A stretch of 64,000 bases of DNA, from contig NZ_PTJC01000006.1 in the NCBI RefSeq assembly GCF_002934605.1, positions 1,550,001 through 1,614,000 on the forward strand, written 5' to 3'. Numbering within the stretch: the first letter of the stretch is position 1; each line of letters opens with the position of its first letter. Both the position numbers and the translations under genes were made by a program. This DNA is from Neolewinella xylanilytica (GTDB lineage Bacteria > Bacteroidota > Bacteroidia > Chitinophagales > Saprospiraceae). Positions 1 to 64,000 of this stretch are shown here, in pieces. Below the pieces are notes generated by a model that saw nothing but the letters and a program-made list of their open reading frames with translations, had not been told where the DNA came from and ran no database searches.

Positions 1-602
1 TTGTTGGCGAAGTGGCGGAAGAGGAGGTAGATATCGTCCGGACGCTCCCGCAGACTGGGCAGCTCGATGTTGACGGTAGCCAAGCGGTAGAAAAGGTCTT
101 CCCGGAATTTTCCCTTCGCGATGCGCTCGTCCAGTTTCCGGTTGGTTGCCGCCACGATCCGTACGTCCGTGCGCTGTACCGTACTCGATCCCACCCGGAT
201 GAATTCCCCGCTTTCCAACACCCGCAGCAGGTAGGTCTGGGTATCCAGTGGCATCTCGCCGATCTCGTCCAAAAAGATGGTGCCCCCGTCGTACGACTCG
301 AAGTAGCCCTTGCGGTCGTTGGAGGCGTTGGTGAAGGCACCCTTTACGTGGCCGAATAACTCACTGTTGATGGTGCCCTCCGGAATGGCCCCGCAGTTAA
401 TGGCGATGAATTTTTCGTGCTTTCGCGGACTGTTGTCGTGAATAATGCGACTGAACACTTCCTTTCCCACCCCGGATTCACCCGTGATCAGGATAGACAA
501 TTCGGTGGGGGCAACCCGCAAGGCGGTATTCAGGGCATTCTCCAGAGCGGGGGAGCGTCCGACGATGCCGTAACGGCGTTTGGTGCTGGAAATGTTGGCC
601 AT
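1..602 (-). CDS. Sigma-54 interacting AAA+ transcriptional activator (3' part outside window)
   Basis: The visible 200 residues are the N-terminal part of a sigma-54 activator AAA+ domain. Walker A is GESGVGKE (about residues 41-48), the sigma-54 contact loop reads GAFTNA (about 88-93), Walker B is GGTIFLDEIGE (about 106-116), followed by RVGSSTVQRTDVRIVAATN and an ERPDDI segment. Such proteins use ATP hydrolysis to remodel RNA polymerase carrying sigma-54. There is no receiver or other sensor domain before the AAA+ module; the ATG at 602 opens almost directly into it. The gene lies 66 bp downstream of miaB on the same strand. A miaB/sigma-54 activator/LptE/SecG order is, as I recall, common in Bacteroidota, so it is probably co-transcribed with miaB. 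The contact loop deviates from the canonical GAFTGA. The C-terminal Fis-type helix-turn-helix is beyond the window. Confidence 0.9.
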   Translation of the reverse strand, partial: MANISSTKRRYGIVGRSPALENALNTALRVAPTELSILITGESGVGKEVFSRIIHDNSPRKHEKFIAINCGAIPEGTINSELFGHVKGAFTNASNDRKGYFESYDGGTIFLDEIGEMPLDTQTYLLRVLESGEFIRVGSSTVQRTDVRIVAATNRKLDERIAKGKFREDLFYRLATVNIELPSLRERPDDIYLLFRHFAN

Positions 603-668
603 GATAATTCGGGATGTCGTCCGTAGAAAGTACCGGACAGGCGGACGGATGTTCGGGAAGGATTGCGG

Positions 669-2105
669 TTACCGGAGTTGGGTGCCTAACAGGGTAGCGC
701 TGGTGGCTTCGTGTATCACTACGTGCACGTAGTCGCCCGTCCGGGTACCGGCGACCTTGGGAAAGATCACCATCTTGTTCTGGCTGTTACGCCCCTTCCA
801 GTCGCTGTCGGACCGCTTGCTTTCTCCTTCGATCAAAACCTTGAACGTTTTGCCGATGTCCTTTTGGTTCAGTTCGTTACTGATGGTGGTTTGCAGGTCG
901 ATGACCTCCTGGAGCCGTCGCTTTTTTACCGGCAAGGGAACGTCGTCCGTGAATTTCCGGGCAGCCGGGGTTCCGGGCCGCTCGGAGTAGTAGAACATAT
1001 AGGACATGCTGTAGCGAGCGTACGCAATCATGCGCAACGTATCCTGGTGCTCCTCCTCCGTTTCGGTACAGAATCCGGTAATGACGTCCGAGCTGACGGC
1101 GCAGTTGGGCATAATCTCGTAGATCCGGTCGATTTTGGCCTGGTACCATTCGCGGTCGTAGGTCCGGTTCATCAGGTCCAGGATGCGGCTGTTGCCGGAC
1201 TGCACCGGCAGGTGGATGTACTTGCAGATATTTTCGTGGTCGCGCATGGTGTACAGCACCTCGTCGGTAATGTCCTTCGGGTGGCTGGTACTGAAGCGGA
1301 TCCGCAGATCGGGGTGCACCGCCGCCGTCATCGCCAGCAGTTGGGCGAAGTTGACTCGTTCCTCCGTTTCCGGATGGGTCCACTTGTAGCTGTCTACGTT
1401 CTGTCCGAGGAGGGTCACTTCCCGGAAGCCGCGTTCGTAGAGGTCGGTTGCTTCAGCCACGATGCTGAAGGCGTTGCGGCTGCGTTCGCGGCCGCGGGTG
1501 TAGGGCACCACGCAGAAGGAGCACATATTATCGCAGCCGCGCATGATGGAGATGAAGGCGGTCACGCCGTTACTCTGGAGCCGTAGCGGGTTGATGTCGG
1601 CGTAGGTCTCCTCCCGGCTCAGGAAGACGTTGACGCCCTTGTCACCCTCCTCGGCACCGGCTACCAGGGTAGGCAGATCGCGGTAGGCATCCGGGCCCAC
1701 GACCAGGTCGACGAGCTTTTCTTCTTCCAGGAACTTTGCCTTCAGCCGCTCGGCCATGCAGCCCAGTACGCCGACCATGGTGCCGGGCTTGCGCTTCTTT
1801 ACTTTGTCGAATACCCGCAGCCGCTTGCGAACGGTTTCCTCGGCCTTTTCCCGGATCGAGCAGGTGTTGATCAGGATCAGGTCGGCGGCCTCCAGGTCGC
1901 GGGTCGGGCCGTAGCCGGCCTCACCGAGGATGCTGGCTACGATCTCCGAGTCGCTGAAGTTCATCTGACAGCCGTAGCTCTCGATGTAGAAGCGTTTGGA
2001 TCCGTCTCCGGTAGCTTGGTCGAATTCACCGAATACCTCTCCCTGTTTGGTCAGGTCGATGGATTTCGCATTCAGGTCGGTAAGGGTAGGGTTGTCGTTA
2101 TACAT
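669..2105 (-). CDS. miaB: tRNA-2-methylthio-N6-dimethylallyladenosine synthase MiaB
   Basis: MiaB is a radical-SAM methylthiotransferase that converts i6A37 to ms2i6A37 in tRNAs reading UNN codons. The N-terminal UPF0004 domain shows the three cluster cysteines in YGCQMN (about residue 46), NTCSIRE (about 82) and GCMAER (about 116). The radical SAM motif is CDNMCSFC (Cys about 191, 195, 198), followed by [10 protein letters not shown], and a TRAM-like tail ends the 478-residue protein, which is the normal length. I chose the ATG at 2105; a GTG one codon upstream is also in frame. A TACCTTTG promoter box lies about 20 bp upstream. MiaA, which makes the substrate i6A37, is encoded about 23 kb away in the same window. 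Confidence 0.97.
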
Positions 2106-2124
2106 CACACACCGCTTTGGCGCG

Positions 2125-2132
2125 CAAAGGTA
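2125..2132 (-). promoter_or_regulatory. Promoter -7 box of miaB (TACCTTTG)
   Basis: On the minus strand the bases read TACCTTTG, an exact match to the Bacteroidota -7 consensus TAnnTTTG, ending 19 bp before the miaB ATG. No clear -33 TTTG is visible at the usual distance. Confidence 0.6.
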
Positions 2133-2263
2133 CGTAAAATTAGCTGACAGATTGTCAGTGCGACCACCTATTTTCGGAAAGGGATTTGGGCGCCGGAGCG
2201 CGGGAACGGCATAATCCGTACACCGCTAAGCCCACCATCTACTTCAATCGATAAAGACCCGCC

Positions 2264-3139
2264 GTGAAGTTATTCGTCCTCATCCTTCTCGCCGCTAGCG
2301 GAAGCCTCCTGGGGCAACCTAAGCTGGTGGATACGACCTATCATGAGAACGGTCGGTTGGCTACCGTGAGCTGGTATACGATAAAGTTAAGCCGTGAACT
2401 GAAAAGAGCGGAGGCTTTCGTGCGGGCGATACTCTACGGTGCCGGCAGGGATACCGTCTATATCCGGGATAGCATCTGGGTATTCGGTCCGGAAGGGGAG
2501 CGAAGCAATGATGTCGAACTAATTAATCGTTCCCTCCTGTCGAGTCGGTCGGATGGCTCGGTCAGGTTAAGGCCAACCCTTCCGGATCCACTGCGGGGCG
2601 ACACCCGCATTCAGGGTTACGTCGATAGGCCCCTGCTCGATACCGTTCGACTCCCTCCCGGCCCCGATGGTTTCGGTGGAGATAGCGTGCGCGTACACGT
2701 GGACGACGAATGGCTCCGGATCGATACCCTCCTCGCTTACCGGGACGTCCTATACCGGGGCGCCCGCCTGCTTATCGTTCCCGGCCCGGGTAGCCGGCGT
2801 ATTCCCATTTCGGTGGAAGATGCGCGGACGAGTGCGTCTTACCGTACATACATCACCGTGGCGGGTTACGATCTGACCGAAGAAGACTTTTTTGGAAGTC
2901 CTCCACCGACCGCTACCCTAAACCTTCGACTGGCCGACCGACGGTTCCTATGGCTCAGGCTTACCGGCAACCGGAAGCTGTTATCCGTAAGCCGGAGCGG
3001 GGCGCTACTGAAGGAGTTGCCGGTCGGCCGTATACTCGACGGCATCGACCTAAGTGAGTGGACCGCCGGGGAGTATCTGCTTCAGTTACACGACCTCGGC
3101 ACCGGTTTGCACACGTACGCCCGCATGCGACTGGACTGA
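2264..3139 (+). CDS. Secreted protein of unknown function, possible diverged T9SS tail
   Basis: I do not recognise a family. The 291-residue product starts with a Sec signal peptide (KLFVLILLAASGSLLGQ). Just after it is YHENGRLATVSWY, which resembles one MORN-like/YwqK repeat, but only one copy is seen. The middle is Asp/Arg rich with beta-strand-like spacing. The last 70 residues end in LSEWTAGEYLLQLHD...ARMRL, which has the rhythm of a T9SS type A sorting domain (G-x-Y plus a final hydrophobic strand), but the match is weak. The start is a GTG at 2264 directly preceding the signal peptide. It is followed after 174 bp by the PorE-like gene on the same strand. Confidence 0.7.
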   Translation: MKLFVLILLAASGSLLGQPKLVDTTYHENGRLATVSWYTIKLSRELKRAEAFVRAILYGAGRDTVYIRDSIWVFGPEGERSNDVELINRSLLSSRSDGSVRLRPTLPDPLRGDTRIQGYVDRPLLDTVRLPPGPDGFGGDSVRVHVDDEWLRIDTLLAYRDVLYRGARLLIVPGPGSRRIPISVEDARTSASYRTYITVAGYDLTEEDFFGSPPPTATLNLRLADRRFLWLRLTGNRKLLSVSRSGALLKELPVGRILDGIDLSEWTAGEYLLQLHDLGTGLHTYARMRLD

Positions 3140-3244
3140 TCGCGCCGGGTGTTGCCGGACCCGGGTGAAGTAGGTCCTAAACCATCAAGCTTCGCCCGGG
3201 AATTGATCGTCGTTCGGAATCATCGTATATATTCGTCAAGTACA

Positions 3245-3264
3245 CGGCACCCGCGCCCCGGCGC
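3245..3264 (+). promoter_or_regulatory. Near copy of the recurrent 20-bp GC-rich upstream element
   Basis: This stretch matches 17 of 20 bases of the element TTGCACCTGCGCCCCGGCGC, found exactly at 19275-19294 (minus), 30184-30203 and 57295-57314. It ends about 50 bp before the ATG of the PorE-like gene. The core CGCGCCCCGGCGC keeps most of the palindrome. Confidence 0.45.
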
Positions 3265-3313
3265 CCCGTCAACTATGGTACCTTACAGTCGTTTTGTAGC
3301 AAAGCGCGAGTCG

Positions 3314-5293
3314 ATGCACCGATACCTTCTTTTTGTTTTCGTGGTCAGTTTCCTGGCCGGCTGTACCTATACCGCCAAGATCACCGACGGCGCCACGGCC
3401 GTGGACCGCAAGCAGTACGACGTGGCCGTGCCGATGCTGCAACGCGAGTATAAGCGCGCGAAAACCCGGGGGGAACAGGGTGCCATCGCTATGGATCTTG
3501 CCGTCAGCTACCGGGAGACCGGCAACGACGACCAGGCGGCCGAGTGGTTTCAGACGGCCTACGACAACGGGGTGGGGCCCGATGCCCTGCGCGAAAGAGC
3601 TGAAGCCCTGAAGCGGCTCGAACGCTACGAAGACGCGATCCAAACCTTCACCGATCTCGGCTTCGAGATCGGCTCCCGCTATGAATTCCGCAAGGACATC
3701 GCCGGAGCGGAAATGGCGATGCGGTTGATGGCCGAGCGGGAGGCCCAGGAAGTAAAGGAATACGAAGTGACCCCGGCCGGCTTTAACAGCCCCGGAGCGG
3801 ATTACGCCGCGGTGAGCTACGACGACCGGCTGGTCTTTACCAGCGATCGGGCGGCCGCCACCGGTGAGGATACCTACAACTGGACCGGCCGCAGCTTCAG
3901 TGATCTGTTCCTCGTGGATCCGGAAGTAAGCGACGTCCAGGCCTTTAACCCGACCGTAAACAGCGAGTCGAACGAGGGGACGCCAACTTTTAGTCCGGAC
4001 GGGAACGTCATGTACTTCACCCGCTGTACCGCTCCCGAAAAGCGCGCGGATGCCTACTGCGGCATCTACCGCAGCGAGCGCCAGGGGGAAGGTTGGGGAC
4101 CCGCCGAAAAGCTGCCCTTCGTTACCCCGGACGCGAACTACATGCATCCCGCCCTTAGCGAGGATGGGCGGCGCATGGTCTTCTCCGCCAACCTTTCCGA
4201 AGGGTGGGGGGGCTACGATCTCTACGAAGTCGAAATGGGGCCCGAGGGACAGTGGGGTACCCCCGACCTGATGAACCGCGCCATCAATACCGACGGCAAC
4301 GAACAGTTCCCTTACCTGGACGCCGACACCCTTTACTTCGCCAGCGACGGACTGGAAGGACTGGGCGGTCTCGACATTTTCCGGACCTGGCCCATGGGAG
4401 ACGGTCGCTATAGCGCTCCGAAAAACCTGAAATTGCCGATCAACAGCGGGGCCGACGATTTCGCTTACTCCATCGTTCGCCGCGACGGCACCGGCATCGG
4501 GTCGACGACCACCGGCTACTTTAGCAGCTCCCGGCCCGGGGGGGCGGGCAGCGACGATATTTACGCCTACACCAAAACCGTGCTGCCCCCGCCGCCACCG
4601 GATCCGACGCCCATCGAGTACCGCAACGTGCTGGACGTCACCGTGGTGGAAAAAATCTATGAGGATCCCACTGATCCGTCGAGCCGCGTGCTCGGTCTGC
4701 GCCCGGTACCCAATGCCACGGTCGTGGCCCGGGTCGGCGAACAGAGCCGGACCGTGGCCACCAACGAGGAAGGTGTCCTGAGCCTGGTGCTCACCGACGA
4801 CCAGCGCTACGAATTCCGCGCCGAGCGACCGGACTACCTCGCCGCCCAAGGCCGCTTCAGCAGCCGCAATCTGCCGCGTGACCCCGACGATCCCGAGCAG
4901 CGCTACGAGCTCGAACTGGAAATCGAAAAGATCTTCCGGAACCGCGAGATCGTGTTGGAAAATATCTACTACGACCTCGACGAAAGCTTTATCCGCGAAG
5001 ACGCCCAACCCACCCTAAATGAATTGGCCGAACTGCTGCGCCAGAATCCGGACATCTCCATCGAGCTGGGTAGCCACACCGACTGCCGCGCCACCGATCG
5101 CTACAACGAAACGCTCAGTGAAGCCCGCGCCACCGCCGCCGTCACCTACCTCGTCGAACAGGGCATCAGCGCCGAGCGCCTCACCGCCCGCGGCTACGGC
5201 GAAACCCAACCCGTCGCCGACTGTATCTGCGAGCGGTGTACCGAAGCCCAGCACCAGCTTAACCGGCGTACTACTTTTCGGATCTTGGAGTGA
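3314..5293 (+). CDS. PorE-like OmpA family lipoprotein (TPR, PD40 propeller, carboxypeptidase regulatory-like domain, OmpA)
   Basis: The domain order is that of PorE, the peptidoglycan-binding outer-membrane lipoprotein of the T9SS. The N-terminus has a lipobox (SFLAGC), then TPR-like helices (about residues 20-150), then PD40 beta-propeller blades with motifs such as NEGTPTFSPDG and MYFTRC (about 150-420), a PPPPPDP hinge (about 422), a carboxypeptidase-regulatory-like domain (about 430-530), and an OmpA C-terminal domain (about 540-659) with NIYYDLDES, LGSHTDCRATDRYNETLSEARA and ARGYGETQP. I chose the ATG at 3314 because it places the signal peptide at the N-terminus; the frame is open further upstream but without a signal sequence. 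By homology it would anchor the secretion ring to peptidoglycan. Other OmpA/PD40 lipoproteins have similar layouts, so the exact role is inference. Directly downstream lies a tandem repeat array. Confidence 0.85.
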   Translation: MHRYLLFVFVVSFLAGCTYTAKITDGATAVDRKQYDVAVPMLQREYKRAKTRGEQGAIAMDLAVSYRETGNDDQAAEWFQTAYDNGVGPDALRERAEALKRLERYEDAIQTFTDLGFEIGSRYEFRKDIAGAEMAMRLMAEREAQEVKEYEVTPAGFNSPGADYAAVSYDDRLVFTSDRAAATGEDTYNWTGRSFSDLFLVDPEVSDVQAFNPTVNSESNEGTPTFSPDGNVMYFTRCTAPEKRADAYCGIYRSERQGEGWGPAEKLPFVTPDANYMHPALSEDGRRMVFSANLSEGWGGYDLYEVEMGPEGQWGTPDLMNRAINTDGNEQFPYLDADTLYFASDGLEGLGGLDIFRTWPMGDGRYSAPKNLKLPINSGADDFAYSIVRRDGTGIGSTTTGYFSSSRPGGAGSDDIYAYTKTVLPPPPPDPTPIEYRNVLDVTVVEKIYEDPTDPSSRVLGLRPVPNATVVARVGEQSRTVATNEEGVLSLVLTDDQRYEFRAERPDYLAAQGRFSSRNLPRDPDDPEQRYELELEIEKIFRNREIVLENIYYDLDESFIREDAQPTLNELAELLRQNPDISIELGSHTDCRATDRYNETLSEARATAAVTYLVEQGISAERLTARGYGETQPVADCICERCTEAQHQLNRRTTFRILE

Positions 5294-5306
5294 GTTGAGG
5301 ATTGAG

Positions 5307-5725
5307 TTGGTGAATGGCTGAATTCGTGAATTACTGAATGGGCTACCGCAAGTGGTAGGCGAGGCCCTCGCTCGCTACGCTCGACACGAATTGGTGAATG
5401 GCTGAATTAGCGAATTACTGAATGGGCTACCGCAAGTGGTAGGCGAGGCCCTCGCTCGCTGCGCTCGACACCAATTGGTGAATGGCTGAATTCTTGAATT
5501 ACTGAATGGGCTACCGCAAGTGGTCGGCGAGGCCCTCGCTCGCTGCGCTCGAAACGAATTGGTGAATGGCTGAATTTGTGAATTACTGAATGGGCTACCG
5601 CAAGTGGTCGGCGAGGCCCTCACTCGCTACGCTCGACACGAATTGGTGAATGGCTGAATTCGTGAATTACTGAATGGGCTACCGCAAGTGGTCGGCGAGG
5701 CCCGTGCTCGCTACGCTCGGCGCTG
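5307..5725. repeat. Tandem array of five 84-bp repeats
   Basis: Units begin TTGGTGAATGGCTGAATT at 5307, 5391, 5475, 5559 and 5643, an exact 84-bp period. Each holds three GAATt-containing blocks, then ATGGGCTACCGCAAGTGG, then a GC-rich tail with GCTCGCTNCGCTCG. The period is a multiple of three, so one minus-strand frame stays open through the array and would encode a 28-residue repeat. It begins 14 bp after the stop of the PorE-like gene. Copies differ at only a few bases. No start signal or promoter for the open frame is apparent. Confidence 0.9.
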
Positions 5726-5814
5726 ACCGCGCTAGGGGGAGGGGCTTTCCAGGGCCGGTTATTTCGGCAGTTTGGTGTATTCGCGACGAGGTGCAGCCGG
5801 GCAATGCCGTGCCA

Positions 5815-6390
5815 CGAGCGAAGCGAGCAGAAAACAGCGGCAGCCAATTCACTAATTCAGTCCCTCAACAATTCACCACTTCCCCCCGAGCGCAGCGAGC
5901 AGAAACCAGCGGCAGCCAATTCACCAATTCAGTCCCTCAACAATTCACCATTCCCTCACGAGCGCAGCGAGCAGAAAACAGCGGCAGCCAATTCACTAAT
6001 TCAGTCCTTCAACAATTCACCATTCCCCCCCGAGCGCAGCGAGCAGAAACCAGCGGCAGCCAATTCACCAATTCAGTCCTTCAACAATTCACCACTTCCC
6101 CCCGAGCGCAGCGAGCAGAAACCAGCGGCAGCCAATTCACCAATTCAGTCCCTCAACAATTCACCATTCCCTCACGAGCGCAGCGAGCAGAAACCACCGG
6201 CAGGCCATTCACTAATTCAGTCCCTCAACAATTCACCATTCCCTCACGAGCGAAGCGAGCAGAGACCAGCGGCAGCAAATTCACCAATTCAGTCCTTCAA
6301 CAATTCACCACTTCCCCTCGAGCGAAGCGAGCAGAAACCAGCGGCAGCCAATTCACCAATTCAGCCCTTCACCAATTCACTACTTCCCAA
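5815..6390. repeat. Tandem array of eight 72-bp repeats, inverted relative of the 84-bp array
   Basis: The motif CGAGCGNAGCGAGCAG occurs at 5815, 5887, 5959, 6031, 6103, 6175, 6247 and 6319, an exact 72-bp period. The rest of each unit is CAATTCACcAATTCAGTCC-like sequence. The modules (CGAGCGNAGCGAGC plus AATTCA blocks) are the reverse complement of modules in the 84-bp array, so the two arrays face each other with an 89-bp spacer (5726-5814). Two plus-strand frames stay open across it because 72 is a multiple of three. The last unit contains the stop codon of the minus-strand HEPN-like gene. Confidence 0.9.
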
Positions 6391-7783
6391 CCGGCAACCG
6401 CACCGCCTTGATCATATACCCCTCCGGGCTCTCGTAATCGTACAGCTCGATGTGGGTCTGTTCGATGAGGATATTGACCAGGCTGTAGGTCGTGCCGATG
6501 GCGTAGCCTTTATTGGCTAGGTACTGGGTCACGAACCACTTTAGGCCCACGTAGGTAGTGAAGTTCAGGTGCAGGGCTTCGTGGAGTTCTTCCATGATCT
6601 CCTCGGCGGTGATGACGCGGTAGCCGGGCGGGGCCGTGTCGCGGTAGGTATTGGTCTTATGTTCGAGCTTGATCTTGCCGATGATCTTCGGGCCGGTGAG
6701 CTTGACGCGGTATTCACCGGAATTTTCCTTTTGCTCCACGGTAGCGGGCATGGGGGTGGCCACCTCTTCCTGGGCCGTAACGTGGGCGCTGCGGTTGTTG
6801 ATTTCGTGGGCCTGCTGCACGGCGGCCTCCTCCTGCTCCTCCCGTACGACCTCGGCGGCGGCCTGGTGAATGGCTTGCTTTTCCTTTAGGGATAAGACGA
6901 TCTCGTCGATGTGGCTTTCGGCTTCCTTAATGATGGAGGTCAGTTCGGAAGAGAGCTCGATCCCCTTCCGCAGCTCGGAATGGAAGAAGGTAGCCTGGTG
7001 GGCCACCTTGTTGCGGATCTTGGACATTTCTTTCCACAACCGCTCGAAATTCTTGTCGCGGAAGAAGGTTTTAAAGTACTTGGTGTAGTTGCCCTCCAGG
7101 TTGCCCTTCAGTTCGCGCAGCTCTTCCAAGGTTTCGATGCTGGTGAGCCGTTCCAGTACCTTTTCCGGTTCGTTGAAGCCCGTAGACTGCTTGTAGATGA
7201 GCAGACCGAGATCGTCGAAGTCGGCAAACTCGATGTCGCTGTTGATGAAGTAACTGAACTGGTTGGAGCGGTTGCGCTGGCGTGCCTTAACCTTCTCGAT
7301 CATCTTTGGCGTGGCGGTCACTTCCCACCAGGACATACCCACCCGCTGAAAAAAGAACTTGATGAGGTAGCGGCGTAGCAGGTTCTCCACCGCGTTGATC
7401 TTGGGGTAGAGCTGGTTGGCGATCTCACTGCTGATATCGTCCTGCAGCACCCGCAGGTGGGCGAAGCGAAGCTTCTCGCTCAGGTGGCGCAGCAACCGCT
7501 GCCGGAACGGCTCCAGGGGTTCGAACATCGGACTTTCGACGCGGAGTACGAAAGCGGCTTCTACTAAATCGGTCAGAATTTTACTGGTGTCGACATTGAT
7601 AACGGATACGGTCAGGCCACTCTCGCCTTTAATGAAGTCGTTGCCGTTTTTGTCTTTGGTGATAATGGGCGATTTGCCGTTCCAGACGTCGTTGCTGTAA
7701 CTGATGGCGTGGATGAAGCCGCGCTGATCGCTGATGTCATCGGGGTCGATACATAAAAGTTCGAAGATGAAGTTGGAAGACAT
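6380..7783 (-). CDS. HEPN-like domain protein of unknown function
   Basis: The 467-residue protein has a helix reading LYPKINAVENLLRRYLIKFFF (about residues 125-145) and then SKIRNKVAHQ (about 254-263), whose R-x4-H (R257, H262) fits the catalytic motif of HEPN RNases of the Apea/Swt1 type. A Glu/Ala-rich coiled stretch follows (about 300-350), and the last 80 residues (ITAEEIMEELHEAL...GYMIKAVRLP) look like a small winged-helix domain. HEPN proteins often cut RNA in defence or stress systems; no partner gene (such as MNT or a methylase) is adjacent, so function is open. The ATG at 7783 is the first Met giving a plausible N-terminus; the frame is open upstream to 7891, but that part would run into the divergent promoter. 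The stop codon (6380-6382) lies inside the last 72-bp repeat. Base composition looks somewhat less GC-rich than the neighbours. Confidence 0.7.
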   Translation of the reverse strand: MSSNFIFELLCIDPDDISDQRGFIHAISYSNDVWNGKSPIITKDKNGNDFIKGESGLTVSVINVDTSKILTDLVEAAFVLRVESPMFEPLEPFRQRLLRHLSEKLRFAHLRVLQDDISSEIANQLYPKINAVENLLRRYLIKFFFQRVGMSWWEVTATPKMIEKVKARQRNRSNQFSYFINSDIEFADFDDLGLLIYKQSTGFNEPEKVLERLTSIETLEELRELKGNLEGNYTKYFKTFFRDKNFERLWKEMSKIRNKVAHQATFFHSELRKGIELSSELTSIIKEAESHIDEIVLSLKEKQAIHQAAAEVVREEQEEAAVQQAHEINNRSAHVTAQEEVATPMPATVEQKENSGEYRVKLTGPKIIGKIKLEHKTNTYRDTAPPGYRVITAEEIMEELHEALHLNFTTYVGLKWFVTQYLANKGYAIGTTYSLVNILIEQTHIELYDYESPEGYMIKAVRLPVGK

Positions 7784-7873
7784 ATCATAGATAATTGACT
7801 GGCGTTGGATAAATATTGATTCCCGGAAATATAGCGATTTAGGGAGGGAGCGCCTAACCGGTCGGCCATTAGC

Positions 7874-7904
7874 TTGGGCGGCCGTTGGCACTTGCGTACT
7901 TTTG
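7874..7904 (+). promoter_or_regulatory. Promoter of the LptD-like gene (TTG -33, TACTTTTG -7)
   Basis: TTG at 7874-7876 and TACTTTTG at 7897-7904 are separated by 20 bp, fitting the Bacteroidota -33/-7 pattern. The start of transcription would lie near 7910, which rules out the ATG at 7874 as start of the downstream gene. Confidence 0.6.
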
Positions 7905-7987
7905 CCCGCCCCGAGCGGCTAGCCCCTATTAAGGAAGCGTTAAAGCACCGCCCGGCCAACCGCGTATTCTCCGGCGGCATCGTTTGT

Positions 7988-10765
7988 TTGTCACGACTAA
8001 CTACCAGATTGACCCGATTGTCTTTGCACCTGCGCCCCGTCGCCATCCTTGCCGTGCTGTTGCTGTTTTCCCTTTGCGCCGGAGCGCAGGTGGATAGCAG
8101 TGCCGTGGAGGCGAACTTCTCCGGCAACACCGCGCAGTACCAGATCAGCCCCGATAGCCTCACGGCACCCGTCGACTACCAGAGTCGCGACAGTATGGAG
8201 GTCGACCTCGCCAATCAGCGGATCCACCTCTACGGAGCCGCCCGGGTGAACTACGAAAGCATCAGCCTTCAGGCGGAGCACATCGTGCTCGATTACGGCA
8301 CCAACCTCGTCACCGCAGAACCCTACCCGGATACCTCCGGCGTATTAGTAGGCGACCCCCAATTCAGTGATGGCGGCCAGGAATTTACCGCCAAGAACAT
8401 AAAGTATAACTTTAAATCCAAGAAGGGTATCGTAACGGAAACGGTCACGACCCAGGACGATGTTTACGTCCGTGGCGGAAAATCCAAGTTCGTCAGTGGA
8501 GCGGTACAGACCAACGACTCCACCCGCTCCGACGTGATCTACACGGAGGGGGCCATCTTCACGAGCTGTTCGGCCGAGCACCCCCACTTCGGCGTACGTA
8601 CCCAGAAGGCCAAGGTGGTGCCCAACAAGCTGGCCATCATCGGGCCCTCCAACCTCGAGATCATGGGGGTGCCGACGCCCTTCTGGCTGCCCTTCGGCTT
8701 TTTTCCGTTGAAGAGTGGCCGGTCTACAGGGTTGCTTTTCCCCAGCGACTACCAGTACAGCCAACAGTGGGGGTTCGGCTTCCAGGGAATCGGCTGGTTC
8801 TTTCCCATTGGCGAGCACGTCAACTTGCAGGTGACCAGCGATATTTACCTCAATGGAACCTTCACCCTGAACGCCGCCTCCAGCTACCGCAAGCGGTACA
8901 AGTACAGCGGAAATTTCGACTTCAGCTACCGCCGCCTGGTGGAAAAAACGAGCGTAGCGGAGAACTACCAGGACGTCAATAACCAAGGGTTCTCCTTTGG
9001 CTGGCGACACCGCCAGGACCCTCGGGCGCATCCGACCTTCACCTTCGGCGGTAGCATCAACTTTCAGACCAACCAGGTCAACCAGCGCTACCTCAATAGC
9101 TACGAAGCGGCGAGCACGAACGTGATCCGGTCTTCAATGAATATCACCAAGTCCTTTCCCGCCCTGAAGAGCACCCTGACCGCGGGCATTACCCACAGCC
9201 AGAACAACCAGACGGGGGTGATCAACGTCAATTTCCCGGATGCCCGCTTCCAGACGCAGACGATCTACCCCTTGCGCAATCTGCCGGGTAGCCAACGCGC
9301 CTGGTACAAAAAACTGAGCTTCCGCTACGTGAGTGAATTGCGGAGCGAGTTCAGCGGTATCGACACGGACAGTACCAGCTTCTTTTCCCAGCAGACCCTC
9401 GACGACGTCCGTTACGGTTTTACCCACCGGGTTAATACCGCCCTGAGCCTGAACGTATTGCGCTATTTCAACGTAAGCCCTAATGCCAGCTACTCGGAAA
9501 CTTACTACGGGAAGACGCTGGAATACTTCCTGGACGAATCCACTCTGGAAACGGAAGATATCATTGACGAAAATGGCAATCCGGCAGTCGACACTACTTC
9601 TTTTGCTACGATCGATTCCAGGCTGAATCCCGGCCTGGCCGGATTCCGGAGCTTCAACGCCGGCGTTTCCGTTAGTACCCAGCTTTTCGGTACCGTCCGC
9701 CTCGGGGGTAGGGGGCTGTTCGGACTCAAGGGGCTACGGCACGTCATGAAACCCTCGGTGAGCATTGGCTACGTCCCTTCCTACCTGGATGCCAGGGACT
9801 TCATCAGCGGCCAGCCCTACTTCATTCGCGACAACCGGATCGATCCCGACCGCGGGAACCCCAACAATTTCCGGTCGCCTTTCGCCGGGCAAATCTTTTC
9901 CGCCCCGAGCCGCAGCGAGGGAAATTTTGCCGCCTCTTACAGTATCTCCAACCTCTTCGAAGCCAAGGTCTGGAACCGGAAGGACAGCACGGATAACATC
10001 GTCAAGCTGTTTCAGAACATAGCGGTCAGTGGTCGGTACGATCTGGCGGCCGACAGCCTGCAGTGGAGTGTCATTCGGGTAAGCGGTAGCACCAGCTTCT
10101 TCAAGGGGCTTACCCAGGTGAACCTGCGGGCCAGCCTCGATCCCTACATCGCGGTATTCGATGAGGCGCAGGGGGGGGCGGTGCGCCTGGACCGCACGAC
10201 GCTGCGGGAAGACGGTGTGCCCTTCCAATTGACCAATTTCAGTGGCACCATTTCTACGAATCTGACGGTCGCCAAAATTCGCCAGCTTTTTCAGGGTGCC
10301 GAGGAAGAGTACGTGGAAGACGTCGCGGAAGAAAGGCGGCAGCAGCGGGAGGAGGCCAACACGCTATTCGAGGAAACCGACATTTTGAGCCTCTTCGAAA
10401 AATTCAGTATCCGGCATACGTATAACTACAGTTTGGACCGGGAAGTAGCCGTGGTTGCCGGCCAGCGGGACACCCTGCGCTTTAACACGGTCGCCAACAG
10501 CATCGAGCTACGCGGGGCCCTGCAGCTCACGGAAAACTGGAGCGTCAATATCGGGCAGATCGGATACGACTTCACCAGTAAGCGGATTACCTACCCTTAC
10601 CTCAGCTTTGCCCGCGACCTGCACTGCTGGGAGATGCGCTTCAGCTGGGCGCCACAACGCAACACCTACCAGTTCACCATCGCCGTCAAGCCGGGGACCT
10701 TCGACTTCCTGGAAGTGCCGGTGAATCAGAACCGCTACGACGGGCGCAATCTCTTCGGTACGTAA
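7988..10765 (+). CDS. lptD: LptD-like outer-membrane LPS assembly protein
   Basis: The protein has a signal peptide (VAILAVLLLFSLCAGAQ), an N-terminal OstA/LptA-like beta-jellyroll (MEVDLANQRIHLYGAARVNYESISLQAEHIVLDY...), and then a large aromatic-rich beta-barrel ending in CWEMRFSWAPQRNTYQFTIAVKPG. The segment PTPFWLPFGFFPLKSGRSTGLLFP is the conserved start of the barrel domain in LptD. It would insert LPS or lipooligosaccharide into the outer leaflet. No ATG is available downstream of the promoter at 7897-7904; in-frame TTG codons at 7988, 8009, 8018 and 8024 all give a usable signal peptide, and I list the longest (about 925 residues). The region coding the signal peptide contains two inverted copies of the recurrent GC-rich element. 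Confidence 0.88.
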   Translation: MSRLTTRLTRLSLHLRPVAILAVLLLFSLCAGAQVDSSAVEANFSGNTAQYQISPDSLTAPVDYQSRDSMEVDLANQRIHLYGAARVNYESISLQAEHIVLDYGTNLVTAEPYPDTSGVLVGDPQFSDGGQEFTAKNIKYNFKSKKGIVTETVTTQDDVYVRGGKSKFVSGAVQTNDSTRSDVIYTEGAIFTSCSAEHPHFGVRTQKAKVVPNKLAIIGPSNLEIMGVPTPFWLPFGFFPLKSGRSTGLLFPSDYQYSQQWGFGFQGIGWFFPIGEHVNLQVTSDIYLNGTFTLNAASSYRKRYKYSGNFDFSYRRLVEKTSVAENYQDVNNQGFSFGWRHRQDPRAHPTFTFGGSINFQTNQVNQRYLNSYEAASTNVIRSSMNITKSFPALKSTLTAGITHSQNNQTGVINVNFPDARFQTQTIYPLRNLPGSQRAWYKKLSFRYVSELRSEFSGIDTDSTSFFSQQTLDDVRYGFTHRVNTALSLNVLRYFNVSPNASYSETYYGKTLEYFLDESTLETEDIIDENGNPAVDTTSFATIDSRLNPGLAGFRSFNAGVSVSTQLFGTVRLGGRGLFGLKGLRHVMKPSVSIGYVPSYLDARDFISGQPYFIRDNRIDPDRGNPNNFRSPFAGQIFSAPSRSEGNFAASYSISNLFEAKVWNRKDSTDNIVKLFQNIAVSGRYDLAADSLQWSVIRVSGSTSFFKGLTQVNLRASLDPYIAVFDEAQGGAVRLDRTTLREDGVPFQLTNFSGTISTNLTVAKIRQLFQGAEEEYVEDVAEERRQQREEANTLFEETDILSLFEKFSIRHTYNYSLDREVAVVAGQRDTLRFNTVANSIELRGALQLTENWSVNIGQIGYDFTSKRITYPYLSFARDLHCWEMRFSWAPQRNTYQFTIAVKPGTFDFLEVPVNQNRYDGRNLFGT
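8024..8043 (+). promoter_or_regulatory. Near copy of the recurrent 20-bp GC-rich element
   Basis: It matches TTGCACCTGCGCCCCGGCGC at 19 of 20 bases, here within the 5' end of the LptD-like gene. An inverted, slightly diverged copy (CACCTGCGCTCCGGCGCAAAG on the minus strand) lies around 8072-8092, so the mRNA could form a stem CACCTGCGC/GCGCAGGTG. Confidence 0.45.
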
Positions 10766-10810
10766 GTCAGGCTTCCGCGATCGGATGTAGCTCTCGACAC
10801 TAGGTTAGAT

Positions 10811-10850
10811 AAAAAAGCCCGCCTCCCTAATTAGGAAGACGGGCTTTCTT
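10811..10850. terminator. Bidirectional terminator between the LptD-like and PRC-barrel genes
   Basis: AAAAAAGCCCGCCTCC, then CTAATTA, then GGAAGACGGGCTTTCTT forms a GC-rich stem flanked by A and T runs on both sides. It serves two convergent genes. Confidence 0.85.
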
Positions 10851-10869
10851 ATTCCATTATCACCTGCGA

Positions 10870-11466
10870 TCAGATCGTCTGCCGCGAGGCGCGGGTCGCG
10901 TAAAAGTCGCTGGTGTAAAAGTCGTCGTCGAGCCGGTCGGCGCGGCGGTACTCATCCGTCGAGAAGCGGTTACGGTCGTAGCTGTTGCCGTAGTCGTGAA
11001 AACCCGATAGGTAATCGTTGGTATCAATCTCGTAGCGGGTGGAGTAGCCCCGGTCCTTGCGGAAACGGGGGTAGTTGGTCATGTGATCGTTCTCCAATCC
11101 CGATAGGGTGACACTATTCGATTTGGTGTCGATATGTACCAGGCCAACGGGGATAAGGGCGTGGCGGTCCTCTTCGGTGTACCGGCCGCGGTCGTAGCGA
11201 TTGATAATGTCGTCATCGATCTCGATTTCGACGTACCGTACCATCTTGGCATCTACATCGGCCAGGAGTCCTTCTACCTCACCGACGGTCTCGCCGGAGG
11301 GGAGTTTGACGGTATAACCGCGGGGGTCCACGTCGTCGTGGTGGACTTTGTAGCCTGACAGGTTATCGAGGAATTTGAGTTTGGTATTCCGCGTATGGGT
11401 ATCGTTCCGATCGCCGGTATTCCGGTCTCGGTCGTTGCGGGTGTTTTCGTTTACTATAGTGCTCAT
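10870..11466 (-). CDS. PRC-barrel domain protein
   Basis: The central part (about residues 35-130) reads GYKVHHDDVDPRGYTVKLPSGETVGEVEGLLADV, VRYVEIEID and HALIPVGLVHID, the typical PRC-barrel pattern found in photosynthetic reaction centre H subunits and in many stress-linked cytoplasmic proteins. The N-terminus (about 30 residues) and the C-terminal 60 residues are charged, Tyr/Asp/Arg rich and probably disordered. No signal peptide. It is the last of four minus-strand genes that look like a general stress cluster (YsnF/AvaK-type proteins upstream). Function in the cell is not established for this family. Confidence 0.85.
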   Translation of the reverse strand: MSTIVNENTRNDRDRNTGDRNDTHTRNTKLKFLDNLSGYKVHHDDVDPRGYTVKLPSGETVGEVEGLLADVDAKMVRYVEIEIDDDIINRYDRGRYTEEDRHALIPVGLVHIDTKSNSVTLSGLENDHMTNYPRFRKDRGYSTRYEIDTNDYLSGFHDYGNSYDRNRFSTDEYRRADRLDDDFYTSDFYATRASRQTI

Positions 11467-11511
11467 GTTGTGTTATTTATGGTTGGATAATGCGTAAAAT
11501 GGATCCGATTA

Positions 11512-12174
11512 CTAGCTCAGATTCTGTAGTACGGTCCGGGCCTGACTGAAGAAACTACGTACATCCTCCTTCTGATTCAGAGTCAATGTTTCCGCTGTCA
11601 TGGCCTGGGCTTCCTGCCGCAGGGCGTCAATATCGGCGGAGTTGCTACCGCTGTTGGATTGGGTATCGATATCTTCCATCATCTCGACGATGAGCATCGA
11701 GGCCATCTTGATTTTGTCGGCGTGGTCGCCGGCCATGGGATCTTCCATGATTTCGTTAGCCAATCGGTCGATCCGGTCGGATTTGTCCATTACGGATGCT
11801 TCGGACATCAGTCCTTTCTCCTCCGCGATCGCTTTGGTTGCATCGGCTAATTCCGTAAGCGCACGGTGACTAAACTCATGGTCGAGACCCATTTCACCGT
11901 CCATACTGGCGGTGGTATTCATGTAGGTGGCTACCGCGGGCAGACTGCCTTCGACTTCATCGTAGTCATTGTAATTGTTATTCTCGTCGATGCCGGTAGC
12001 AACGCCAGCGACGCCGTCATTGTCCTCAACGACCTCCTCGGTATAAACCTCCTCGGAATCGTCAAAGGCTTCCGCTACTCCCCAAACGACGAGTCCGAGT
12101 AATAACAAGCCGATGATCCAGGGCCAGATGCTCGATCCGCCCGTTGGTTTTTCTTCTATTCTAATTTGTGCCAT
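11512..12174 (-). CDS. Membrane-anchored acidic protein of unknown function
   Basis: The 220-residue product begins with a short cytoplasmic segment (MAQIRIEEKPTGGSSIW), one transmembrane helix (PWIIGLLLLGLVVWGVAEAF, about residues 18-37), and an acidic linker rich in Glu, Asp and Asn. The remaining part is helical (DHEFSHRALTELADATKAIAEEKG, and a C-terminal QKEDVRSFFSQARTVLQNL). I do not recognise the family. It sits between the PRC-barrel and YsnF/AvaK-type genes on the same strand and probably belongs to the same stress regulon. Confidence 0.75.
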   Translation of the reverse strand: MAQIRIEEKPTGGSSIWPWIIGLLLLGLVVWGVAEAFDDSEEVYTEEVVEDNDGVAGVATGIDENNNYNDYDEVEGSLPAVATYMNTTASMDGEMGLDHEFSHRALTELADATKAIAEEKGLMSEASVMDKSDRIDRLANEIMEDPMAGDHADKIKMASMLIVEMMEDIDTQSNSGSNSADIDALRQEAQAMTAETLTLNQKEDVRSFFSQARTVLQNLS

Positions 12175-12202
12175 GATAATGTTGATTTTGGATTAAAAAA
12201 AA

Positions 12203-12236
12203 TGGCGGACCGGCCCGGCAAGGGTCCGGTCCGCCA
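12203..12236 (-). terminator. Terminator downstream of the YsnF/AvaK-type gene
   Basis: TGGCGGACCGG and CCGGTCCGCCA are separated by about 12 bases; on the minus strand the stem is followed by a run of eight T. It ends the upstream gene at 12277-13119. Confidence 0.8.
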
Positions 12237-12276
12237 ATAATGGGTGGCATCCCGTGAGGGGCCACAAACCGTCGGT

Positions 12277-13119
12277 TTAGTTATTCCGCTTGATATCGCT
12301 TTGGTCGCGATTGCGTGGGGCGTCCTTCCCCTTGTTGACAACGTCGACTTCCGTTTCCCGGGCGGTTTCTCGCACCGTTTCCTGGTGGGAATCTACCTTT
12401 TTACCGACCGTGATTTCTTCTTTCACGCGGGCTTCTTTGGAGACTACGGCTTCTTCCGATTTTTCTTTAACCGAAATCGTTCTGTCCTGGAAGTCTGCAT
12501 TACCGGCGGGGCGGTCGACCGGCTTCCGATCAACAAACACGTGCTCGTCGCGGAGGCGAAGCGTTTCTTCTACCGGCCGTTCGATGACGTGGCTCCGTAC
12601 GGTTACGCCGCCGGTTTCCACTTCCCGTTTGCCGATAGCAACGTCCTCTTTCAGTACCTTAAGCGTCTCCTGCTTATCTACGTCGCCGTAGCGGTCATTC
12701 AGTTGCTTCCGGTTCCGGTTGGCATCGAACGACTTATCCTGGTACTGTTGGTACCGATCGTCGAAATCAATAGCACCGTACCGGTCAAGGATCGAGGCTG
12801 CTTTTTTCGCCTCCTCCAGGGTCGATGTGTGTACGGTCACGACGGTTCCGCGGCTGGCTACTCCGTGGGCGGCTTCACTGCGGGTATAACCGCGGTCATC
12901 ATCGTACGAGTTGTCGTCTCCGAACAGGCGATCGAAAAAGCTCTGCACCTTTCCGGACTGCTGATGATAATTATCGCCGACTTTACCGTGCTCACCGTAC
13001 TGGCTCACGTCGATCGTGCTGTCGTTAAATTTCTGCTCGACGAGGGCCTCTTTGGCGCTGCGGGCTTGGCTTTTGGTGTCAAATACACCTATTACTGTTT
13101 GGTTATTTTGGTTATTCAT
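12277..13119 (-). CDS. YsnF/AvaK (DUF2382) domain stress protein
   Basis: The N-terminal part (TVIGVFDTKSQARSAKEALVEQKF, then GTVVTVHTSTLEEAKKAASILDRYGAID) resembles the general-stress YflT-like fold that precedes DUF2382 in many proteins. The C-terminal part (KQETLKVLKEDVAIGKREVETGGVTVRSHVIERPVEETLRLRDEHVFVDRKPVDRPA) is a clear YsnF/AvaK repeat domain. The family is linked to general stress in Firmicutes and Cyanobacteria, with unknown biochemistry. No signal peptide. The next gene upstream carries the same domain. Confidence 0.88.
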   Translation of the reverse strand: MNNQNNQTVIGVFDTKSQARSAKEALVEQKFNDSTIDVSQYGEHGKVGDNYHQQSGKVQSFFDRLFGDDNSYDDDRGYTRSEAAHGVASRGTVVTVHTSTLEEAKKAASILDRYGAIDFDDRYQQYQDKSFDANRNRKQLNDRYGDVDKQETLKVLKEDVAIGKREVETGGVTVRSHVIERPVEETLRLRDEHVFVDRKPVDRPAGNADFQDRTISVKEKSEEAVVSKEARVKEEITVGKKVDSHQETVRETARETEVDVVNKGKDAPRNRDQSDIKRNN

Positions 13120-13153
13120 TACTAATGCGTTTTAATTAAATGATATAAATGGG

Positions 13154-13177
13154 TGTCGATCGCCTTGCGGGATCGAC
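13154..13177 (-). terminator. Possible weak terminator hairpin
   Basis: GTCGATC and GATCGAC form a 7-bp stem with a 10-base loop downstream of the gene at 13184-13606. There is no strong T run. Confidence 0.35.
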
Positions 13178-13183
13178 GGTATT

Positions 13184-13606
13184 TTATTGTGCTGGTTTCC
13201 GCGACACGGTTACATCCTCCGATCGTAGGGTGACGCTTTCGGTGCGTTCGCTGGTGTCAACTTCCTGAATCAGGTGAATCTCCTCCACCAGGACGAGCCG
13301 TTTGATAACTACCTCTTCTTCCCGTACGACGGGAACGATCAGGTTCTTTCCTTCGTAGCGCACTTCCGGCATGGTTTCGACCACGCGGTTTTGTGGGATA
13401 CGGAATTCGCGGTAATGGGTATCGATACGAGTAAGGGGCACCTCCACCGTTTGATTGTGCACGATTTTGTCAACGGTGATTTCGTCCGTTACTTGCTCGC
13501 GGGATGTGACGACCAACTTCTCTTCAACCACCGGTATGATTTCTTGGTATCCGGTTTTTGGCTGATCGCGTCTAATTTCTTCGTGCTGCTTTGTTGTGTC
13601 CGCCAT
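13184..13606 (-). CDS. Small YsnF/AvaK (DUF2382) domain protein
   Basis: The 140-residue product is almost entirely one YsnF/AvaK domain: IIPVVEEKLVVTSREQVTDEITVDKIV, then VEVPLTRIDTHYREFRIPQN, then LIVPVVREEEVVIKRLVLVEEIHL and a final ESVTLRSEDVTVSRK. The ATG at 13606 is preferred to an in-frame TTG one codon upstream. It is first in the minus-strand stress-type cluster and is followed by the larger DUF2382 gene after 64 bp. Confidence 0.88.
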   Translation of the reverse strand: MADTTKQHEEIRRDQPKTGYQEIIPVVEEKLVVTSREQVTDEITVDKIVHNQTVEVPLTRIDTHYREFRIPQNRVVETMPEVRYEGKNLIVPVVREEEVVIKRLVLVEEIHLIQEVDTSERTESVTLRSEDVTVSRKPAQ

Positions 13607-13686
13607 CAATTATAGATGTGCGTGGAGGGGGTATATGTTCTGTTTTGTTAGCGATTTGACCCAAATTATCCCGAATACAGGCAAAA

Positions 13687-13720
13687 CAAGCCCCCGATCA
13701 ACTGAATGACCGGGGGCTTC
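13687..13720 (-). terminator. Terminator of the TonB-dependent receptor gene
   Basis: AAGCCCCCG and CGGGGGCTT form a perfect 9-bp stem with a loop of about 15 bases. On the minus strand it is followed by GTTTTGCC. It lies 43 bp downstream of the receptor stop codon. Confidence 0.8.
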
Positions 13721-13762
13721 AACCAAATTGGTTTGGGAATGCTACGTCGAAAATGCTACGGG

Positions 13763-16700
13763 CTAGAAGATATACTTCACGCCAAGCTGCATCTGCCAGG
13801 CATTGCCCAGAACGGAAGAAGTGTAGCGGAACGTCTCCGTGGGGAATTCCGTGGTTCCTGGAATGGTGTTGAGGCGGTAGACGGGCTCACCCGCATCGTT
13901 TACTCCGCGGTAGTTCAGCAGGTTCTGCTGGAAGGGGACCTGGGGAATGCCCCATTCGCTATTCAGCAGGTTACCGAAGTTCAGAATATCGATGGTGAAC
14001 TGTAGGAAGTTGCGATCGCCTTCGGTGAACTTTACGTTCTGGAGAATGCGTACGTCGAAGCGATTGACCCAGGGAGCAAGGGCACCATTGCGCTCGGCGA
14101 TCTGTCCGCGCTGCTCGCTCAGGTAATCGTCCTGGTCGATGTAGGCATCCAGGATGTCCTGTTGCATCGATTCGGTGTATTCCACGCCGTCAACGGTCAC
14201 TGCTTCAAAGTTGAGCTCGCTGGCGTCGGTGGGCACGTAGATCAGGCGGTTGGAGTTGTCGCCGAAATCACCGGAGTAGGTATAGGAATAACGGAAGGAG
14301 TTGGCGCCGTCGTAGAAGATGCCGAAGGTGGTGTTGCCGGTCTGGTAGTTGAGGTTACCGACCACGCGGTTAGGAATGTCGAACGCGGCGTAGCTCAGTT
14401 CGGGATCGTTCCGGTCGTAGCGTACGGTAGCGGGCCAGAGCGAAACGGCCTGCGATCCGCCCGCTGCGTCCAGGTCGCGCGAACGGGAGTGGGTGTACGC
14501 GGCCATGGCGTAGAATCCGTTGTCGAATTCTTTGGACAACTGACCGGTGAACGAGTAATAATCAGCTTTCCGCTCGGCGTTGGTCAACAGGAATACATTG
14601 CGGAAATCCTCGTCGTTGCTGTAGCCGGAAAGGCCGGGCTGCTCCGTCCAGATCCCACGGTTATCGGGACCTTCAAGGAAAGCGTCCGGGTCGCGGACTA
14701 CGGGGTTATAAGCAATCGGCGTGTATACGTCCCGGTTGTACATCAACTCGACGGTAGCCTTGATGCCGAGGGGGAGCGTCTGGTCGATGCCCAGGTTCGT
14801 ACGCCAAACCTGGGGCAGCTTGAAGTTGCGGTCGGTGAGGTTGAGCTCGTTAGATAGGGTAGCTTCGGGATTTTCAGGATTGTAAGCGGTGACGTCGGGG
14901 TCGAAGGTGATGCCTTGCTCGATTACTTCGTCGCCTTCATAGCCGATACCACCACGAATGACGCCCGATCCGTTAACCTGGTTGGACAGCCATACAAAGG
15001 GAATACGGCCAGAGAACAGGCCCGTACCGCCCCGGATTACCGTAGTACGGTCGCCGGTAACGTCGTAGTTAACGCCAAGGCGGGGGCTGAACAGCGGATT
15101 GACCTTGGGGAAGGTACTAACATCGGGGGTGAACGTTTCACCGTCCAGATTGGTGAACTCTTTGTCGAGGTTATCGAGCAGTTCGTTGTTGGGAATGTCG
15201 ATGGGGTAGAAAGGCAAATCGATGCGTAGACCACCGGTGACCTTGACGCGATCGGTAACCTGGTACTCGTCCTGAATGTACACTCCGAGCTGACCGAATT
15301 TGGTCTCGTCGACCGGGGGCGTGGTGCTTCCGTCAAGCGCGTAGCCCTTGGCGAATGCGATGGGGAAGACGTTCGGATCCTGATCGATGACGGCGGATAC
15401 GAAGTTGTCGTACGTATCGTAGCGGTAGAATCCGTTGAACACCGGGTTGAAGGCGTTCAGGAAGCTCATGTATTCAAAGTTGATACCGGCCGTAATGGTG
15501 TGTGCCTCTTTGTAAAAGGTCACGTTGTTGGTCACGTTGAATACGTTGTTCTCCAGCAGGTTACCCACCGTGAAGAGCTCGTTGCCCAGCGTCATGTAGT
15601 ACAGCGGATTGCCGGAAGCATCCGGTTCCAATACCTCGATCATCGGGAAGTTTTGGCCACCGGGGATGCCGCGGCGCGGGTCGACTACCCGCGTGAATCC
15701 GATGTTAAACTGGTTGGACAGGTTGTCGGTGAAGATGGAGTTCAACTCCGCTACGTACGAAGTGACGCGGCGGTCGTTCGTGTAGTTGTTGTTCCGGAAG
15801 TTGATGTTCTCGATACCGGTACGGTCCGTGTTGCGGAAGCGGGTAGAGATGTACCGCACGGAGTTCCCGTTGGTAGGCACGTCGGTGAAGGCGGTATAAT
15901 CGTTGAACCGCGCGGTCAGTTTGTGGCGGTTGCTGATGTTGTAGTCGAGGCGAACGTTGATCCGCTCCTGCTCGGAGGCAAACTGGTAGCCGTCGGGGGC
16001 ACCGGTATCGTAGCCGTAAAGCTCCTGGATACGGTCGCGGACAAAATTAGCCTCCGATAGGGGAACGCGGGAAATGATCAGTCCGTCGGGCTGCTCACCG
16101 TCGCGGGCGGCACGCTTGAGGAAGGAAGGAACGGCCTCCGTTTCCTTTTCGTAGGATCCGAAGAAGAAGAGCTTGTTCTTGATGATCGGACCGCCGAAGG
16201 TGGCGCCGAAGATCTCGTTCTTGGAATTACCCGGATCGACGGTGATGTCTCCCGCACGGGTGCCCTGCGTTTGGTCGTTCCGCAGCAGATAATAGGCCGA
16301 ACCGCGGAAATCGTTGGTACCGCTCTTGGTAACGGCGTTTACCGCAGCACCGGTAAAGCCGGAGTAGCGAACGTCGTAGGGGGCCAGGTTCACACTTACC
16401 GCTTCGATGGCGTCGATGGAGATGGGGCTGCCACCGGCGAACTGCCCGCTACCTAAGCCGAAGTTGTTGTTGTAAATATTACCGTCAATGGTATAGTTGT
16501 TGAACCGGCTGCTGGTACCCGCGAAGCTGGTACCGTTGGACTGTGGTGTCAACCGGGTAAAATCATTCAGACTCCGGTTAACGGTTGGCAGCGCGTTGAT
16601 CTGCTCCGTAGAAACGTTGAGCGAAGAACCCGTCTTTTCGTCGGTGAACTGTGCATCGCGGTCCGCGGTAACGGTCACGTTCTCCAGCACTACAGATCCA

Positions 16701-17026
16701 TCCGAAAGCTCGAAGTCAATGACGCTCTGGGCGCCCAGTTTAAGCTCGATGCCGGTCTTGGACAGCTCCTCGAAGCCGACGTAGGTGGCCGTAACCGCAT
16801 AGGGTCCCCCAACGCGCATACCCGGAATGGTGTAGTAACCGCTTTCGTTGGTTACCGTACCGTATTGGCTGCCGGAAGGCGTATGGATCGCCACGATAGT
16901 GGCCCCGATGAGGTCTTCACCGGAGGCATCTGTAACATGTCCCGTGATGCTACTGTTGGTGATCTGAGCCTGTAGCCCTGCACCAATTAGCAGAAAAATC
17001 ATAAAATACGCTAACCGTACTTTCAT
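13763..17026 (-). CDS. Oar-like TonB-dependent outer-membrane receptor
   Basis: The 1087-residue protein has a signal peptide (MKVRLAYFMIFLLIGAGLQAQ), a carboxypeptidase-regulatory-like domain (about residues 22-110; SSITGHVTDASGEDLIGATIVAI...GYYTIPGM), a plug domain (about 120-240; LNVSTEQINALPTVNRSLNDF, DAIEAVSVNLAPYDVRYSGFTGAAVNAVTKSG), and a long barrel ending in the aromatic GVKYIF. The plug wording DVRYSGFTGAAVNAVTKSGTNDFRGSAYY is characteristic of Oar-type proteins, which are exporters or receptors with unknown substrate. No SusD partner lies next to it. Energy would come from an ExbB/ExbD complex such as that at 42731-44286. A possible -7 box (gACCTTTG, 17083-17090) is upstream. Confidence 0.93.
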   Translation of the reverse strand: MKVRLAYFMIFLLIGAGLQAQITNSSITGHVTDASGEDLIGATIVAIHTPSGSQYGTVTNESGYYTIPGMRVGGPYAVTATYVGFEELSKTGIELKLGAQSVIDFELSDGSVVLENVTVTADRDAQFTDEKTGSSLNVSTEQINALPTVNRSLNDFTRLTPQSNGTSFAGTSSRFNNYTIDGNIYNNNFGLGSGQFAGGSPISIDAIEAVSVNLAPYDVRYSGFTGAAVNAVTKSGTNDFRGSAYYLLRNDQTQGTRAGDITVDPGNSKNEIFGATFGGPIIKNKLFFFGSYEKETEAVPSFLKRAARDGEQPDGLIISRVPLSEANFVRDRIQELYGYDTGAPDGYQFASEQERINVRLDYNISNRHKLTARFNDYTAFTDVPTNGNSVRYISTRFRNTDRTGIENINFRNNNYTNDRRVTSYVAELNSIFTDNLSNQFNIGFTRVVDPRRGIPGGQNFPMIEVLEPDASGNPLYYMTLGNELFTVGNLLENNVFNVTNNVTFYKEAHTITAGINFEYMSFLNAFNPVFNGFYRYDTYDNFVSAVIDQDPNVFPIAFAKGYALDGSTTPPVDETKFGQLGVYIQDEYQVTDRVKVTGGLRIDLPFYPIDIPNNELLDNLDKEFTNLDGETFTPDVSTFPKVNPLFSPRLGVNYDVTGDRTTVIRGGTGLFSGRIPFVWLSNQVNGSGVIRGGIGYEGDEVIEQGITFDPDVTAYNPENPEATLSNELNLTDRNFKLPQVWRTNLGIDQTLPLGIKATVELMYNRDVYTPIAYNPVVRDPDAFLEGPDNRGIWTEQPGLSGYSNDEDFRNVFLLTNAERKADYYSFTGQLSKEFDNGFYAMAAYTHSRSRDLDAAGGSQAVSLWPATVRYDRNDPELSYAAFDIPNRVVGNLNYQTGNTTFGIFYDGANSFRYSYTYSGDFGDNSNRLIYVPTDASELNFEAVTVDGVEYTESMQQDILDAYIDQDDYLSEQRGQIAERNGALAPWVNRFDVRILQNVKFTEGDRNFLQFTIDILNFGNLLNSEWGIPQVPFQQNLLNYRGVNDAGEPVYRLNTIPGTTEFPTETFRYTSSVLGNAWQMQLGVKYIF

Positions 17027-17159
17027 GAGGAAGGAATTGATTTGGTTGATTAGGTTCCGGCGAATACCGGTGTAATTGGCCGCAAAGGTCGAAAGGATTT
17101 CCGACCTCCACGTTAACCTAATGTTAACCTTTCCCGCTCACGCCATACGGGGCGCCATT

Positions 17160-17900
17160 CTACTTCGCGTCCTGACGGGCAAACACTTTCCGCAGCAATT
17201 CAGTATTGCGCAACGCGGGCTTTTCGCGTAATTCTGTTTCCTTCACCTCGATCAAACCAAACATTCCGTCCAATGCGCGGCTGGTAACGTAAACGTCCAG
17301 TTCGGGTTCGGTTTTTTTCACGAGGGGGATTTTGTTGTAGGCGGTAACCACCCGGTTCCAGATCTCGTTGGCGTTGACTTCGTCCAGGGCCGCCCGGATG
17401 ACGGGTTGGAACTCTCCGGTCAGGGCGGTGGAGGTACTGGTCTCCAGGTAACGGGTAGCCGCGTCCTTTTCGCCCATCAGGAGGTTCATCGCGTCCCGAA
17501 AGGTGAGCCCCTTGATCGCGTCCACGAAGATCGGGGTGGCTTTCTTCGCCGCCAGTTCGGCCGCGCGGTTGATCCGCTCGGTTAGGTCCTGCTCGATGTT
17601 ACCGAAGCCGGGTAGGGCACTCACCCGGCTGACGATCGCCTGAGCTTCCTCCGGCAGGAGGATTTTGTAGGGACTTCCGTAGTAGCCGTTCTCGGCGGAA
17701 AGGCTGGTCACCGCCTGGCCTACCCCCTGGTCCAGGGCCTCTTTCAGGGCTTGTCCGACTTCTTCGTTGCTCAACGGGCTATCGCCGCGCAACACCCCTT
17801 CCGCCTTGTCGGCTAATTTACCCAGCTTTCCGAATTGCGCGTTGGCGGGGAAAGCAAAGAGGCTAGTAAGCGCTAGAATGAAAAGTAGGCGAAGTTTCAT
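17160..17900 (-). CDS. DUF4197 domain secreted protein
   Basis: The 246-residue product has a signal peptide (MKLRLLFILALTSLFAFPANAQ) followed by the DUF4197 signature: SNEEVGQALKEALDQGVGQAV, YKILLPEEAQ, AAELAAKKATPIFVDAIKGLTFRDAMNLLMG, and DVYVTSRALDGMFGLIEVKE. The family is helical and found across Gram-negative bacteria, with no known function. It lies 133 bp upstream of the TonB receptor on the same strand. Confidence 0.92.
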   Translation of the reverse strand: MKLRLLFILALTSLFAFPANAQFGKLGKLADKAEGVLRGDSPLSNEEVGQALKEALDQGVGQAVTSLSAENGYYGSPYKILLPEEAQAIVSRVSALPGFGNIEQDLTERINRAAELAAKKATPIFVDAIKGLTFRDAMNLLMGEKDAATRYLETSTSTALTGEFQPVIRAALDEVNANEIWNRVVTAYNKIPLVKKTEPELDVYVTSRALDGMFGLIEVKETELREKPALRNTELLRKVFARQDAK

Positions 17901-18147
17901 AAGGTAAGGGTTTAAGCAAGTAAACGGCTGGCTCGCCCGGGAGATTACTAAGGAGACGTTAAGTATTACTTACGGTGGACTTCCACACCGAAAACACGCG
18001 CCCCCGCAGGTCGCCTACCGCGTACGGCTACACGCCGGGTTGCTATCGCTTTTTCCCGGAAGGATGAGTATAGGACCTGCAAGTGTCCAAAGGACCTTGG
18101 AGTATCCGGCCTGGTATCTAAGCCTCCACGCAGCTGTAGCTATCCGG

Positions 18148-19209
18148 TCAGACCAAAATATCCTCCCGTTCCGTACCCTCCACTTCCAGGATAAAATCCG
18201 CTCCGAAGAGTCCGGCCGGCGTCTGGTACCCGGGCTTCGCCTGTCCGTCAAGCACCCGCCGCACGATCATCAGACTGGTGATCCCGGTCAGGGTATAGCC
18301 TTCGGGCGTTCGCATCCGGGCGGCGACGGTGCGTCCGCTTACGTCTTTTACCTCGCCGTATATATAGGTCTCGGCCTCGGCCCGTTGCGCGTCGTCCGGC
18401 CCCGCGGGGCGGTCCTCTATTTTCTTCTGGAGAAAGCGTTGTACCGGACCGAGTTGGAGTATCGGGCCCAGCCAGTTGCTGCGCTCCATGGTTTTCAGCT
18501 GCTTGGGGGGCACGGCGAAGAAGGTCTTGATATTCGGGATGCCCGTGGTGAAGTAGGCGGTGAAGACGTCACCCCAGGGAATGGTCACCGCCCGCAGGGA
18601 AATTTGCTCGGTGAAGGGGAAGTCGCGGGTTTCGTGGGCGGCCTTTACCTTTTTGATGGCCCCGTGTTCCCGGATCGCTCCGCCGTTGCCGGCCCCGCCC
18701 AGCATGGTCTTCGCTGTTCCCCGGCTTATCCCGCCGCCCTTCCAGGCAAAGGCAAGCACCAGCTCGGTGGCCGCTTTCATCTGCTGCTTCAGGTAGGCGG
18801 CCATGCAGTCGGTGGGCACCACGTCGAAGCCGACGCCGGGCATTAGCATAATCCCTGCCCGCTGTGCTTCGGGGCCCATTTTTGCTGCCCGGGCGAATAC
18901 GGGAATTTCACCGGTGATGTCCAGGTAATGGGTGCCGGTACGCAGGCAAGCCTCCATCATCGGTTCGGCCGTATGCTCGAAGGGCCCCGCCGCGTGCAGT
19001 ACTACGGTGAAGTCCTGCAGCAAATCATCCAGTTCGGTCCGGTTATTCAGGTCTACCGCCCGGTAGTCGTAGCCAAACTCGTGGTGCATGGCCTCCAGTT
19101 TCTCCGCGTTGCGACCGCTCAGCAAGGGGCGCAGGCCATGATCGGCGGCCATGCGGGTAATCAGTCGGCCGGTATAGCCGTAAGCACCGTACAGTAGGAA
19201 GTCCGACAT
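18148..19209 (-). CDS. Saccharopine dehydrogenase-like / trans-acting enoyl reductase family protein
   Basis: An N-terminal Rossmann motif LLYGAYGYTGRLI (about residues 4-16) and RPLLSGRNAEKLEAM mark an NAD(P)-binding domain. HAAGPFEHTAEPMMEACLRTGTHYLDITGEIPVF (about 70-105) and GVGFDVVPTDCMAAYLK are typical of the saccharopine dehydrogenase-like family that includes trans-acting enoyl reductases. The 353-residue length fits. Substrate is unknown. The minus-strand start at 19209 is preceded by an exact copy of the recurrent GC-rich element. Confidence 0.88.
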   Translation of the reverse strand: MSDFLLYGAYGYTGRLITRMAADHGLRPLLSGRNAEKLEAMHHEFGYDYRAVDLNNRTELDDLLQDFTVVLHAAGPFEHTAEPMMEACLRTGTHYLDITGEIPVFARAAKMGPEAQRAGIMLMPGVGFDVVPTDCMAAYLKQQMKAATELVLAFAWKGGGISRGTAKTMLGGAGNGGAIREHGAIKKVKAAHETRDFPFTEQISLRAVTIPWGDVFTAYFTTGIPNIKTFFAVPPKQLKTMERSNWLGPILQLGPVQRFLQKKIEDRPAGPDDAQRAEAETYIYGEVKDVSGRTVAARMRTPEGYTLTGITSLMIVRRVLDGQAKPGYQTPAGLFGADFILEVEGTEREDILV

Positions 19210-19526
19210 AAGAAGGGCAATTTAAAAGGATGAAGGGCGAAACAACAGCGAGCTCCCGTTCGGCCAAGCGGTGGGCGCCGGGGCGCAGGTGCAAGGATCG
19301 TCAGCGGGGGAATGTTCATTTCCGGCCGAGGCTCCTCCGGTCAGCGGCATTACGCCCGCCTCGTTTACGGCCTCCATCTCTTGGTATCCGTTCGATCTTT
19401 TTACGGAAGATAGTCGCTGCTTTGCCTACGCTCTGAAGGGAGGTCCACACTGTGCCGAATTACCGGGTTGCGCTTTCACGACCTCCGAGTTCTCGACCGC
19501 GAAACGGGTACACCGGTCGCCATCAT
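19210..19526. other. Intergenic region, no gene seen
   Basis: This 317-bp stretch holds the minus-strand GC-rich element at 19275-19294, presumed part of the 5' region of the gene at 18148-19209. No open frame in it has a recognisable product. Confidence 0.6.
19275..19294 (-). promoter_or_regulatory. Exact copy of the recurrent 20-bp GC-rich upstream element
   Basis: The minus strand reads TTGCACCTGCGCCCCGGCGC, ending 65 bp before the start of the oxidoreductase gene. The sequence TGCGC-CCCG-GCGC can form a short hairpin. The same 20 bases occur upstream of the genes at 30228 and 57352. Confidence 0.6.
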
Positions 19527-20210
19527 CCAAGGTTGAAGCCCTTGAGCTGAGATAAGCTTCCTACCGGCTCACCCTAGAAGGGTTCGACCTTGGAGCGTAG
19601 GCTTCGGTTAAGAGCGGTCCAAGCTCGAAGCCCTCCGGGCTGAGATGGTATATCCACCAGCTCCCCACTACAAGTTTTCGATCCCGCAATTGACACGCCG
19701 GTCACCATAATCCAAGGTCGAAGCCCTCCGGGCTGAGATGAGCTACCCAATAGCTCAGCCTAGTAAGGCTTCGACCTCGAAACGTGGCGGCGGTTCTGCG
19801 ATCATCCAAGGTTGAAGCCCTTGAGCTGAGATAAGCTTTCCACCGGCTCGCCCTAGAAGGGTTCGACCTCGGAGCGTTGGCTTCAGTTGGGAGCGGTCCA
19901 AGCTCGAAGCCCTTGAGGTGAGATAAGCTTCCCACCGGCTCACCCTAGAAGGGTTCGACCTTGGAGCGTAGGCTTCGGTTAAGAGTGGTCCAAGGTCGAA
20001 GCCCTCCGGGCTGAGATGAGCTACCCAACAGCTCACCCTAGAAGGGTTCGACCTCGGAACGTGGCGGCGGTTCTGCGTTCAACCAAGGTCGAAGCCCTCC
20101 GGGCTGAGTTGCTACGCACACCCTAGATGCTCAGCTTACCACAGAAGGATTTGACCTTGGAGCGTAGGCTTTGGTCGGGAGCGATCCAAGATCAAGCCTT
20201 CGTGGCTAAG
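19527..20210. repeat. Array of about eight imperfect hairpin repeats with a 92-94 bp period
   Basis: CCAAGgT/CcTCGAAGCCC-like starts occur at 19527, 19619, 19712, 19806, 19898, 19990, 20083 and, degenerate, 20186, spaced 92, 93, 94, 92, 92, 93 and 103 bp. Most units are long inverted repeats: CCAAGGTYGAA at one end pairs with TTCGACCTTGG about 55 bases later, enclosing CCCTCCGGGCTGAGAT and an inner GAGCT/AGCTC. Spacers alternate between AGCGTAGGCTTCGGTTAAGAG-like and AACGTGGCGGCGGTTCTGCG-like types. No plausible coding sequence runs through. The array fills the divergent region between the oxidoreductase gene and the trp promoter. A solo half-copy lies at 23887-23909. Confidence 0.88.
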
Positions 20211-20293
20211 ATGACAGCCAACACTTGCTCGGCCGAAAATCCCAAACGCCCAACGAGCAGCTTGATTAGACCTTTAAACTTTGTCCTTAATCC

Positions 20294-20325
20294 TTTGGAA
20301 ATCGTACTTTTTTCCCCCTATCTTG
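20294..20325 (+). promoter_or_regulatory. Promoter of the trp operon (TTTG -33, TATCTTG -7)
   Basis: TTTG at 20294-20297 and TATCTTG at 20319-20325 are separated by 21 bp, a good Bacteroidota promoter. Transcription would start at or very near the leader-peptide ATG at 20331, so the leader may be read from an almost leaderless mRNA. Confidence 0.6.
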
Positions 20326-20330
20326 CCGCC

Positions 20331-20381
20331 ATGCAAATGACCAATACCAACTGGTGGTGGCTGAACCGTACTCCCGAATGA
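20331..20381 (+). CDS. trpL: trp operon leader peptide, MQMTNTNWWWLNRTPE
   Basis: A 16-codon open frame begins right after the promoter and contains three consecutive TGG (Trp) codons at 20352-20360, ending in TGA at 20379-20381. It is followed within 10 bases by an antiterminator arm and then a terminator hairpin. This is the classical arrangement for ribosome-mediated attenuation: a ribosome stalled at the Trp codons when charged tRNA-Trp is scarce leaves the antiterminator free; a ribosome reaching the stop codon covers it. Three Trp in a row in a 16-residue peptide is very unlikely by chance, given Trp is the rarest residue. Confidence 0.88.
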   Translation: MQMTNTNWWWLNRTPE

Positions 20382-20390
20382 GCACGCGCT

Positions 20391-20451
20391 AGCCCTTTTG
20401 CACAAAAAATCAAAGGCTCGTCGGTTGCTCCGGCGGGCCTTTCGCTATTTT
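20391..20451 (+). promoter_or_regulatory. trp attenuator: antiterminator arm and terminator hairpin
   Basis: The terminator stem is 20412-20424 (AAAGGCTCGTCGG) with 20430-20442 (CCGGCGGGCCTTT), 13 pairs including two G-U, loop TTGCT, followed by CGCTATTTT. The antiterminator is AGCCCTTTTG (20391-20400), which can pair with CAAAGGCT (20411-20418) and so occupy the 5' arm of the terminator. GGCT at 20359-20362, overlapping the last Trp codon, is complementary to AGCC at 20391-20394, a candidate but short 1:2 pairing. Confidence 0.82.
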
Positions 20452-20488
20452 AGCCCCCGCAGCTGCCGATATAAACTCTCTCTCCCCC

Positions 20489-21928
20489 TTGTCTACGACT
20501 ACGCTAGCTTCCGAACAAACTGCCCTGACCGTCCGCAGCCGGCGCCTGACGGCCGATCAGCTGACGCCCGTTTCGCTCTACCTGGCCCTGCGCGACCGGT
20601 TCACCGATCCCGTGCTGCTGGAATCCAACGAAACCCGCAACCACGAGCACTACTTCAGCATCATCGGACTGGAAACACTCGCCTTTTACCGCGTCGAGGA
20701 CGGCCGCATTCATCGGGGCAGGGTAGGGCAGACGATCCGGGAATTGCCCTGCACCGACGCCGACACCGTCAGCGACGACCTGAGCGCTTACCTGAAATCA
20801 TTCGCTATCGATTACGGAGATACTCCCCAGCTGGTGAGGCAGTTCAACGGACTGATCGGCCACACGAATTTCGAGGGCGTCGCGTATTTCGATACGCTGT
20901 CGTTCCGAAATCCATCGCGGCTGCGGTCCCCCGCCCTCCGCTACCACCTGTACCGCTTCGTGCTGGTGTTCCACCACTACCGCGACGAACTCCTCCTCAT
21001 CGAGAACCTGCCCGACGGAGAAACCAGTCGCCTCGACGAGGTCGAACGCTGCATCCGGGCTGGGGGCACCGTGCATCCGTTCACTCCCCGGGGGGAGTCC
21101 ACCAGTAACATGACGGACGACGATTTCAAGGCGCTCGTGGCGAAGGGCAAGCACCACTGCCGGATCGGCGACGTGTTCCAGATCGTGCTAAGCCGCCAGT
21201 TCCGCCAGGAATTCCACGGGGATGAGTTCCAGGTGTACCGGGCGTTGCGCAGTATCAATCCCTCGCCCTACCTCTTTTACTTCGATTACGGGGACTACCG
21301 GATCATGGGCTCCAGTCCCGAAAGCCAGATGGTGATCCGCGACGGGGTGGCCCGCCTCAATCCCATCGCCGGTACCTATCGCCGTACCGGCGACGCGGAC
21401 CAAGACCGGGAAGCCACCGAACGGCTCCTGGCTGACCCGAAGGAAAATGCCGAGCACGTCATGCTGGTAGACCTGGCCCGCAACGACCTCAGCCGCCATA
21501 CCCGGGAGGTCACCGTGCGCAGCCTGAGGGAAGTACACTACTACAGCCACGTCATCCACCTGGTGAGTACCGTCGACGGCAAGCTGGAGGCGGATGATGT
21601 AGCCGTTCGCGTCTTCGGAGACACCTTTCCCGCCGGAACCCTCAGCGGCGCACCGAAGTACCGGGCCATCGAACTGATCGACCAGTACGAAAAGCAGCAA
21701 CGGGGATTCTACGGCGGCGCCATCGGCTTTATCGACTTCGAAGGGGGAATGAACCAAGCCATCCTCATTCGTTCCTTTTTCAGCCAGGACAACGCCCTCC
21801 ACTACCAGGCCGGTGCCGGGGTGGTGGCGGCCAGCAACGAGGAAAGCGAGATGCAGGAGGTGTATAATAAGCTCGGCGCGCTTACCAAAGCCATCGCCAA
21901 GGCGGAAACCCTGCCGGCTAGCTTTTGA
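20489..21928 (+). CDS. trpE: Anthranilate synthase component I
   Basis: TrpE makes anthranilate from chorismate and ammonia supplied by TrpG. The protein (479 residues) has an N-terminal LLESNE motif (about residues 43-48), which in the family forms part of the tryptophan feedback site, and a chorismate-binding domain with IGDVFQIVLSRQF, YRALRSINPSPYLFYFDY, IMGSSPESQMV, PIAGTYRRTG, ENAEHVMLVDLARND, FPAGTLSGAPK and YGGAIGFIDF. The start is a TTG at 20489; no ATG precedes the conserved region in frame. It follows the attenuator by 38 bp. The next gene, trpG, starts 140 bp downstream. Confidence 0.96.
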   Translation: MSTTTLASEQTALTVRSRRLTADQLTPVSLYLALRDRFTDPVLLESNETRNHEHYFSIIGLETLAFYRVEDGRIHRGRVGQTIRELPCTDADTVSDDLSAYLKSFAIDYGDTPQLVRQFNGLIGHTNFEGVAYFDTLSFRNPSRLRSPALRYHLYRFVLVFHHYRDELLLIENLPDGETSRLDEVERCIRAGGTVHPFTPRGESTSNMTDDDFKALVAKGKHHCRIGDVFQIVLSRQFRQEFHGDEFQVYRALRSINPSPYLFYFDYGDYRIMGSSPESQMVIRDGVARLNPIAGTYRRTGDADQDREATERLLADPKENAEHVMLVDLARNDLSRHTREVTVRSLREVHYYSHVIHLVSTVDGKLEADDVAVRVFGDTFPAGTLSGAPKYRAIELIDQYEKQQRGFYGGAIGFIDFEGGMNQAILIRSFFSQDNALHYQAGAGVVAASNEESEMQEVYNKLGALTKAIAKAETLPASF

Positions 21929-22068
21929 GGAAGCTCGCGCCATATTTTTTGAGTCGTGGATGTTCTCTTTAATTGCTCGGCCGCGCACACCGGTCCTCCC
22001 CGCGCCAACGATGCGAGCGTTCGCGAGCAACCGCAGTTATTCCGTTCAGCCGCACTACATGTGATCTA

Positions 22069-22668
22069 ATGAAAATACTAATCCTCGATAACTACGATTC
22101 CTTCACCTACAACCTCGTTCACTATATAGAGGACGAGCTCGGTGAAGACATTGACGTCTTCCGCAACGACGCCATCGACCTCGACGCCGTAGCCGCCTAC
22201 GACCTCGTCGTATTGAGCCCCGGCCCGGGCCTCCCCGCGGACGCCGGCATCATGCCCGCCCTGATCAAGCGCTACGCCAGCGAAAAGGTGATCTTCGGAG
22301 TCTGCCTCGGTCACCAGGCGATCGGGGAAGCCTACGGAGGCAGCCTGCACAACCTGAGCCAAGTGCACCACGGGGTGGAGACGGAAATGGTGCGCACCCT
22401 CACCGATGACGTCCTCTTCGCCGAGGTGCCCGAGCGCTTCCGGGCCGGCCGCTATCACAGCTGGGTGATCGACCCCGCCACGCTGCCCGACGAGCTCGAG
22501 ATTACCGCTACCGACGAAGTGGGCGGAATCATGGCCATGCGCCACCGCCACCTCCCCGTTTTCGGCGTTCAATTCCACCCCGAGAGCATTATGACGGAAC
22601 ACGGACGGCTCATGATCCGAAATTTACTGAACTTCGTGAAAAGCCGGCAAGCCGCCGCCCAAGCATAA
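22069..22668 (+). CDS. trpG: Anthranilate synthase component II (glutamine amidotransferase)
   Basis: A class I glutamine amidotransferase of 199 residues. It shows LDNYDSFTYNLVHYI at the N-terminus, SPGPG (about residues 50-54), the nucleophile in FGVCLGHQAIGE (Cys about 79), and FHPES carrying the His-x-Glu pair. It passes ammonia to TrpE. The ATG at 22069 gives the usual N-terminus; an in-frame upstream extension is not conserved. Its stop is 3 bp before trpB. In many Bacteroidota trpD, trpC and trpF would follow, but here trpB follows directly. Confidence 0.95.
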   Translation: MKILILDNYDSFTYNLVHYIEDELGEDIDVFRNDAIDLDAVAAYDLVVLSPGPGLPADAGIMPALIKRYASEKVIFGVCLGHQAIGEAYGGSLHNLSQVHHGVETEMVRTLTDDVLFAEVPERFRAGRYHSWVIDPATLPDELEITATDEVGGIMAMRHRHLPVFGVQFHPESIMTEHGRLMIRNLLNFVKSRQAAAQA

Positions 22669-22671
22669 CCC

Positions 22672-23868
22672 ATGATACAGACCAAGATAGACGACCGCGG
22701 ATACTACGGCCGCTTCGGGGGGGCCTACATCCCCGAGATGCTGCACGCCAACGTCGAAGAGCTGCGGCAAAATTACCTGCAGATGATGGCCGATCCCGAA
22801 TTCCGGCGGGAGTTCGACCTGCTACTGAAGGACTACGTCGGCCGGCCCAGTCCGCTGTACTACGCCGACCGGCTCAGTAAGCATTACGGGGCTAAGGTAT
22901 ACCTGAAGCGGGAAGACCTCAACCACACCGGTGCCCATAAAATCAACAACACCATCGGCCAGATCCTGCTGGCCGAACGCCTGGGTAAAAAACGCATCAT
23001 CGCCGAAACGGGTGCGGGTCAACACGGGGTCGCTACGGCGACCGTCTGCGCCCTGAAGGGACTGCGGTGCATCGTCTACATGGGCGAGGTGGACATCGAG
23101 CGCCAAGCCCCTAATGTAGCCCGTATGCGGATGCTCGGGGCCGAGGTACGTCCGGCCCGCAGCGGATCCCGCACCCTGAAGGATGCCACGAACGAGGCCA
23201 TTCGCGACTGGATTGCCAACCCCGACGATACCCACTACATCATCGGCTCGGTAGTGGGGCCGCACCCGTACCCGGATATGGTGGCCCGTTTCCAGGCGAT
23301 CATCTCCGAGGAGACGAAGTGGCAGTTGCAGGAGAAGATCGGCCGCGACTACCCGGATGCCATCGTGGCCTGCGTGGGCGGGGGCAGTAACGCCGCCGGA
23401 GCCTATTACCATTACCTCAACGACGAGCGGGTGCGCCTGATCGCCGTGGAAGCCGCCGGCCTGGGCGTCGACAGCGGCGAATCGGCCGCAACGAGCCAGC
23501 TCGGTACCGAAGGCATCATCCACGGTAGCCGCACGCTGCTGATGCAGACCGAAGACGGCCAGATCGTGGAACCCTACAGCATTTCCGCCGGCCTCGATTA
23601 TCCGGGTATCGGTCCGCTGCACGCCTTCCTCATCGACAGCGCGCGCGCGGAGGCCATCAGCGTCACCGACGACGATGCGCTGAAGGCCGCCCTGTTCGTG
23701 GCCCGGCAGGAAGGCATCATTCCCGCCCTGGAAACGGCCCACGCCTTTGCCGCCCTGGATCAGATGACCTACGGTCCGGAGGATGTCATCGTCGTCTGCC
23801 TCAGCGGCCGCGGCGATAAAGACTTAGCCGCCTTCTCAGCTTATTTGGACAGCGATTCCCTGACGTAA
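22672..23868 (+). CDS. trpB: Tryptophan synthase beta chain
   Basis: The 398-residue PLP enzyme joins indole and serine to give tryptophan. Visible are [11 protein letters not shown] at the start, the PLP lysine in [13 protein letters not shown] (Lys about 90), [11 protein letters not shown], the phosphate-binding [10 protein letters not shown] (about 235), GLDYPGIGP, and a C-terminal [10 protein letters not shown]. Length matches the family. It forms the alpha2-beta2 complex with TrpA, encoded 46 bp downstream. Confidence 0.98.
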
Positions 23869-23886
23869 ATATTATCAGTCATCCCG

Positions 23887-23909
23887 GCCCGGAGGGCCTC
23901 GACCTTGGA
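23887..23909 (-). repeat. Solo half-copy of the 93-bp hairpin repeat between trpB and trpA
   Basis: The minus strand matches the start of the repeat units at 19527-20210 (TCCAAGGTCGAagCCCTCCGGGC form) over 23 bases with a single mismatch. It ends 5 bp before the trpA ATG. GGCCCGGAGGGCC at 23886-23898 could form a small hairpin in the mRNA. Confidence 0.7.
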
Positions 23910-23914
23910 CCATT

Positions 23915-24712
23915 ATGAATCGATTGAGCAGACTATTTTCCGAAAAGAAACGCGACGTCCTTAATATCTACTTTACCGCCGGCTATCCCGCCCTCGACAG
24001 CACGGTGCCGATCATCCGGAACCTGGCTGAGGCCGGGGCGGACCTGATCGAGGTCGGCATGCCGTATTCGGATCCCATGGCCGACGGAGAGACCATTCAA
24101 CAGAGTAGCATGGTCGCCCTCCAGAACGGCATGACGCTTAAGCTCCTCTTCGAACAACTCACCGAGGCCCGCCGCCACACCCAGATCCCGCTGGTGATGA
24201 TGGGGTACTACAACCAGGTGATGCAGTACGGTGCCGAGCGTTTCGTAGGGGCCGCGGCCGCTGCCGGTGTGGACGGGCTTATTCTTCCCGATCTGCCATC
24301 CTTCGAGTATCAGCGCGATTTTCGGCAACTGGCCGACGCGGCCGGACTGGAAGTGAGCTTTCTCATTACCCCGCATACGACGGACGAGCGCATCCGGGAA
24401 ATCGCGGGAAGCAGCAGCGGCTTCCTCTACGTCGTTAGCAGCAGCAGCATCACGGGGGGCAGTTCGCAGATCAGCGACCGGCAGCGCGCCTATTTCGACC
24501 GCATCGCCGCCCTCGACCTGCCGAACCCGAAACTGATCGGCTTCGGGATCAGCGACGCGGAAACCTTCCGTACCGCTTGCGAATACTTCAACGGAGCCAT
24601 TATCGGCAGTGCCTTCATCCGCGCGTTAAAGGACCAGGAGGAACGGGTAGAAGCAGCCACCCGGGAATTCGTGCGCGGGATCCTGGAGCCCAGCCTGGCG
24701 GCAAAAAGGTAG
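23915..24712 (+). CDS. trpA: Tryptophan synthase alpha chain
   Basis: TrpA cleaves indole-3-glycerol phosphate to indole for TrpB. The 265-residue TIM-barrel shows YFTAGYP, the catalytic Glu in ADLIEVGMPYSDPMADG (Glu about 46, Asp about 57), GVDGLILPDLP, FLYVVSSSSITGG and GFGISDAET with GAIIGSAFIR for phosphate binding. The start ATG at 23915 follows a solo repeat fragment. miaA begins 4 bp after its stop codon. Confidence 0.97.
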   Translation: MNRLSRLFSEKKRDVLNIYFTAGYPALDSTVPIIRNLAEAGADLIEVGMPYSDPMADGETIQQSSMVALQNGMTLKLLFEQLTEARRHTQIPLVMMGYYNQVMQYGAERFVGAAAAAGVDGLILPDLPSFEYQRDFRQLADAAGLEVSFLITPHTTDERIREIAGSSSGFLYVVSSSSITGGSSQISDRQRAYFDRIAALDLPNPKLIGFGISDAETFRTACEYFNGAIIGSAFIRALKDQEERVEAATREFVRGILEPSLAAKR

Positions 24713-24716
24713 TCCG

Positions 24717-25607
24717 GTGACCCGGGACAAACCCTTGCTTATCGTCATCGGAGGAGCCACCGCGTCCGGAAAGACGCAACTGGCGATCGAGTTGGCGCGT
24801 CATTTCGGAACGGAAATCCTGAGCGCCGACAGCCGGCAATTTTACCGGGAGATGCGCATCGGCAACGCCCGACCCACGGAAGCGGAACTGGCCGCGGCCC
24901 CCCATCACTTCATAGCTGACCGGTCGCTCGCCGAACCCCTTACCGCCGGCACCTTCGCCGAAGCGGCGCTGCCCCTCCTGGACCGTATTTACCAGGACCG
25001 GTCGGTAGCTATACTTGCGGGGGGTAGCGGACTCTACATCCGGGCCGTTTGCGAGGGACTGGACGATTTTCCTGCGGTTTCCGAGGGCGCCGAAGCGCGG
25101 GTGCAACGACTTTCTTCCGAAGAAGGGTTGGCCGGTCTCCAACGCGAACTGGCCCGCCTCGACCCGGAGTACTACGCCACTGTCGACCGTCAGAATCACC
25201 GCCGGCTAGAGCGGGCGCTTCGGGTCTGCTACACATCGGATACGGCGTATAGTTCCTTTCTCGGCAAGCCACAGGAGCGTCCCTTTCGTCCTATTTACTT
25301 GCAGCCGCTGATCGATAGAGAAAGCTTATACGACCGGATTAACCAGCGGGTAAACCACATGCTGGAAGCCGGTTTGGAAGCGGAGGTGGCCGCCCTGCGG
25401 GAAGAGCGCTACCGACCGGTGTTGCAGACGGTGGGCTACCAGGAATGGTGGCCCTACTTCGACGGCACCTACGACCGCGACCGGGTCATCGAACTGATCC
25501 AGCGTAACTCCCGCCGGTATGCCAAGCGGCAGCGCACCTGGTTCCGGGAGTACCGGCCCGTAGCCACCGCCGACGAAGCTATTGCGCTGATCGAGAATAC
25601 TTACTGA
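24717..25607 (+). CDS. miaA: tRNA dimethylallyltransferase MiaA
   Basis: MiaA transfers a dimethylallyl group to A37 of tRNAs reading UNN codons, giving i6A37, which MiaB (669-2105) thiolates and methylates. The 296-residue protein has a P-loop GGATASGKT (about residues 12-20), SADSRQFYREMRIGNARPT, HHFIADRS, AILAGGSGLYIRAVCEGLDD and the C-terminal LETVGYQEW-type stretch VLQTVGYQEWWPYF plus RRYAKRQRTWFR. The start is a GTG at 24717, 4 bp after trpA, so it is almost certainly transcribed from the trp promoter and subject to the attenuator. In E. coli miaA mutants (formerly trpX) relax trp attenuation because undermodified tRNA-Trp reads the leader poorly. Confidence 0.96.
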   Translation: MTRDKPLLIVIGGATASGKTQLAIELARHFGTEILSADSRQFYREMRIGNARPTEAELAAAPHHFIADRSLAEPLTAGTFAEAALPLLDRIYQDRSVAILAGGSGLYIRAVCEGLDDFPAVSEGAEARVQRLSSEEGLAGLQRELARLDPEYYATVDRQNHRRLERALRVCYTSDTAYSSFLGKPQERPFRPIYLQPLIDRESLYDRINQRVNHMLEAGLEAEVAALREERYRPVLQTVGYQEWWPYFDGTYDRDRVIELIQRNSRRYAKRQRTWFREYRPVATADEAIALIENTY

Positions 25608-25660
25608 TCGGTTACGCTTCAGAGGCATCATGTCAGCGTCAGGGTAGGGTACTGAAAACC

Positions 25661-25695
25661 GCAAAGCTCCCCTGCCACTGGCAGGGGAGCTTTGC
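25661..25695. terminator. Strong bidirectional terminator after the trp-miaA operon
   Basis: GCAAAGCTCCCCTGC and GCAGGGGAGCTTTGC form a perfect 15-bp stem with a loop of 5 bases, between two convergent genes. Confidence 0.85.
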
Positions 25696-25716
25696 GGATC
25701 TTAATTTGGCAGGAAC

Positions 25717-26301
25717 TTACTTGGTGTAGATGGACCGGCCGTTGCTCAGCACATCGGCAATTTCGCTGCGGTCACTGATGTACCGGTAGCGGGTATTGCT
25801 GATTCCTTCCGGGCGATCGCCAATGATGTAGTAGCGTACATCCATATCGGGTGCGTTCACGACGACCTGGTCGCTGACGCGCAGCATTTGCCCGTTCTGT
25901 AGCATCTCCCCCGCTTTTTCCAGGCGCGCCAGTACGACCATGCGTTGGCCGGTGGTGTAGATCTCCTCGATCTCGAGTGCCGCTTCCTGGTCGACGTCGG
26001 CTTCTACCATAAAGGTCGTTTCCTCGGGTTCGCCGTAGTCCTGTGGCCAGTCTACGTCCAGTACAGGAACTTCTACCTCCTCTTCGACCATTTCCACGGT
26101 CACTTTCGGGACTTCCACCATGCGGGTGGTGGTAGTCACGTCCACGTCGGCCCATTCTACATCGTATTCCGGGGCCTGACCGGCTTCGGTGTCGATGTCT
26201 ACGTCGACTTCCGGTAGTTCACCTTCCTGGGTCTGGTCTACCTCGCAAGCAGCGGTTAGAACAAATAATAATGTTAAAATGGGTATAAATCGCATGTTCA
26301 T
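25717..26301 (-). CDS. Acidic lipoprotein of unknown function
   Basis: The protein has a lipoprotein signal (FIPILTLLFVLTAAC, lipobox TAAC). The next 100 residues are strongly acidic with alternating Val and Asp/Glu (EVPKVTVEMVEEEVEVPVLDVDW), suggesting beta strands on an extended surface. The C-terminal part (about residues 100-190; QRMVVLARLEKAGEMLQNGQMLRVSDQVVVNAP...YRYISDRSEIADVLS) looks like a compact domain. I do not recognise it. Start is ATG at 26301; a second Met at 26295 is equally possible. It converges on miaA across the shared terminator. Confidence 0.75.
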   Translation of the reverse strand: MNMRFIPILTLLFVLTAACEVDQTQEGELPEVDVDIDTEAGQAPEYDVEWADVDVTTTTRMVEVPKVTVEMVEEEVEVPVLDVDWPQDYGEPEETTFMVEADVDQEAALEIEEIYTTGQRMVVLARLEKAGEMLQNGQMLRVSDQVVVNAPDMDVRYYIIGDRPEGISNTRYRYISDRSEIADVLSNGRSIYTK

Positions 26302-26531
26302 AGTGTCTTAATAAAGTAAACGGGGGTCGAATTTGTCGACTGTCCTAATTTCAACGGTAATCAAGGGGGTAGATGTTCGTACTAGGGCCCGGTGATCGGC
26401 TGCCTTTACGTGTGAGCGAAGGCACGGGTCGCTGCGCCCCCGGCCGGAAACGGCGGTAGCGGGTATACACGGAGTACCTGCGGCGAGCGCAGGCCATCCG
26501 GACGGTAGCAAGCAGGAGACCGGCAGCGTGA

Positions 26532-27773
26532 ATGGCGTATCTTCAAAGCATGGAACTTGCTTTTTTCCAAGTCAACCTGTACTCCGGGTTGTTATTGGTG
26601 GGGTGGGTGCAGGGAAGTGTGTACGCTGTCCTGCTCTTCCTCCGCGCGGGTCGGGAACGCCGGATCAGCGATGCGTTTGCCGCTTCGATCCTGGTGGTAT
26701 CTAGTCTGTACGTGGCGCAATGGATGTTTGGATTTGCCGGTTGGTACGACGCCCACGACTGGCGAACGACCTGTATGTTTTACGTTCCGTGGGATCAACT
26801 CCTCCTCCTCGGGCCGCTGATTTGGCTTTATTTCCGGGCGGCAACCAACGGTGGTTTTCGGTGGAAGGGGAGCATGTTCTGGCATTTCTTGCCGGCTATG
26901 TTTACCGTGCTGCCTTACCTGGCCGCTTTCGGATACGACCTAGTCTATTTATCCGGGGTAAAGGGGCAGCCCCTTAATTATTTCTTCGGTACGCGTGGAC
27001 CGATGCGGGAGAATTCATGGCTGTTCGGGCCGGTCGTGGCTTCCGGATTGGCGACCGCCGCCTATTTGCAGCTGACCGCGTATCTGATCTTTACGGCCCG
27101 TGGGTATCGCCACTACCGCAATTACCTGAAGGAGGCGTTTAGCGATTCAAACGGCCGCAGCTTCGCCGGTTTGGGTACGCTTTTGATGATCCTGGTGGTC
27201 GGCATCGTGCTGACCATGCTGACGGCCGTCTACCAGTCGCAATACGGGGAAGCCGCTTACGTCCGGGAATGGTTCCACCACCTGACCCTTTCCATCGTGG
27301 TCTTCGCCGCGGGAATCCAGTTTCTGCAGGTCGATGGCGACCGCATCGCCGTGCTTCGGTACGAACCGCCCAGGCCCGAGCCGAGCCGGGTACCGCCCGC
27401 TTCCTCGCTGTCCGTTTGGGATCTTACCCAGGCGCGTATGGAGCGGCACCGGGACTACCTGGAACCCGATTTGAAATTGGCCGATCTTGCCCAACGGATC
27501 GCCGTGCAGGACAAGCAACTAAGTGCCGCCATCAATGCCTGTTCCGGACTGAACTTTAACGACTACATAAATGGCTTACGCTGTGCCTACTTCATCGGGC
27601 TGCTGGAGCGGGAGGAGCACCGGCAGCGTACCCTTCTCAGACTGGCACTTGATTCCGGCTTTAATAGCAAGTCGACATTTAACCGTGCATTCCGCAAGTG
27701 CTATGCCTGCAGCCCCGGGGAGGCGCTTGCCCAATTACGGAGCGGTCAAAGCTTGACCCAAAAGATGATTTGA
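26532..27773 (+). CDS. AraC-family regulator with a seven-helix membrane N-terminus
   Basis: The first 250 residues contain about seven hydrophobic helices (for example LLLVGWVQGSVYAVLLFL, LLLLGPLIWLYFR, LGTLLMILVVGIVLTMLTAVY, LTLSIVVFAAGIQFLQV). The C-terminal 110 residues are an AraC-type DNA-binding domain: LKLADLAQRIAVQDKQLSAAINACSGLNFNDYINGLR for the first helix-turn-helix and LLRLALDSGFNSKSTFNRAFRKCYACSPGEAL for the second. Such proteins are common in Bacteroidota and likely sense a signal in the membrane. The ATG at 26532 is used; a Met at 26550 is also possible. Target genes are unknown. Confidence 0.92.
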   Translation: MAYLQSMELAFFQVNLYSGLLLVGWVQGSVYAVLLFLRAGRERRISDAFAASILVVSSLYVAQWMFGFAGWYDAHDWRTTCMFYVPWDQLLLLGPLIWLYFRAATNGGFRWKGSMFWHFLPAMFTVLPYLAAFGYDLVYLSGVKGQPLNYFFGTRGPMRENSWLFGPVVASGLATAAYLQLTAYLIFTARGYRHYRNYLKEAFSDSNGRSFAGLGTLLMILVVGIVLTMLTAVYQSQYGEAAYVREWFHHLTLSIVVFAAGIQFLQVDGDRIAVLRYEPPRPEPSRVPPASSLSVWDLTQARMERHRDYLEPDLKLADLAQRIAVQDKQLSAAINACSGLNFNDYINGLRCAYFIGLLEREEHRQRTLLRLALDSGFNSKSTFNRAFRKCYACSPGEALAQLRSGQSLTQKMI

Positions 27774-27825
27774 AGCGCGCGGTGCAGGCATCGGGCCGTG
27801 CTTTGGGGAAATCAATTCCTTCCCC

Positions 27826-28563
27826 ATGCGCAACCTATTCTTACCCATCCTGCTGCTGGCCCTAGCTTCGTGTTCGAAAAGCACGGCCGGCCTCACGATA
27901 CCCGCCCGACAGCAATTCGTGCTGGGGGAATATATGGCATCGGGCTATTCCGCCTCCCTAACCAACACAGGGTCACAGCTCGTCACCGTGGCTATCCTGG
28001 AAAAGAACACTAGGGCCATTGCCCAATCGCTAGCCCTTGCTCCGGGAGCGGCGCAAAGCGTATTCGTGGCGGCCGGCCAGAAAGTAGTGATGACTAACGC
28101 CGGCCAGCGCGAAGCCCAAATCCTGGTCGTGATGAATAAAGGGGTGGAGGGAATGCGGCTCCGGTCGCTCGACGGGTCCGTGCCTTCGGAATCGAAGCAA
28201 CCCATTCGGGACCGGATCCCGCCCCCGGCCAGTGAATGGCCCGCTAAGCCGGTGGATCGATTTCGGGAGGCGGTGGAACCCGGGCAATGCTACCTGATCG
28301 GTGAAGGAGCGGATCGACCCTACTCGGCAAAGGTTCTAGCCCGGATGGGGCAGATTGAGCTGCGGGTCATCGACGATACTACCCGGCGGCAGCTCATGGG
28401 CTTCGGGCTGGGAGCGGGAAGTCGGGAAACCGTAACGGTGGGCCCGGGAGCCGTACTGTATCTGTGTAACGAAGGGGCGGAAAACCTGCGGGTTAACGTA
28501 CGCCTGAGTACACCCCTATCCGGGAGAAAGGTGGATGTGCCCGTTGGGGAATCGGAGCGCTGA
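27826..28563 (+). CDS. Lipoprotein of unknown function
   Basis: The 245-residue product starts with a lipoprotein signal (MRNLFLPILLLALASC). It appears to contain two similar beta-rich halves (LGEYMASGYSASLTNTGSQLVTVAILEKNTRAIAQSLALAPGAAQSVFVAAGQKVVMTNAG and, after a Pro-rich linker, YLIGEGADRPYSAKVLARMGQIELRVIDDTTRRQLMGFGLGAGSRETVTVGPGAVLYLCNEG), each of the form strand, asymmetrical loop, then a V-x-x-G-x-x-V turn. I read this as an internal duplication, not a named family. It follows the AraC-type regulator by 52 bp on the same strand. Confidence 0.75.
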   Translation: MRNLFLPILLLALASCSKSTAGLTIPARQQFVLGEYMASGYSASLTNTGSQLVTVAILEKNTRAIAQSLALAPGAAQSVFVAAGQKVVMTNAGQREAQILVVMNKGVEGMRLRSLDGSVPSESKQPIRDRIPPPASEWPAKPVDRFREAVEPGQCYLIGEGADRPYSAKVLARMGQIELRVIDDTTRRQLMGFGLGAGSRETVTVGPGAVLYLCNEGAENLRVNVRLSTPLSGRKVDVPVGESER

Positions 28564-28722
28564 GCCGCTTCACCCTTGCGCCGCCGAATAATGGGCCGGT
28601 TACCTATCCATACCGGTTTGACGGCAGGGGGAGGTGCGTCGCAGATGAGATGAGGTTGCTCCCGCGTGTACGCCATGCCGCTAATCTCTGCTATCTTGTT
28701 AGCCACCTAAGCAATCCCTACC

Positions 28723-30171
28723 ATGCGTAAAAGGCCCGCCTACTTCCTGTTTTTCCTCCTCGGCACCTTCACTCTGGCTGCCCAACCCGACCTGGTGCTC
28801 GAGGTACTCGATTCGACGTTTACCCAACCGACGGATCTGGCTTCCGACGGGGTTAACGAGGAGATCATCTATATCGTCGAGAAACAGGGACTCATTAGTC
28901 GCTACGATCTCCGTAACCAGTCGGTAGCTATCGTGCTGGATTTGACGGGGCTGGTCGATGCGCGCGGCGAAGGGGGAGCCCTGGGCATGGCTTTTCACCC
29001 GAACTATCCGGACAGCAACTACCTGTACGTAAACTACACCTCCCCGGCCGAACAGCTTGGGGGAGTGATGACCACTCGTATCAGTCGCTTTACCCTCGAT
29101 AACGCAGGCATCGTGGAAGATGTAAGCGAACGGATCCTGCTGCGTATCCCCCAACCGGCAACCAACCACAACGCCGGCGATCTGGCCTTCGGTCCGGATG
29201 GCTTGCTGTACATCCCGACGGGTGACGGAGGTGGCGCGGACGATGAATTCGACAACGCCCAGGACCCGACTTCCCTCCTCGGAAAGATGCTCCGCATTGA
29301 CGTGGACAGCACCACGGCGACCACGAATTATGTCATTCCAGCCACTAATCCGTACGATAGCGCCGCCGATACCCTGCCGGAAATCTGGGCCATGGGCTTA
29401 CGCAATCCGTGGCGAATATCCTTCGACCGGGAAAGCGGCGGTCTCTGGATCGGGGACGTCGGCCAGGGGGTGCGGGAGGAAGTGAATTATCTGCCCGCGG
29501 GGGAGGGTGCCGGAACCAACTTCGGATGGAACTGCCGGGAAGGTTTCATCGCATTCAGCGATCCGTCTTCCCGTTGTGATGACCGTACCGCGGCGGATTT
29601 TACCGAGCCCGTACTGGATTACGCCCACGATAACAGCGAACGGGTGAACGGACTGTCGATTACCGGTGGATTCGTTTACCGGGGCCCGGCCGAGGATTTG
29701 CGGGGCTATTATGTATTCGGGGATTTCGTGCGGCAGCGACTCTTTCTCTATCCGACCGATGTGGAGGAGCCGGAAATCATCGTCTACGACGACCTGGCGA
29801 CGACCGCGATATCGACCTTCGGGGAGGGTGCCGACGGGGAACTGTACGTGGCCGACTTCGGGGGCACCATCTATCGGGTTACTACGGAAAGTGCTACCTC
29901 GGTGCGACAGGCTATACGGGTAGAAAACAACCTTCGCCTGTATCCCAATCCGACGACCGACCTGCTGACCGTCCAGTTGCCCGCCCCGTTCACCGGTACC
30001 GCCCCGGTGGAATACATCAGTCCGGAAGGGCGCACCGTAGCAACGGTGACCGGCGTCGGTTTTGCGGGGGGAAAGGCGGAACTTCGGGTTCCGGATTTAG
30101 CTGCCGGCGTCTATACCGTTGCCGTGGTGCTGGGCGGTAGTAGGTATGTTTCCCGGTTGGTAGTACAATAA
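28723..30171 (+). CDS. PQQ-dependent sugar dehydrogenase family protein with T9SS type A sorting domain
   Basis: After a signal peptide (ending in TLAAQ) comes a six-bladed glucose/sorbosone dehydrogenase propeller (about residues 25-380): VLEVLDSTFTQPTDLASDG, GEGGALGMAFHPNYPDSNYLYVNYT, NHNAGDLAFGPDGLLYIPTGDGG (with the family's catalytic-loop His), WAMGLRNPWRISFD, WIGDVGQG. The tail (about 395-482; LRLYPNPTTDLLTVQLP...AGVYTVAVVLGGSRYVSRLVVQ) is a clear T9SS type A sorting domain, so the enzyme is exported to the cell surface or medium. A TATCTTG -7 like box lies at 28692-28698. The sugar substrate cannot be told. Confidence 0.92.
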   Translation: MRKRPAYFLFFLLGTFTLAAQPDLVLEVLDSTFTQPTDLASDGVNEEIIYIVEKQGLISRYDLRNQSVAIVLDLTGLVDARGEGGALGMAFHPNYPDSNYLYVNYTSPAEQLGGVMTTRISRFTLDNAGIVEDVSERILLRIPQPATNHNAGDLAFGPDGLLYIPTGDGGGADDEFDNAQDPTSLLGKMLRIDVDSTTATTNYVIPATNPYDSAADTLPEIWAMGLRNPWRISFDRESGGLWIGDVGQGVREEVNYLPAGEGAGTNFGWNCREGFIAFSDPSSRCDDRTAADFTEPVLDYAHDNSERVNGLSITGGFVYRGPAEDLRGYYVFGDFVRQRLFLYPTDVEEPEIIVYDDLATTAISTFGEGADGELYVADFGGTIYRVTTESATSVRQAIRVENNLRLYPNPTTDLLTVQLPAPFTGTAPVEYISPEGRTVATVTGVGFAGGKAELRVPDLAAGVYTVAVVLGGSRYVSRLVVQ

Positions 30172-30183
30172 TTTGGGTTTGCT

Positions 30184-30203
30184 TTGCACCTGCGCCCCGG
30201 CGC
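30184..30203 (+). promoter_or_regulatory. Exact copy of the recurrent 20-bp GC-rich upstream element
   Basis: TTGCACCTGCGCCCCGGCGC followed by AA, ending 24 bp before the ATG of the carboxynorspermidine dehydrogenase gene. It is preceded by T-rich sequence, as at the other copies. Confidence 0.6.
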
Positions 30204-30227
30204 AACGTTAGCCCAAAAAAAACTAGC

Positions 30228-31433
30228 ATGCCTAAAGTACTCATTATTGGCGCCGGTGGCGTCGGACGCGTCGTAGCCTACAAATGCGCGGAATACCCGG
30301 AAATCTTCACCGAATTTATGCTCGCCAGCCGCACGAAGAGCAAATGCGACGAGATTGCCAGCGACATCAAGGCGGACCTCGGGTACGATAAGATCACGAC
30401 GGCTGCCGTGGATGCCGAAGACGTACCGGCCCTGACCAAGCTGATCAAAGAGTACGATCCCTTCATGGTGATCCACGTGGCCCTGCCATACCAGGACCTG
30501 ACCATCATGGACGCCTGCCTGAACGCCGGCGTCCACTATCTGGATACCGCCAACTACGAGCCGAAGGAGGAAGCCAAGTTCGAGTACAGCCATCAGTGGG
30601 CCTACCACGACCGCTTCAAGGCGGCGGGGCTGACTGCTATCCTCGGCTGTGGGTTCGACCCCGGCGTGACAAGCATCTTTACGGCGCGAGCGGCGGCCCA
30701 CTTCTTTGACGAGATCCACTACCTCGATATCGTGGATGCCAACGCCGGCGACCACGGCAAGGCCTTCGCTACAAACTTCAATCCGGAGATTAACATCCGG
30801 GAAATCACCCAGCCGGGCAAGTACTACGAGAACGGACAGTGGGTTGAAATTCCCGCCTTCAGCATCCGCAAGGACCTCAACTACCCGGATATCGGACCCA
30901 AACCCAGCTACGTGCTGTACCACGAGGAATTGGAAAGCCTGGTCAAGCATTTCCCCACCCTGAAACGGGCGCGCTTCTGGATGACCTTCGGCGACGAGTA
31001 CCTGACCCACCTGCGGGTGATCCAGAACATCGGCATGGCGGGCATCGAGCCGGTCAACCACAAGGGCACGCAAATCATTCCGCTGGAATTCCTCAAGACC
31101 GTTTTACCCGATCCCGGCGGACTGGGCGAAGGCTACAGTGGCGAAACCAGTATCGGCTGTCGGATCCGGGGCATCCTGGACGGCAAGGAACAGACCTATT
31201 ACATCTGGAACAATTGCAGCCACGAGCGTGCTTTTCAGGAAACCCGCGCCCAGGGCGTCAGCTACACGACGGGGGTACCGGCGATGACCGGGGCGATGAT
31301 GCTCATCCAGGGAAACTGGGAGGGTGCCGGGGTCTTCAACGTGGAGCAGTTTAATCCGGACCCCTTCCTGGACGTCCTGGGCAAGCACGGCCTGGAATGG
31401 CACGAGCGGGTCGGGGTCGACCTGGAGCTCTGA
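30228..31433 (+). CDS. Carboxynorspermidine dehydrogenase-like (saccharopine dehydrogenase family)
   Basis: The 401-residue protein has a Rossmann start (MPKVLIIGAGGVGRVVAYKC), SRTKSKCDEIA, the phrases AGVHYLDTANYEP, ILGCGFDPGVTSIFTARAAAHFFDEIHYLDIVDANAGDHGKAFATNFNPE, KRARFWMTFGDEYL, TVLPDPGGLGEGYSGETSIG, NNCSHERAF, QGVSYTTGVPAMTGAMM and GVFNVEQFNPDPFL. These match the carboxynorspermidine/carboxyspermidine dehydrogenase family, which condenses aspartate semialdehyde with a diamine for norspermidine or spermidine synthesis. Its usual partner, the decarboxylase NspC, is not in the window. An alternative role in lysine metabolism is less likely on these motifs. Confidence 0.9.
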   Translation: MPKVLIIGAGGVGRVVAYKCAEYPEIFTEFMLASRTKSKCDEIASDIKADLGYDKITTAAVDAEDVPALTKLIKEYDPFMVIHVALPYQDLTIMDACLNAGVHYLDTANYEPKEEAKFEYSHQWAYHDRFKAAGLTAILGCGFDPGVTSIFTARAAAHFFDEIHYLDIVDANAGDHGKAFATNFNPEINIREITQPGKYYENGQWVEIPAFSIRKDLNYPDIGPKPSYVLYHEELESLVKHFPTLKRARFWMTFGDEYLTHLRVIQNIGMAGIEPVNHKGTQIIPLEFLKTVLPDPGGLGEGYSGETSIGCRIRGILDGKEQTYYIWNNCSHERAFQETRAQGVSYTTGVPAMTGAMMLIQGNWEGAGVFNVEQFNPDPFLDVLGKHGLEWHERVGVDLEL

Positions 31434-31545
31434 TTTGCGGGGGGGGATTGCGGATTCTCCGGTGCTAGTACCCGTGCCGATCATCCACTTGGGCCGTTGA
31501 TGGTAGAAAGTGAAGCAACGACTACCACAGGTCTGAGTTATTGCT

Positions 31546-31553
31546 TACCTTTG
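31546..31553 (+). promoter_or_regulatory. Promoter -7 box of the atp operon (TACCTTTG)
   Basis: Exact TAnnTTTG match, 35 bp before the atpB ATG. No clear -33 TTG at the usual spacing. Confidence 0.6.
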
Positions 31554-31588
31554 CGGCTCATTTGAGGGATGACTAAACCCCCCAACTT

Positions 31589-32914
31589 ATGACGTCCAGC
31601 GTACGCCTGTCCCTGCTCTTACTTTTCAGCACTGCTTTCACCTTCGTTTCGGCGCAGGCGGTTGACGATCACGGAGCGGCGGCGGACCACCACAGTCCGG
31701 AGATCGAGTGCGGGGGGCACGACGATTACGACCCGGCCGGGGTTATCCTGCACCACATCGCCGACGCGAACGAATTCCACATCATCGGAGACATCAGCAT
31801 TCCCTTACCGGTCATCCTGTATGCACCCGGGGAAGGGTTGACGGTAGATCTGAGCAGCTCTTTCCACCACGGGCAGACGGCCGTAGACGGTTACGTCATG
31901 AACCACGGCCGCATCAACCGCCTGGCGGACGCTCCGGCGGCCCTGATGGAAGGTCACCAGGAAGTAGAATGTATCGCGCATACCACCGCGGAAGTGGACG
32001 GAAAGACCCGCGACATGTACTACGCGCTGATCGGGGGCGAGCGGTATCTCCTGGACGCACCCTCCGTTGGTGACGGTGGGTTGCTCGGCGGGGGCATCAC
32101 CAGCTTCTATGATTTCAGCATCACCAAGAACGTCTTCACCATGATCCTAGCGTCCTTGGCGCTGATTTGGCTTTGGGGAGCGGTGGCCCGGGGATACAAG
32201 AAGAACGAGGGGAAAGCACCGAGCGGCATTCAGAGCCTGATGGAGCCCTTCTTCGTGTTTCTCCGCGACGAGATCACCATTCCGATGATCGGGACAAAGC
32301 ACTACGAGCGCTTTCAGCCCTTCATCATGACGATCTTCTTTTTCGTGCTCTTCTGTAACCTGCTCGGGCTGGTACCTATTTTCCCCGGATCCGCCAACGT
32401 GACCGGTAACATCGCGGTAACCATGGCCCTAGCGGTCATCTCCGCGGTGGTGGCTTACGTACACGGTAACGCCCACTTCTGGGGCCATACCTTGTGGATG
32501 CCCGGGGTGCCCACCGCCGTTAAACCGCTGATGACGGTAGTGGAGGTCCTCGGTCTGGTGATCAAGCCATTCTCGCTTATGGTGCGTTTGTTCGCCAATA
32601 TTACGGCGGGCCACATCATCATCCTGAGCCTGATCAGCCTGATCTTCATCTTCGGTAACAACGGTGAAAACGTCTACGGGGCCGGAGCGGGCGCCGTGGT
32701 CAGCGTGGCCTTCACCCTGTTCATGAACTGTATCGAGCTGCTGGTGGCCTTCGTGCAGGCGTTCATTTTTGCCATCTTGTCGGCTACCTACATCGGTGCC
32801 GCGGTGGAGGATGCCCATCACCACGACGAGCTGGGCCACCACGGGGAGGAAAAAATAGCCGAAGGCGGTGCCATGGGAGGCGCCGTAACCGGCATGCACA
32901 CCCCGGCCAACTAA
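31589..32914 (+). CDS. atpB: F-type ATP synthase subunit a
   Basis: Subunit a forms the proton half-channels of F0. The 441-residue protein is long because of an N-terminal extension of about 170 residues with a signal peptide and His/Asp-rich sequence, as is usual in Bacteroidota. The membrane part has about five to six helices: FTMILASLALIWLWGAV, PFIMTIFFFVLFCNLLGLVPIFPGSANVTGN, and the essential Arg in IKPFSLMVRLFANITAGHIIIL. The C-terminus is rich in His and Glu. First gene of atpBEFHAG. Confidence 0.96.
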   Translation: MTSSVRLSLLLLFSTAFTFVSAQAVDDHGAAADHHSPEIECGGHDDYDPAGVILHHIADANEFHIIGDISIPLPVILYAPGEGLTVDLSSSFHHGQTAVDGYVMNHGRINRLADAPAALMEGHQEVECIAHTTAEVDGKTRDMYYALIGGERYLLDAPSVGDGGLLGGGITSFYDFSITKNVFTMILASLALIWLWGAVARGYKKNEGKAPSGIQSLMEPFFVFLRDEITIPMIGTKHYERFQPFIMTIFFFVLFCNLLGLVPIFPGSANVTGNIAVTMALAVISAVVAYVHGNAHFWGHTLWMPGVPTAVKPLMTVVEVLGLVIKPFSLMVRLFANITAGHIIILSLISLIFIFGNNGENVYGAGAGAVVSVAFTLFMNCIELLVAFVQAFIFAILSATYIGAAVEDAHHHDELGHHGEEKIAEGGAMGGAVTGMHTPAN

Positions 32915-33160
<246 letters not shown>

Positions 33161-33187
33161 TAGCGGTTGCGTCCGAAGCACACCACA

Positions 33188-33232
33188 AAGCCGGTAGCGA
33201 ACTGCGCTTGGCAGCGTTACCGGCTTGTTTTT
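33188..33232 (+). terminator. Terminator-like hairpin between atpE and atpF
   Basis: AAGCCGGTAGCG and CGTTACCGGCTT form a 12-pair stem (one G-U) with a loop of about 14 bases, followed by GTTTTTCC. It lies inside the atp operon. Confidence 0.75.
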
Positions 33233-33259
33233 CCTTCGCCATATTAGCATGACTTACTA

Positions 33260-33781
33260 ATGTCAACTATGTCTACGCTCTTTCTTGTCGACTTCAACGT
33301 AATCAAACCGGACATCGGTCTGATCTTCTGGACGGTACTGATCTTCCTTGTCCTGTACGCCATTCTCGGCAAGCTTGCCTGGAAACCCATCCAGCGTGCG
33401 CTGCGCCGGCGCGACGAGGAAATCCAGCGCAGCATTGACGAAGCCCAGCGTGCGCGGGCCGAAATGCTGGCCCAGGCCGACGAGAATCAGCGCCTCCTCA
33501 TCGAGGCCCGCGAAGAACGGACCCGCATCATCACCGACGCCGAGAAGCAACGTAAGGAAATGATCGCCGAGGCCAAAAACGAAGCCCGGGAAGCCGCCCA
33601 GAAGGTGGCCAGCGACGCCCGTCGCGACATCGATAACATGCGCAAGGCCGCCATGGTCGACCTCAAGAAAGAGGTAGGTAGCATGGCCATCGAAATTGCC
33701 GAACGGATCCTCCAGAAGGACCTTAAGAGCGATGCCAACCAGGAGGCTTTTGTCCGTGAACTGGTTCGCGACCTAAACTAA
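33260..33781 (+). CDS. atpF: F-type ATP synthase subunit b
   Basis: The 173-residue subunit has one N-terminal transmembrane helix (DIGLIFWTVLIFLVLYAILGKLAW) and a long charged coiled coil (RALRRRDEEIQRSIDEAQRARAEML...) forming the peripheral stalk. ATG at 33260; a second Met three codons later is also possible. It overlaps nothing and is 7 bp before atpH. Confidence 0.95.
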   Translation: MSTMSTLFLVDFNVIKPDIGLIFWTVLIFLVLYAILGKLAWKPIQRALRRRDEEIQRSIDEAQRARAEMLAQADENQRLLIEAREERTRIITDAEKQRKEMIAEAKNEAREAAQKVASDARRDIDNMRKAAMVDLKKEVGSMAIEIAERILQKDLKSDANQEAFVRELVRDLN

Positions 33782-33788
33782 GCACCGC

Positions 33789-34361
33789 ATGACCAACTCC
33801 AGAGTAGCCTCCCGCTACGCCCAGTCCTTAATCGAGCTCGCCCAGGAACGGGACCAGCTCGAGGTGATCAAGGCCGACGTAGATACGCTGCTGGCAATGG
33901 GAAAGAACCGCGATTTCGCGCTGTTGCTGAGTAGCCCGGTCGTCAACCCCAGCAAGAAACAGGCCGTCCTTACCCAATTGCTCGACAAGGCGAACGCCCA
34001 GCAGTTGACCCGGCTTTACGTCAAGTTGTTGATCGATAAAGGCCGGGAGGTTGATATGCTGGGTATCCTGCGGGAATTTATTTCCCAGTACAAAACCATC
34101 AAGCATATCTCCACGGTCAAAATGACCAGCGCGGCTCCCCTCACGGCCGATACCCTGGCGGCCGTGAAGCGGCAACTCGTGGCCAGTGGTAAGACCGAGG
34201 CCACCATCGATTTGCAGACCCAAATTAACCCGGATCTCATCGGCGGATTCATTCTCGAGTTTGACGGGAAGGTCTATGACGCGAGCGTATCCCATAAGCT
34301 CAAGAATATGAAAGACGAGCTGCGCAAACCCAATCTTTACGTAAATCAAATCACGGAGTAG
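33789..34361 (+). CDS. atpH: F-type ATP synthase subunit delta
   Basis: The 190-residue subunit (OSCP family) links the b stalk to the alpha3-beta3 head. Seen are SRVASRYAQSLIELAQERDQLE at the N-terminus, FALLLSSPVVNPSKKQAVL, LLIDKGREVDMLGILREFISQY, and the C-terminal INPDLIGGFILEFDGKVYDASVSHKLKNMKDEL. Confidence 0.95.
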   Translation: MTNSRVASRYAQSLIELAQERDQLEVIKADVDTLLAMGKNRDFALLLSSPVVNPSKKQAVLTQLLDKANAQQLTRLYVKLLIDKGREVDMLGILREFISQYKTIKHISTVKMTSAAPLTADTLAAVKRQLVASGKTEATIDLQTQINPDLIGGFILEFDGKVYDASVSHKLKNMKDELRKPNLYVNQITE

Positions 34362-34437
34362 TAGCTTACCGTACTCCGGTATCATAATCTAAGCTCGCCC
34401 GCTGGCGGGTCACCGAAATTAATAAGATCTATCAATC

Positions 34438-36024
34438 ATGGCTGACGTAAAACCTGACGAAATCTCCGCAATCCTGAAGCAGCAGCTTTCCGGATTCGAT
34501 ACGGCTACCGAGCTCGAGGAGTACGGTACCGTTTTGCAGGTCGGAGACGGTATCGCCCGCGTGTACGGGCTAAGTAACGCCCAGGCCGGTGAGCTCGTAA
34601 CCTTCGAGACCGGTACCGAGGCCATCGTGCTGAACCTGGAAGAAGACAACGTAGGTGTCGTACTCATGGGCGGCGCCACGGGGATCCACGAGGGTAGCCG
34701 CGTTTCCCGTACCGGACGGATCGCCTCCATCAATGTTGGTGAAGGCATGGTCGGTCGCGTGGTCAACGCCCTCGGTCAGCCGATCGACGGAAAGGGAGAC
34801 ATCCCCGGCACCACCTACAATATGCCACTGGAGCGTAAGGCTCCGGGCGTTATCTACCGCCAGCCGGTAAACGAGCCCCTTCAGACCGGTGTCAAGGCCA
34901 TCGATGCCATGATCCCGATCGGTCGTGGCCAGCGGGAGCTGATTATCGGTGACCGCCAGACCGGAAAGTCGGCCATCGCCATCGATACCATCCTGAATCA
35001 ACGGGAATTCTTCGAGCGGGGTGAACCGGTCTACTGCATCTACGTTGCCTGCGGACAGAAGGCCTCCACCGTAGCCCAGGTTGCCAAGACGCTGGAAGAT
35101 AACGGCGCCATGGACTATTCCATCATCGTAGCCGCTTCGGCCGCTGAGCCCGCGCCCCTCCAGTTCTACGCACCCTTCGCGGGAGCCGCCATCGGCGAGT
35201 ACTTCCGGGATACGGGACGCCCCGCTTTGATCATTTACGATGACCTCTCCAAGCAGGCCGTCGCTTACCGGGAAGTATCCCTGCTGCTGCGCCGCCCGCC
35301 GGGCCGTGAGGCTTACCCCGGTGACGTCTTTTACCTCCACAGCCGCCTCTTGGAGCGCGCCGCGAAGGTGATCAACGACGACGCTATCGCCCAGAGCATG
35401 AACGACCTTCCCCAGAGTCTGGTGGATGCCGGCATCGTCAAGGGTGGCGGTTCGTTGACGGCCCTGCCGATCATCGAAACCCAGGCCGGTGACGTTTCGG
35501 CGTACATTCCTACCAACGTAATCTCGATTACGGACGGTCAGATCTTCCTCGAATCCAGCCTGTTCAACAACGGCATCCGTCCGGCCATTAACGTCGGGGT
35601 ATCCGTATCCCGGGTAGGAGGTTCGGCACAGATCAAGCCGATGAAGAAAGTATCCGGTACGCTGAAGCTCGACCAGGCTTCCTACCGGGAACTGGAGGCC
35701 TTCTCCAAGTTCGGTTCCGACCTCGATCCGTCGACAATGGCCATCCTGGACAAAGGACAGCGCAACGTGGAAATCCTCAAGCAGCCGCAATACAGCCCCG
35801 TGCCGGTCGAAAAGCAGGTGGCCATCATTTATCTGGGTACGAAGAACCTCATGCGGGAGGTTCCCGTCGACCGGGTGAAGGAATTCGAGCACCTCTTCCT
35901 CGGCGAACTCGGCCGCAAGTACCCCGAAGTACTGGAAAACATCCGCGCACGGAAGTACCAGGACGAGGATCTGCAGAAGATCGAATCGCTCGCTAAGGAG
36001 CTGACTCCCCAGTTTAAGAAGTAA
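34438..36024 (+). CDS. atpA: F-type ATP synthase subunit alpha
   Basis: The 528-residue non-catalytic nucleotide-binding subunit shows the P-loop GDRQTGKS (about residues 171-178), [72 protein letters not shown] (the family signature), and [33 protein letters not shown]. Standard length. Confidence 0.98.
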
Positions 36025-36047
36025 CTCCCCCCCCCCAACAAGACCCC

Positions 36048-36956
36048 ATGGCAAACCTCAAGGAAGTACGCGAACGCATCGGCTCGGTAAAGAATACCCA
36101 GCAGATCACGAGTGCTATGAAGATGGTCTCCGCGGCCAAACTGCGGCGGGCACAGCAAGCCATCACTGAACTGCGTCCCTATGCGGACAAGCTCGACGAG
36201 ATGCTGCGCAACATTCTCACTAACCTGGAGGGGGATGCCGATACGATCTTCAACAAGGTCCGTCCGGTAACGGGCGCCTGCGTGATCGTGGTTACGTCCA
36301 ACCGCGGACTGGCCGGGGCCTTCAACACCAACATCATTAAGGCCGCCGAAGCTTCCATCCGGGAGCTCGGCACCTTTGATGGTCCGCTCGATATCATCTG
36401 TATCGGACGCAAGGGGGCGGAATACTTTCGCAAGCACTACGGTAAGCGGTCGGACGTGAAGGTGGTCACCGATTTCCAGAACCTATTCGATGACCTCAGT
36501 TTCGACAACACCAAGGAAGTGCCCCAGCTTATCATGAGCCGTTTCAAGTCGGAACGCTATGATCGAGTGTATCTGGCCTACGCACGCTTCCGCAACGCCG
36601 CCGTACAAAACGCCATCAGCGAGCAGTACCTGCCGGTGGAAGAACTCCTGTCGGATGAGGTCGAAACGGACACCTCCAAGCATAGTCGCTACCGCGCCGA
36701 TTACATCTTCGAGCCCGGTAAGGAAGAGCTGTTGGCCTACCTGGTCCCCAGTATCCTGGAAACCAAATTTCAGGCAGCTCTGCTAGATACCCAGGCCAGT
36801 GAGCACGGAGCGCGGATGACCGCCATGGATAAGGCCACCGAAAATGCTCAAGAGCTATTACGCGACCTCCGCATCAGCTACAACAAGGCGCGCCAGGAAG
36901 CCATCACCAACGAAATCCTCGAGATCGTTGGCGGTGCCGCAGCGCTGGAAGGCTAA
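36048..36956 (+). CDS. atpG: F-type ATP synthase subunit gamma
   Basis: The 302-residue rotor subunit has the N-terminal coiled-coil MANLKEVRERIGSVKNTQQITSAMKMVSAAKLRRAQ, the VVVTSNRGLAGAFN-type stretch VIVVTSNRGLAGAFNTNI, and the C-terminal signature SEHGARMTAMDKATENAQELLRDLRISYNKARQEAITNEILEIVGGAAAL. It ends the cluster; atpD and atpC do not follow, and the next gene converges 4 bp away. Confidence 0.97.
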   Translation: MANLKEVRERIGSVKNTQQITSAMKMVSAAKLRRAQQAITELRPYADKLDEMLRNILTNLEGDADTIFNKVRPVTGACVIVVTSNRGLAGAFNTNIIKAAEASIRELGTFDGPLDIICIGRKGAEYFRKHYGKRSDVKVVTDFQNLFDDLSFDNTKEVPQLIMSRFKSERYDRVYLAYARFRNAAVQNAISEQYLPVEELLSDEVETDTSKHSRYRADYIFEPGKEELLAYLVPSILETKFQAALLDTQASEHGARMTAMDKATENAQELLRDLRISYNKARQEAITNEILEIVGGAAALEG

Positions 36957-36960
36957 CGAA

Positions 36961-38322
36961 TCAGGGGGATTTTCCGGACGCCATGTGCTCGGGATACATG
37001 TCCCAGCGCGGCCGGATAAAGTAGCGGTAACTCAGGGCGAACATCAGCACCCAGTAAGCGATTTCCACGCTCCAGGCGAGGGTCAGGTTGCCCCAGCCAC
37101 TGCGGACTACAATGAAGATCAGCGCCATGTAGACCACGGCGCAGAGGGTCTGGTATATTAGGGCTTTCTTGGTTTCTCCCGCCCCGATCAGTCCGTTGAA
37201 AAATATGCTTCCGAAACTGAAGGTGGTGAGAATGCCCAGCAACACCCAAAAGATCGGGTAGGCCATCTCGATGAGGTAGGCCCGCTCGTCTCCCAGAATC
37301 GGATACAGCACGGTGCGTGGCCCGATCACGAGCGGCAGCCCCATCAGTAAGGTTATGCCGAGACACATGTAAGCTGTTTTCCAGAGTACTACCTTCACAT
37401 TGTGGGGCTGCCCCTTGCCTACGAAGTAACTGACCAGGGTATTGATGCCCGTGCAGAACCCCCAGGCGGGAATACTGAGTATGAGGTAGGCGATCCGCAC
37501 GATATTGGTAACCGCCAGCTGGCGTTCACCGAAGTTTTCGACCAGCCCGAAGAAGAAGAAGGCACTCCCTAGACCGACGGCCGACATCGCCACGATGGGT
37601 ACCGACAACCCGATGATTTCCCAAATCAGTTTGCGATCCCATTTCGGAAGTTTTCCGATGGCGTATTTCCGGTTTTTGCGGTCGAAAACCATATAGATGA
37701 GGAAAACAAACAGGGCAACGTATTCCGCGATAGTACTCGCCAAGCCGGCCCCGGCAATGCCCATTTCCGGGAATCCGTACATGCCGAAGATCAGCGCGCG
37801 GTCCAGAAAAATGTTGGTGACGGCCAGGATGATGGTATCGACGATAATGAATCCAGGCCGGGCGATGCCGGTATACAACCCCAGGCAGGCCACGCCGAGG
37901 TAACTGGCAAAGACGCCCCACTTGCGGGTTTCCAGATATTCCAGCGATTTGTAAAAAATGACGTCCGAATCCACGAATAGCGCAAACAGCCAGTACGCGC
38001 CGTAGGTCATGAAGAAGAATAGCGCCAGGGCCAGTACGAATTCGAAGTAGACGGTGCTGTAAAAGGACCTTCCTACCGCCACCTTGTCCCCCTTACCGGC
38101 GTAGTGGGCAATAAGGATTTGCCCGCCGCGGCTGAATCCGAAACCGATGGCGGCGACGATGATGTAAAACGCGGACACGAAGCCAATCGCAGCGAAGTCG
38201 TCCTCGCTGCGGTAATACAAGAACACCGAATCGGTCATCGCCACCACGTTCTGGGCCGCACTGCCGATGATGATGGGAAAGCTGACCCTAAGGATGCTGC
38301 GGTATGACGTACCTAGTTTCAA
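36961..38322 (-). CDS. MATE family efflux transporter
   Basis: The 453-residue protein has about 12 hydrophobic helices and typical MATE wording: FPIIIGSAAQNVVAMTDSVFL at the N-terminus, FIIVAAIGFGFSRGGQILIAHYAGKGD, GLGSAFFFFGLVENFGERQLAVTNIVR, and INTLVSYFVGKGQPHNV. It would export cationic drugs or metabolites against Na+ or H+. The start is a TTG at 38322; no ATG lies near. It is last in a minus-strand run with the sialate esterase 36 bp upstream. Confidence 0.93.
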   Translation of the reverse strand: MKLGTSYRSILRVSFPIIIGSAAQNVVAMTDSVFLYYRSEDDFAAIGFVSAFYIIVAAIGFGFSRGGQILIAHYAGKGDKVAVGRSFYSTVYFEFVLALALFFFMTYGAYWLFALFVDSDVIFYKSLEYLETRKWGVFASYLGVACLGLYTGIARPGFIIVDTIILAVTNIFLDRALIFGMYGFPEMGIAGAGLASTIAEYVALFVFLIYMVFDRKNRKYAIGKLPKWDRKLIWEIIGLSVPIVAMSAVGLGSAFFFFGLVENFGERQLAVTNIVRIAYLILSIPAWGFCTGINTLVSYFVGKGQPHNVKVVLWKTAYMCLGITLLMGLPLVIGPRTVLYPILGDERAYLIEMAYPIFWVLLGILTTFSFGSIFFNGLIGAGETKKALIYQTLCAVVYMALIFIVVRSGWGNLTLAWSVEIAYWVLMFALSYRYFIRPRWDMYPEHMASGKSP

Positions 38323-38358
38323 GGGGGCAATCTACGACAATGGACCGGGCTATGGGCC

Positions 38359-40299
38359 TCAGTCCACGTGAAGTTCAAAGGGCGTCACCGGCAGACCGCC
38401 CTTGCTAAATAGGTTCGCGTCGTCCGGATTGTTGAACCAGGCGTAGCGAACGGCAGTGATCCCCGTACCGGCGGGGTTCAGGACGCGTAAGGCATTCGTT
38501 TCCTCCGTCAGCAGGCCAACCGCCCAATGCCACTCGCCGGCCGTATCCCGTACGCTCAGGGAGCGGACGATGGGGTAGCGGTCTCCTTCCGCCATCTTCA
38601 ACGTCAGGCCCTCGCCGACCTGATCGAAGTCAATTAGTGCGGCGCCATCCTCCAGGCGGATGTTTCGGGCCACCGGGCTACTGGCTTGCACCTGCTGCCC
38701 GTAAATATGCTTTCTAGCGTGCAGCGACAAACGGCGGCCCACCTCCCACTTATTCTTGGGGTGTATATCGTCCGCCTCCCCAATGTCCGTAATGATTGCC
38801 TGTCCTGAATTTGGGATAGATAGGGCTGCAGTCTGTTGCGCCCTCAGCAGGGCCCAGCCCGGTGCGTCGGGCTCGACGGGTGCTGCCATGAAGTTGGCTA
38901 GTTGTACCCAATAGAAGGGTAGGCTGTCGTTGGAAAACTGTTCGCGCCAACTCTCGACGAGTGCTTCTGTTTGTGCGGCGTAGCTAGACGCGTCCGTTTC
39001 CCCGGCGTTGCTCTCCCCCTGGTACCACAGGACGCCCGTCAGCGGCCATTCCCGGAGCGGAGCGATCATCGCGTTGTAGAGTAACGTCGGGGTCTGATTG
39101 GCACGGCTGTTGCTGTTGATCCGAAAGGCGGCGATTCGGTAGGCGAAGTCGCCGGCGAGGGGCACCCGTCCGGCGGCCGTACCGAGGTAAAGACTATCGG
39201 GGTGGCCGTGAAAGCCGCCCCCGCCGCCGGTATCGTCCACCCGTACGGTGAGCACGTTTTCGCCCAGACGAAGTAGGTCGCGGGGAACCCGGTAAATCCG
39301 GTCCTGGGAGTAGAGATTGGTTGCCCCTACGCGGTTCCCGTTGAGGTAAGTAATGTCGTTGTCGTCGATGGGCCCGAGGTGCAATTCAGCGGCACCGGCG
39401 ATTTGAGCGTCGTTGAGGGTGAAACGCTTGCGGTAGTAAAACACGCCGTCTACGTCCGCGTAGCCCCGGGTCTCCCAAAGCCCGGGTAGGGTGGTTACGC
39501 CCCAGTCGGCTTGCGGTTCGGTGTCGGACAAGTACGCCAGATTGGGCTGGTCTTCCGAGACCGGAGGGAAACCGTCCCCGAATTCGGCTTGGTAGAAGCT
39601 TTGCACCCGCGCGCGGCGCCCATCCATTTCTTTTTCTATTTCCTCCATGGATGCCTGGGCGTCTGCTTCCTGCCAAGCGGCGGGGATCCAGGGTTCGATG
39701 CGACTGCCGCCCCAGCTCGAATGCACCAGCCCGATGGGAATGTCTACGCCGGATTCGCGGAGGTAGTGGGCGAAATAGCCACCGACGGCACTAAAGTCGG
39801 CAATTTCGTCGGTGGTGCCCGGTTTCCATTCTTCGTCCAGTTGGATCTCCGTTTGCGGACTACCCGAACCGGTTTTGGCGATCAAAGTTTGCCGGATCAG
39901 CGGATCGGCAATGGCCTTGGCGCGGGAGCTGTCGGGGTCGGACTGCGCCAGCCGCCATTCCATGTTCGACTGGCCGGAAAGCAGGTAGACGTCTCCGAAA
40001 TACACGTCGGATATTTCGACGGTGGATCGGCCATCCGTTACCGATAGGACATACGGACCGCCTGCGTCCCGGGAAGGCAATTCAGCTTGCCACCGTCCGT
40101 CCCGGTTGGTTTTCGTTTTAACGGATTCCCCGTCCAGGATAATTCGAACGGTACGATTCGGCCTGGCCCGGCCCCAGATCGGATGGGCGACGTTGCGCTG
40201 GAGCAACGCGTGGTCGGTAAACAGTTCGAATAATTCCAGGTCCTGAGCCAACAGCAGCCCCCCGGGGCAAAACAGGAATAAAAAGATGAGGTAGCGCAC
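38359..40299 (-). CDS. Sialate O-acetylesterase family protein
   Basis: The 646-residue protein has a signal peptide (MRYLIFLFLFCPGGLLLAQ), an N-terminal beta domain, then an SGNH-type esterase: the nucleophile block in YLLSGQSNMEWRLAQSD (about residues 100-115), WYQGESNA (about 424), and the Asp-x-x-His in DIGEADDIHPKNKWEVGRRL (about 530). A jelly-roll-like insert (GLWETRGYADVDGVFYYRKRFTL, about 270-370) is typical of these enzymes. It removes O-acetyl groups from sialic acids or plant polysaccharides in the periplasm; the actual substrate is not indicated by neighbours. Confidence 0.93.
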   Translation of the reverse strand: MRYLIFLFLFCPGGLLLAQDLELFELFTDHALLQRNVAHPIWGRARPNRTVRIILDGESVKTKTNRDGRWQAELPSRDAGGPYVLSVTDGRSTVEISDVYFGDVYLLSGQSNMEWRLAQSDPDSSRAKAIADPLIRQTLIAKTGSGSPQTEIQLDEEWKPGTTDEIADFSAVGGYFAHYLRESGVDIPIGLVHSSWGGSRIEPWIPAAWQEADAQASMEEIEKEMDGRRARVQSFYQAEFGDGFPPVSEDQPNLAYLSDTEPQADWGVTTLPGLWETRGYADVDGVFYYRKRFTLNDAQIAGAAELHLGPIDDNDITYLNGNRVGATNLYSQDRIYRVPRDLLRLGENVLTVRVDDTGGGGGFHGHPDSLYLGTAAGRVPLAGDFAYRIAAFRINSNSRANQTPTLLYNAMIAPLREWPLTGVLWYQGESNAGETDASSYAAQTEALVESWREQFSNDSLPFYWVQLANFMAAPVEPDAPGWALLRAQQTAALSIPNSGQAIITDIGEADDIHPKNKWEVGRRLSLHARKHIYGQQVQASSPVARNIRLEDGAALIDFDQVGEGLTLKMAEGDRYPIVRSLSVRDTAGEWHWAVGLLTEETNALRVLNPAGTGITAVRYAWFNNPDDANLFSKGGLPVTPFELHVD

Positions 40300-40333
40300 G
40301 GCGATTACATGATTGACCGCGGTAAGATCGCAA

Positions 40334-41092
40334 TTATTCCGGGTTCCAGATTTTCCAGGACGCTTCCGCCTGGAGGTGTAACATGCCCAGGCCGTTGGCG
40401 GCGCCGGCCCCCCGCTGCCGGGCGAGTTGCAGGAAGCGGGTTTCGGCCGGGTTATAAATCAGGTCGTAGCAGAAATGCCCGGATCCGAGCAAGTGATAGG
40501 GTAGGGGCGGGGCGGCCTGAGTGTCGGGATGCATACCCAGGGGAGTCGTATTGATGATCACCTGGTGGCGGTTCAGGACGGTCTGGTCGATGGCCGCGTA
40601 CGTAATGCGGTCCGCACCCCCCCGTCGGCTCACCCATTGGGAGTTCATCCCCAGGTCGAGCAGGGCTTCCCGGACGGCCAGAGCGGCGCCACCCGTGCCC
40701 AGTACCAGGGCCGAGGTACCCCGCAGCTCGGTGCTGCGCCCCTGTGCCCGGAGCTGGGCCAGCAGGTCGTCACGAAACCCGAGGTAATCGGTATTGAAAC
40801 CGGTAGTCCGGCCCTCGGAAATCCGGATGGTATTGACCGCCCCGATCCGCCTGGCTACGCTGTCGACCTCATCCAGCAGCGGCAGAATGGCTTGCTTGTG
40901 CGGAATCGTGACGTTGCAGCCGAGCAAATCGGGGTGAGCTGCCCGTCGTTGGGCGAATTCCGCTACGTCCGCTACTTCGAAGTTCAGGTAGCGGTGGGTA
41001 TCCGATAGTCCCATCGCCGCGAACTTGTCGGTGAAGTACCGTTGGCTAAAGGAATGGGTAAGGGGGTAACCAATTAGGGCGAAGGTCGGCAT
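40334..41092 (-). CDS. aroE: Shikimate dehydrogenase
   Basis: AroE reduces 3-dehydroshikimate to shikimate with NADPH. The 252-residue protein shows LIGYPLTHSFSQRYF (shikimate-binding serines), GCNVTIPHKQA with the catalytic Lys (about residue 66), GAVNTIR, FNTDYLGF with the catalytic Asp (about 102), ALVLGTGGAALAVREAL for NADP binding, and INTTPLGMHPD. It starts 3 bp after the DUF368 gene. Confidence 0.96.
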   Translation of the reverse strand: MPTFALIGYPLTHSFSQRYFTDKFAAMGLSDTHRYLNFEVADVAEFAQRRAAHPDLLGCNVTIPHKQAILPLLDEVDSVARRIGAVNTIRISEGRTTGFNTDYLGFRDDLLAQLRAQGRSTELRGTSALVLGTGGAALAVREALLDLGMNSQWVSRRGGADRITYAAIDQTVLNRHQVIINTTPLGMHPDTQAAPPLPYHLLGSGHFCYDLIYNPAETRFLQLARQRGAGAANGLGMLHLQAEASWKIWNPE

Positions 41093-41095
41093 GCA

Positions 41096-42085
41096 TTAGC
41101 GGGCTTGGTCGTCGAGGAGTTCTTCTTCCGCTATCTCGAGTTCCTCCTTTTGGTCTACGGCGGTAGCTTCGAGCAGGAATACGATGGCGAGTCCGACTAC
41201 CAGCGCCAGCAGGGTAGCGACAACGTAGGGGCTGTCGGCGATCTGGTCGAGACCGGTATAGGCTTCCGGCAGGACGTTCTCTTCCAGTACGGCTACTTCG
41301 TGGCCGCTGCTGTCGGTGCGGGTGGTCAGCGCGTTGCGCCAGGGCCAAAGCTTATTCAGGGAGCCGAGCATGAAGCCCGTGAGGATGGCGAAGGTCCGAT
41401 TGGGGTAGGTTTTGAAGGTCCAGGTCAGCAGCCGGGCGAATGCCGCCAGGCCGATGAGGCAGCCCGCCGCAAAGCAAGCCACGGTTAGCAGGGCACCGGG
41501 TTGGCCTTCCACTACCCCACGCAGCGCTCCGAACACCACGGTGTACATGCCCAGCAATACCAGGATAAAGCTCCCGGAAATGCCCGGGAGGATCAGGGCG
41601 GAGATGGCCACCATACCCGAGAAGAATACGAGGAGGGGAGCGGTACTTCCCGCCAGGGGATTGATGGTCGTGAGGGCGTAGGCAATCACCGCTCCGGTTA
41701 CCAGCAGCAGGATACTCCAGACGCTCCATTCCGTGATCTGCCGGCCTACATAAATGGCTGAGCTAACGATAAGGCCGAAGAAGAAGGCCCACACCACGGG
41801 GGGGTAGTTTTCGAGCAGCGAGGTGATGGCTACGACGGCCACGCCTAAGCCAACCACCATTCCGCCGCCCAGCGATACCAGGAAAGTGCCGTCGGCTTCC
41901 TTCCAGGCTTCCTTCACTCCGCCCCGGCGGTAGGCGCTAATGACCTTCGTACTGAGCAGGCCGCCGATCGCGGCCAGCAGGCGTTCGTAGATGCCGGTGA
42001 TGAAGGCGATGGTGCCACCGCTTACGCCGGGGATCGCCTCGGCTACGCCCATGGCCATGCCCTTTAAAATTAGGGAGAGATTCAT
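41096..42085 (-). CDS. DUF368 polyprenyl-phosphate transporter-like protein
   Basis: The 329-residue membrane protein has about eight to ten helices and the DUF368 hallmark GMAMGVAEAIPGVSGGTIAFITGIYERLL at the N-terminus, repeated in weaker form as LILPGISGSFILVLLGMY. DUF368 proteins (PopT type) recycle undecaprenyl phosphate across the membrane. The lipoprotein gene ends directly before its ATG, so the two are probably translationally coupled. Confidence 0.93.
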   Translation of the reverse strand: MNLSLILKGMAMGVAEAIPGVSGGTIAFITGIYERLLAAIGGLLSTKVISAYRRGGVKEAWKEADGTFLVSLGGGMVVGLGVAVVAITSLLENYPPVVWAFFFGLIVSSAIYVGRQITEWSVWSILLLVTGAVIAYALTTINPLAGSTAPLLVFFSGMVAISALILPGISGSFILVLLGMYTVVFGALRGVVEGQPGALLTVACFAAGCLIGLAAFARLLTWTFKTYPNRTFAILTGFMLGSLNKLWPWRNALTTRTDSSGHEVAVLEENVLPEAYTGLDQIADSPYVVATLLALVVGLAIVFLLEATAVDQKEELEIAEEELLDDQAR

Positions 42086-42577
42086 CTACTTGGTTTCCTG
42101 GGGTTTGACGCTGGCGTACATGCTTTCAATCTCCGGAAGGGTAAATACCCCGTCGAAACTGTTTTGAAAAACGATTTCCCGGTCGCCGCGGTAAATGATG
42201 TAGCGAAAGCCATAAACGGAGGTGGTGTCGATCTTATTCTCGAAGATGAAGCCCTGGGGTTCCTCTTCCACCACGCGCGCGAAATAGCGGTTGTCTCGCA
42301 CCAATTCCAGCTGATCGGCTTTCAGACGGGCCATGTCGTTGGTGGCGGCGTCGCTGGCCAGTACCTGGACGGCATAGCGGTCGGCCGGGCTTTTTATGAG
42401 CACGTCGTCGATCACTCCCGAGAGCGATTGCGATTGGACGGTAGCGCTGTCGGGGGCCTGGATCGTAACGGGGATGCTGTAGGCGGTCAGGTCCAGCTCA
42501 CCATACCCGCCGCGACCGTTATTTTCACAGGATGGCAGGAGGAACAATATAAGTAAGGCACACAAAGTTAGACGCAT
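42086..42577 (-). CDS. Lipoprotein of unknown function
   Basis: A 163-residue product with signal LTLCALLILFLLPSC (lipobox LPSC). The mature part starts with GELDLTAYSIPVTIQAPDSATV and continues with VLIKSPADRYAVQVLASDA, KADQLELVRDN, FIFENKID and YGFRYIIYRGDREIVFQNSFDG; beta-rich and unassigned. Its stop codon abuts the start of the DUF368 gene. Confidence 0.8.
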   Translation of the reverse strand: MRLTLCALLILFLLPSCENNGRGGYGELDLTAYSIPVTIQAPDSATVQSQSLSGVIDDVLIKSPADRYAVQVLASDAATNDMARLKADQLELVRDNRYFARVVEEEPQGFIFENKIDTTSVYGFRYIIYRGDREIVFQNSFDGVFTLPEIESMYASVKPQETK

Positions 42578-42594
42578 ACAACGGGTTTAAGCTG

Positions 42595-42602
42595 CAAAGA
42601 TA
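42595..42602 (-). promoter_or_regulatory. Promoter -7 box of the minus-strand operon (TATCTTTG)
   Basis: Exact TAnnTTTG on the minus strand, 17 bp before the lipoprotein ATG at 42577. It is divergent from the exbB promoter at 42662. Confidence 0.6.
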
Positions 42603-42661
42603 CCCCGCTGTAGCGGATTCCGGTTGGGGGGAACTTCCGGTGGCGCACCTACTTATTTTTT

Positions 42662-42669
42662 TACATTTG
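42662..42669 (+). promoter_or_regulatory. Promoter -7 box of exbB (TACATTTG)
   Basis: Exact TAnnTTTG match, 61 bp before the exbB ATG. Confidence 0.55.
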
Positions 42670-42730
42670 TGCCCGCCGCTCCGACATATCACCCCGTCGG
42701 ATAACGTTAAGCAGGCGCAAAAGCTACCGC

Positions 42731-43435
42731 ATGTATCTTTCTAACTTCCTATTACTCCTCCAAGCTCAGGGCGAAATCAACCTCGACCCGGTAGAACCGG
42801 CCATCGAAAGTGAAAGCCTGATGGACGTTTTGCTCGAGTCGGGCCTGCTTACCCTCGTCATTGTGGGTATTTTGCTGTTGCTCTTCGTCATCGCGCTCTA
42901 CATCTTCTCCGAGCGGTACATCACCATCAAGGCGGCCGGGTCCGACGACGAGGGGTTCATGGAGCGGATCCGCAGAGAGATCTCCTCCGGTAACATGGCC
43001 AACGCCCGTGCGCTTTGTACCACCACCGATAGCCCGGTAGCCCGGATGGTGGATAAGGGACTGCAACGGATCGGCCGGCCCCTCCGCGACATCGACGCCG
43101 CCGTCGAAAACGTCGGCAACCTGGAGGTGTTTCGCCTGGAAAGGGGGCTCAGCACCCTGGCCAGTATTGCCGGCGCCGCTCCCATGATCGGTTTTTTCGG
43201 GACCGTTACCGGTATGATCGATGCTTTCTACGAAATGTCGAATGCCCAAAACATTACCCCCGACGTGCTAGCCGGCGGTATTTATTCCGCGCTGCTGACT
43301 ACCGCAGCGGGGCTGTTTATCGGTATCCTGGCCTTCGTCGGATACAACCTGCTCGTAGCTCAGGTCGAACGGGTAGTCTATAAGATGGAGCGCTCGACCA
43401 CCGAATTCATGGATCTCCTCCAGGAACCCGGGTAG
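42731..43435 (+). CDS. exbB: ExbB/TolQ/MotA family proton channel
   Basis: The 234-residue protein has three transmembrane helices (GLLTLVIVGILLLLFVIALYIF; LASIAGAAPMIGFFGTVTGMIDAF; GIYSALLTTAAGLFIGILAFVGYNLL), the second with the conserved GxxGTVxGM-type motif. With ExbD it uses the proton motive force to energise TonB-dependent transport, or Tol-type envelope work. Two ExbD genes follow at 41 and 12 bp. Confidence 0.95.
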   Translation: MYLSNFLLLLQAQGEINLDPVEPAIESESLMDVLLESGLLTLVIVGILLLLFVIALYIFSERYITIKAAGSDDEGFMERIRREISSGNMANARALCTTTDSPVARMVDKGLQRIGRPLRDIDAAVENVGNLEVFRLERGLSTLASIAGAAPMIGFFGTVTGMIDAFYEMSNAQNITPDVLAGGIYSALLTTAAGLFIGILAFVGYNLLVAQVERVVYKMERSTTEFMDLLQEPG

Positions 43436-43476
43436 GGAGCTCCGACTAACGGCTCCCGCAGCCAAGCCAACAAACT

Positions 43477-43878
43477 ATGGGCCTTAAACGAGCGAACAAA
43501 GCGAATGCGCAATTCAATATGTCCTCCCTTACGGACATTATCTTTCTATTGCTCATTTTCTTCATGCTGACCTCTAACTTCGTGCAAATTCGGCCCTTCG
43601 ACCTCCCCGAGTCCGATAGTCAGACCGTAGCTCCCACCAACATCGTGGTGGAACTGGAAAAGTCCGGAGCAATCCGGGTGAACAACATCGAAGTGAGCGA
43701 AAGCGTCATGCTACGGGCGCTCGGTGACGCCCTGGAGGAGGTGAACGACCAGGCTTCGGCCACGGTCACCATCGTAGCCGAAACGGGCGTACCCTTCAGC
43801 CGGATCACCCCGGTCATGAACCTCGCGGCCCAACGGCGTGCCCGCGCCATCATTGCCACCCAGCCCCGGCGGGGATAA
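43477..43878 (+). CDS. exbD: ExbD/TolR family protein 1
   Basis: A 133-residue protein with one transmembrane helix starting SSLTDIIFLLLIFFMLTSNF (the Asp is the likely proton-carrying residue) and a periplasmic domain. The following gene is a paralogue with nearly the same N-terminus (AQFNMSSLTDIIFLLLIFF and AEFNMSSLTDIIFLLLIFF). Confidence 0.94.
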   Translation: MGLKRANKANAQFNMSSLTDIIFLLLIFFMLTSNFVQIRPFDLPESDSQTVAPTNIVVELEKSGAIRVNNIEVSESVMLRALGDALEEVNDQASATVTIVAETGVPFSRITPVMNLAAQRRARAIIATQPRRG

Positions 43879-43890
43879 ACTATCGAAATT

Positions 43891-44286
43891 ATGGCACTCC
43901 GGAAAAGATCGAAAGTCAGCGCGGAATTCAATATGTCTTCCCTGACCGACATCATCTTCCTCTTGCTGATCTTTTTCATGCTCACCTCTACGGTGGTAGC
44001 ACCGAACGCGCTGAACCTCAAGCTCCCCGGTCGCAGCGATACACCCGCCAGCCCCGATGCCCGTCAATTGGATGAGGTACGCATTGACGCGGAGGGTAGC
44101 CTGTATTACAACGATCTTCGCATCAGTGCGAGCGAGCTGGAAAGTCAACTATCCGGCCGCGCCGGCACCGGTTACAGTATGCTCATCGCTCCTGATCGGG
44201 AGGCGCCCGTGGAGGGCGTAGTAACCGTAATGGATCTGGCCATGCGGCTGGATATCAACGGGGTGCTCGCCGCGGAGCAGGAATGA
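43891..44286 (+). CDS. exbD: ExbD/TolR family protein 2
   Basis: A 131-residue paralogue of the preceding protein with the same TM segment (SSLTDIIFLLLIFFMLTSTV) and a periplasmic domain ending DLAMRLDINGVLAAEQE. Pairs of ExbD genes after ExbB are common in Bacteroidota. Its 3' end overlaps the convergent gene at 44149-44733 by 138 bp. Confidence 0.94.
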   Translation: MALRKRSKVSAEFNMSSLTDIIFLLLIFFMLTSTVVAPNALNLKLPGRSDTPASPDARQLDEVRIDAEGSLYYNDLRISASELESQLSGRAGTGYSMLIAPDREAPVEGVVTVMDLAMRLDINGVLAAEQE

Positions 44287-44733
44287 AGCTACTTTGGCTT
44301 CGCGGCGTAGCGTAATGGAACCCGGTATGCAGCGGCCGTATTCGCTGCTGCCCCACCAGGGTCCGTTCAGCACCAAGTTCCCGTCGCGGTACGCCAGGCG
44401 CAGCTCATAATCTTTCATACACCAAGATACCTCCAAACCGGCCTTGTTATTGCGGAGGATTTCACTTTCCGTGATTCGCCAACTGCCGGAGCCGGTTTGG
44501 TAACCGCTCAGCCGCATTTCGGCGTGCAGGTCTCCGAGCTGCACGTAAGCTTTCCCCTTGACTACGGGCCCGATCTGCTCCAGGTCGAAATATAAATCGA
44601 AGCGGTCGGCTATACCTCCTTCATTCTGATACAGGGTGCCCGTCCATATCCCGCTTAGATCCGGTTCGAATTGGGCTTGAAGGGCTGTAGTTAGGAAGAG
44701 CGATAAAAGGGCGGGGAGCAGAGTGCGTAGCAT
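44149..44733 (-). CDS. Secreted beta-rich protein, overlapping exbD2
   Basis: The 194-residue product has a signal peptide (MLRTLLPALLSLFLTTALQAQ) and a compact beta-barrel-like domain (FEPDLSGIWTGTLYQNEGG...YFDLEQIGPVVKGKAYVQLGDLHAEMRLSGYQ...SWRITESEILRNNKAGLEVSW...PGSITLRR), which recalls lipocalin-like folds. The domain ends near residue 148; the last 45 residues (VASFLLRGEHPVDIQPHG...GAGAAG) are antisense to exbD2 and probably an extension caused by loss of an earlier stop. Function is unknown. Confidence 0.75.
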   Translation of the reverse strand: MLRTLLPALLSLFLTTALQAQFEPDLSGIWTGTLYQNEGGIADRFDLYFDLEQIGPVVKGKAYVQLGDLHAEMRLSGYQTGSGSWRITESEILRNNKAGLEVSWCMKDYELRLAYRDGNLVLNGPWWGSSEYGRCIPGSITLRREAKVASFLLRGEHPVDIQPHGQIHYGYYALHGRLPIRSDEHTVTGAGAAG

Positions 44734-44833
44734 GGACCAGGATGAAAATGCACGGAAATTTAGACGTTAGGCCACGTTTATTCCCGCAGGTGGATCACAG
44801 TAGTATATCGAGTTGATTTTCAGAGCGAATTTC

Positions 44834-44854
44834 AAGCCCTGGGGAAAATCCCCG
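44834..44854. terminator. Terminator hairpin 1 upstream of the OmpA gene stop
   Basis: AAGCCC-T-GGGG, AAAA, TCCCC-G-GGGCTT, followed by a T run. Confidence 0.7.
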
Positions 44855-44871
44855 GGGCTTTTTTCTTGCGT

Positions 44872-44907
44872 AAAAAAGCCCCCCGGAAACGGATTCCGGG
44901 GGGCTTT
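44872..44907. terminator. Terminator of the OmpA-family gene
   Basis: AAAGCCCCCCGGAA and TTCCGGGGGGCTTT pair perfectly over 14 bp with loop ACGGA; on the minus strand it is followed by T residues. It lies 23 bp after the stop of the minus-strand gene. Confidence 0.85.
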
Positions 44908-44929
44908 AATGATTGCTGACCGACGGTGC

Positions 44930-46495
44930 TTAGTTTCCGTCGCCGTCCATCATGTTGTTTTGGATCTCCGGAACGTCAACTCCTTCGGGGGCGGGGTCTT
45001 CCGTGGCATCGCCCTGGCCGGTTAGGAATTCAACGCGGCGGTTGGTGCGGCTGCGGTCCAGGGGCACGATTGCTTCGTCTTCGCCCCGGTATTGCAGGAT
45101 CAGCCGCTCCCGGCCGATGTTGTGTTCGGACACCAGGTGACGAATGACGTTGTAAGCCCGCATATAGCTGAGCTTCTGGTTGAACTCGGGATTACCGACC
45201 CGGTCCGTGTAGCCCCGTACGATGACCCGCATGGCAGGGTTCGCCTGCAGTACTCGGGCAACGCTGGCCAACATTCCGTAGTCATCGTAGGCGATTTCGG
45301 AAGCGTTCAGCGGGAAATATAGCATCGGCAGGTAGATAGCACCGTTGGGAGAGTTCACCATGGTGGTGGCGTTCATGATGCCGTCACGTTCGATAACGCG
45401 TTCGATCCGGTCGTCGACGATGGAAGTCACTTCGTCTTCGGTCAGTCCGCGGTCCATCCGCTCGATGACGACACCGTCGGCGTTGATCTGCTCACCTTCC
45501 CGGGGGGGGAAGAAGGGTTCCAGGTCCCGGTAGTCGGGCACACCGTCTTTGTCGCTGTCCAGCGTGCGGCCGCGGCTGTCGACGGGAACGTCGGCGGGGG
45601 TGTCGGGCTCCTGGTCGACGGAATCGACGATGCCGTCACCGTCCGAGTCGGTAGTAGCGGCATCCACGCGGCGGTTCAGGTTGCTGATATCTTCCTTCAG
45701 CGGGCTGAAGGCGTTGGTCCAGTAGCGGGGTTCGGCGCGGGTGGAGGAGTTGCCGATATTGAAATTAACGGCGAGGCCGAAAACATTGAGTACGTCACGG
45801 AAAGTGCTGGCGCTGTAGCCGTCCATGAGGTCGGCGCGGTTGCCGAGGGGGATAAGGGCCTGGTATTCCAGTCCGATATTGATTTTTTCGTTGATGCGGT
45901 AGCTGACACCTCCACCGGCGGCGGCGTTGGTGCGGAATTCACTATCGATCATGCCGTTTCTGCCCTCCTGCCAGGTTTGGTTGTCGCCGGAGCAGCCGAA
46001 GCGCGAAGCTTCATCATTGCACTGAAATTCGGTGCTCACGAAATTGAAGCCGGCACCGGCCATAAGGAAGACGTTCCAATTACGGGTGTCACCCTTCAGC
46101 AGGAAGTTATTCAGGGTGACTACACCGAAGGCGGTACCGCCGATCCAGTCTGCCTCGAAACGACGGTTGCCATCACCCGCGTCAAATTCGGCATCGCCCT
46201 TTGATTTAGCGTATAGCGCGTCGAGGCGGAGCGAGAATAAGTGATCCAGCGATTTACGCGCGTGAATACCCACACCATATCCAAACTTGGCGTCGACGTC
46301 GCTTGACATGGTCGAAGCGTAAGGCGAGATACCCAACTCCAGCATGGTAGGCTGGTCGCGCTTCATTTCAATGGTTTGGGAGGTCGACTCTACAGTATAA
46401 GTGGTGTCAGCGTCGGAGAGCGGGGTACCCTGCGCAAAAGTTGCTCCGCACAAGCAAAGCAGCAGGCCGGTAATGGATGATCTCAAGAAGTTCAT
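44930..46495 (-). CDS. OmpA-family outer-membrane protein with TSP3 calcium-binding repeats
   Basis: The 521-residue protein has a signal peptide (ITGLLLCLCGATFAQ), an eight-stranded barrel (about residues 45-255; YGVGIHARKSLDHLFSLRLDALY, VSYRINEKINIGLEYQALIPLG), thrombospondin type 3 repeats (DSDGDGIVDSVDQEPDTP and DSDKDGVPDYRDLEP, about 282-332), and an OmpA domain (about 390-500; LPMLYFPLNASEIAYDDY, VIVRGYTDRVGNPEFNQKLSYMRAYNVIRHL) that binds peptidoglycan. It ends in an acidic tail. It is probably an abundant structural protein. Confidence 0.94.
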   Translation of the reverse strand: MNFLRSSITGLLLCLCGATFAQGTPLSDADTTYTVESTSQTIEMKRDQPTMLELGISPYASTMSSDVDAKFGYGVGIHARKSLDHLFSLRLDALYAKSKGDAEFDAGDGNRRFEADWIGGTAFGVVTLNNFLLKGDTRNWNVFLMAGAGFNFVSTEFQCNDEASRFGCSGDNQTWQEGRNGMIDSEFRTNAAAGGGVSYRINEKINIGLEYQALIPLGNRADLMDGYSASTFRDVLNVFGLAVNFNIGNSSTRAEPRYWTNAFSPLKEDISNLNRRVDAATTDSDGDGIVDSVDQEPDTPADVPVDSRGRTLDSDKDGVPDYRDLEPFFPPREGEQINADGVVIERMDRGLTEDEVTSIVDDRIERVIERDGIMNATTMVNSPNGAIYLPMLYFPLNASEIAYDDYGMLASVARVLQANPAMRVIVRGYTDRVGNPEFNQKLSYMRAYNVIRHLVSEHNIGRERLILQYRGEDEAIVPLDRSRTNRRVEFLTGQGDATEDPAPEGVDVPEIQNNMMDGDGN

Positions 46496-46594
46496 GAAAG
46501 TGATTCTAGCAAGTTTGTTAGCGGATAGATGGGTCTCTGATCCAGTTTATATAGGGTAAAGGTACTGCTTGTTTAGAAAAGCCCCTACAATCTT

Positions 46595-46602
46595 TACCTT
46601 TG
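46595..46602 (+). promoter_or_regulatory. Promoter -7 box (TACCTTTG) of the ureohydrolase-like gene
   Basis: Exact TAnnTTTG, 15 bp before the ATG at 46618. A TTG at 46569-46571 lies 23 bp upstream. It makes the in-frame TTG at 46600 an unlikely start. Confidence 0.65.
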
Positions 46603-46617
46603 AGCGCCAATTCACTT

Positions 46618-47703
46618 ATGTACGCTCCCTGGTTACAGTCCGATTATCTCCCCCAACCCGGCCACGCCCCGGAATCGTTTGGCTATCACCTGCTCCAGAC
46701 CGCTAAATCGGAAGCCAAAGTCGCCATCATCGGGATGCACCCGGCGTGGGCGGATCAGGTGCGGGACTGTCTCTACGGGCACTTCTGGGATCACGGGGAC
46801 CTGCAGGTTGCCGATCTCGGAAATTTGCGAAAACCCTCCGTCGATTTCGCCATCCCCCTTCTGAAGGAACTTTACGTATCCGGCATCCTTCCTGTGCTGA
46901 TTGGCGCTTCCCCCCTCCTGGCGGAAGCCCAGTACCTGGCCTTCGCAGAAGTGAATCGGGAAGTGGGGATATGCAGTATCGACAGCAAGCTGCGACTGAG
47001 TTACGAAGCCGCTGCGGAAGGCGATCGGCGATTTTTAGACCGGGCCGTTCACCGGACCAACTCTCCCGCCTTTCACCTCGCCCACCTTGGCGATCAACGC
47101 CATCTCTCCGATCCCCGGCTCGACCTCCTGTTTCTGAGCAGGCATTTTGAGCGATATCCCCTGGGTAAAAGCCGGTCCGACCTCAGAGATCTGGAGCCCG
47201 CCATCCGGGATGTCGACCTGACCGTCCTGAATATCAATGCCGTTTTAGCCGCGGAGGCTCCGAGCCAATCGGAAATCGCCCCGTCCGGATTTTCCCTGCA
47301 GGAAGCCGGTCAACTCGCCTACTACGCCGGGAACAGCGATCGGCTCGCTTCCTTCGGGATATATGGCGCGCAACCCATTGGCCAGAACCAACCGGATCGC
47401 CTGACCGCGGCCGCTTACGCCCAGCTCATCTGGTACTTCCTGCACGGAGTCAGTCGGCGGCATGCCGATTTTCCGACTACCGCCACCGGACTCGTCGAAT
47501 ACGTGGTCGACAGCAAGGTTAACGATCGCTTCGTATTCTGGCGGTCACCCCGTAGCGACCGCTGGTGGGTTCAGGTGCCCATCGACAAGGCGACGGGGGA
47601 GGTGCGCAACCGCCTGGTCTCTTGCAGTTACGCCGATTACGTTGCCGCCAGTAGTGCCGGGGAACTCCCCGAACGGCTATTCCACGCCTTCTCTCGCTAC
47701 TGA
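46618..47703 (+). CDS. Ureohydrolase (arginase/formimidoylglutamase) fold protein lacking metal-binding motifs
   Basis: The 361-residue protein follows the Bacteroidota arginase-like family: AKVAIIGMHPAWADQVRDCLY, LPVLIGASPLLAEAQYLAFAEVNREVGICSIDSKL, then LTVLNINAVLAAEAPSQSEIAPSGFSLQEAGQLAYYAGNSDRLASFGIYGAQP, AQLIWYFLHGVSRRHADFP and a tail with VFWRSPRSDRWWVQVP. In active ureohydrolases the corresponding segments read GGDH, DAHxD and SxDxD; here they are GASP, IDSKL and LNIN, so the Mn ligands appear to be gone. It may be a regulatory or structural relative rather than an enzyme. The ATG at 46618 is chosen because a promoter box overlaps the earlier TTG. Confidence 0.85.
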   Translation: MYAPWLQSDYLPQPGHAPESFGYHLLQTAKSEAKVAIIGMHPAWADQVRDCLYGHFWDHGDLQVADLGNLRKPSVDFAIPLLKELYVSGILPVLIGASPLLAEAQYLAFAEVNREVGICSIDSKLRLSYEAAAEGDRRFLDRAVHRTNSPAFHLAHLGDQRHLSDPRLDLLFLSRHFERYPLGKSRSDLRDLEPAIRDVDLTVLNINAVLAAEAPSQSEIAPSGFSLQEAGQLAYYAGNSDRLASFGIYGAQPIGQNQPDRLTAAAYAQLIWYFLHGVSRRHADFPTTATGLVEYVVDSKVNDRFVFWRSPRSDRWWVQVPIDKATGEVRNRLVSCSYADYVAASSAGELPERLFHAFSRY

Positions 47704-48044
47704 GTCAGCGTTGCGACCGCTTTACCGGGAAGAGGGTCGTTGGCCACGCGGTCATTGTTAAAGTTTAAAGGTAAATGGCAATATCTGCTGCCGTGGAGGC
47801 GATATGTTAGTAGGTCGGGGTGAAGCCCCCGACGTGTTGTCTTATCGGCCCCGAACGGGTCGTTGATTTTGGATTATTTATCTCCTGGTCAATTCATTGC
47901 CAGCGTCTCTCGAAAGAAAAAATTCCTTGCCGGGATGGTCACAGCCCCCGGAATTTATCACGCTGCCGCTTATCGGTACGTGGGGAAATTTGATATTTCT
48001 TACGATCGGACCCGACAGGATTGGCTGAAACGTATAGTTTCTGC
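47704..48044. other. Intergenic region with one hairpin, no gene seen
   Basis: The 341 bp contain GTCGGGG-TGAAGC-CCCCGAC (47814-47833), a 7-bp stem that may end the preceding transcript, and A/T-rich sequence near 47990. Short open frames here have no recognisable product. Confidence 0.5.
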
Positions 48045-51000
48045 ATGTCCAACTTTACCAAGCTTTTGCTCCTGATAACACTAGGTTTAACTACGCTCGA
48101 CCTGAGCGGCCAAACCAGTTGTGGACAAGACGAACCCTTCCTGCTACCGCCCACCAGTACGTTCTGCGCGGACTCGGATGGATTCGTGACCGTAAGTTTT
48201 AAAATTTACAACAACGGCGACCCCGGTACCTACCGGGTAAATTTTCCGGATGGAACCGATACCGTTTACCTCGGGGTGGTCAACACCGTCACCGTGGAAA
48301 AGCGATTTCTGTTTAATTGCCAGTCACCACCCGGTAAACCGGCGCCACCGCGGGCGGGTGCACTGTACTACGAATACTCCGGCGCCCTCACGGTCGTGCG
48401 CGAAGACTGCGTCGACGAACGCGGCGACAATCAGAAGGGTACCTACGATTTTCGCGTCGTACCCAACCCGATCAACGAAATCACCTATAGCGACGTAAAA
48501 TGCGTCGAAGCCCCCTTCGAGGTAAACTTTAACGCCAAGCTTTGCTCCGAAGAGTTGGCCGAATCCTTTCAGTGGTACGTCGACGGCGTCATGGTGGACG
48601 GGGCTACGAACCCCAGCCTCCGCCACGTCTTCGACACCCCGGGAACCCATACGGTCGCGATCGAAGTAGAAACCTTCAAGGGGTGCGCCGTGTACCGCCG
48701 AAACCAGGGTTTCACGATTGATGCCTCTCCGGTGGTAACGGTCTCGTACACGCTGGATTCCACCCAGCTATGTAATGACGACATTCAGATCATTCCCAAT
48801 AATCAGTATAAGTACGCCAATAAGTACCAGTGGAGCACCACCTCTCCGGGTGTGACCTTCAGCGATGCATCGGCTCCCAATCCGGTGATCAACATCAGTA
48901 ACGATAAAGCAGGCCTGCGCACCATCACCGTGGAAGCCAGCAATGGCGTTTGCTCCGGAGTGAAAAAGACCATCACGGTAGAAACCCAGCGCGGCCAGCA
49001 GATCGACATGCCAGAAGAAATCATCACCTGTACGGGATATGTCTTGCAGCTCTGTGAATACCTGAATTATACCCCCACGCCGGAAAGCATCAGTTGGAGC
49101 GCCAACAAGCCTGGAGTGCACTTCAGCGACCCCAATGCAGCCTGCCCGACCGTCACCTTCGACACCGACGATGAATACCTACTGATGGCTTCGGGCTTCG
49201 ATGCCTGTGGAGAGCGTTACGATATTCCGGTCGACGTTCGCGTCCGCGACGGCGCCCGCCTGCAGATCGATTTTAGCTCCATCGATACCCTCTGCACGGT
49301 CGATCCCGCCATCAATCTGCTGGATTACATCGTCCCGGCGGAAAACGTGAGCCGCATTACCGGCAACGGGGTGGTCAACAACATTTTCGACCCATCCGCG
49401 GTAGCCGGTACGACGCCGCTCACGGTGATAGACAGTTGCGGAGCAGCATACGAGGTATCCATCTACGTTATCCCCCAGGAAGTCTACAATGGCATCGATC
49501 CAACCATCTGCCAGGGTGACACCGTTGACCTGGCGGGCGGACAGCCCGGCACCTATTCCGGCACCGGGGTCAAAGACGGGGTTTTTTACTCCGATGGACT
49601 TAGTGTAGGTACCTACCGCATCGCGTTTTCCAGCTTGACGTACTGCGGGGGAGAAGATACCGTCAGCATTACCGTCCAGGAATATCCGCGCGCCGATTTC
49701 GTCGTGCTCGGTGACAGTTGCGCCCCCGGTGCCCTGGGCAGTATCTATGCCGGCTTGGATCCGCTCTTCGTCGAGAGCCGGTCAACCGCCCGGAGCCTTT
49801 GCTTCAGTGTTCTCGAGACCGGCCAACAGGCGTGCGGAAGGGAAAAAGCAAAATTCGTTTTCGCCACGGCGGGTGTTTATACCCTCCAGCAGGTAGTAGC
49901 CTTCCCCGGGGGAGGTTGCAGCGACACCTTGCGGAAAGTGATTGAGGTAATCATGCCGCCGGTTATCGACCATGGGTTCGTGATGGACAGTACGTCCTGT
50001 GATTCGCTGCAAATCGACTTCGCCGCCGGTATACACCATCCCGGAGTAACCTACGATTGGAAATTTTCCAATCTCGATTTCAGCGCTGACTCGACCCCCC
50101 ACCTGGAATTGCTCCGGCCGCTTGCCCCGGAAGTACTCGGCGTCAAGATTGCCGTGGAAAACGCCTGCTACGTCTCCGAAGATACCTTCGGTGTAGCCCT
50201 TCCCCAGCGCTTCCGGGTCTCCTTCAGTGTCCTCAACGACAACAACACCATTTGTTCCGACGATACGGTGTTCCTAGCAAACACCTCCGTGAATGCCCAC
50301 AATTACCGGGTCACCTTTCCGGACGGACGCCAACAAACGCAGCTACCCCGAAGCCTGGTCCTGCAAAACTTCGGAACTACCGTGCTGAGCTATCCCATAA
50401 GACTGGAAGGTTCAAATACCAGCTGCCCCGATGAGGTAGCGTACGATACCGTTCACGTGCTGCCGATTACCACCGAAGCGGCCTTCGGACTGGCCTACGA
50501 CAACGTGTGTTCCTCCGGTGCCATCGAACTTACTAACGCCTCCACTCCCGGCGCCCTCACCTTTGTGGATTGGGGTGACGGCAGCAGCCCACAGTACATC
50601 GATGACCTAGAAACGCTGACGCACAGGTATCAGACGGACAAGGATCGGACCTTCAAGATCTCGCTGGCCGCCCAATTGTGTGGTATCGACACCTTCCGGC
50701 GAAACGTAACGGTGAGACCTTCTCCGGACGCCTCCTTCGACGTGACGGCCGCAGAGGCCAACTGCGTCGGCCGGGAAATGATCTTCCAATCCACGGCAGC
50801 CCAAAAACCGCATAGCTATACCTGGGACTTTGGCGACGGAACGGGGTCGAGCCGCTTCAGCGACACCCACAGATACGCCAATACCGGTACCTACCGCGTG
50901 TACGCTAAAGCGGTGAGCCGTAACGGCTGTTCGGCCGTCGATAGCCTGGACCTCACCATCGGCGATTACGACGGTCCCGCCTGGGATGTCACGACGCCCG

Positions 51001-51758
51001 CATCGGTGTGCGAAGACGCCCTGTTCGGCCTTGATCTCCGGGCCCCGCAGACCGGATGGACGATCGATTACGGCAACGGCTTAGTGTCCCAGTCCCCCAT
51101 CGATCAGCCCTACAGCAAAGCGGGAAAGTATACCCTCAAACTGCGTGCCACCTCGGCAAACGGTTGCTCCCGCGACAGCAGTGCCGTGGTAGCCGTACAG
51201 ACCGGATTCGAGGCAAAGATCCAGACGGAATCAGCCCGGACCATCGTAGAATTGGGCGACGAGCTCGACCTCGACGTACACATCACGCCCCCCCGCAACA
51301 TTACGGAGCTTGCCTGGACGGGCGACAGCATCTACAACCGGTTTTCGCCCTTCACTACCGCGCTACCGATCAACGACGGATTTTATACCATCCACCTTAC
51401 CGATACCAACGGCTGTACCGCCTCGGATTCGATTCGCGTGATAGTCAATAAGGATTACGAAGAGCGCGTGTTCGTGCCGAACATTTTCAGTCCGAACGGC
51501 GACGGCTACAACGACCGCTTTGGATTCGAGGTGAAAAGCCACACCGTGGAACGGGTGAAATACCTACGCGTGATTTCGCGCTACGGTGCGGTCGTGTACG
51601 AATGCCAAGATTGCCAAGCCTCCAGTAGCGGAGAAGGGTGGGACGGAACAGTGGCCGGAAGGCCCGTAGAGCAAAGTGTCTATATCTGGGCGGCCGAAGT
51701 CGAGTTTATCGACGGAAGCAGCCAGCTATTTACTGGCGATGTGACGCTATTGCGTTAA
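48045..51758 (+). CDS. Giant secreted protein with PKD domains and T9SS type B (gliding motility-associated) C-terminal domain
   Basis: The protein of about 1237 residues has a signal peptide (FTKLLLLITLGLTTLDLSGQ), a series of immunoglobulin-like modules with paired Cys, PKD-like domains (for example FQWYVDGVMVDG near residue 180, FVDWGDGSSPQY near 838, YTWDFGDGTGSSRFSDTHRYANTGTYRVYAKAVS near 925), and a C-terminal gliding-motility-associated domain (about 1142-1237; VFVPNIFSPNGDGYNDRFGFEVK, VISRYGAVVYECQDCQ, GWDGTVAGRPVEQSVYIWAAEVEFIDG). This C-terminus is the type B T9SS sorting signal, so the protein goes to the surface or medium and may act as adhesin. The ATG at 48045 is chosen because it begins the signal peptide. 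Confidence 0.92.
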   Translation: MSNFTKLLLLITLGLTTLDLSGQTSCGQDEPFLLPPTSTFCADSDGFVTVSFKIYNNGDPGTYRVNFPDGTDTVYLGVVNTVTVEKRFLFNCQSPPGKPAPPRAGALYYEYSGALTVVREDCVDERGDNQKGTYDFRVVPNPINEITYSDVKCVEAPFEVNFNAKLCSEELAESFQWYVDGVMVDGATNPSLRHVFDTPGTHTVAIEVETFKGCAVYRRNQGFTIDASPVVTVSYTLDSTQLCNDDIQIIPNNQYKYANKYQWSTTSPGVTFSDASAPNPVINISNDKAGLRTITVEASNGVCSGVKKTITVETQRGQQIDMPEEIITCTGYVLQLCEYLNYTPTPESISWSANKPGVHFSDPNAACPTVTFDTDDEYLLMASGFDACGERYDIPVDVRVRDGARLQIDFSSIDTLCTVDPAINLLDYIVPAENVSRITGNGVVNNIFDPSAVAGTTPLTVIDSCGAAYEVSIYVIPQEVYNGIDPTICQGDTVDLAGGQPGTYSGTGVKDGVFYSDGLSVGTYRIAFSSLTYCGGEDTVSITVQEYPRADFVVLGDSCAPGALGSIYAGLDPLFVESRSTARSLCFSVLETGQQACGREKAKFVFATAGVYTLQQVVAFPGGGCSDTLRKVIEVIMPPVIDHGFVMDSTSCDSLQIDFAAGIHHPGVTYDWKFSNLDFSADSTPHLELLRPLAPEVLGVKIAVENACYVSEDTFGVALPQRFRVSFSVLNDNNTICSDDTVFLANTSVNAHNYRVTFPDGRQQTQLPRSLVLQNFGTTVLSYPIRLEGSNTSCPDEVAYDTVHVLPITTEAAFGLAYDNVCSSGAIELTNASTPGALTFVDWGDGSSPQYIDDLETLTHRYQTDKDRTFKISLAAQLCGIDTFRRNVTVRPSPDASFDVTAAEANCVGREMIFQSTAAQKPHSYTWDFGDGTGSSRFSDTHRYANTGTYRVYAKAVSRNGCSAVDSLDLTIGDYDGPAWDVTTPASVCEDALFGLDLRAPQTGWTIDYGNGLVSQSPIDQPYSKAGKYTLKLRATSANGCSRDSSAVVAVQTGFEAKIQTESARTIVELGDELDLDVHITPPRNITELAWTGDSIYNRFSPFTTALPINDGFYTIHLTDTNGCTASDSIRVIVNKDYEERVFVPNIFSPNGDGYNDRFGFEVKSHTVERVKYLRVISRYGAVVYECQDCQASSSGEGWDGTVAGRPVEQSVYIWAAEVEFIDGSSQLFTGDVTLLR

Positions 51759-51796
51759 CATCCGTGTGACCAGAGTAGATATTTCCCTGTGTTGAG

Positions 51797-51829
51797 AAGG
51801 CCTGCCGGTTACGGCGGGCCTTTCTTTTT
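51797..51829. terminator. Terminator between the giant secreted protein gene and manA
   Basis: AAGGCCTGCCG, GTTA, CGGCGGGCCTT, followed by TCTTTTT. It serves the plus-strand gene and may act for the convergent manA. Confidence 0.8.
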
Positions 51830-51835
51830 ACCTGG

Positions 51836-53110
51836 TTACCGGCCCACTTGGGCCAGGAAGACCCGGCTGGTTTCCGTTGCTTCCAGCACCACTTCCGCTC
51901 CGGCTGCCAAGAAGACGGTACGGTCGGTTTTCGATATGGTCAGGCCGTCGGCCGTGGTGAGCTCTCCTTCCATCAGCAGCAGTATTGCCGGGCCGTCCGA
52001 AGCGGCTATGGCGACTTTTTCCTTTTTGGCAATGTCGCGAAACGACAACTCGAAGTCGGGGGCGGGAGTAGGGTAGCGGTTCCAACCGTCGACCCCTTGC
52101 CGGGGACGAAGTTTTTCCGGGACCACTTCCTCGAAGCGGGTATGCTTCATCAGCTCGGGAACGTCGATGTGCTTTGGCGTGAGGCCGCCACGCAACACGT
52201 TATCGCTGTTGGCCATCAGCTCCAGGCAAGCCCCTTCCAGGTAAGCGTGCGGAATGCCAGCCGCCTGGAAGATGCCTTCTCCGGGTCGTAGGTGGACCAG
52301 GTTGAACCAGTAGACGGAGAAAATACCTCGGTCGAAGTGGCCATCCGTGGTATATTGCTCATAGGCCCGTTTCGCCCAGAACGCGGCCTCGCTCTTTTCC
52401 GGCTGGCTGTCCGGTAACCGGTGGTGGAGCGGACGCAGCAGGCGGTCCACGGTGTCCTGGTCGGCGTTCATGACGTGGGCGTATAAGCCGGTTACATCGT
52501 CACGTTCGAGAATGGGGATAAGTTCTTTCCAACCGGGTACGGAAGTGAGCGTCCGTTGAATCTGGTCTCGGGAACGAAAACCGTGCAGCAGGTAAAAATC
52601 GGTCAGGGCTACCCCCAGCTCCGGTTTGTGGTTGTCGTCGCGGTAATTACGGTCGTTCGCATCCCGGTCAGGTCCGTTCGCCTCCTCCGCGGCAAAGCCC
52701 TTTTCGGCGGCTGCTTTCGTAGGGTGGACCTGGATGGAGAGCATTTCCCGGACGTCCAGCACCTTAAAGAGAAAGGGAAGACGTCCCGCGAAGCGTTCGG
52801 CCACCGCCGGGCCGAGAATCCGCTCCGGCGCGGAATCGATCAGTTGACCCAGGTCTCCTGCGTCGCCCCGCAGCTTACCCGGACCTTTTGGATGGGCGCC
52901 CATCCAAAGCTCGGCCCAGGGTGTTTTTTCCCTGTTTTCGCGTTGCAGCAAGGCGGGCAGGAATTCGAATCCGCCCCAGGAGTAGTGCTGAATGATTCCC
53001 GAAAAGGGGTAGAGGGTAGGCAAACCGGAAGATTTTGTTGTTGCAAGGTACAGTCCTTTCGCCGTCGCGGTGTTCGGTTGCTCGGGCTGAATCTTGGGTG
53101 GAGGAAACAA
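51836..53110 (-). CDS. manA: Mannose-6-phosphate isomerase, class I
   Basis: ManA interconverts fructose-6-phosphate and mannose-6-phosphate, feeding GDP-sugar synthesis. The protein of up to 424 residues shows [51 protein letters not shown] (Zn ligands in QxH), [22 protein letters not shown] (Glu and His), and [47 protein letters not shown] (Zn His). The start is uncertain: a TTG at 53110 is listed, but a TTG at 53023 gives a start just before the conserved LYPFSG and leaves a normal intergenic region to metK. Confidence 0.93.
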
Positions 53111-53199
53111 AAAGGGTAGGTGCGGACGCTCAATCCTGCGGTTCGGTTACCTAAGAAGGCGGCGGCCGCGCCGTTGCCACCCACGTTGTACAAAATACA

Positions 53200-53206
53200 T
53201 ACCTTG
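53200..53206 (+). promoter_or_regulatory. Possible -7 box of metK (TACCTTG)
   Basis: TACCTTG matches TAnnTTTG with one base missing, 26 bp before the metK ATG. A TTG at 53174-53176 lies 23 bp upstream. Confidence 0.45.
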
Positions 53207-53231
53207 CGCCCCTTATCGCAAAATTCATTTC

Positions 53232-54485
53232 ATGCCCTATCTTTTTACTTCCGAGTCCGTATCGGAAGGCCATCCCGACAAAATTTCCGACCAGATCAGC
53301 GACAACCTCGTCGACCACTTTTTAGCCTTCGACCCCAATTCGAAGGTGGCGTGCGAAACCCTGGTAACCACGGGGCAGGTGGTCCTGGCCGGAGAAGTAA
53401 AATCGGCTACTTACCTGGACGTACAGGATCTGGCGCGTGACGTCATTCGCCGCATCGGCTATACGAAGTCGGAATACATGTTTGAGGCCAACAGCTGTGG
53501 GGTGCTGTCGGCGATTCACGAGCAATCGCCGGACATCAACCAGGGCGTGGAGCGTACCTCGGCCGAAGACCAGGGTGCCGGCGACCAGGGCATGATGTTC
53601 GGATACGCCACCGACGAAACGGAGAACTTCATGCCCCTGGCCCTCGACCTAAGCCACCGGATACTGAAGGAATTGGCGACGGTGCGCAGGAGCAACGAAC
53701 GGATGACGTACCTGCGCCCCGACGCGAAGTCACAGGTCACCATCGAGTATGACGACGACCACCGGCCGATCCGCATCGACAGCATCGTGGTATCCACCCA
53801 ACATGACCCCTTCGGAGAAGACGAGGTGATGCTGGCTACGATCAAGCAGGACGTGATCGACTACATTATCCCGGCGGTACGCGACCAACTGCGCCCGGAA
53901 TTGCGCAAGCTCTTCACCGATACCATCACCTACCACGTTAACCCGACCGGTAAATTCGTCATCGGTGGTCCCCACGGCGACGCCGGCCTCACCGGCCGCA
54001 AGATCATCGTGGATACCTACGGGGGTAAGGGTGCCCACGGTGGTGGTGCCTTCAGCGGAAAGGATCCGAGTAAGGTGGACCGGTCAGCGGCCTACGCTAC
54101 CCGCCACATCGCCAAGAACCTGGTGGCGGCCGGCGTGGCGAGAGAGGTGCTGGTGCAGGTCAGCTACGCCATCGGGGTAGCTAAACCGACCAACATCTAC
54201 GTCAATACCTACGGCACCTCGAAGGTCGGCATCTCCGATGCCAAAATTGCCGAGAAGGTGGCCAGCCTGTTCGACATGCGTCCATACGCCATCGAACAGC
54301 GCCTCAAGCTCCGTAATCCGATTTACCTGGAAACGGCCGCCTACGGCCACATGGGCCGCCAGAGCGAAACCAAGGAACTCACCTTCCGCAACGGATCGGG
54401 AGAAACCAAGACCATGACCGTGGAAACCTTCACCTGGGAGAAGCTCGACTACGTGGACCGCGTGAAAGCGGCTTTCGGACTGTAA
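53232..54485 (+). CDS. metK: S-adenosylmethionine synthetase
   Basis: MetK makes SAM from methionine and ATP. The 417-residue protein shows [20 protein letters not shown] (ATP-binding His), [15 protein letters not shown] (family signature), [24 protein letters not shown] and the signature [26 protein letters not shown]. The ATG at 53232 matches the usual N-terminus. SAM is the substrate of MiaB and polyamine enzymes encoded elsewhere in the window. Confidence 0.97.
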
Positions 54486-54506
54486 GCTTCGCCCATCGGA
54501 AATTCC

Positions 54507-56144
<1,638 letters not shown>

Positions 56145-56154
56145 TTACGGGACA

Positions 56155-56162
56155 CAAAGGTA
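56155..56162 (-). promoter_or_regulatory. Promoter -7 box of pyrG (TACCTTTG)
   Basis: Exact TAnnTTTG on the minus strand, 19 bp before the pyrG ATG. Confidence 0.6.
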
Positions 56163-56327
56163 CACTACGCCGGTGGAACCACCGGCCCCGACCGCGGCTA
56201 AATGCCTTTCTATGGCCCGCTCCCTTAACGATAAAACAAATACCGGCTGGGGGCAGTTAATAAATCATCGCCTTAATGTTAACTGTATGTAAATAATTGG
56301 TTAACTTTAGTTGTACAAACGGCCACT

Positions 56328-57263
56328 ATGTTAAGCCTACGTTTCGCATCGCGGTGTATTCTCTTGCTGCTCGCCTCCCTGTTGGTAGGGGCGGCGCATG
56401 CCCAGCGGACGGTCAACCTTTTGCACGCCCCGACGGGAACCGAGCGCGGTGAGGCCAGTCGCGACGCCCTGGCTCCGCTCGCGGAATCTTTCACCTTCGA
56501 CCGGAACCTCATTTTTTTCGAAGCGATGGTGGACGGAAGTCCGGGAAACTTCATTTTAGACACCGGCGCCCCAACCCTGGTGATGAATAACCGCGGCTCC
56601 GCCGGAAGCGGAAGCAACTACACCGGGTATGGTTCGGGCGGATCGGTGGCGTTGACGGACCACCGCGTAAATCTCTTCGAGATGGGCGGGCTTACCGTAG
56701 AGAACTACTGGGCGATCGGTATCGACCTGCGCGGAATGGAAAATCGGGTCGGTCAGCGAATTGATGGTATGGTAGGTTACGAACTGCTCAACGACGGGGA
56801 GTTGCGCATCGATTATGCCGCCCGATCCTTCCGGTTGCTGCCTTCCGAACGTCACCCGAAGCACCTAGGTGTAGCTCCCCGCGCGGTACTCAAATTTTCG
56901 ATGGTAGACCATCTCCCCGTGGTGCGATTCCGCATTAAGGGCAAACGCTACGCCTTTGCCATCGACACGGGTGCGGGAAGCAATTTGGTGGATAGCAAGG
57001 CCGCCGAAGGGTTGCAGCTGGCCGATACGGGGGAAGCGATGAATATTCTGGGGCTGGACGGTCGCCACGTAGAAGCCGCGATCGTGAGCCTGCCGACGCC
57101 GGGAGAATTTGCCGAAGGGGAGGAGACCATCGAGCTGGTTACCATGGACCTGAGTCACCTGCAGGAGGAAGGCCACGAGCTTGCCGGCATTCTCGGATCC
57201 GCCTTTCTAAGCCAATTTACCGTTGGCATCGATTACCGCCGCCGGAAGATTTACGTTTGGTAG
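56328..57263 (+). CDS. Secreted retropepsin-like aspartic protease
   Basis: The 311-residue protein has a signal peptide (CILLLLASLLVGAAHAQ) and two retropepsin-type motifs, FILDTGAPTLVMNN (Asp about residue 78) and YAFAIDTGAGSNLVDSKA (about 211), each followed by a hydrophobic LxG block (ILGLDGRHVEAAIVSLP; GILGSAFLSQFTVGIDYRRRKI). Two DTG sites in one chain suggest that it folds as a two-lobed single-chain protease or has duplicated the single retropepsin domain. It probably acts in the periplasm. The target is unknown. Confidence 0.85.
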   Translation: MLSLRFASRCILLLLASLLVGAAHAQRTVNLLHAPTGTERGEASRDALAPLAESFTFDRNLIFFEAMVDGSPGNFILDTGAPTLVMNNRGSAGSGSNYTGYGSGGSVALTDHRVNLFEMGGLTVENYWAIGIDLRGMENRVGQRIDGMVGYELLNDGELRIDYAARSFRLLPSERHPKHLGVAPRAVLKFSMVDHLPVVRFRIKGKRYAFAIDTGAGSNLVDSKAAEGLQLADTGEAMNILGLDGRHVEAAIVSLPTPGEFAEGEETIELVTMDLSHLQEEGHELAGILGSAFLSQFTVGIDYRRRKIYVW

Positions 57264-57294
57264 CCAGCCGGGCGTTCCGGTTTGTGACGATCTA

Positions 57295-57314
57295 TTGCAC
57301 CTGCGCCCCGGCGC
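57295..57314 (+). promoter_or_regulatory. Exact copy of the recurrent 20-bp GC-rich upstream element
   Basis: TTGCACCTGCGCCCCGGCGC followed by AA, 7 bp upstream of the leuS -7 box and 37 bp before the leuS ATG. Confidence 0.6.
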
Positions 57315-57321
57315 AATGCTT

Positions 57322-57329
57322 TACCTTTG
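57322..57329 (+). promoter_or_regulatory. Promoter -7 box of leuS (TACCTTTG)
   Basis: Exact TAnnTTTG, 22 bp before the leuS ATG. The TTG that begins the GC-rich element lies 24 bp upstream and could be the -33 box. Confidence 0.6.
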
Positions 57330-57351
57330 CTCCCTCACTAAGTATGGCCCC

Positions 57352-60258
57352 ATGAAATTTGACGTACAGCACCTTGACCGCAAATGGCAAGCGTACTGGA
57401 AGGAGCACAAGACGTACCGTACCCTCAACGATACCTCGAAGCCAAAGTACTACGTACTGGACATGTTCCCCTACCCGTCCGGGTCCGGCCTCCACGTCGG
57501 TCACCCGCTGGGGTATATCGGCTCCGATATCGTGGCCCGTTACCGCCGGCAGGCCGGTTTTAACGTGCTGCACCCCATGGGCTTCGACGCCTTCGGCTTG
57601 CCCGCGGAGCAATACGCCATCGACACCGGCGTACACCCCTCCCAATCCACCGCCGTCAATACCGCCCGCTACAAGGAACAGATGGAACGCCTGGGACTCA
57701 GCTTTGACTGGGACCGCAGCGTCAATACCTCCGACCCCGGCTACTTTAAATGGACGCAGTGGATCATCGGGGAGGTGTTCGAGCACTGGTACGACCGCGA
57801 CGCGGATAAAGCCCGCCCCGTATCCGAATTAATCGACCACCTGGAAAAACACGGGACGGAAGGGCTGCACGCCGCCGAAACCGAACCCCGCCGGATCTCG
57901 GCCGAGGAGTTCAACCGTCTCGATGCCAAGGGCCGCAGCGACCTACTGATGAATTACCGCCTGGCCTTCCGCAGCGTCAGCTACGTCAACTGGTGCGAAG
58001 CGCTCGGAACGGTACTTGCGAACGACGAAGTGAAGGACGGTCGCAGCGAACGGGGCAACCACCCGGTGGAACAACGGCCCATGCTGCAGTGGAGCCTGCG
58101 GATCACCGCCTACGCCGAACGGCTGCTCGCCGGACTGGACACCGTGGACTACAGCGAGGGATTAAAAGCACAACAAATCAACTGGATCGGTAAATCCACC
58201 GGGGCCCTGGTGCACTTTGACATCAAGGGGCACGAAGGGCAACTGGACGTGTTCACCACCCGGCCGGATACCATTTTCGGTACCACCTTCATGGTGATCG
58301 CGCCCGAACACGAGCTGGTCGATCGGCTGACTACCCAAGCGCAGCGCGGGGAAATCGACGACTACCTGACCTACGTGGGCAGAAGAAGCGAGCTCGACCG
58401 GATGAGCGAAAACCGGGTGACGGGGGCGTTCACCGGGGCGTACGCGATCAACCCGCTCAACGGGGCGGAAGTACCCATTTACATCGCCGAGTACGTGCTC
58501 AAGGATTACGGTACCGGAGCCATTATGGCCGTGCCGAGCGACGACGACCGGGATAAGCGCTTCGCCGAGAAATTCGGCATCGAGATCATCGACGTGGTCG
58601 ATAAATCCGACTACCCGGGAGCGACGCTGAAGGATAAGGTAGGTCGCCTCATGAACTCCGGCTTCCTCGACGGTATGGAAGTACCCGATGCGATCGCCGC
58701 GGCCACCGAACGCATCGAAGCCGAGGGCCGCGGACAACGGCAGATTAACTACCGCATCCGCGATCTGGTCTTCAGCCGCCAGCGCTACTGGGGCGAACCC
58801 TGGCCCATCGAGTACGACGACGAGGACGTCCCCCACCGCGTGGCCACTGTAGACCTGCCCGTCGAGCTGCCGCAGATGGAGGATTTCCGGGCCGTTAACG
58901 GCGCTTCCCCCCTCGAACGGGCCACGGACTGGATCCGTCACGATTCCCGGCGGCGGGAAACGGACACCATGCCCGCTACCGCCGGTTCCAACTGGTACTA
59001 CCTGCGATACATGGACCCGACCAATGCGAACGAGTTCGTAAGCCCCGACGCCGTCAATTACTGGCAGGACGTGGACCTCTACGTGGGCGGGGCCGAACAC
59101 GCCGTCAGCCACATCCTCTACAGCCGGCTGATCCACAAATTTCTGTTTGATATCGGTAAAGTACCTACCCGCGAACCCTACAAGAAATTGCTGAACCAGG
59201 GCATGATCGGTGGACCGATCAGCTACATTCACCTCGGTATCCTGCTCACCGACGACGGACAGCGCCACCCGGTGTGGGTCAGCAGCAACGTCGCCGAAGG
59301 GAGCGGCCTCGAGGTGCCCGGTATCGGTAGCGGCCACTTGGTGCTCGACGAAAGCACCGGTAGGCGACTGACGCCGCTGCGCTTCGTTACCGAAACCTCC
59401 GTCAATAACGAAAGCAGCTACCGCCTGTACCACGATGCCGTAGACGAGGCCCAGCGTTTGGATCACCAGGATGCCGCGTACTTCCGGACCATCCTGCAGC
59501 AGGCTACCGCCTTTGCCTGGTCATTGGACAAGGAAGGCCGTCAGTACCTGGAGCTGAGCGTGGAGCAGGGGAAAATGTCCAAGCGGAAGTACAACGCCGT
59601 TAATCCCGACGACATCTGCGAGCGGTACGGTGCCGACTGCTTCCGCATGTACGAAATGTTTCTCGGCCCCATCGACCAGGGTAAGCCGTGGAGCGTGTCG
59701 GGCATCGACGGGGTCTACCGCTTTCTGCGGCGCTTCTGGACCCTCTTTGTCGGGGAGGGAGATCGCCTGGCCGTCACCGATGCGGAGGCCACCCGGGAGG
59801 AGCTTAAAATTCTGCATACCCTCATTAAAAAGGTTACGGAGGACATCGAAAAACTGAGCTTCAACACTTGCGTTAGCGCCTTTATGGTGGCTACCAACGA
59901 CCTGACCAAGCTTCGCTGCGACAAGCGGGCCGTACTCGAGCCCATGGTTCGCCTCATCGCACCCTTCGCTCCCCACCTGGCCGAGGAACTCTACCGCGCC
60001 CTGGGCGGGACGGAGACCGTGCACCGGGCGGGGTGGCCGACCTTCGAAGAGCGGCATCTCGTCGAGGACAACATCACCTATCCTATCGCCTTCAACGGGA
60101 AAACGCGGTTGACGCTGGAGTTTCCCGCGGAAGCTACCCGGGAGACCATCGAGGAAACGGCGCGCGCCGATGCGCAGGTGCAGGGGTACCTGGAAGGGAA
60201 AGCCATTCGCAAAGTGATCGTAGTGCCTAAGCGGATGGTCAATTTCGTGGTGGGTTAG
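57352..60258 (+). CDS. leuS: Leucyl-tRNA synthetase
   Basis: LeuRS charges tRNA-Leu. The 968-residue protein starts KFDVQHLDRKWQAYW and has the HIGH-type motif in FPYPSGSGLHVGHPLGY, the editing domain (TTRPDTIFGTTFMVIAPEHEL, YGTGAIMAVPSDDDRD), the class I core (RQRYWGEPWPI, YVGGAEHAVSHILYSRLIHKFL), and the KMSKS-type motif in EQGKMSKRKYNAVNPDDI. It is longer than the E. coli enzyme (860), with an extra insert after the editing domain. The ATG at 57352 follows the promoter; the frame is open upstream but not conserved. Confidence 0.97.
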   Translation: MKFDVQHLDRKWQAYWKEHKTYRTLNDTSKPKYYVLDMFPYPSGSGLHVGHPLGYIGSDIVARYRRQAGFNVLHPMGFDAFGLPAEQYAIDTGVHPSQSTAVNTARYKEQMERLGLSFDWDRSVNTSDPGYFKWTQWIIGEVFEHWYDRDADKARPVSELIDHLEKHGTEGLHAAETEPRRISAEEFNRLDAKGRSDLLMNYRLAFRSVSYVNWCEALGTVLANDEVKDGRSERGNHPVEQRPMLQWSLRITAYAERLLAGLDTVDYSEGLKAQQINWIGKSTGALVHFDIKGHEGQLDVFTTRPDTIFGTTFMVIAPEHELVDRLTTQAQRGEIDDYLTYVGRRSELDRMSENRVTGAFTGAYAINPLNGAEVPIYIAEYVLKDYGTGAIMAVPSDDDRDKRFAEKFGIEIIDVVDKSDYPGATLKDKVGRLMNSGFLDGMEVPDAIAAATERIEAEGRGQRQINYRIRDLVFSRQRYWGEPWPIEYDDEDVPHRVATVDLPVELPQMEDFRAVNGASPLERATDWIRHDSRRRETDTMPATAGSNWYYLRYMDPTNANEFVSPDAVNYWQDVDLYVGGAEHAVSHILYSRLIHKFLFDIGKVPTREPYKKLLNQGMIGGPISYIHLGILLTDDGQRHPVWVSSNVAEGSGLEVPGIGSGHLVLDESTGRRLTPLRFVTETSVNNESSYRLYHDAVDEAQRLDHQDAAYFRTILQQATAFAWSLDKEGRQYLELSVEQGKMSKRKYNAVNPDDICERYGADCFRMYEMFLGPIDQGKPWSVSGIDGVYRFLRRFWTLFVGEGDRLAVTDAEATREELKILHTLIKKVTEDIEKLSFNTCVSAFMVATNDLTKLRCDKRAVLEPMVRLIAPFAPHLAEELYRALGGTETVHRAGWPTFEERHLVEDNITYPIAFNGKTRLTLEFPAEATRETIEETARADAQVQGYLEGKAIRKVIVVPKRMVNFVVG

Positions 60259-60288
60259 GCATTGGCCGGCTAAGCGTATTTTCGCCGC

Positions 60289-60870
60289 GTGAATACCTTT
60301 TCCGAAAGCGACCTGCAGATCGAGTTTCCGAATGATTGGTCGGTCCGTAGGTTCGATCAGACCACCGCTTACCGTAGCGTGAGCGGCCATGGGCTGAAGG
60401 GGGTCGACTTTCTTTGTCTGACCCCGGAGGGCGAGCTATGGCTGGTGGAAATCAAAAACTTCCGCCGGCGTAATGAATTGTCCTCCATGAAAAGACGAAG
60501 CCCCGAAGGACTGGCCCAGCAGGTGGGGAAGAAGTTTTCGGATTCGAAGCGGATCATCCGGGTAGTGAACCGCGCCATGCAGCAGCGATGGTGGTTGCGG
60601 TTGGTACTACTGTGGTACGCCTGGCGCAAGCGGGAGCGACCCGAATCGGACTATTGGTTCTGGGCGGAAGCGGAGCGGCGACTGGAACAGGCTTCCCGTA
60701 CCGTCTGCCTGTTGTGGATGGAAACACCGGAACGGACGCCGGACTATGCCGCAGCCGTTCGCGAATTTCTGGAGGAAGCCCTTGAGCCGGGAAACCAACT
60801 GCACATTGCCGAAACCAAATCGCCGGGTAAGCCGCCGCTACACGTCACCCTCAATCCCGATACACTATGA
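60289..60870 (+). CDS. PD-(D/E)XK nuclease-like protein of unknown function
   Basis: The 193-residue product has GVDFLCLTPEGELWLVEIKNF (about residues 38-58), which fits the D...ExK core of a PD-(D/E)XK endonuclease, preceded by a short N-terminal helix. The remainder is helical and Arg/Trp rich (MQQRWWLRLVLLWYAWRKRERPESDYWFWAEAERRLEQA). No specific family is evident. Start is a GTG at 60289. Its stop codon overlaps the start of the Lrp gene (ATGA at 60867-60870), indicating translational coupling. Confidence 0.75.
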   Translation: MNTFSESDLQIEFPNDWSVRRFDQTTAYRSVSGHGLKGVDFLCLTPEGELWLVEIKNFRRRNELSSMKRRSPEGLAQQVGKKFSDSKRIIRVVNRAMQQRWWLRLVLLWYAWRKRERPESDYWFWAEAERRLEQASRTVCLLWMETPERTPDYAAAVREFLEEALEPGNQLHIAETKSPGKPPLHVTLNPDTL

Positions 60871-61394
60871 AACCTGCCTACGAACTGGATGATCTGGACC
60901 GGAAAATTCTGGCGCTGCTCATGGAGAATGCGAAGCGGCCGTATACGGATCTTGGGGCAAAACTCTTCGTTTCCGGCGGAACGATCCACGTACGGATGAA
61001 TAAACTGATCGCGGCCGGGGTAGTGCAGGGGCAGACGCTGGTCGTGGATCACACCAAACTCGGGTACGACGTGAGCGCCTTTCTGGGGATCTACCTGAAG
61101 GGAAGCGGTCTCTATAACCAGGCGGCTGCCTACCTCCGCGGTATCCAGGAGATCGTATCGGCCCATTACACTACCGGGGTATACAGCATTTTCGCCCGCG
61201 TGATCTGCCGGGATACCGATCATTTGCGGGAAGTGCTGCAGCGTATCCAGGCGTTCGAAGGTATCCAGCGGACGGAGACCTTCATCTCCCTGGAGCAGAC
61301 CTTCGAGCGACCCGTTCAGGTGATAAGTCCGGAGGATATGGCGGAACTGCGGGCTACAGACGATCCAGCAGAATCTGACCAGCCAGATACGTGA
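60867..61394 (+). CDS. Lrp/AsnC family transcriptional regulator
   Basis: The 175-residue protein has an N-terminal winged helix (LDDLDRKILALLMENAKRPYTDLGAKLFVSGGTIHVRMNKLIAAGVVQG, about residues 6-55) and an RAM-type ligand-binding domain (LGYDVSAFLGIYLKGSGLYNQAAAYLRGIQEIVSAHYTTGVYSIFARVICRDTDHLREVLQ). Such proteins sense amino acids. It starts within the stop of the nuclease-like gene, and its 3' end overlaps the convergent phzF-like gene by 41 bp. Confidence 0.93.
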   Translation: MKPAYELDDLDRKILALLMENAKRPYTDLGAKLFVSGGTIHVRMNKLIAAGVVQGQTLVVDHTKLGYDVSAFLGIYLKGSGLYNQAAAYLRGIQEIVSAHYTTGVYSIFARVICRDTDHLREVLQRIQAFEGIQRTETFISLEQTFERPVQVISPEDMAELRATDDPAESDQPDT

Positions 61395-62169
61395 TTGCCT
61401 GACCGGAAATACGGACCTTCTTTCCCCGAACCTCGCAGTAGAGCCGCCCGCCGCGGGGGGAGAGCTGTCGGGCGGTAAGCTTTTTCTTCTTCAATTCCTT
61501 GGCCCACAACGGTGCCAGGGCGGTATGCGCCGAACCGGTAACGGGGTCTTCCTGAATACCCAGGGCGGGATAAAAGCAACGGCTGACAAAATCCACCTTG
61601 TCTCCGGGGGCGGTGACCGTAAGTCCCCGGTGTTTCAGCTTAGCGATGACGTGATGATTCGGAGACAGGCTTTCGACCTGCGACTGGTCTTTGAGTACGA
61701 CGATCAGGTCGTCGGTCCCTTCGTATACCGCCTGTGGTTTGAGGCCGGCCAGGGCGCCACGGATCTTCTTGGAGGACTTAATTTTGCGGGGCTTATCGGC
61801 GGGAAAACTGAGGGTGTAGCCGCCTTCATCGGTGTCGGGACTGACCACGATCGTGCCGGCTAACTTAGTTTTGAAGCGCAATTTATCCAGGTCCTGGCCC
61901 CCGGAGCGGTACAGCACGTGGGCCGCGGCCAGGGTGGCATGCCCGCACAGGCGAACTTCCGTAGTGGGCGTGAACCACCGAATGTCAAACTTGCCTTTTC
62001 CACGGATCACGACGAAGGCGGTTTCGGAAAGATTATTCTCGGCTGCGATGCGCTGCATCAGCTTGTCGGAGGGAAATTCAGGAACCGGGACGACAGCGGC
62101 CGGATTGCCACCGAAAAGGGTGTCGGTGAAGGCATCAACTTGGTATAGCGGTAGATTATGCATAAACAT
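61354..62169 (-). CDS. PhzF family isomerase/epimerase
   Basis: The 271-residue protein has the PhzF hallmarks: YQVDAFTDTLFGGNPAAVVP, the catalytic Glu in MQRIAAENNLSETAFVVI (about residue 47), IRWFTPTTEVRLCGHATLAAAHVL, and EDPVTGSAHTALAPLW. The family includes diaminopimelate-epimerase-fold enzymes; the substrate here is unknown. Start is ATG at 62169, with another at 62163. Confidence 0.93.
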   Translation of the reverse strand: MFMHNLPLYQVDAFTDTLFGGNPAAVVPVPEFPSDKLMQRIAAENNLSETAFVVIRGKGKFDIRWFTPTTEVRLCGHATLAAAHVLYRSGGQDLDKLRFKTKLAGTIVVSPDTDEGGYTLSFPADKPRKIKSSKKIRGALAGLKPQAVYEGTDDLIVVLKDQSQVESLSPNHHVIAKLKHRGLTVTAPGDKVDFVSRCFYPALGIQEDPVTGSAHTALAPLWAKELKKKKLTARQLSPRGGRLYCEVRGKKVRISGQAITYLAGQILLDRL

Positions 62170-62320
62170 TTTTTAAAATTGATCATTAAACGGCCCGATT
62201 CAATCCACAAATCTCGTTTCACCGTAGGTCTTTGGGGGTTGAGGGTGACTATTTGGAGGATTATCCGTCTGTAAAAGTAGCACTGCCTTACAACCGTAAA
62301 TTGACTAAGCCGCCAAACTT

Positions 62321-62662
62321 ATGAATTCTTACAATACACAGCTCATGGATCATCTTTTCTTACGGGAAGGGACGACCTACGTAAAGATACCTTTACAAGA
62401 CATCCACTACATCCAGGCCGACGGCAACTACGCCTACATCCAGACGCGTGATAAACGCTTCGCCATCAAACGTAGCTTGGCCACCATCGCCGACGAATTG
62501 AACAGCGAACAGTTCGTACGCGCCAGCCGCGGTTTACTAGTCAATTTTCAGCAGGTCAGCAGTGTCAGTTTCGCGGATGGGGTGTTGCAGCTCGCCGATC
62601 AGCAACTCAAGATGGGGAAGGCTTACCACGCTGACATCAAGAGCCGCATGCCGCGACTCTAA
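62321..62662 (+). CDS. Stand-alone LytTR DNA-binding domain protein
   Basis: The 113-residue product is a LytTR domain with little else: LFLREGTTYVKIPLQDIHYIQADGNYAYIQTRDKRFAIKRSLATIADELNSEQFVRASRGLLVNFQQVSSVSFADGVLQLADQQLKMGKAYHADI. No receiver domain is present, unlike the AlgR/AgrA type. It is probably a small transcription regulator. Confidence 0.92.
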   Translation: MNSYNTQLMDHLFLREGTTYVKIPLQDIHYIQADGNYAYIQTRDKRFAIKRSLATIADELNSEQFVRASRGLLVNFQQVSSVSFADGVLQLADQQLKMGKAYHADIKSRMPRL

Positions 62663-62699
62663 CCATTGAACGTACTGAAGGAGTAGCCGTTCTCCCTGG

Positions 62700-63242
62700 G
62701 TGAGATTCATCGTCTACGATATCGAGGCCACCTGCTGGGAAGGCCGCCCTCCCGGAATGGTCCAGGAAACAATAGAAATCGGCGCCTATGAGGTCACTGC
62801 CTACGGAGAAGTAGGCAGTGCCTTCAGCCGGTTGATCCAGCCCATCCTCCACCCCCAGCTGAGCTACTTCTGTCGCCGCCTCACCCGCATCGAACAGGCG
62901 GATATCGACCGGGCGCGGGATTTTTCCCGCGTCATCGAAGCCTTCCGCGAATGGGTCGCTCCGGATACCGAGCCCTACGTGCTGGCCGCCTGGGGAGATT
63001 TCGATCAGCGGCAGCTGCTCCAAGACTGCTGGCTGCACCATGCGGACGACGAATGGCTACTGCCGCATATCAACCTCAAGGCACAATACCGGGAGCTGCG
63101 CGGTTTGCCCAAGAAACGCGGCCTCGCCTCCGCCGTCCGCCACGAGGGCTTTGAGTGGACGGGTGAACAGCACCGCGCGCTCGACGATGCGGAGAACACC
63201 GTTAAGGTGTTCCGCAAGCTGTTGGATATGTGGCGCTACTGA
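62700..63242 (+). CDS. DEDDh 3'-5' exonuclease family protein
   Basis: The 180-residue protein shows the DnaQ/ERI-1 pattern: IVYDIEATCWEG (Asp-x-Glu, about residues 6-8), a middle Asp in LAAWGDFDQRQLL, and HRALDDAENTVKVF with His and Asp (about 160-165). It would degrade DNA or RNA from the 3' end. The start is a GTG at 62700. Confidence 0.9.
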   Translation: MRFIVYDIEATCWEGRPPGMVQETIEIGAYEVTAYGEVGSAFSRLIQPILHPQLSYFCRRLTRIEQADIDRARDFSRVIEAFREWVAPDTEPYVLAAWGDFDQRQLLQDCWLHHADDEWLLPHINLKAQYRELRGLPKKRGLASAVRHEGFEWTGEQHRALDDAENTVKVFRKLLDMWRY

Positions 63243-63278
63243 CGGGATACGTTCTATCGCGTATGCTTCCGCCTGCCG

Positions 63279-63286
63279 TAGCTTTG
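63279..63286 (+). promoter_or_regulatory. Promoter -7 box of the MFS gene (TAGCTTTG)
   Basis: Exact TAnnTTTG match. It is followed by CGGCCTCA, as at the atpB promoter (TACCTTTG CGGCTCA). Confidence 0.55.
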
Positions 63287-63345
63287 CGGCCTCAATTTTC
63301 ATCCGCATCGAACGCTCCGCTTCCCTTCTTCGCACCCGCATTGCC

Positions 63346-64000
63346 GTGGCCCTGGCCTTCGCGATCAATGGCCTGGTCTACGCCAACTGGACGAGCCGCT
63401 TACCCCGTTTGCAGGAGCTGTACGGGATCGACAACGGGCAGACGGGCTTCGTGCTGACCAGCCTGGCCGTCGGGTCGCTCATCGCGATGCCCCTCGCTGG
63501 CTATCTGATCGTCAAAAACGGGAGTCGCCGGTTGGCGGTGGTCTCTACGGTAGGGTTTATCCTGGTCGTGCCTTTAATGGCCTACATGCCGGGCTACGCC
63601 GGCTTGCTGCTGCTCATGCCGCTGGTGGGGATCTCGACCGGGGTAATGGACGTAGCCATCAACGCCCAGGCGGTGGAGGTGGAAAAACTCTGGGGACAGC
63701 CCATCACCTCCTCCTTCCACGCCTGTTTTTCGGGGGGTATGTTCGTTGGAGCGGGCATCGCGGCCGCCTTTATCTATTTGGGGATGGACCTGGGTCCGCA
63801 TTTTCTGGTCATTTCCCTGATCACTTCCCTGTTGTCGATTTACGCCCTCCGTAATTTTTTGAATGACGGGCCGGACGCCGGTCCGGAAATCGGCCCCGGC
63901 GCCGGCCGCTTCGGTCTGGCGATCGTACTCCTCGGCCTGGCTTCGCTCTGCACCATGATCGGTGAGGGCGCCATGGCCGACTGGACGCCGCTATATATGA
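63346..64000 (+). CDS. MFS transporter of the YbjJ type (3' part outside window)
   Basis: At least 218 residues of a major facilitator are visible, with about six to seven helices: LAFAINGLVYANWTSRLPRL, TSLAVGSLIAMPLAGYLI, GFILVVPLMAYMPGYAGLLLLMPLVGISTGVMDVAINAQAVEVE, FHACFSGGMFVGAGIAAAF, and at the end SLCTMIGEGAMADWTPLYM, typical of YbjJ-type proteins. The frame is open to the window end. The start is unclear: between the promoter and the conserved TM1 the frame has no ATG, TTG or GTG until GTG at 63346; an ATT at 63295 would add RIERSASLLRTRIA. Confidence 0.85.
   Translation, partial: MALAFAINGLVYANWTSRLPRLQELYGIDNGQTGFVLTSLAVGSLIAMPLAGYLIVKNGSRRLAVVSTVGFILVVPLMAYMPGYAGLLLLMPLVGISTGVMDVAINAQAVEVEKLWGQPITSSFHACFSGGMFVGAGIAAAFIYLGMDLGPHFLVISLITSLLSIYALRNFLNDGPDAGPEIGPGAGRFGLAIVLLGLASLCTMIGEGAMADWTPLYM

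Follow-up and report, generated by a model that had tools for sequence, protein, structure and literature searches.

How did a gene for tRNA modification come to lie directly behind trpA in an attenuated tryptophan operon, and does the enzyme thereby fall under the leader whose reading it assists? The question is raised by a 64,000-nucleotide stretch of Neolewinella xylanilytica DNA (the window), in which miaA, encoding the tRNA A37 dimethylallyltransferase, follows the trp genes. An initial annotation had placed miaA under a Trp-codon attenuator and proposed a self-correcting circuit, in which low modification of tRNA-Trp would raise expression of the operon and restore MiaA.

Gene order at the locus and its occurrence among relatives

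On the forward strand, positions 20331-25607 of the window hold a Trp leader and a terminator hairpin followed by trpE-trpG-trpB-trpA-miaA. The locus comprises the following features.

20294..20324, + strand: predicted Bacteroidota-type promoter (TTTGG at 20294-20298, 20 nt spacer, TATCTT at 20319-20324)
20331..20381, + strand: leader ORF MQMTNTNWWWLNRTPE, with tandem UGG codons at 20352-20360 (three Trp)
20391..20400, + strand: putative antiterminator segment 2 (AGCCCUUUUG)
20411..20418, + strand: putative segment 3 (CAAAGGCU), common to antiterminator and terminator
20412..20442, + strand: attenuator terminator hairpin of 13 pairs (from a scan and from pair counts over 20 species)
20489..21928, + strand: trpE (TIGR00564, 391.9 bits, E 4e-117, below its cut-off of 517.7)
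22069..22668, + strand: trpG (TIGR00566, over cut-off when scanned from 22072; ATG at 22069)
22672..23868, + strand: trpB (TIGR00263, over cut-off)
23915..24712, + strand: trpA (TIGR00262, over cut-off; NCBIfam TrpA, 212 bits versus a cut-off of 102)
24717..25607, + strand: miaA, tRNA A37 dimethylallyltransferase (GTG start; TIGR00174, 236.3 bits versus a cut-off of 148.65)
25659..25697, no strand assigned: 18-pair hairpin 3′ of miaA, with a T-run that best suits the convergent gene

The GTG of miaA lies 4 nt downstream of the trpA stop at 24712, and the gene is the single match in its own genome at E ≤ 0.001. No terminator-like site was listed by the scan on the + strand from 20442 to 25659, and the hairpin at 25659-25697 is the probable end of the operon. 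The coordinates and gene names of the initial annotation agree with the ORF coordinates and the NCBIfam TrpA and MiaA matches; its placement of miaA 4 bp after trpA and before the operon terminator was borne out, as was that of miaB within the window but apart from miaA (669-2108, opposite strand, 437 bits versus a cut-off of 355). It had left out that the trp operon is incomplete: trpD, trpC and trpF are absent from it and are grouped on another contig. Repeats were seen nearby. Shortly before the trp promoter (19525-20193) lies an array whose units measure ∼93 nt and have inverted arms within them, and there is a 45-nt inverted piece of that repeat (84%) at 23879-23923, which occupies the trpB-trpA gap and extends into the start of trpA.

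Of the 21 species of the genus, 16 carry miaA next to trpA and three carry the two genes apart (G003, G010 and G014 in our genome labels); in two (G007 and G011) the contig ends. The miaA gene of G007 is probably separate as well, because a mnmA-like gene lies downstream of it, as in G014. That the same junction recurs in 16 of 21 species argues that the adjacency is not due to chance. With start codons chosen by us, the gaps at the junction are -4, -1, -1, -1, 3, 4, 8, 8, 9, 17, 17, 19, 37, 63, 64 and 249 nt, so that 12 of the 16 adjacent species have gaps of at most 20 nt, with overlapping stop and start in four.

Outside the genus the junction was not found. An order-wide draw of 158 genomes, 84 of them with trpA, contained seven genus members, all with the adjacency, whereas it occurred in none of the 76 out-of-genus genomes carrying both genes (77 with trpA), as judged by eye from the gene coordinates and taking no account of contig ends. 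A first sample of relatives had likewise given 0 of 16 out-of-genus genomes with both genes. Finally, 13 of 80 miaA loci with flanks of up to 8 kb, taken from a collection of named genomes, lay beside trp genes, all from genus genomes already counted; the other 67 did not. Three of these 67 belong to the genus themselves (N. aurantiaca, which is G014, and two MAGs, G003 and G007), and several of the remaining contigs stop close to miaA. On these three results we gave up the idea of a widespread trpA-miaA adjacency.

The Trp leader and the transcription of miaA

Tandem Trp codons within a short ORF were present upstream of trpE in all 36 loci surveyed, 21 in the genus and 15 outside, although the leader ORF of G034 lacks an ATG; the survey took in 36 of 38 trpE matches, G038 and G048 being left out as weak (33% identity). 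Since the leader precedes trpE at all of these loci, with or without miaA, the trp leader is, judged by this distribution, older than the trpA-miaA junction. A strong terminator between leader and trpE was called by script in 32 of the 36 loci and recognized by eye in the remaining four; the start rule of the script skipped the window, L055 and L061, no terminator was called in L069, and the hairpin called in G015 (L047) was a wrong, longer one.

When the terminator structure drawn from the window's own sequence was applied to 20 genus sequences, 91.9% of cells were paired, compared with at most 59.1% in slid versions; G010, whose leader is too different, is not in this 20-row alignment. The covariation score of the terminator was 0.128 versus 0.088 in shuffles and was reached by none of 500 shuffles. 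One pair is fully compensated (AU 11, GC 9), but the number of doubly changed pairs (one) does not exceed that in shuffles, 353 of 500 of which reach it.

For the competing structure the signals are mixed. Alignment column 73 covaries with both of its partners, the one in the terminator and the one proposed for the antiterminator; the combinations with the latter are TA 10, CG 6, TG 3 and CA 1. Of seven antiterminator pairs drawn from the window, four are standard in 15-19 of the 20 species and the others in 4, 12 and 10, and several break outside the window's subclade. In 27 of 32 loci, segments 2 and 3 form more pairs than simple shuffles do on average, and the fold energy of the leader region is mildly better than that of shuffles (z -1.87), while antiterminator free energies are not (mean z -0.43, n = 32). 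The 2:3 pairing and the covariation of column 73 thus make a mutually exclusive, putative antiterminator likely but do not prove it, because the energies do not beat shuffles and several pairs fail. An Rfam scan of the window returned no family at gathering score.

We searched next to the leader for promoter signals of the lineage. In 19 of the 21 genomes of the genus, a TAnnTT hexamer begins 12 nt upstream of the leader ATG that we chose; among several possible leader ATGs the script took one with the hexamer at -12, which biases the count toward this spacing. The published consensus is TAnnTTTG at -7, as given in PMC7366714. From the position of the -7 hexamer 12 nt before the leader ATG (20319-20333 in the window), the mRNA from which the leader peptide is translated is probably leaderless or nearly so. 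Such transcripts are described as rare in this phylum, with 3.7% of 5′ UTRs below 10 nt and 5.5% leaderless (PMC7366714, PMC9723704).

This lineage-type promoter model was run over 274 nt around the start of miaA, with 480 coding windows as background (95th percentile 10.8). None of the 16 adjacent miaA genes scored above this background (range 0.5-9.0). The separate miaA of G010 scored 13.2, with a hexamer 12 nt before its GTG; those of G014 and G003 scored 8.3 and 3.3. Since two of the three separate genes score low, the scan must miss some promoters; it knows one promoter class, and its sensitivity is limited accordingly.

We conclude that miaA is very probably co-transcribed with the trp operon under the Trp attenuator, as the initial annotation had proposed. 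This is supported by the short gaps, by the leader at all 16 adjacent loci, and by the lack of any terminator signal (window) or promoter score over background (16 species) between trpA and miaA, which lie on the same strand. Adjacency without the leader in most relatives, which had been considered as contrary evidence, was not observed. A Trp leader stands before every adjacent locus, but it is equally present where miaA is absent, and we saw the junction in one genus only.

It is improbable that miaA is expressed mainly from an internal promoter and is an operon member in name only. E. coli-type promoter matches do occur at 23846-23875, upstream of trpA, and at 24988-25015, inside miaA. However, the 250 nt before miaA contain no lineage-type score over background in any of the 16 species, and since trpB and trpA nearly abut in G012 and G016, a site before trpA cannot be general.

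We therefore favour co-transcription, and propose that trpEGBA-miaA is one operon with a single promoter and a classical ribosome-mediated Trp attenuator, miaA being its fifth gene. When charged tRNA-Trp is short, the ribosome would stall at the tandem UGG codons, the antiterminator would form and the whole operon including miaA would be transcribed; when Trp is plentiful, most transcripts would end at 20442. MiaA output would then follow Trp supply. MiaA should in turn make i6A37 on the UGG-reading tRNA-Trp, which, to judge from E. coli, would exert a mild negative feedback on MiaA as a by-product. The junction would have been gained once in the genus, and from then on transcription of miaA would have come from the operon and not from a dedicated promoter like that predicted for the separate miaA of G010.

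The reach of this attenuator appears limited. A TrpR-family protein was found in none of the 21 genus genomes (the control, E. coli, gave one), trpD lies away from trpE in all 21 species, and no Trp leader was recognized before trpD in any of them. A second attenuator on trpD was considered and rejected: short ORFs with tandem Trp codons at L174, L177, L182, L183, L186 and L189 all overlap the preceding gene. As trpD lies elsewhere without a recognized leader and TrpR was not found, the attenuator seems to govern trpE, trpG, trpB, trpA and miaA only. Of the pathway, it would thus seem to control the first committed step and the final one, along with MiaA, and to leave the intermediate steps aside.

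Some observations on gene arrangement were made along the way. In subclade A, trpD follows by a few nucleotides a gene that we took by eye for that of an outer-membrane protein (L032:2750-6138; L172-L192), and in several other species of the genus a promoter-like site lies close to the start of trpD. G010, which branches earliest on the trp tree, divides its trp genes differently: trpE-trpG stands behind a Trp leader, and trpC-F-B-A and trpD each lie elsewhere (L033, L034, L035, L192); its miaA stands alone with a promoter-like site.

History of the junction and the proposed feedback loop

A single origin of the junction in the genus is probable. A tree of the TrpE, TrpG, TrpB and TrpA proteins gives one gain after G010 split off (node support 0.83) and one loss, in the line leading to G003, G007 and G014 before these split; G005 and G018 together are the sister group of these three. 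This is not a species tree, and some of its inner nodes have supports of 0.85-0.89. The miaA tree, many nodes of which are weakly supported, places G010 with subclade A (node 0.759), and under that tree G010 could be a second loss. The 249-nt trpA-miaA spacer of G005 (L041) contains a GC-rich inverted repeat, seen by eye; G005 falls in the sister group of the clade without the junction, and this spacer is perhaps a step toward loss. The separate miaA genes of G014 and G003 (L037, L039) have a long palindrome (TTGCATATAAACATGTTTATATGCAA) upstream, after a subtilase gene.

Once gained, the junction was well kept, in 8/8 resolved species of subclade A and 8/10 resolved species of the other subclade, and the genes flanking the operon differ between these two subclades. 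As a control we followed a co-directional gene pair upstream of the operon (17160-17900 and 18148-19209), which at 247 nt apart is looser than trpA-miaA: it is adjacent in 9/9 subclade A genomes and in 0/5 other genomes with both genes, on contigs as assembled. The trpA-miaA link is nevertheless dispensable, because miaA is separate in three, and probably four, species of the genus.

Could feedback be what keeps the junction? The loop of tRNA-Trp reads CCA-A-A and so presents A36-A37-A38, the target determinant of MiaA; the tRNA survey found one tRNA-Trp among the 30 of 39 tRNA loci that were given to ARAGORN. In E. coli, the trp and phe operons are described as less well attenuated in miaA mutants (PMC9303304), and i6A on tRNA-Trp is described to optimize trp attenuation (PMC7694415). 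From this E. coli genetics the sign of the loop would be negative: it is plausible that less MiaA causes slower reading of the leader, more read-through and hence more MiaA.

Under a working and selected homeostat, a lack of i6A37 on tRNA-Trp would slow the ribosome on the leader, read-through would rise and MiaA would recover, and this feedback would be what preserves the junction; it is a tentative reading that we consider rather unlikely. Its parts are present, i.e. a single-match miaA behind trpA, a leader with tandem UGG codons, a tRNA-Trp with A36-A37-A38 and miaB in the window; the E. coli mutants point the same way, and the junction outlived the break-up of the nearby gene pair. Against it, the leader peptides do not, by eye, track adjacency: the 16 adjacent loci divide into 11 with three and five with two tandem Trp codons, and both types also occur at loci without the junction. 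Furthermore, the leader peptide is identical in G018, which kept the junction, and G003, which lost it; this, and a leader that long predates the junction, argue against a tuned circuit. The junction was also seen in one genus only, where it seems to have been lost once. Co-evolution of leader and miaA was rejected on the same grounds, WW or WWW leaders being found at all loci examined.

Alternatively, and with a chance that we put just short of even, a rearrangement placed miaA behind trpA, its own promoter was lost, and basal read-through of the attenuator suffices, Trp regulation being of no use to the gene. The probable single gain and single loss agree with this, as does a leader unchanged by the gain or loss of miaA; basal read-through of the E. 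coli trp attenuator is given as 10-15% (PMC1183508), which could suffice for an enzyme gene. Such passive retention accords less well with a junction that persisted in both subclades, with overlapping genes in four species, while the nearby pair was not kept. Hitch-hiking with promoter loss accounts for the data as simply as an evolved circuit.

Co-transcription under the attenuator, our preferred reading, has consequences under either history. Even without a loop, a general translation enzyme would be subject to tryptophan supply in most of one genus; if the loop works, the attenuator would be a sensor of tRNA modification. The three or four species without the trpA-miaA link are a natural control. 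We regard it as possible, if somewhat doubtful, that the Neolewinella trp leader senses whether tRNA-Trp is both charged and i6A37-modified, so that a shortage of the modification would raise its own enzyme and modification of all tRNAs reading U-codons would be tied to Trp supply.

Comparison with known systems

The arrangement resembles the E. coli trp attenuator in its Trp-codon leader, its terminator and its presumed sensitivity to i6A37 of tRNA-Trp, and differs in that TrpR is present there and was not found in the 21 genus genomes. In E. coli, no loop closes, because miaA sits in another operon. That tRNA modification alters attenuation has long been known. The tRNA-modifying enzyme HisT/TruA has comparable ties: it acts on the his attenuator, and its gene truA is found beside trpF in pseudomonads. 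There, to our knowledge, the modifying gene is not under the attenuator on which it acts, and we know of no operon that includes the gene for the enzyme whose modification controls it.

The trpLE(G) operon of Sinorhizobium meliloti is similar in that the trp pathway is split, one operon alone is attenuated and repressor control is absent (PMC7298713). Its transcript is described to begin with the leader AUG (PMC7298713), and for the locus studied here the predicted start likewise lies at the AUG or close to it. S. meliloti belongs to another phylum, and its operon is not known to us to include a tRNA-modifying gene. Within the same phylum, amino-acid operons of Flavobacterium psychrophilum are under leader-peptide attenuation; trp is not named in the main text of that report (PMC9723704), and we know of no link to miaA there. 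Our literature search, limited to open PMC papers, found no report that assigns miaA to a trp operon. This form of regulation is classical; miaA as a member of the operon is apparently new, at least to us: in one marine Bacteroidota genus, MiaA, a helper in reading the Trp leader, may itself be controlled by that leader.
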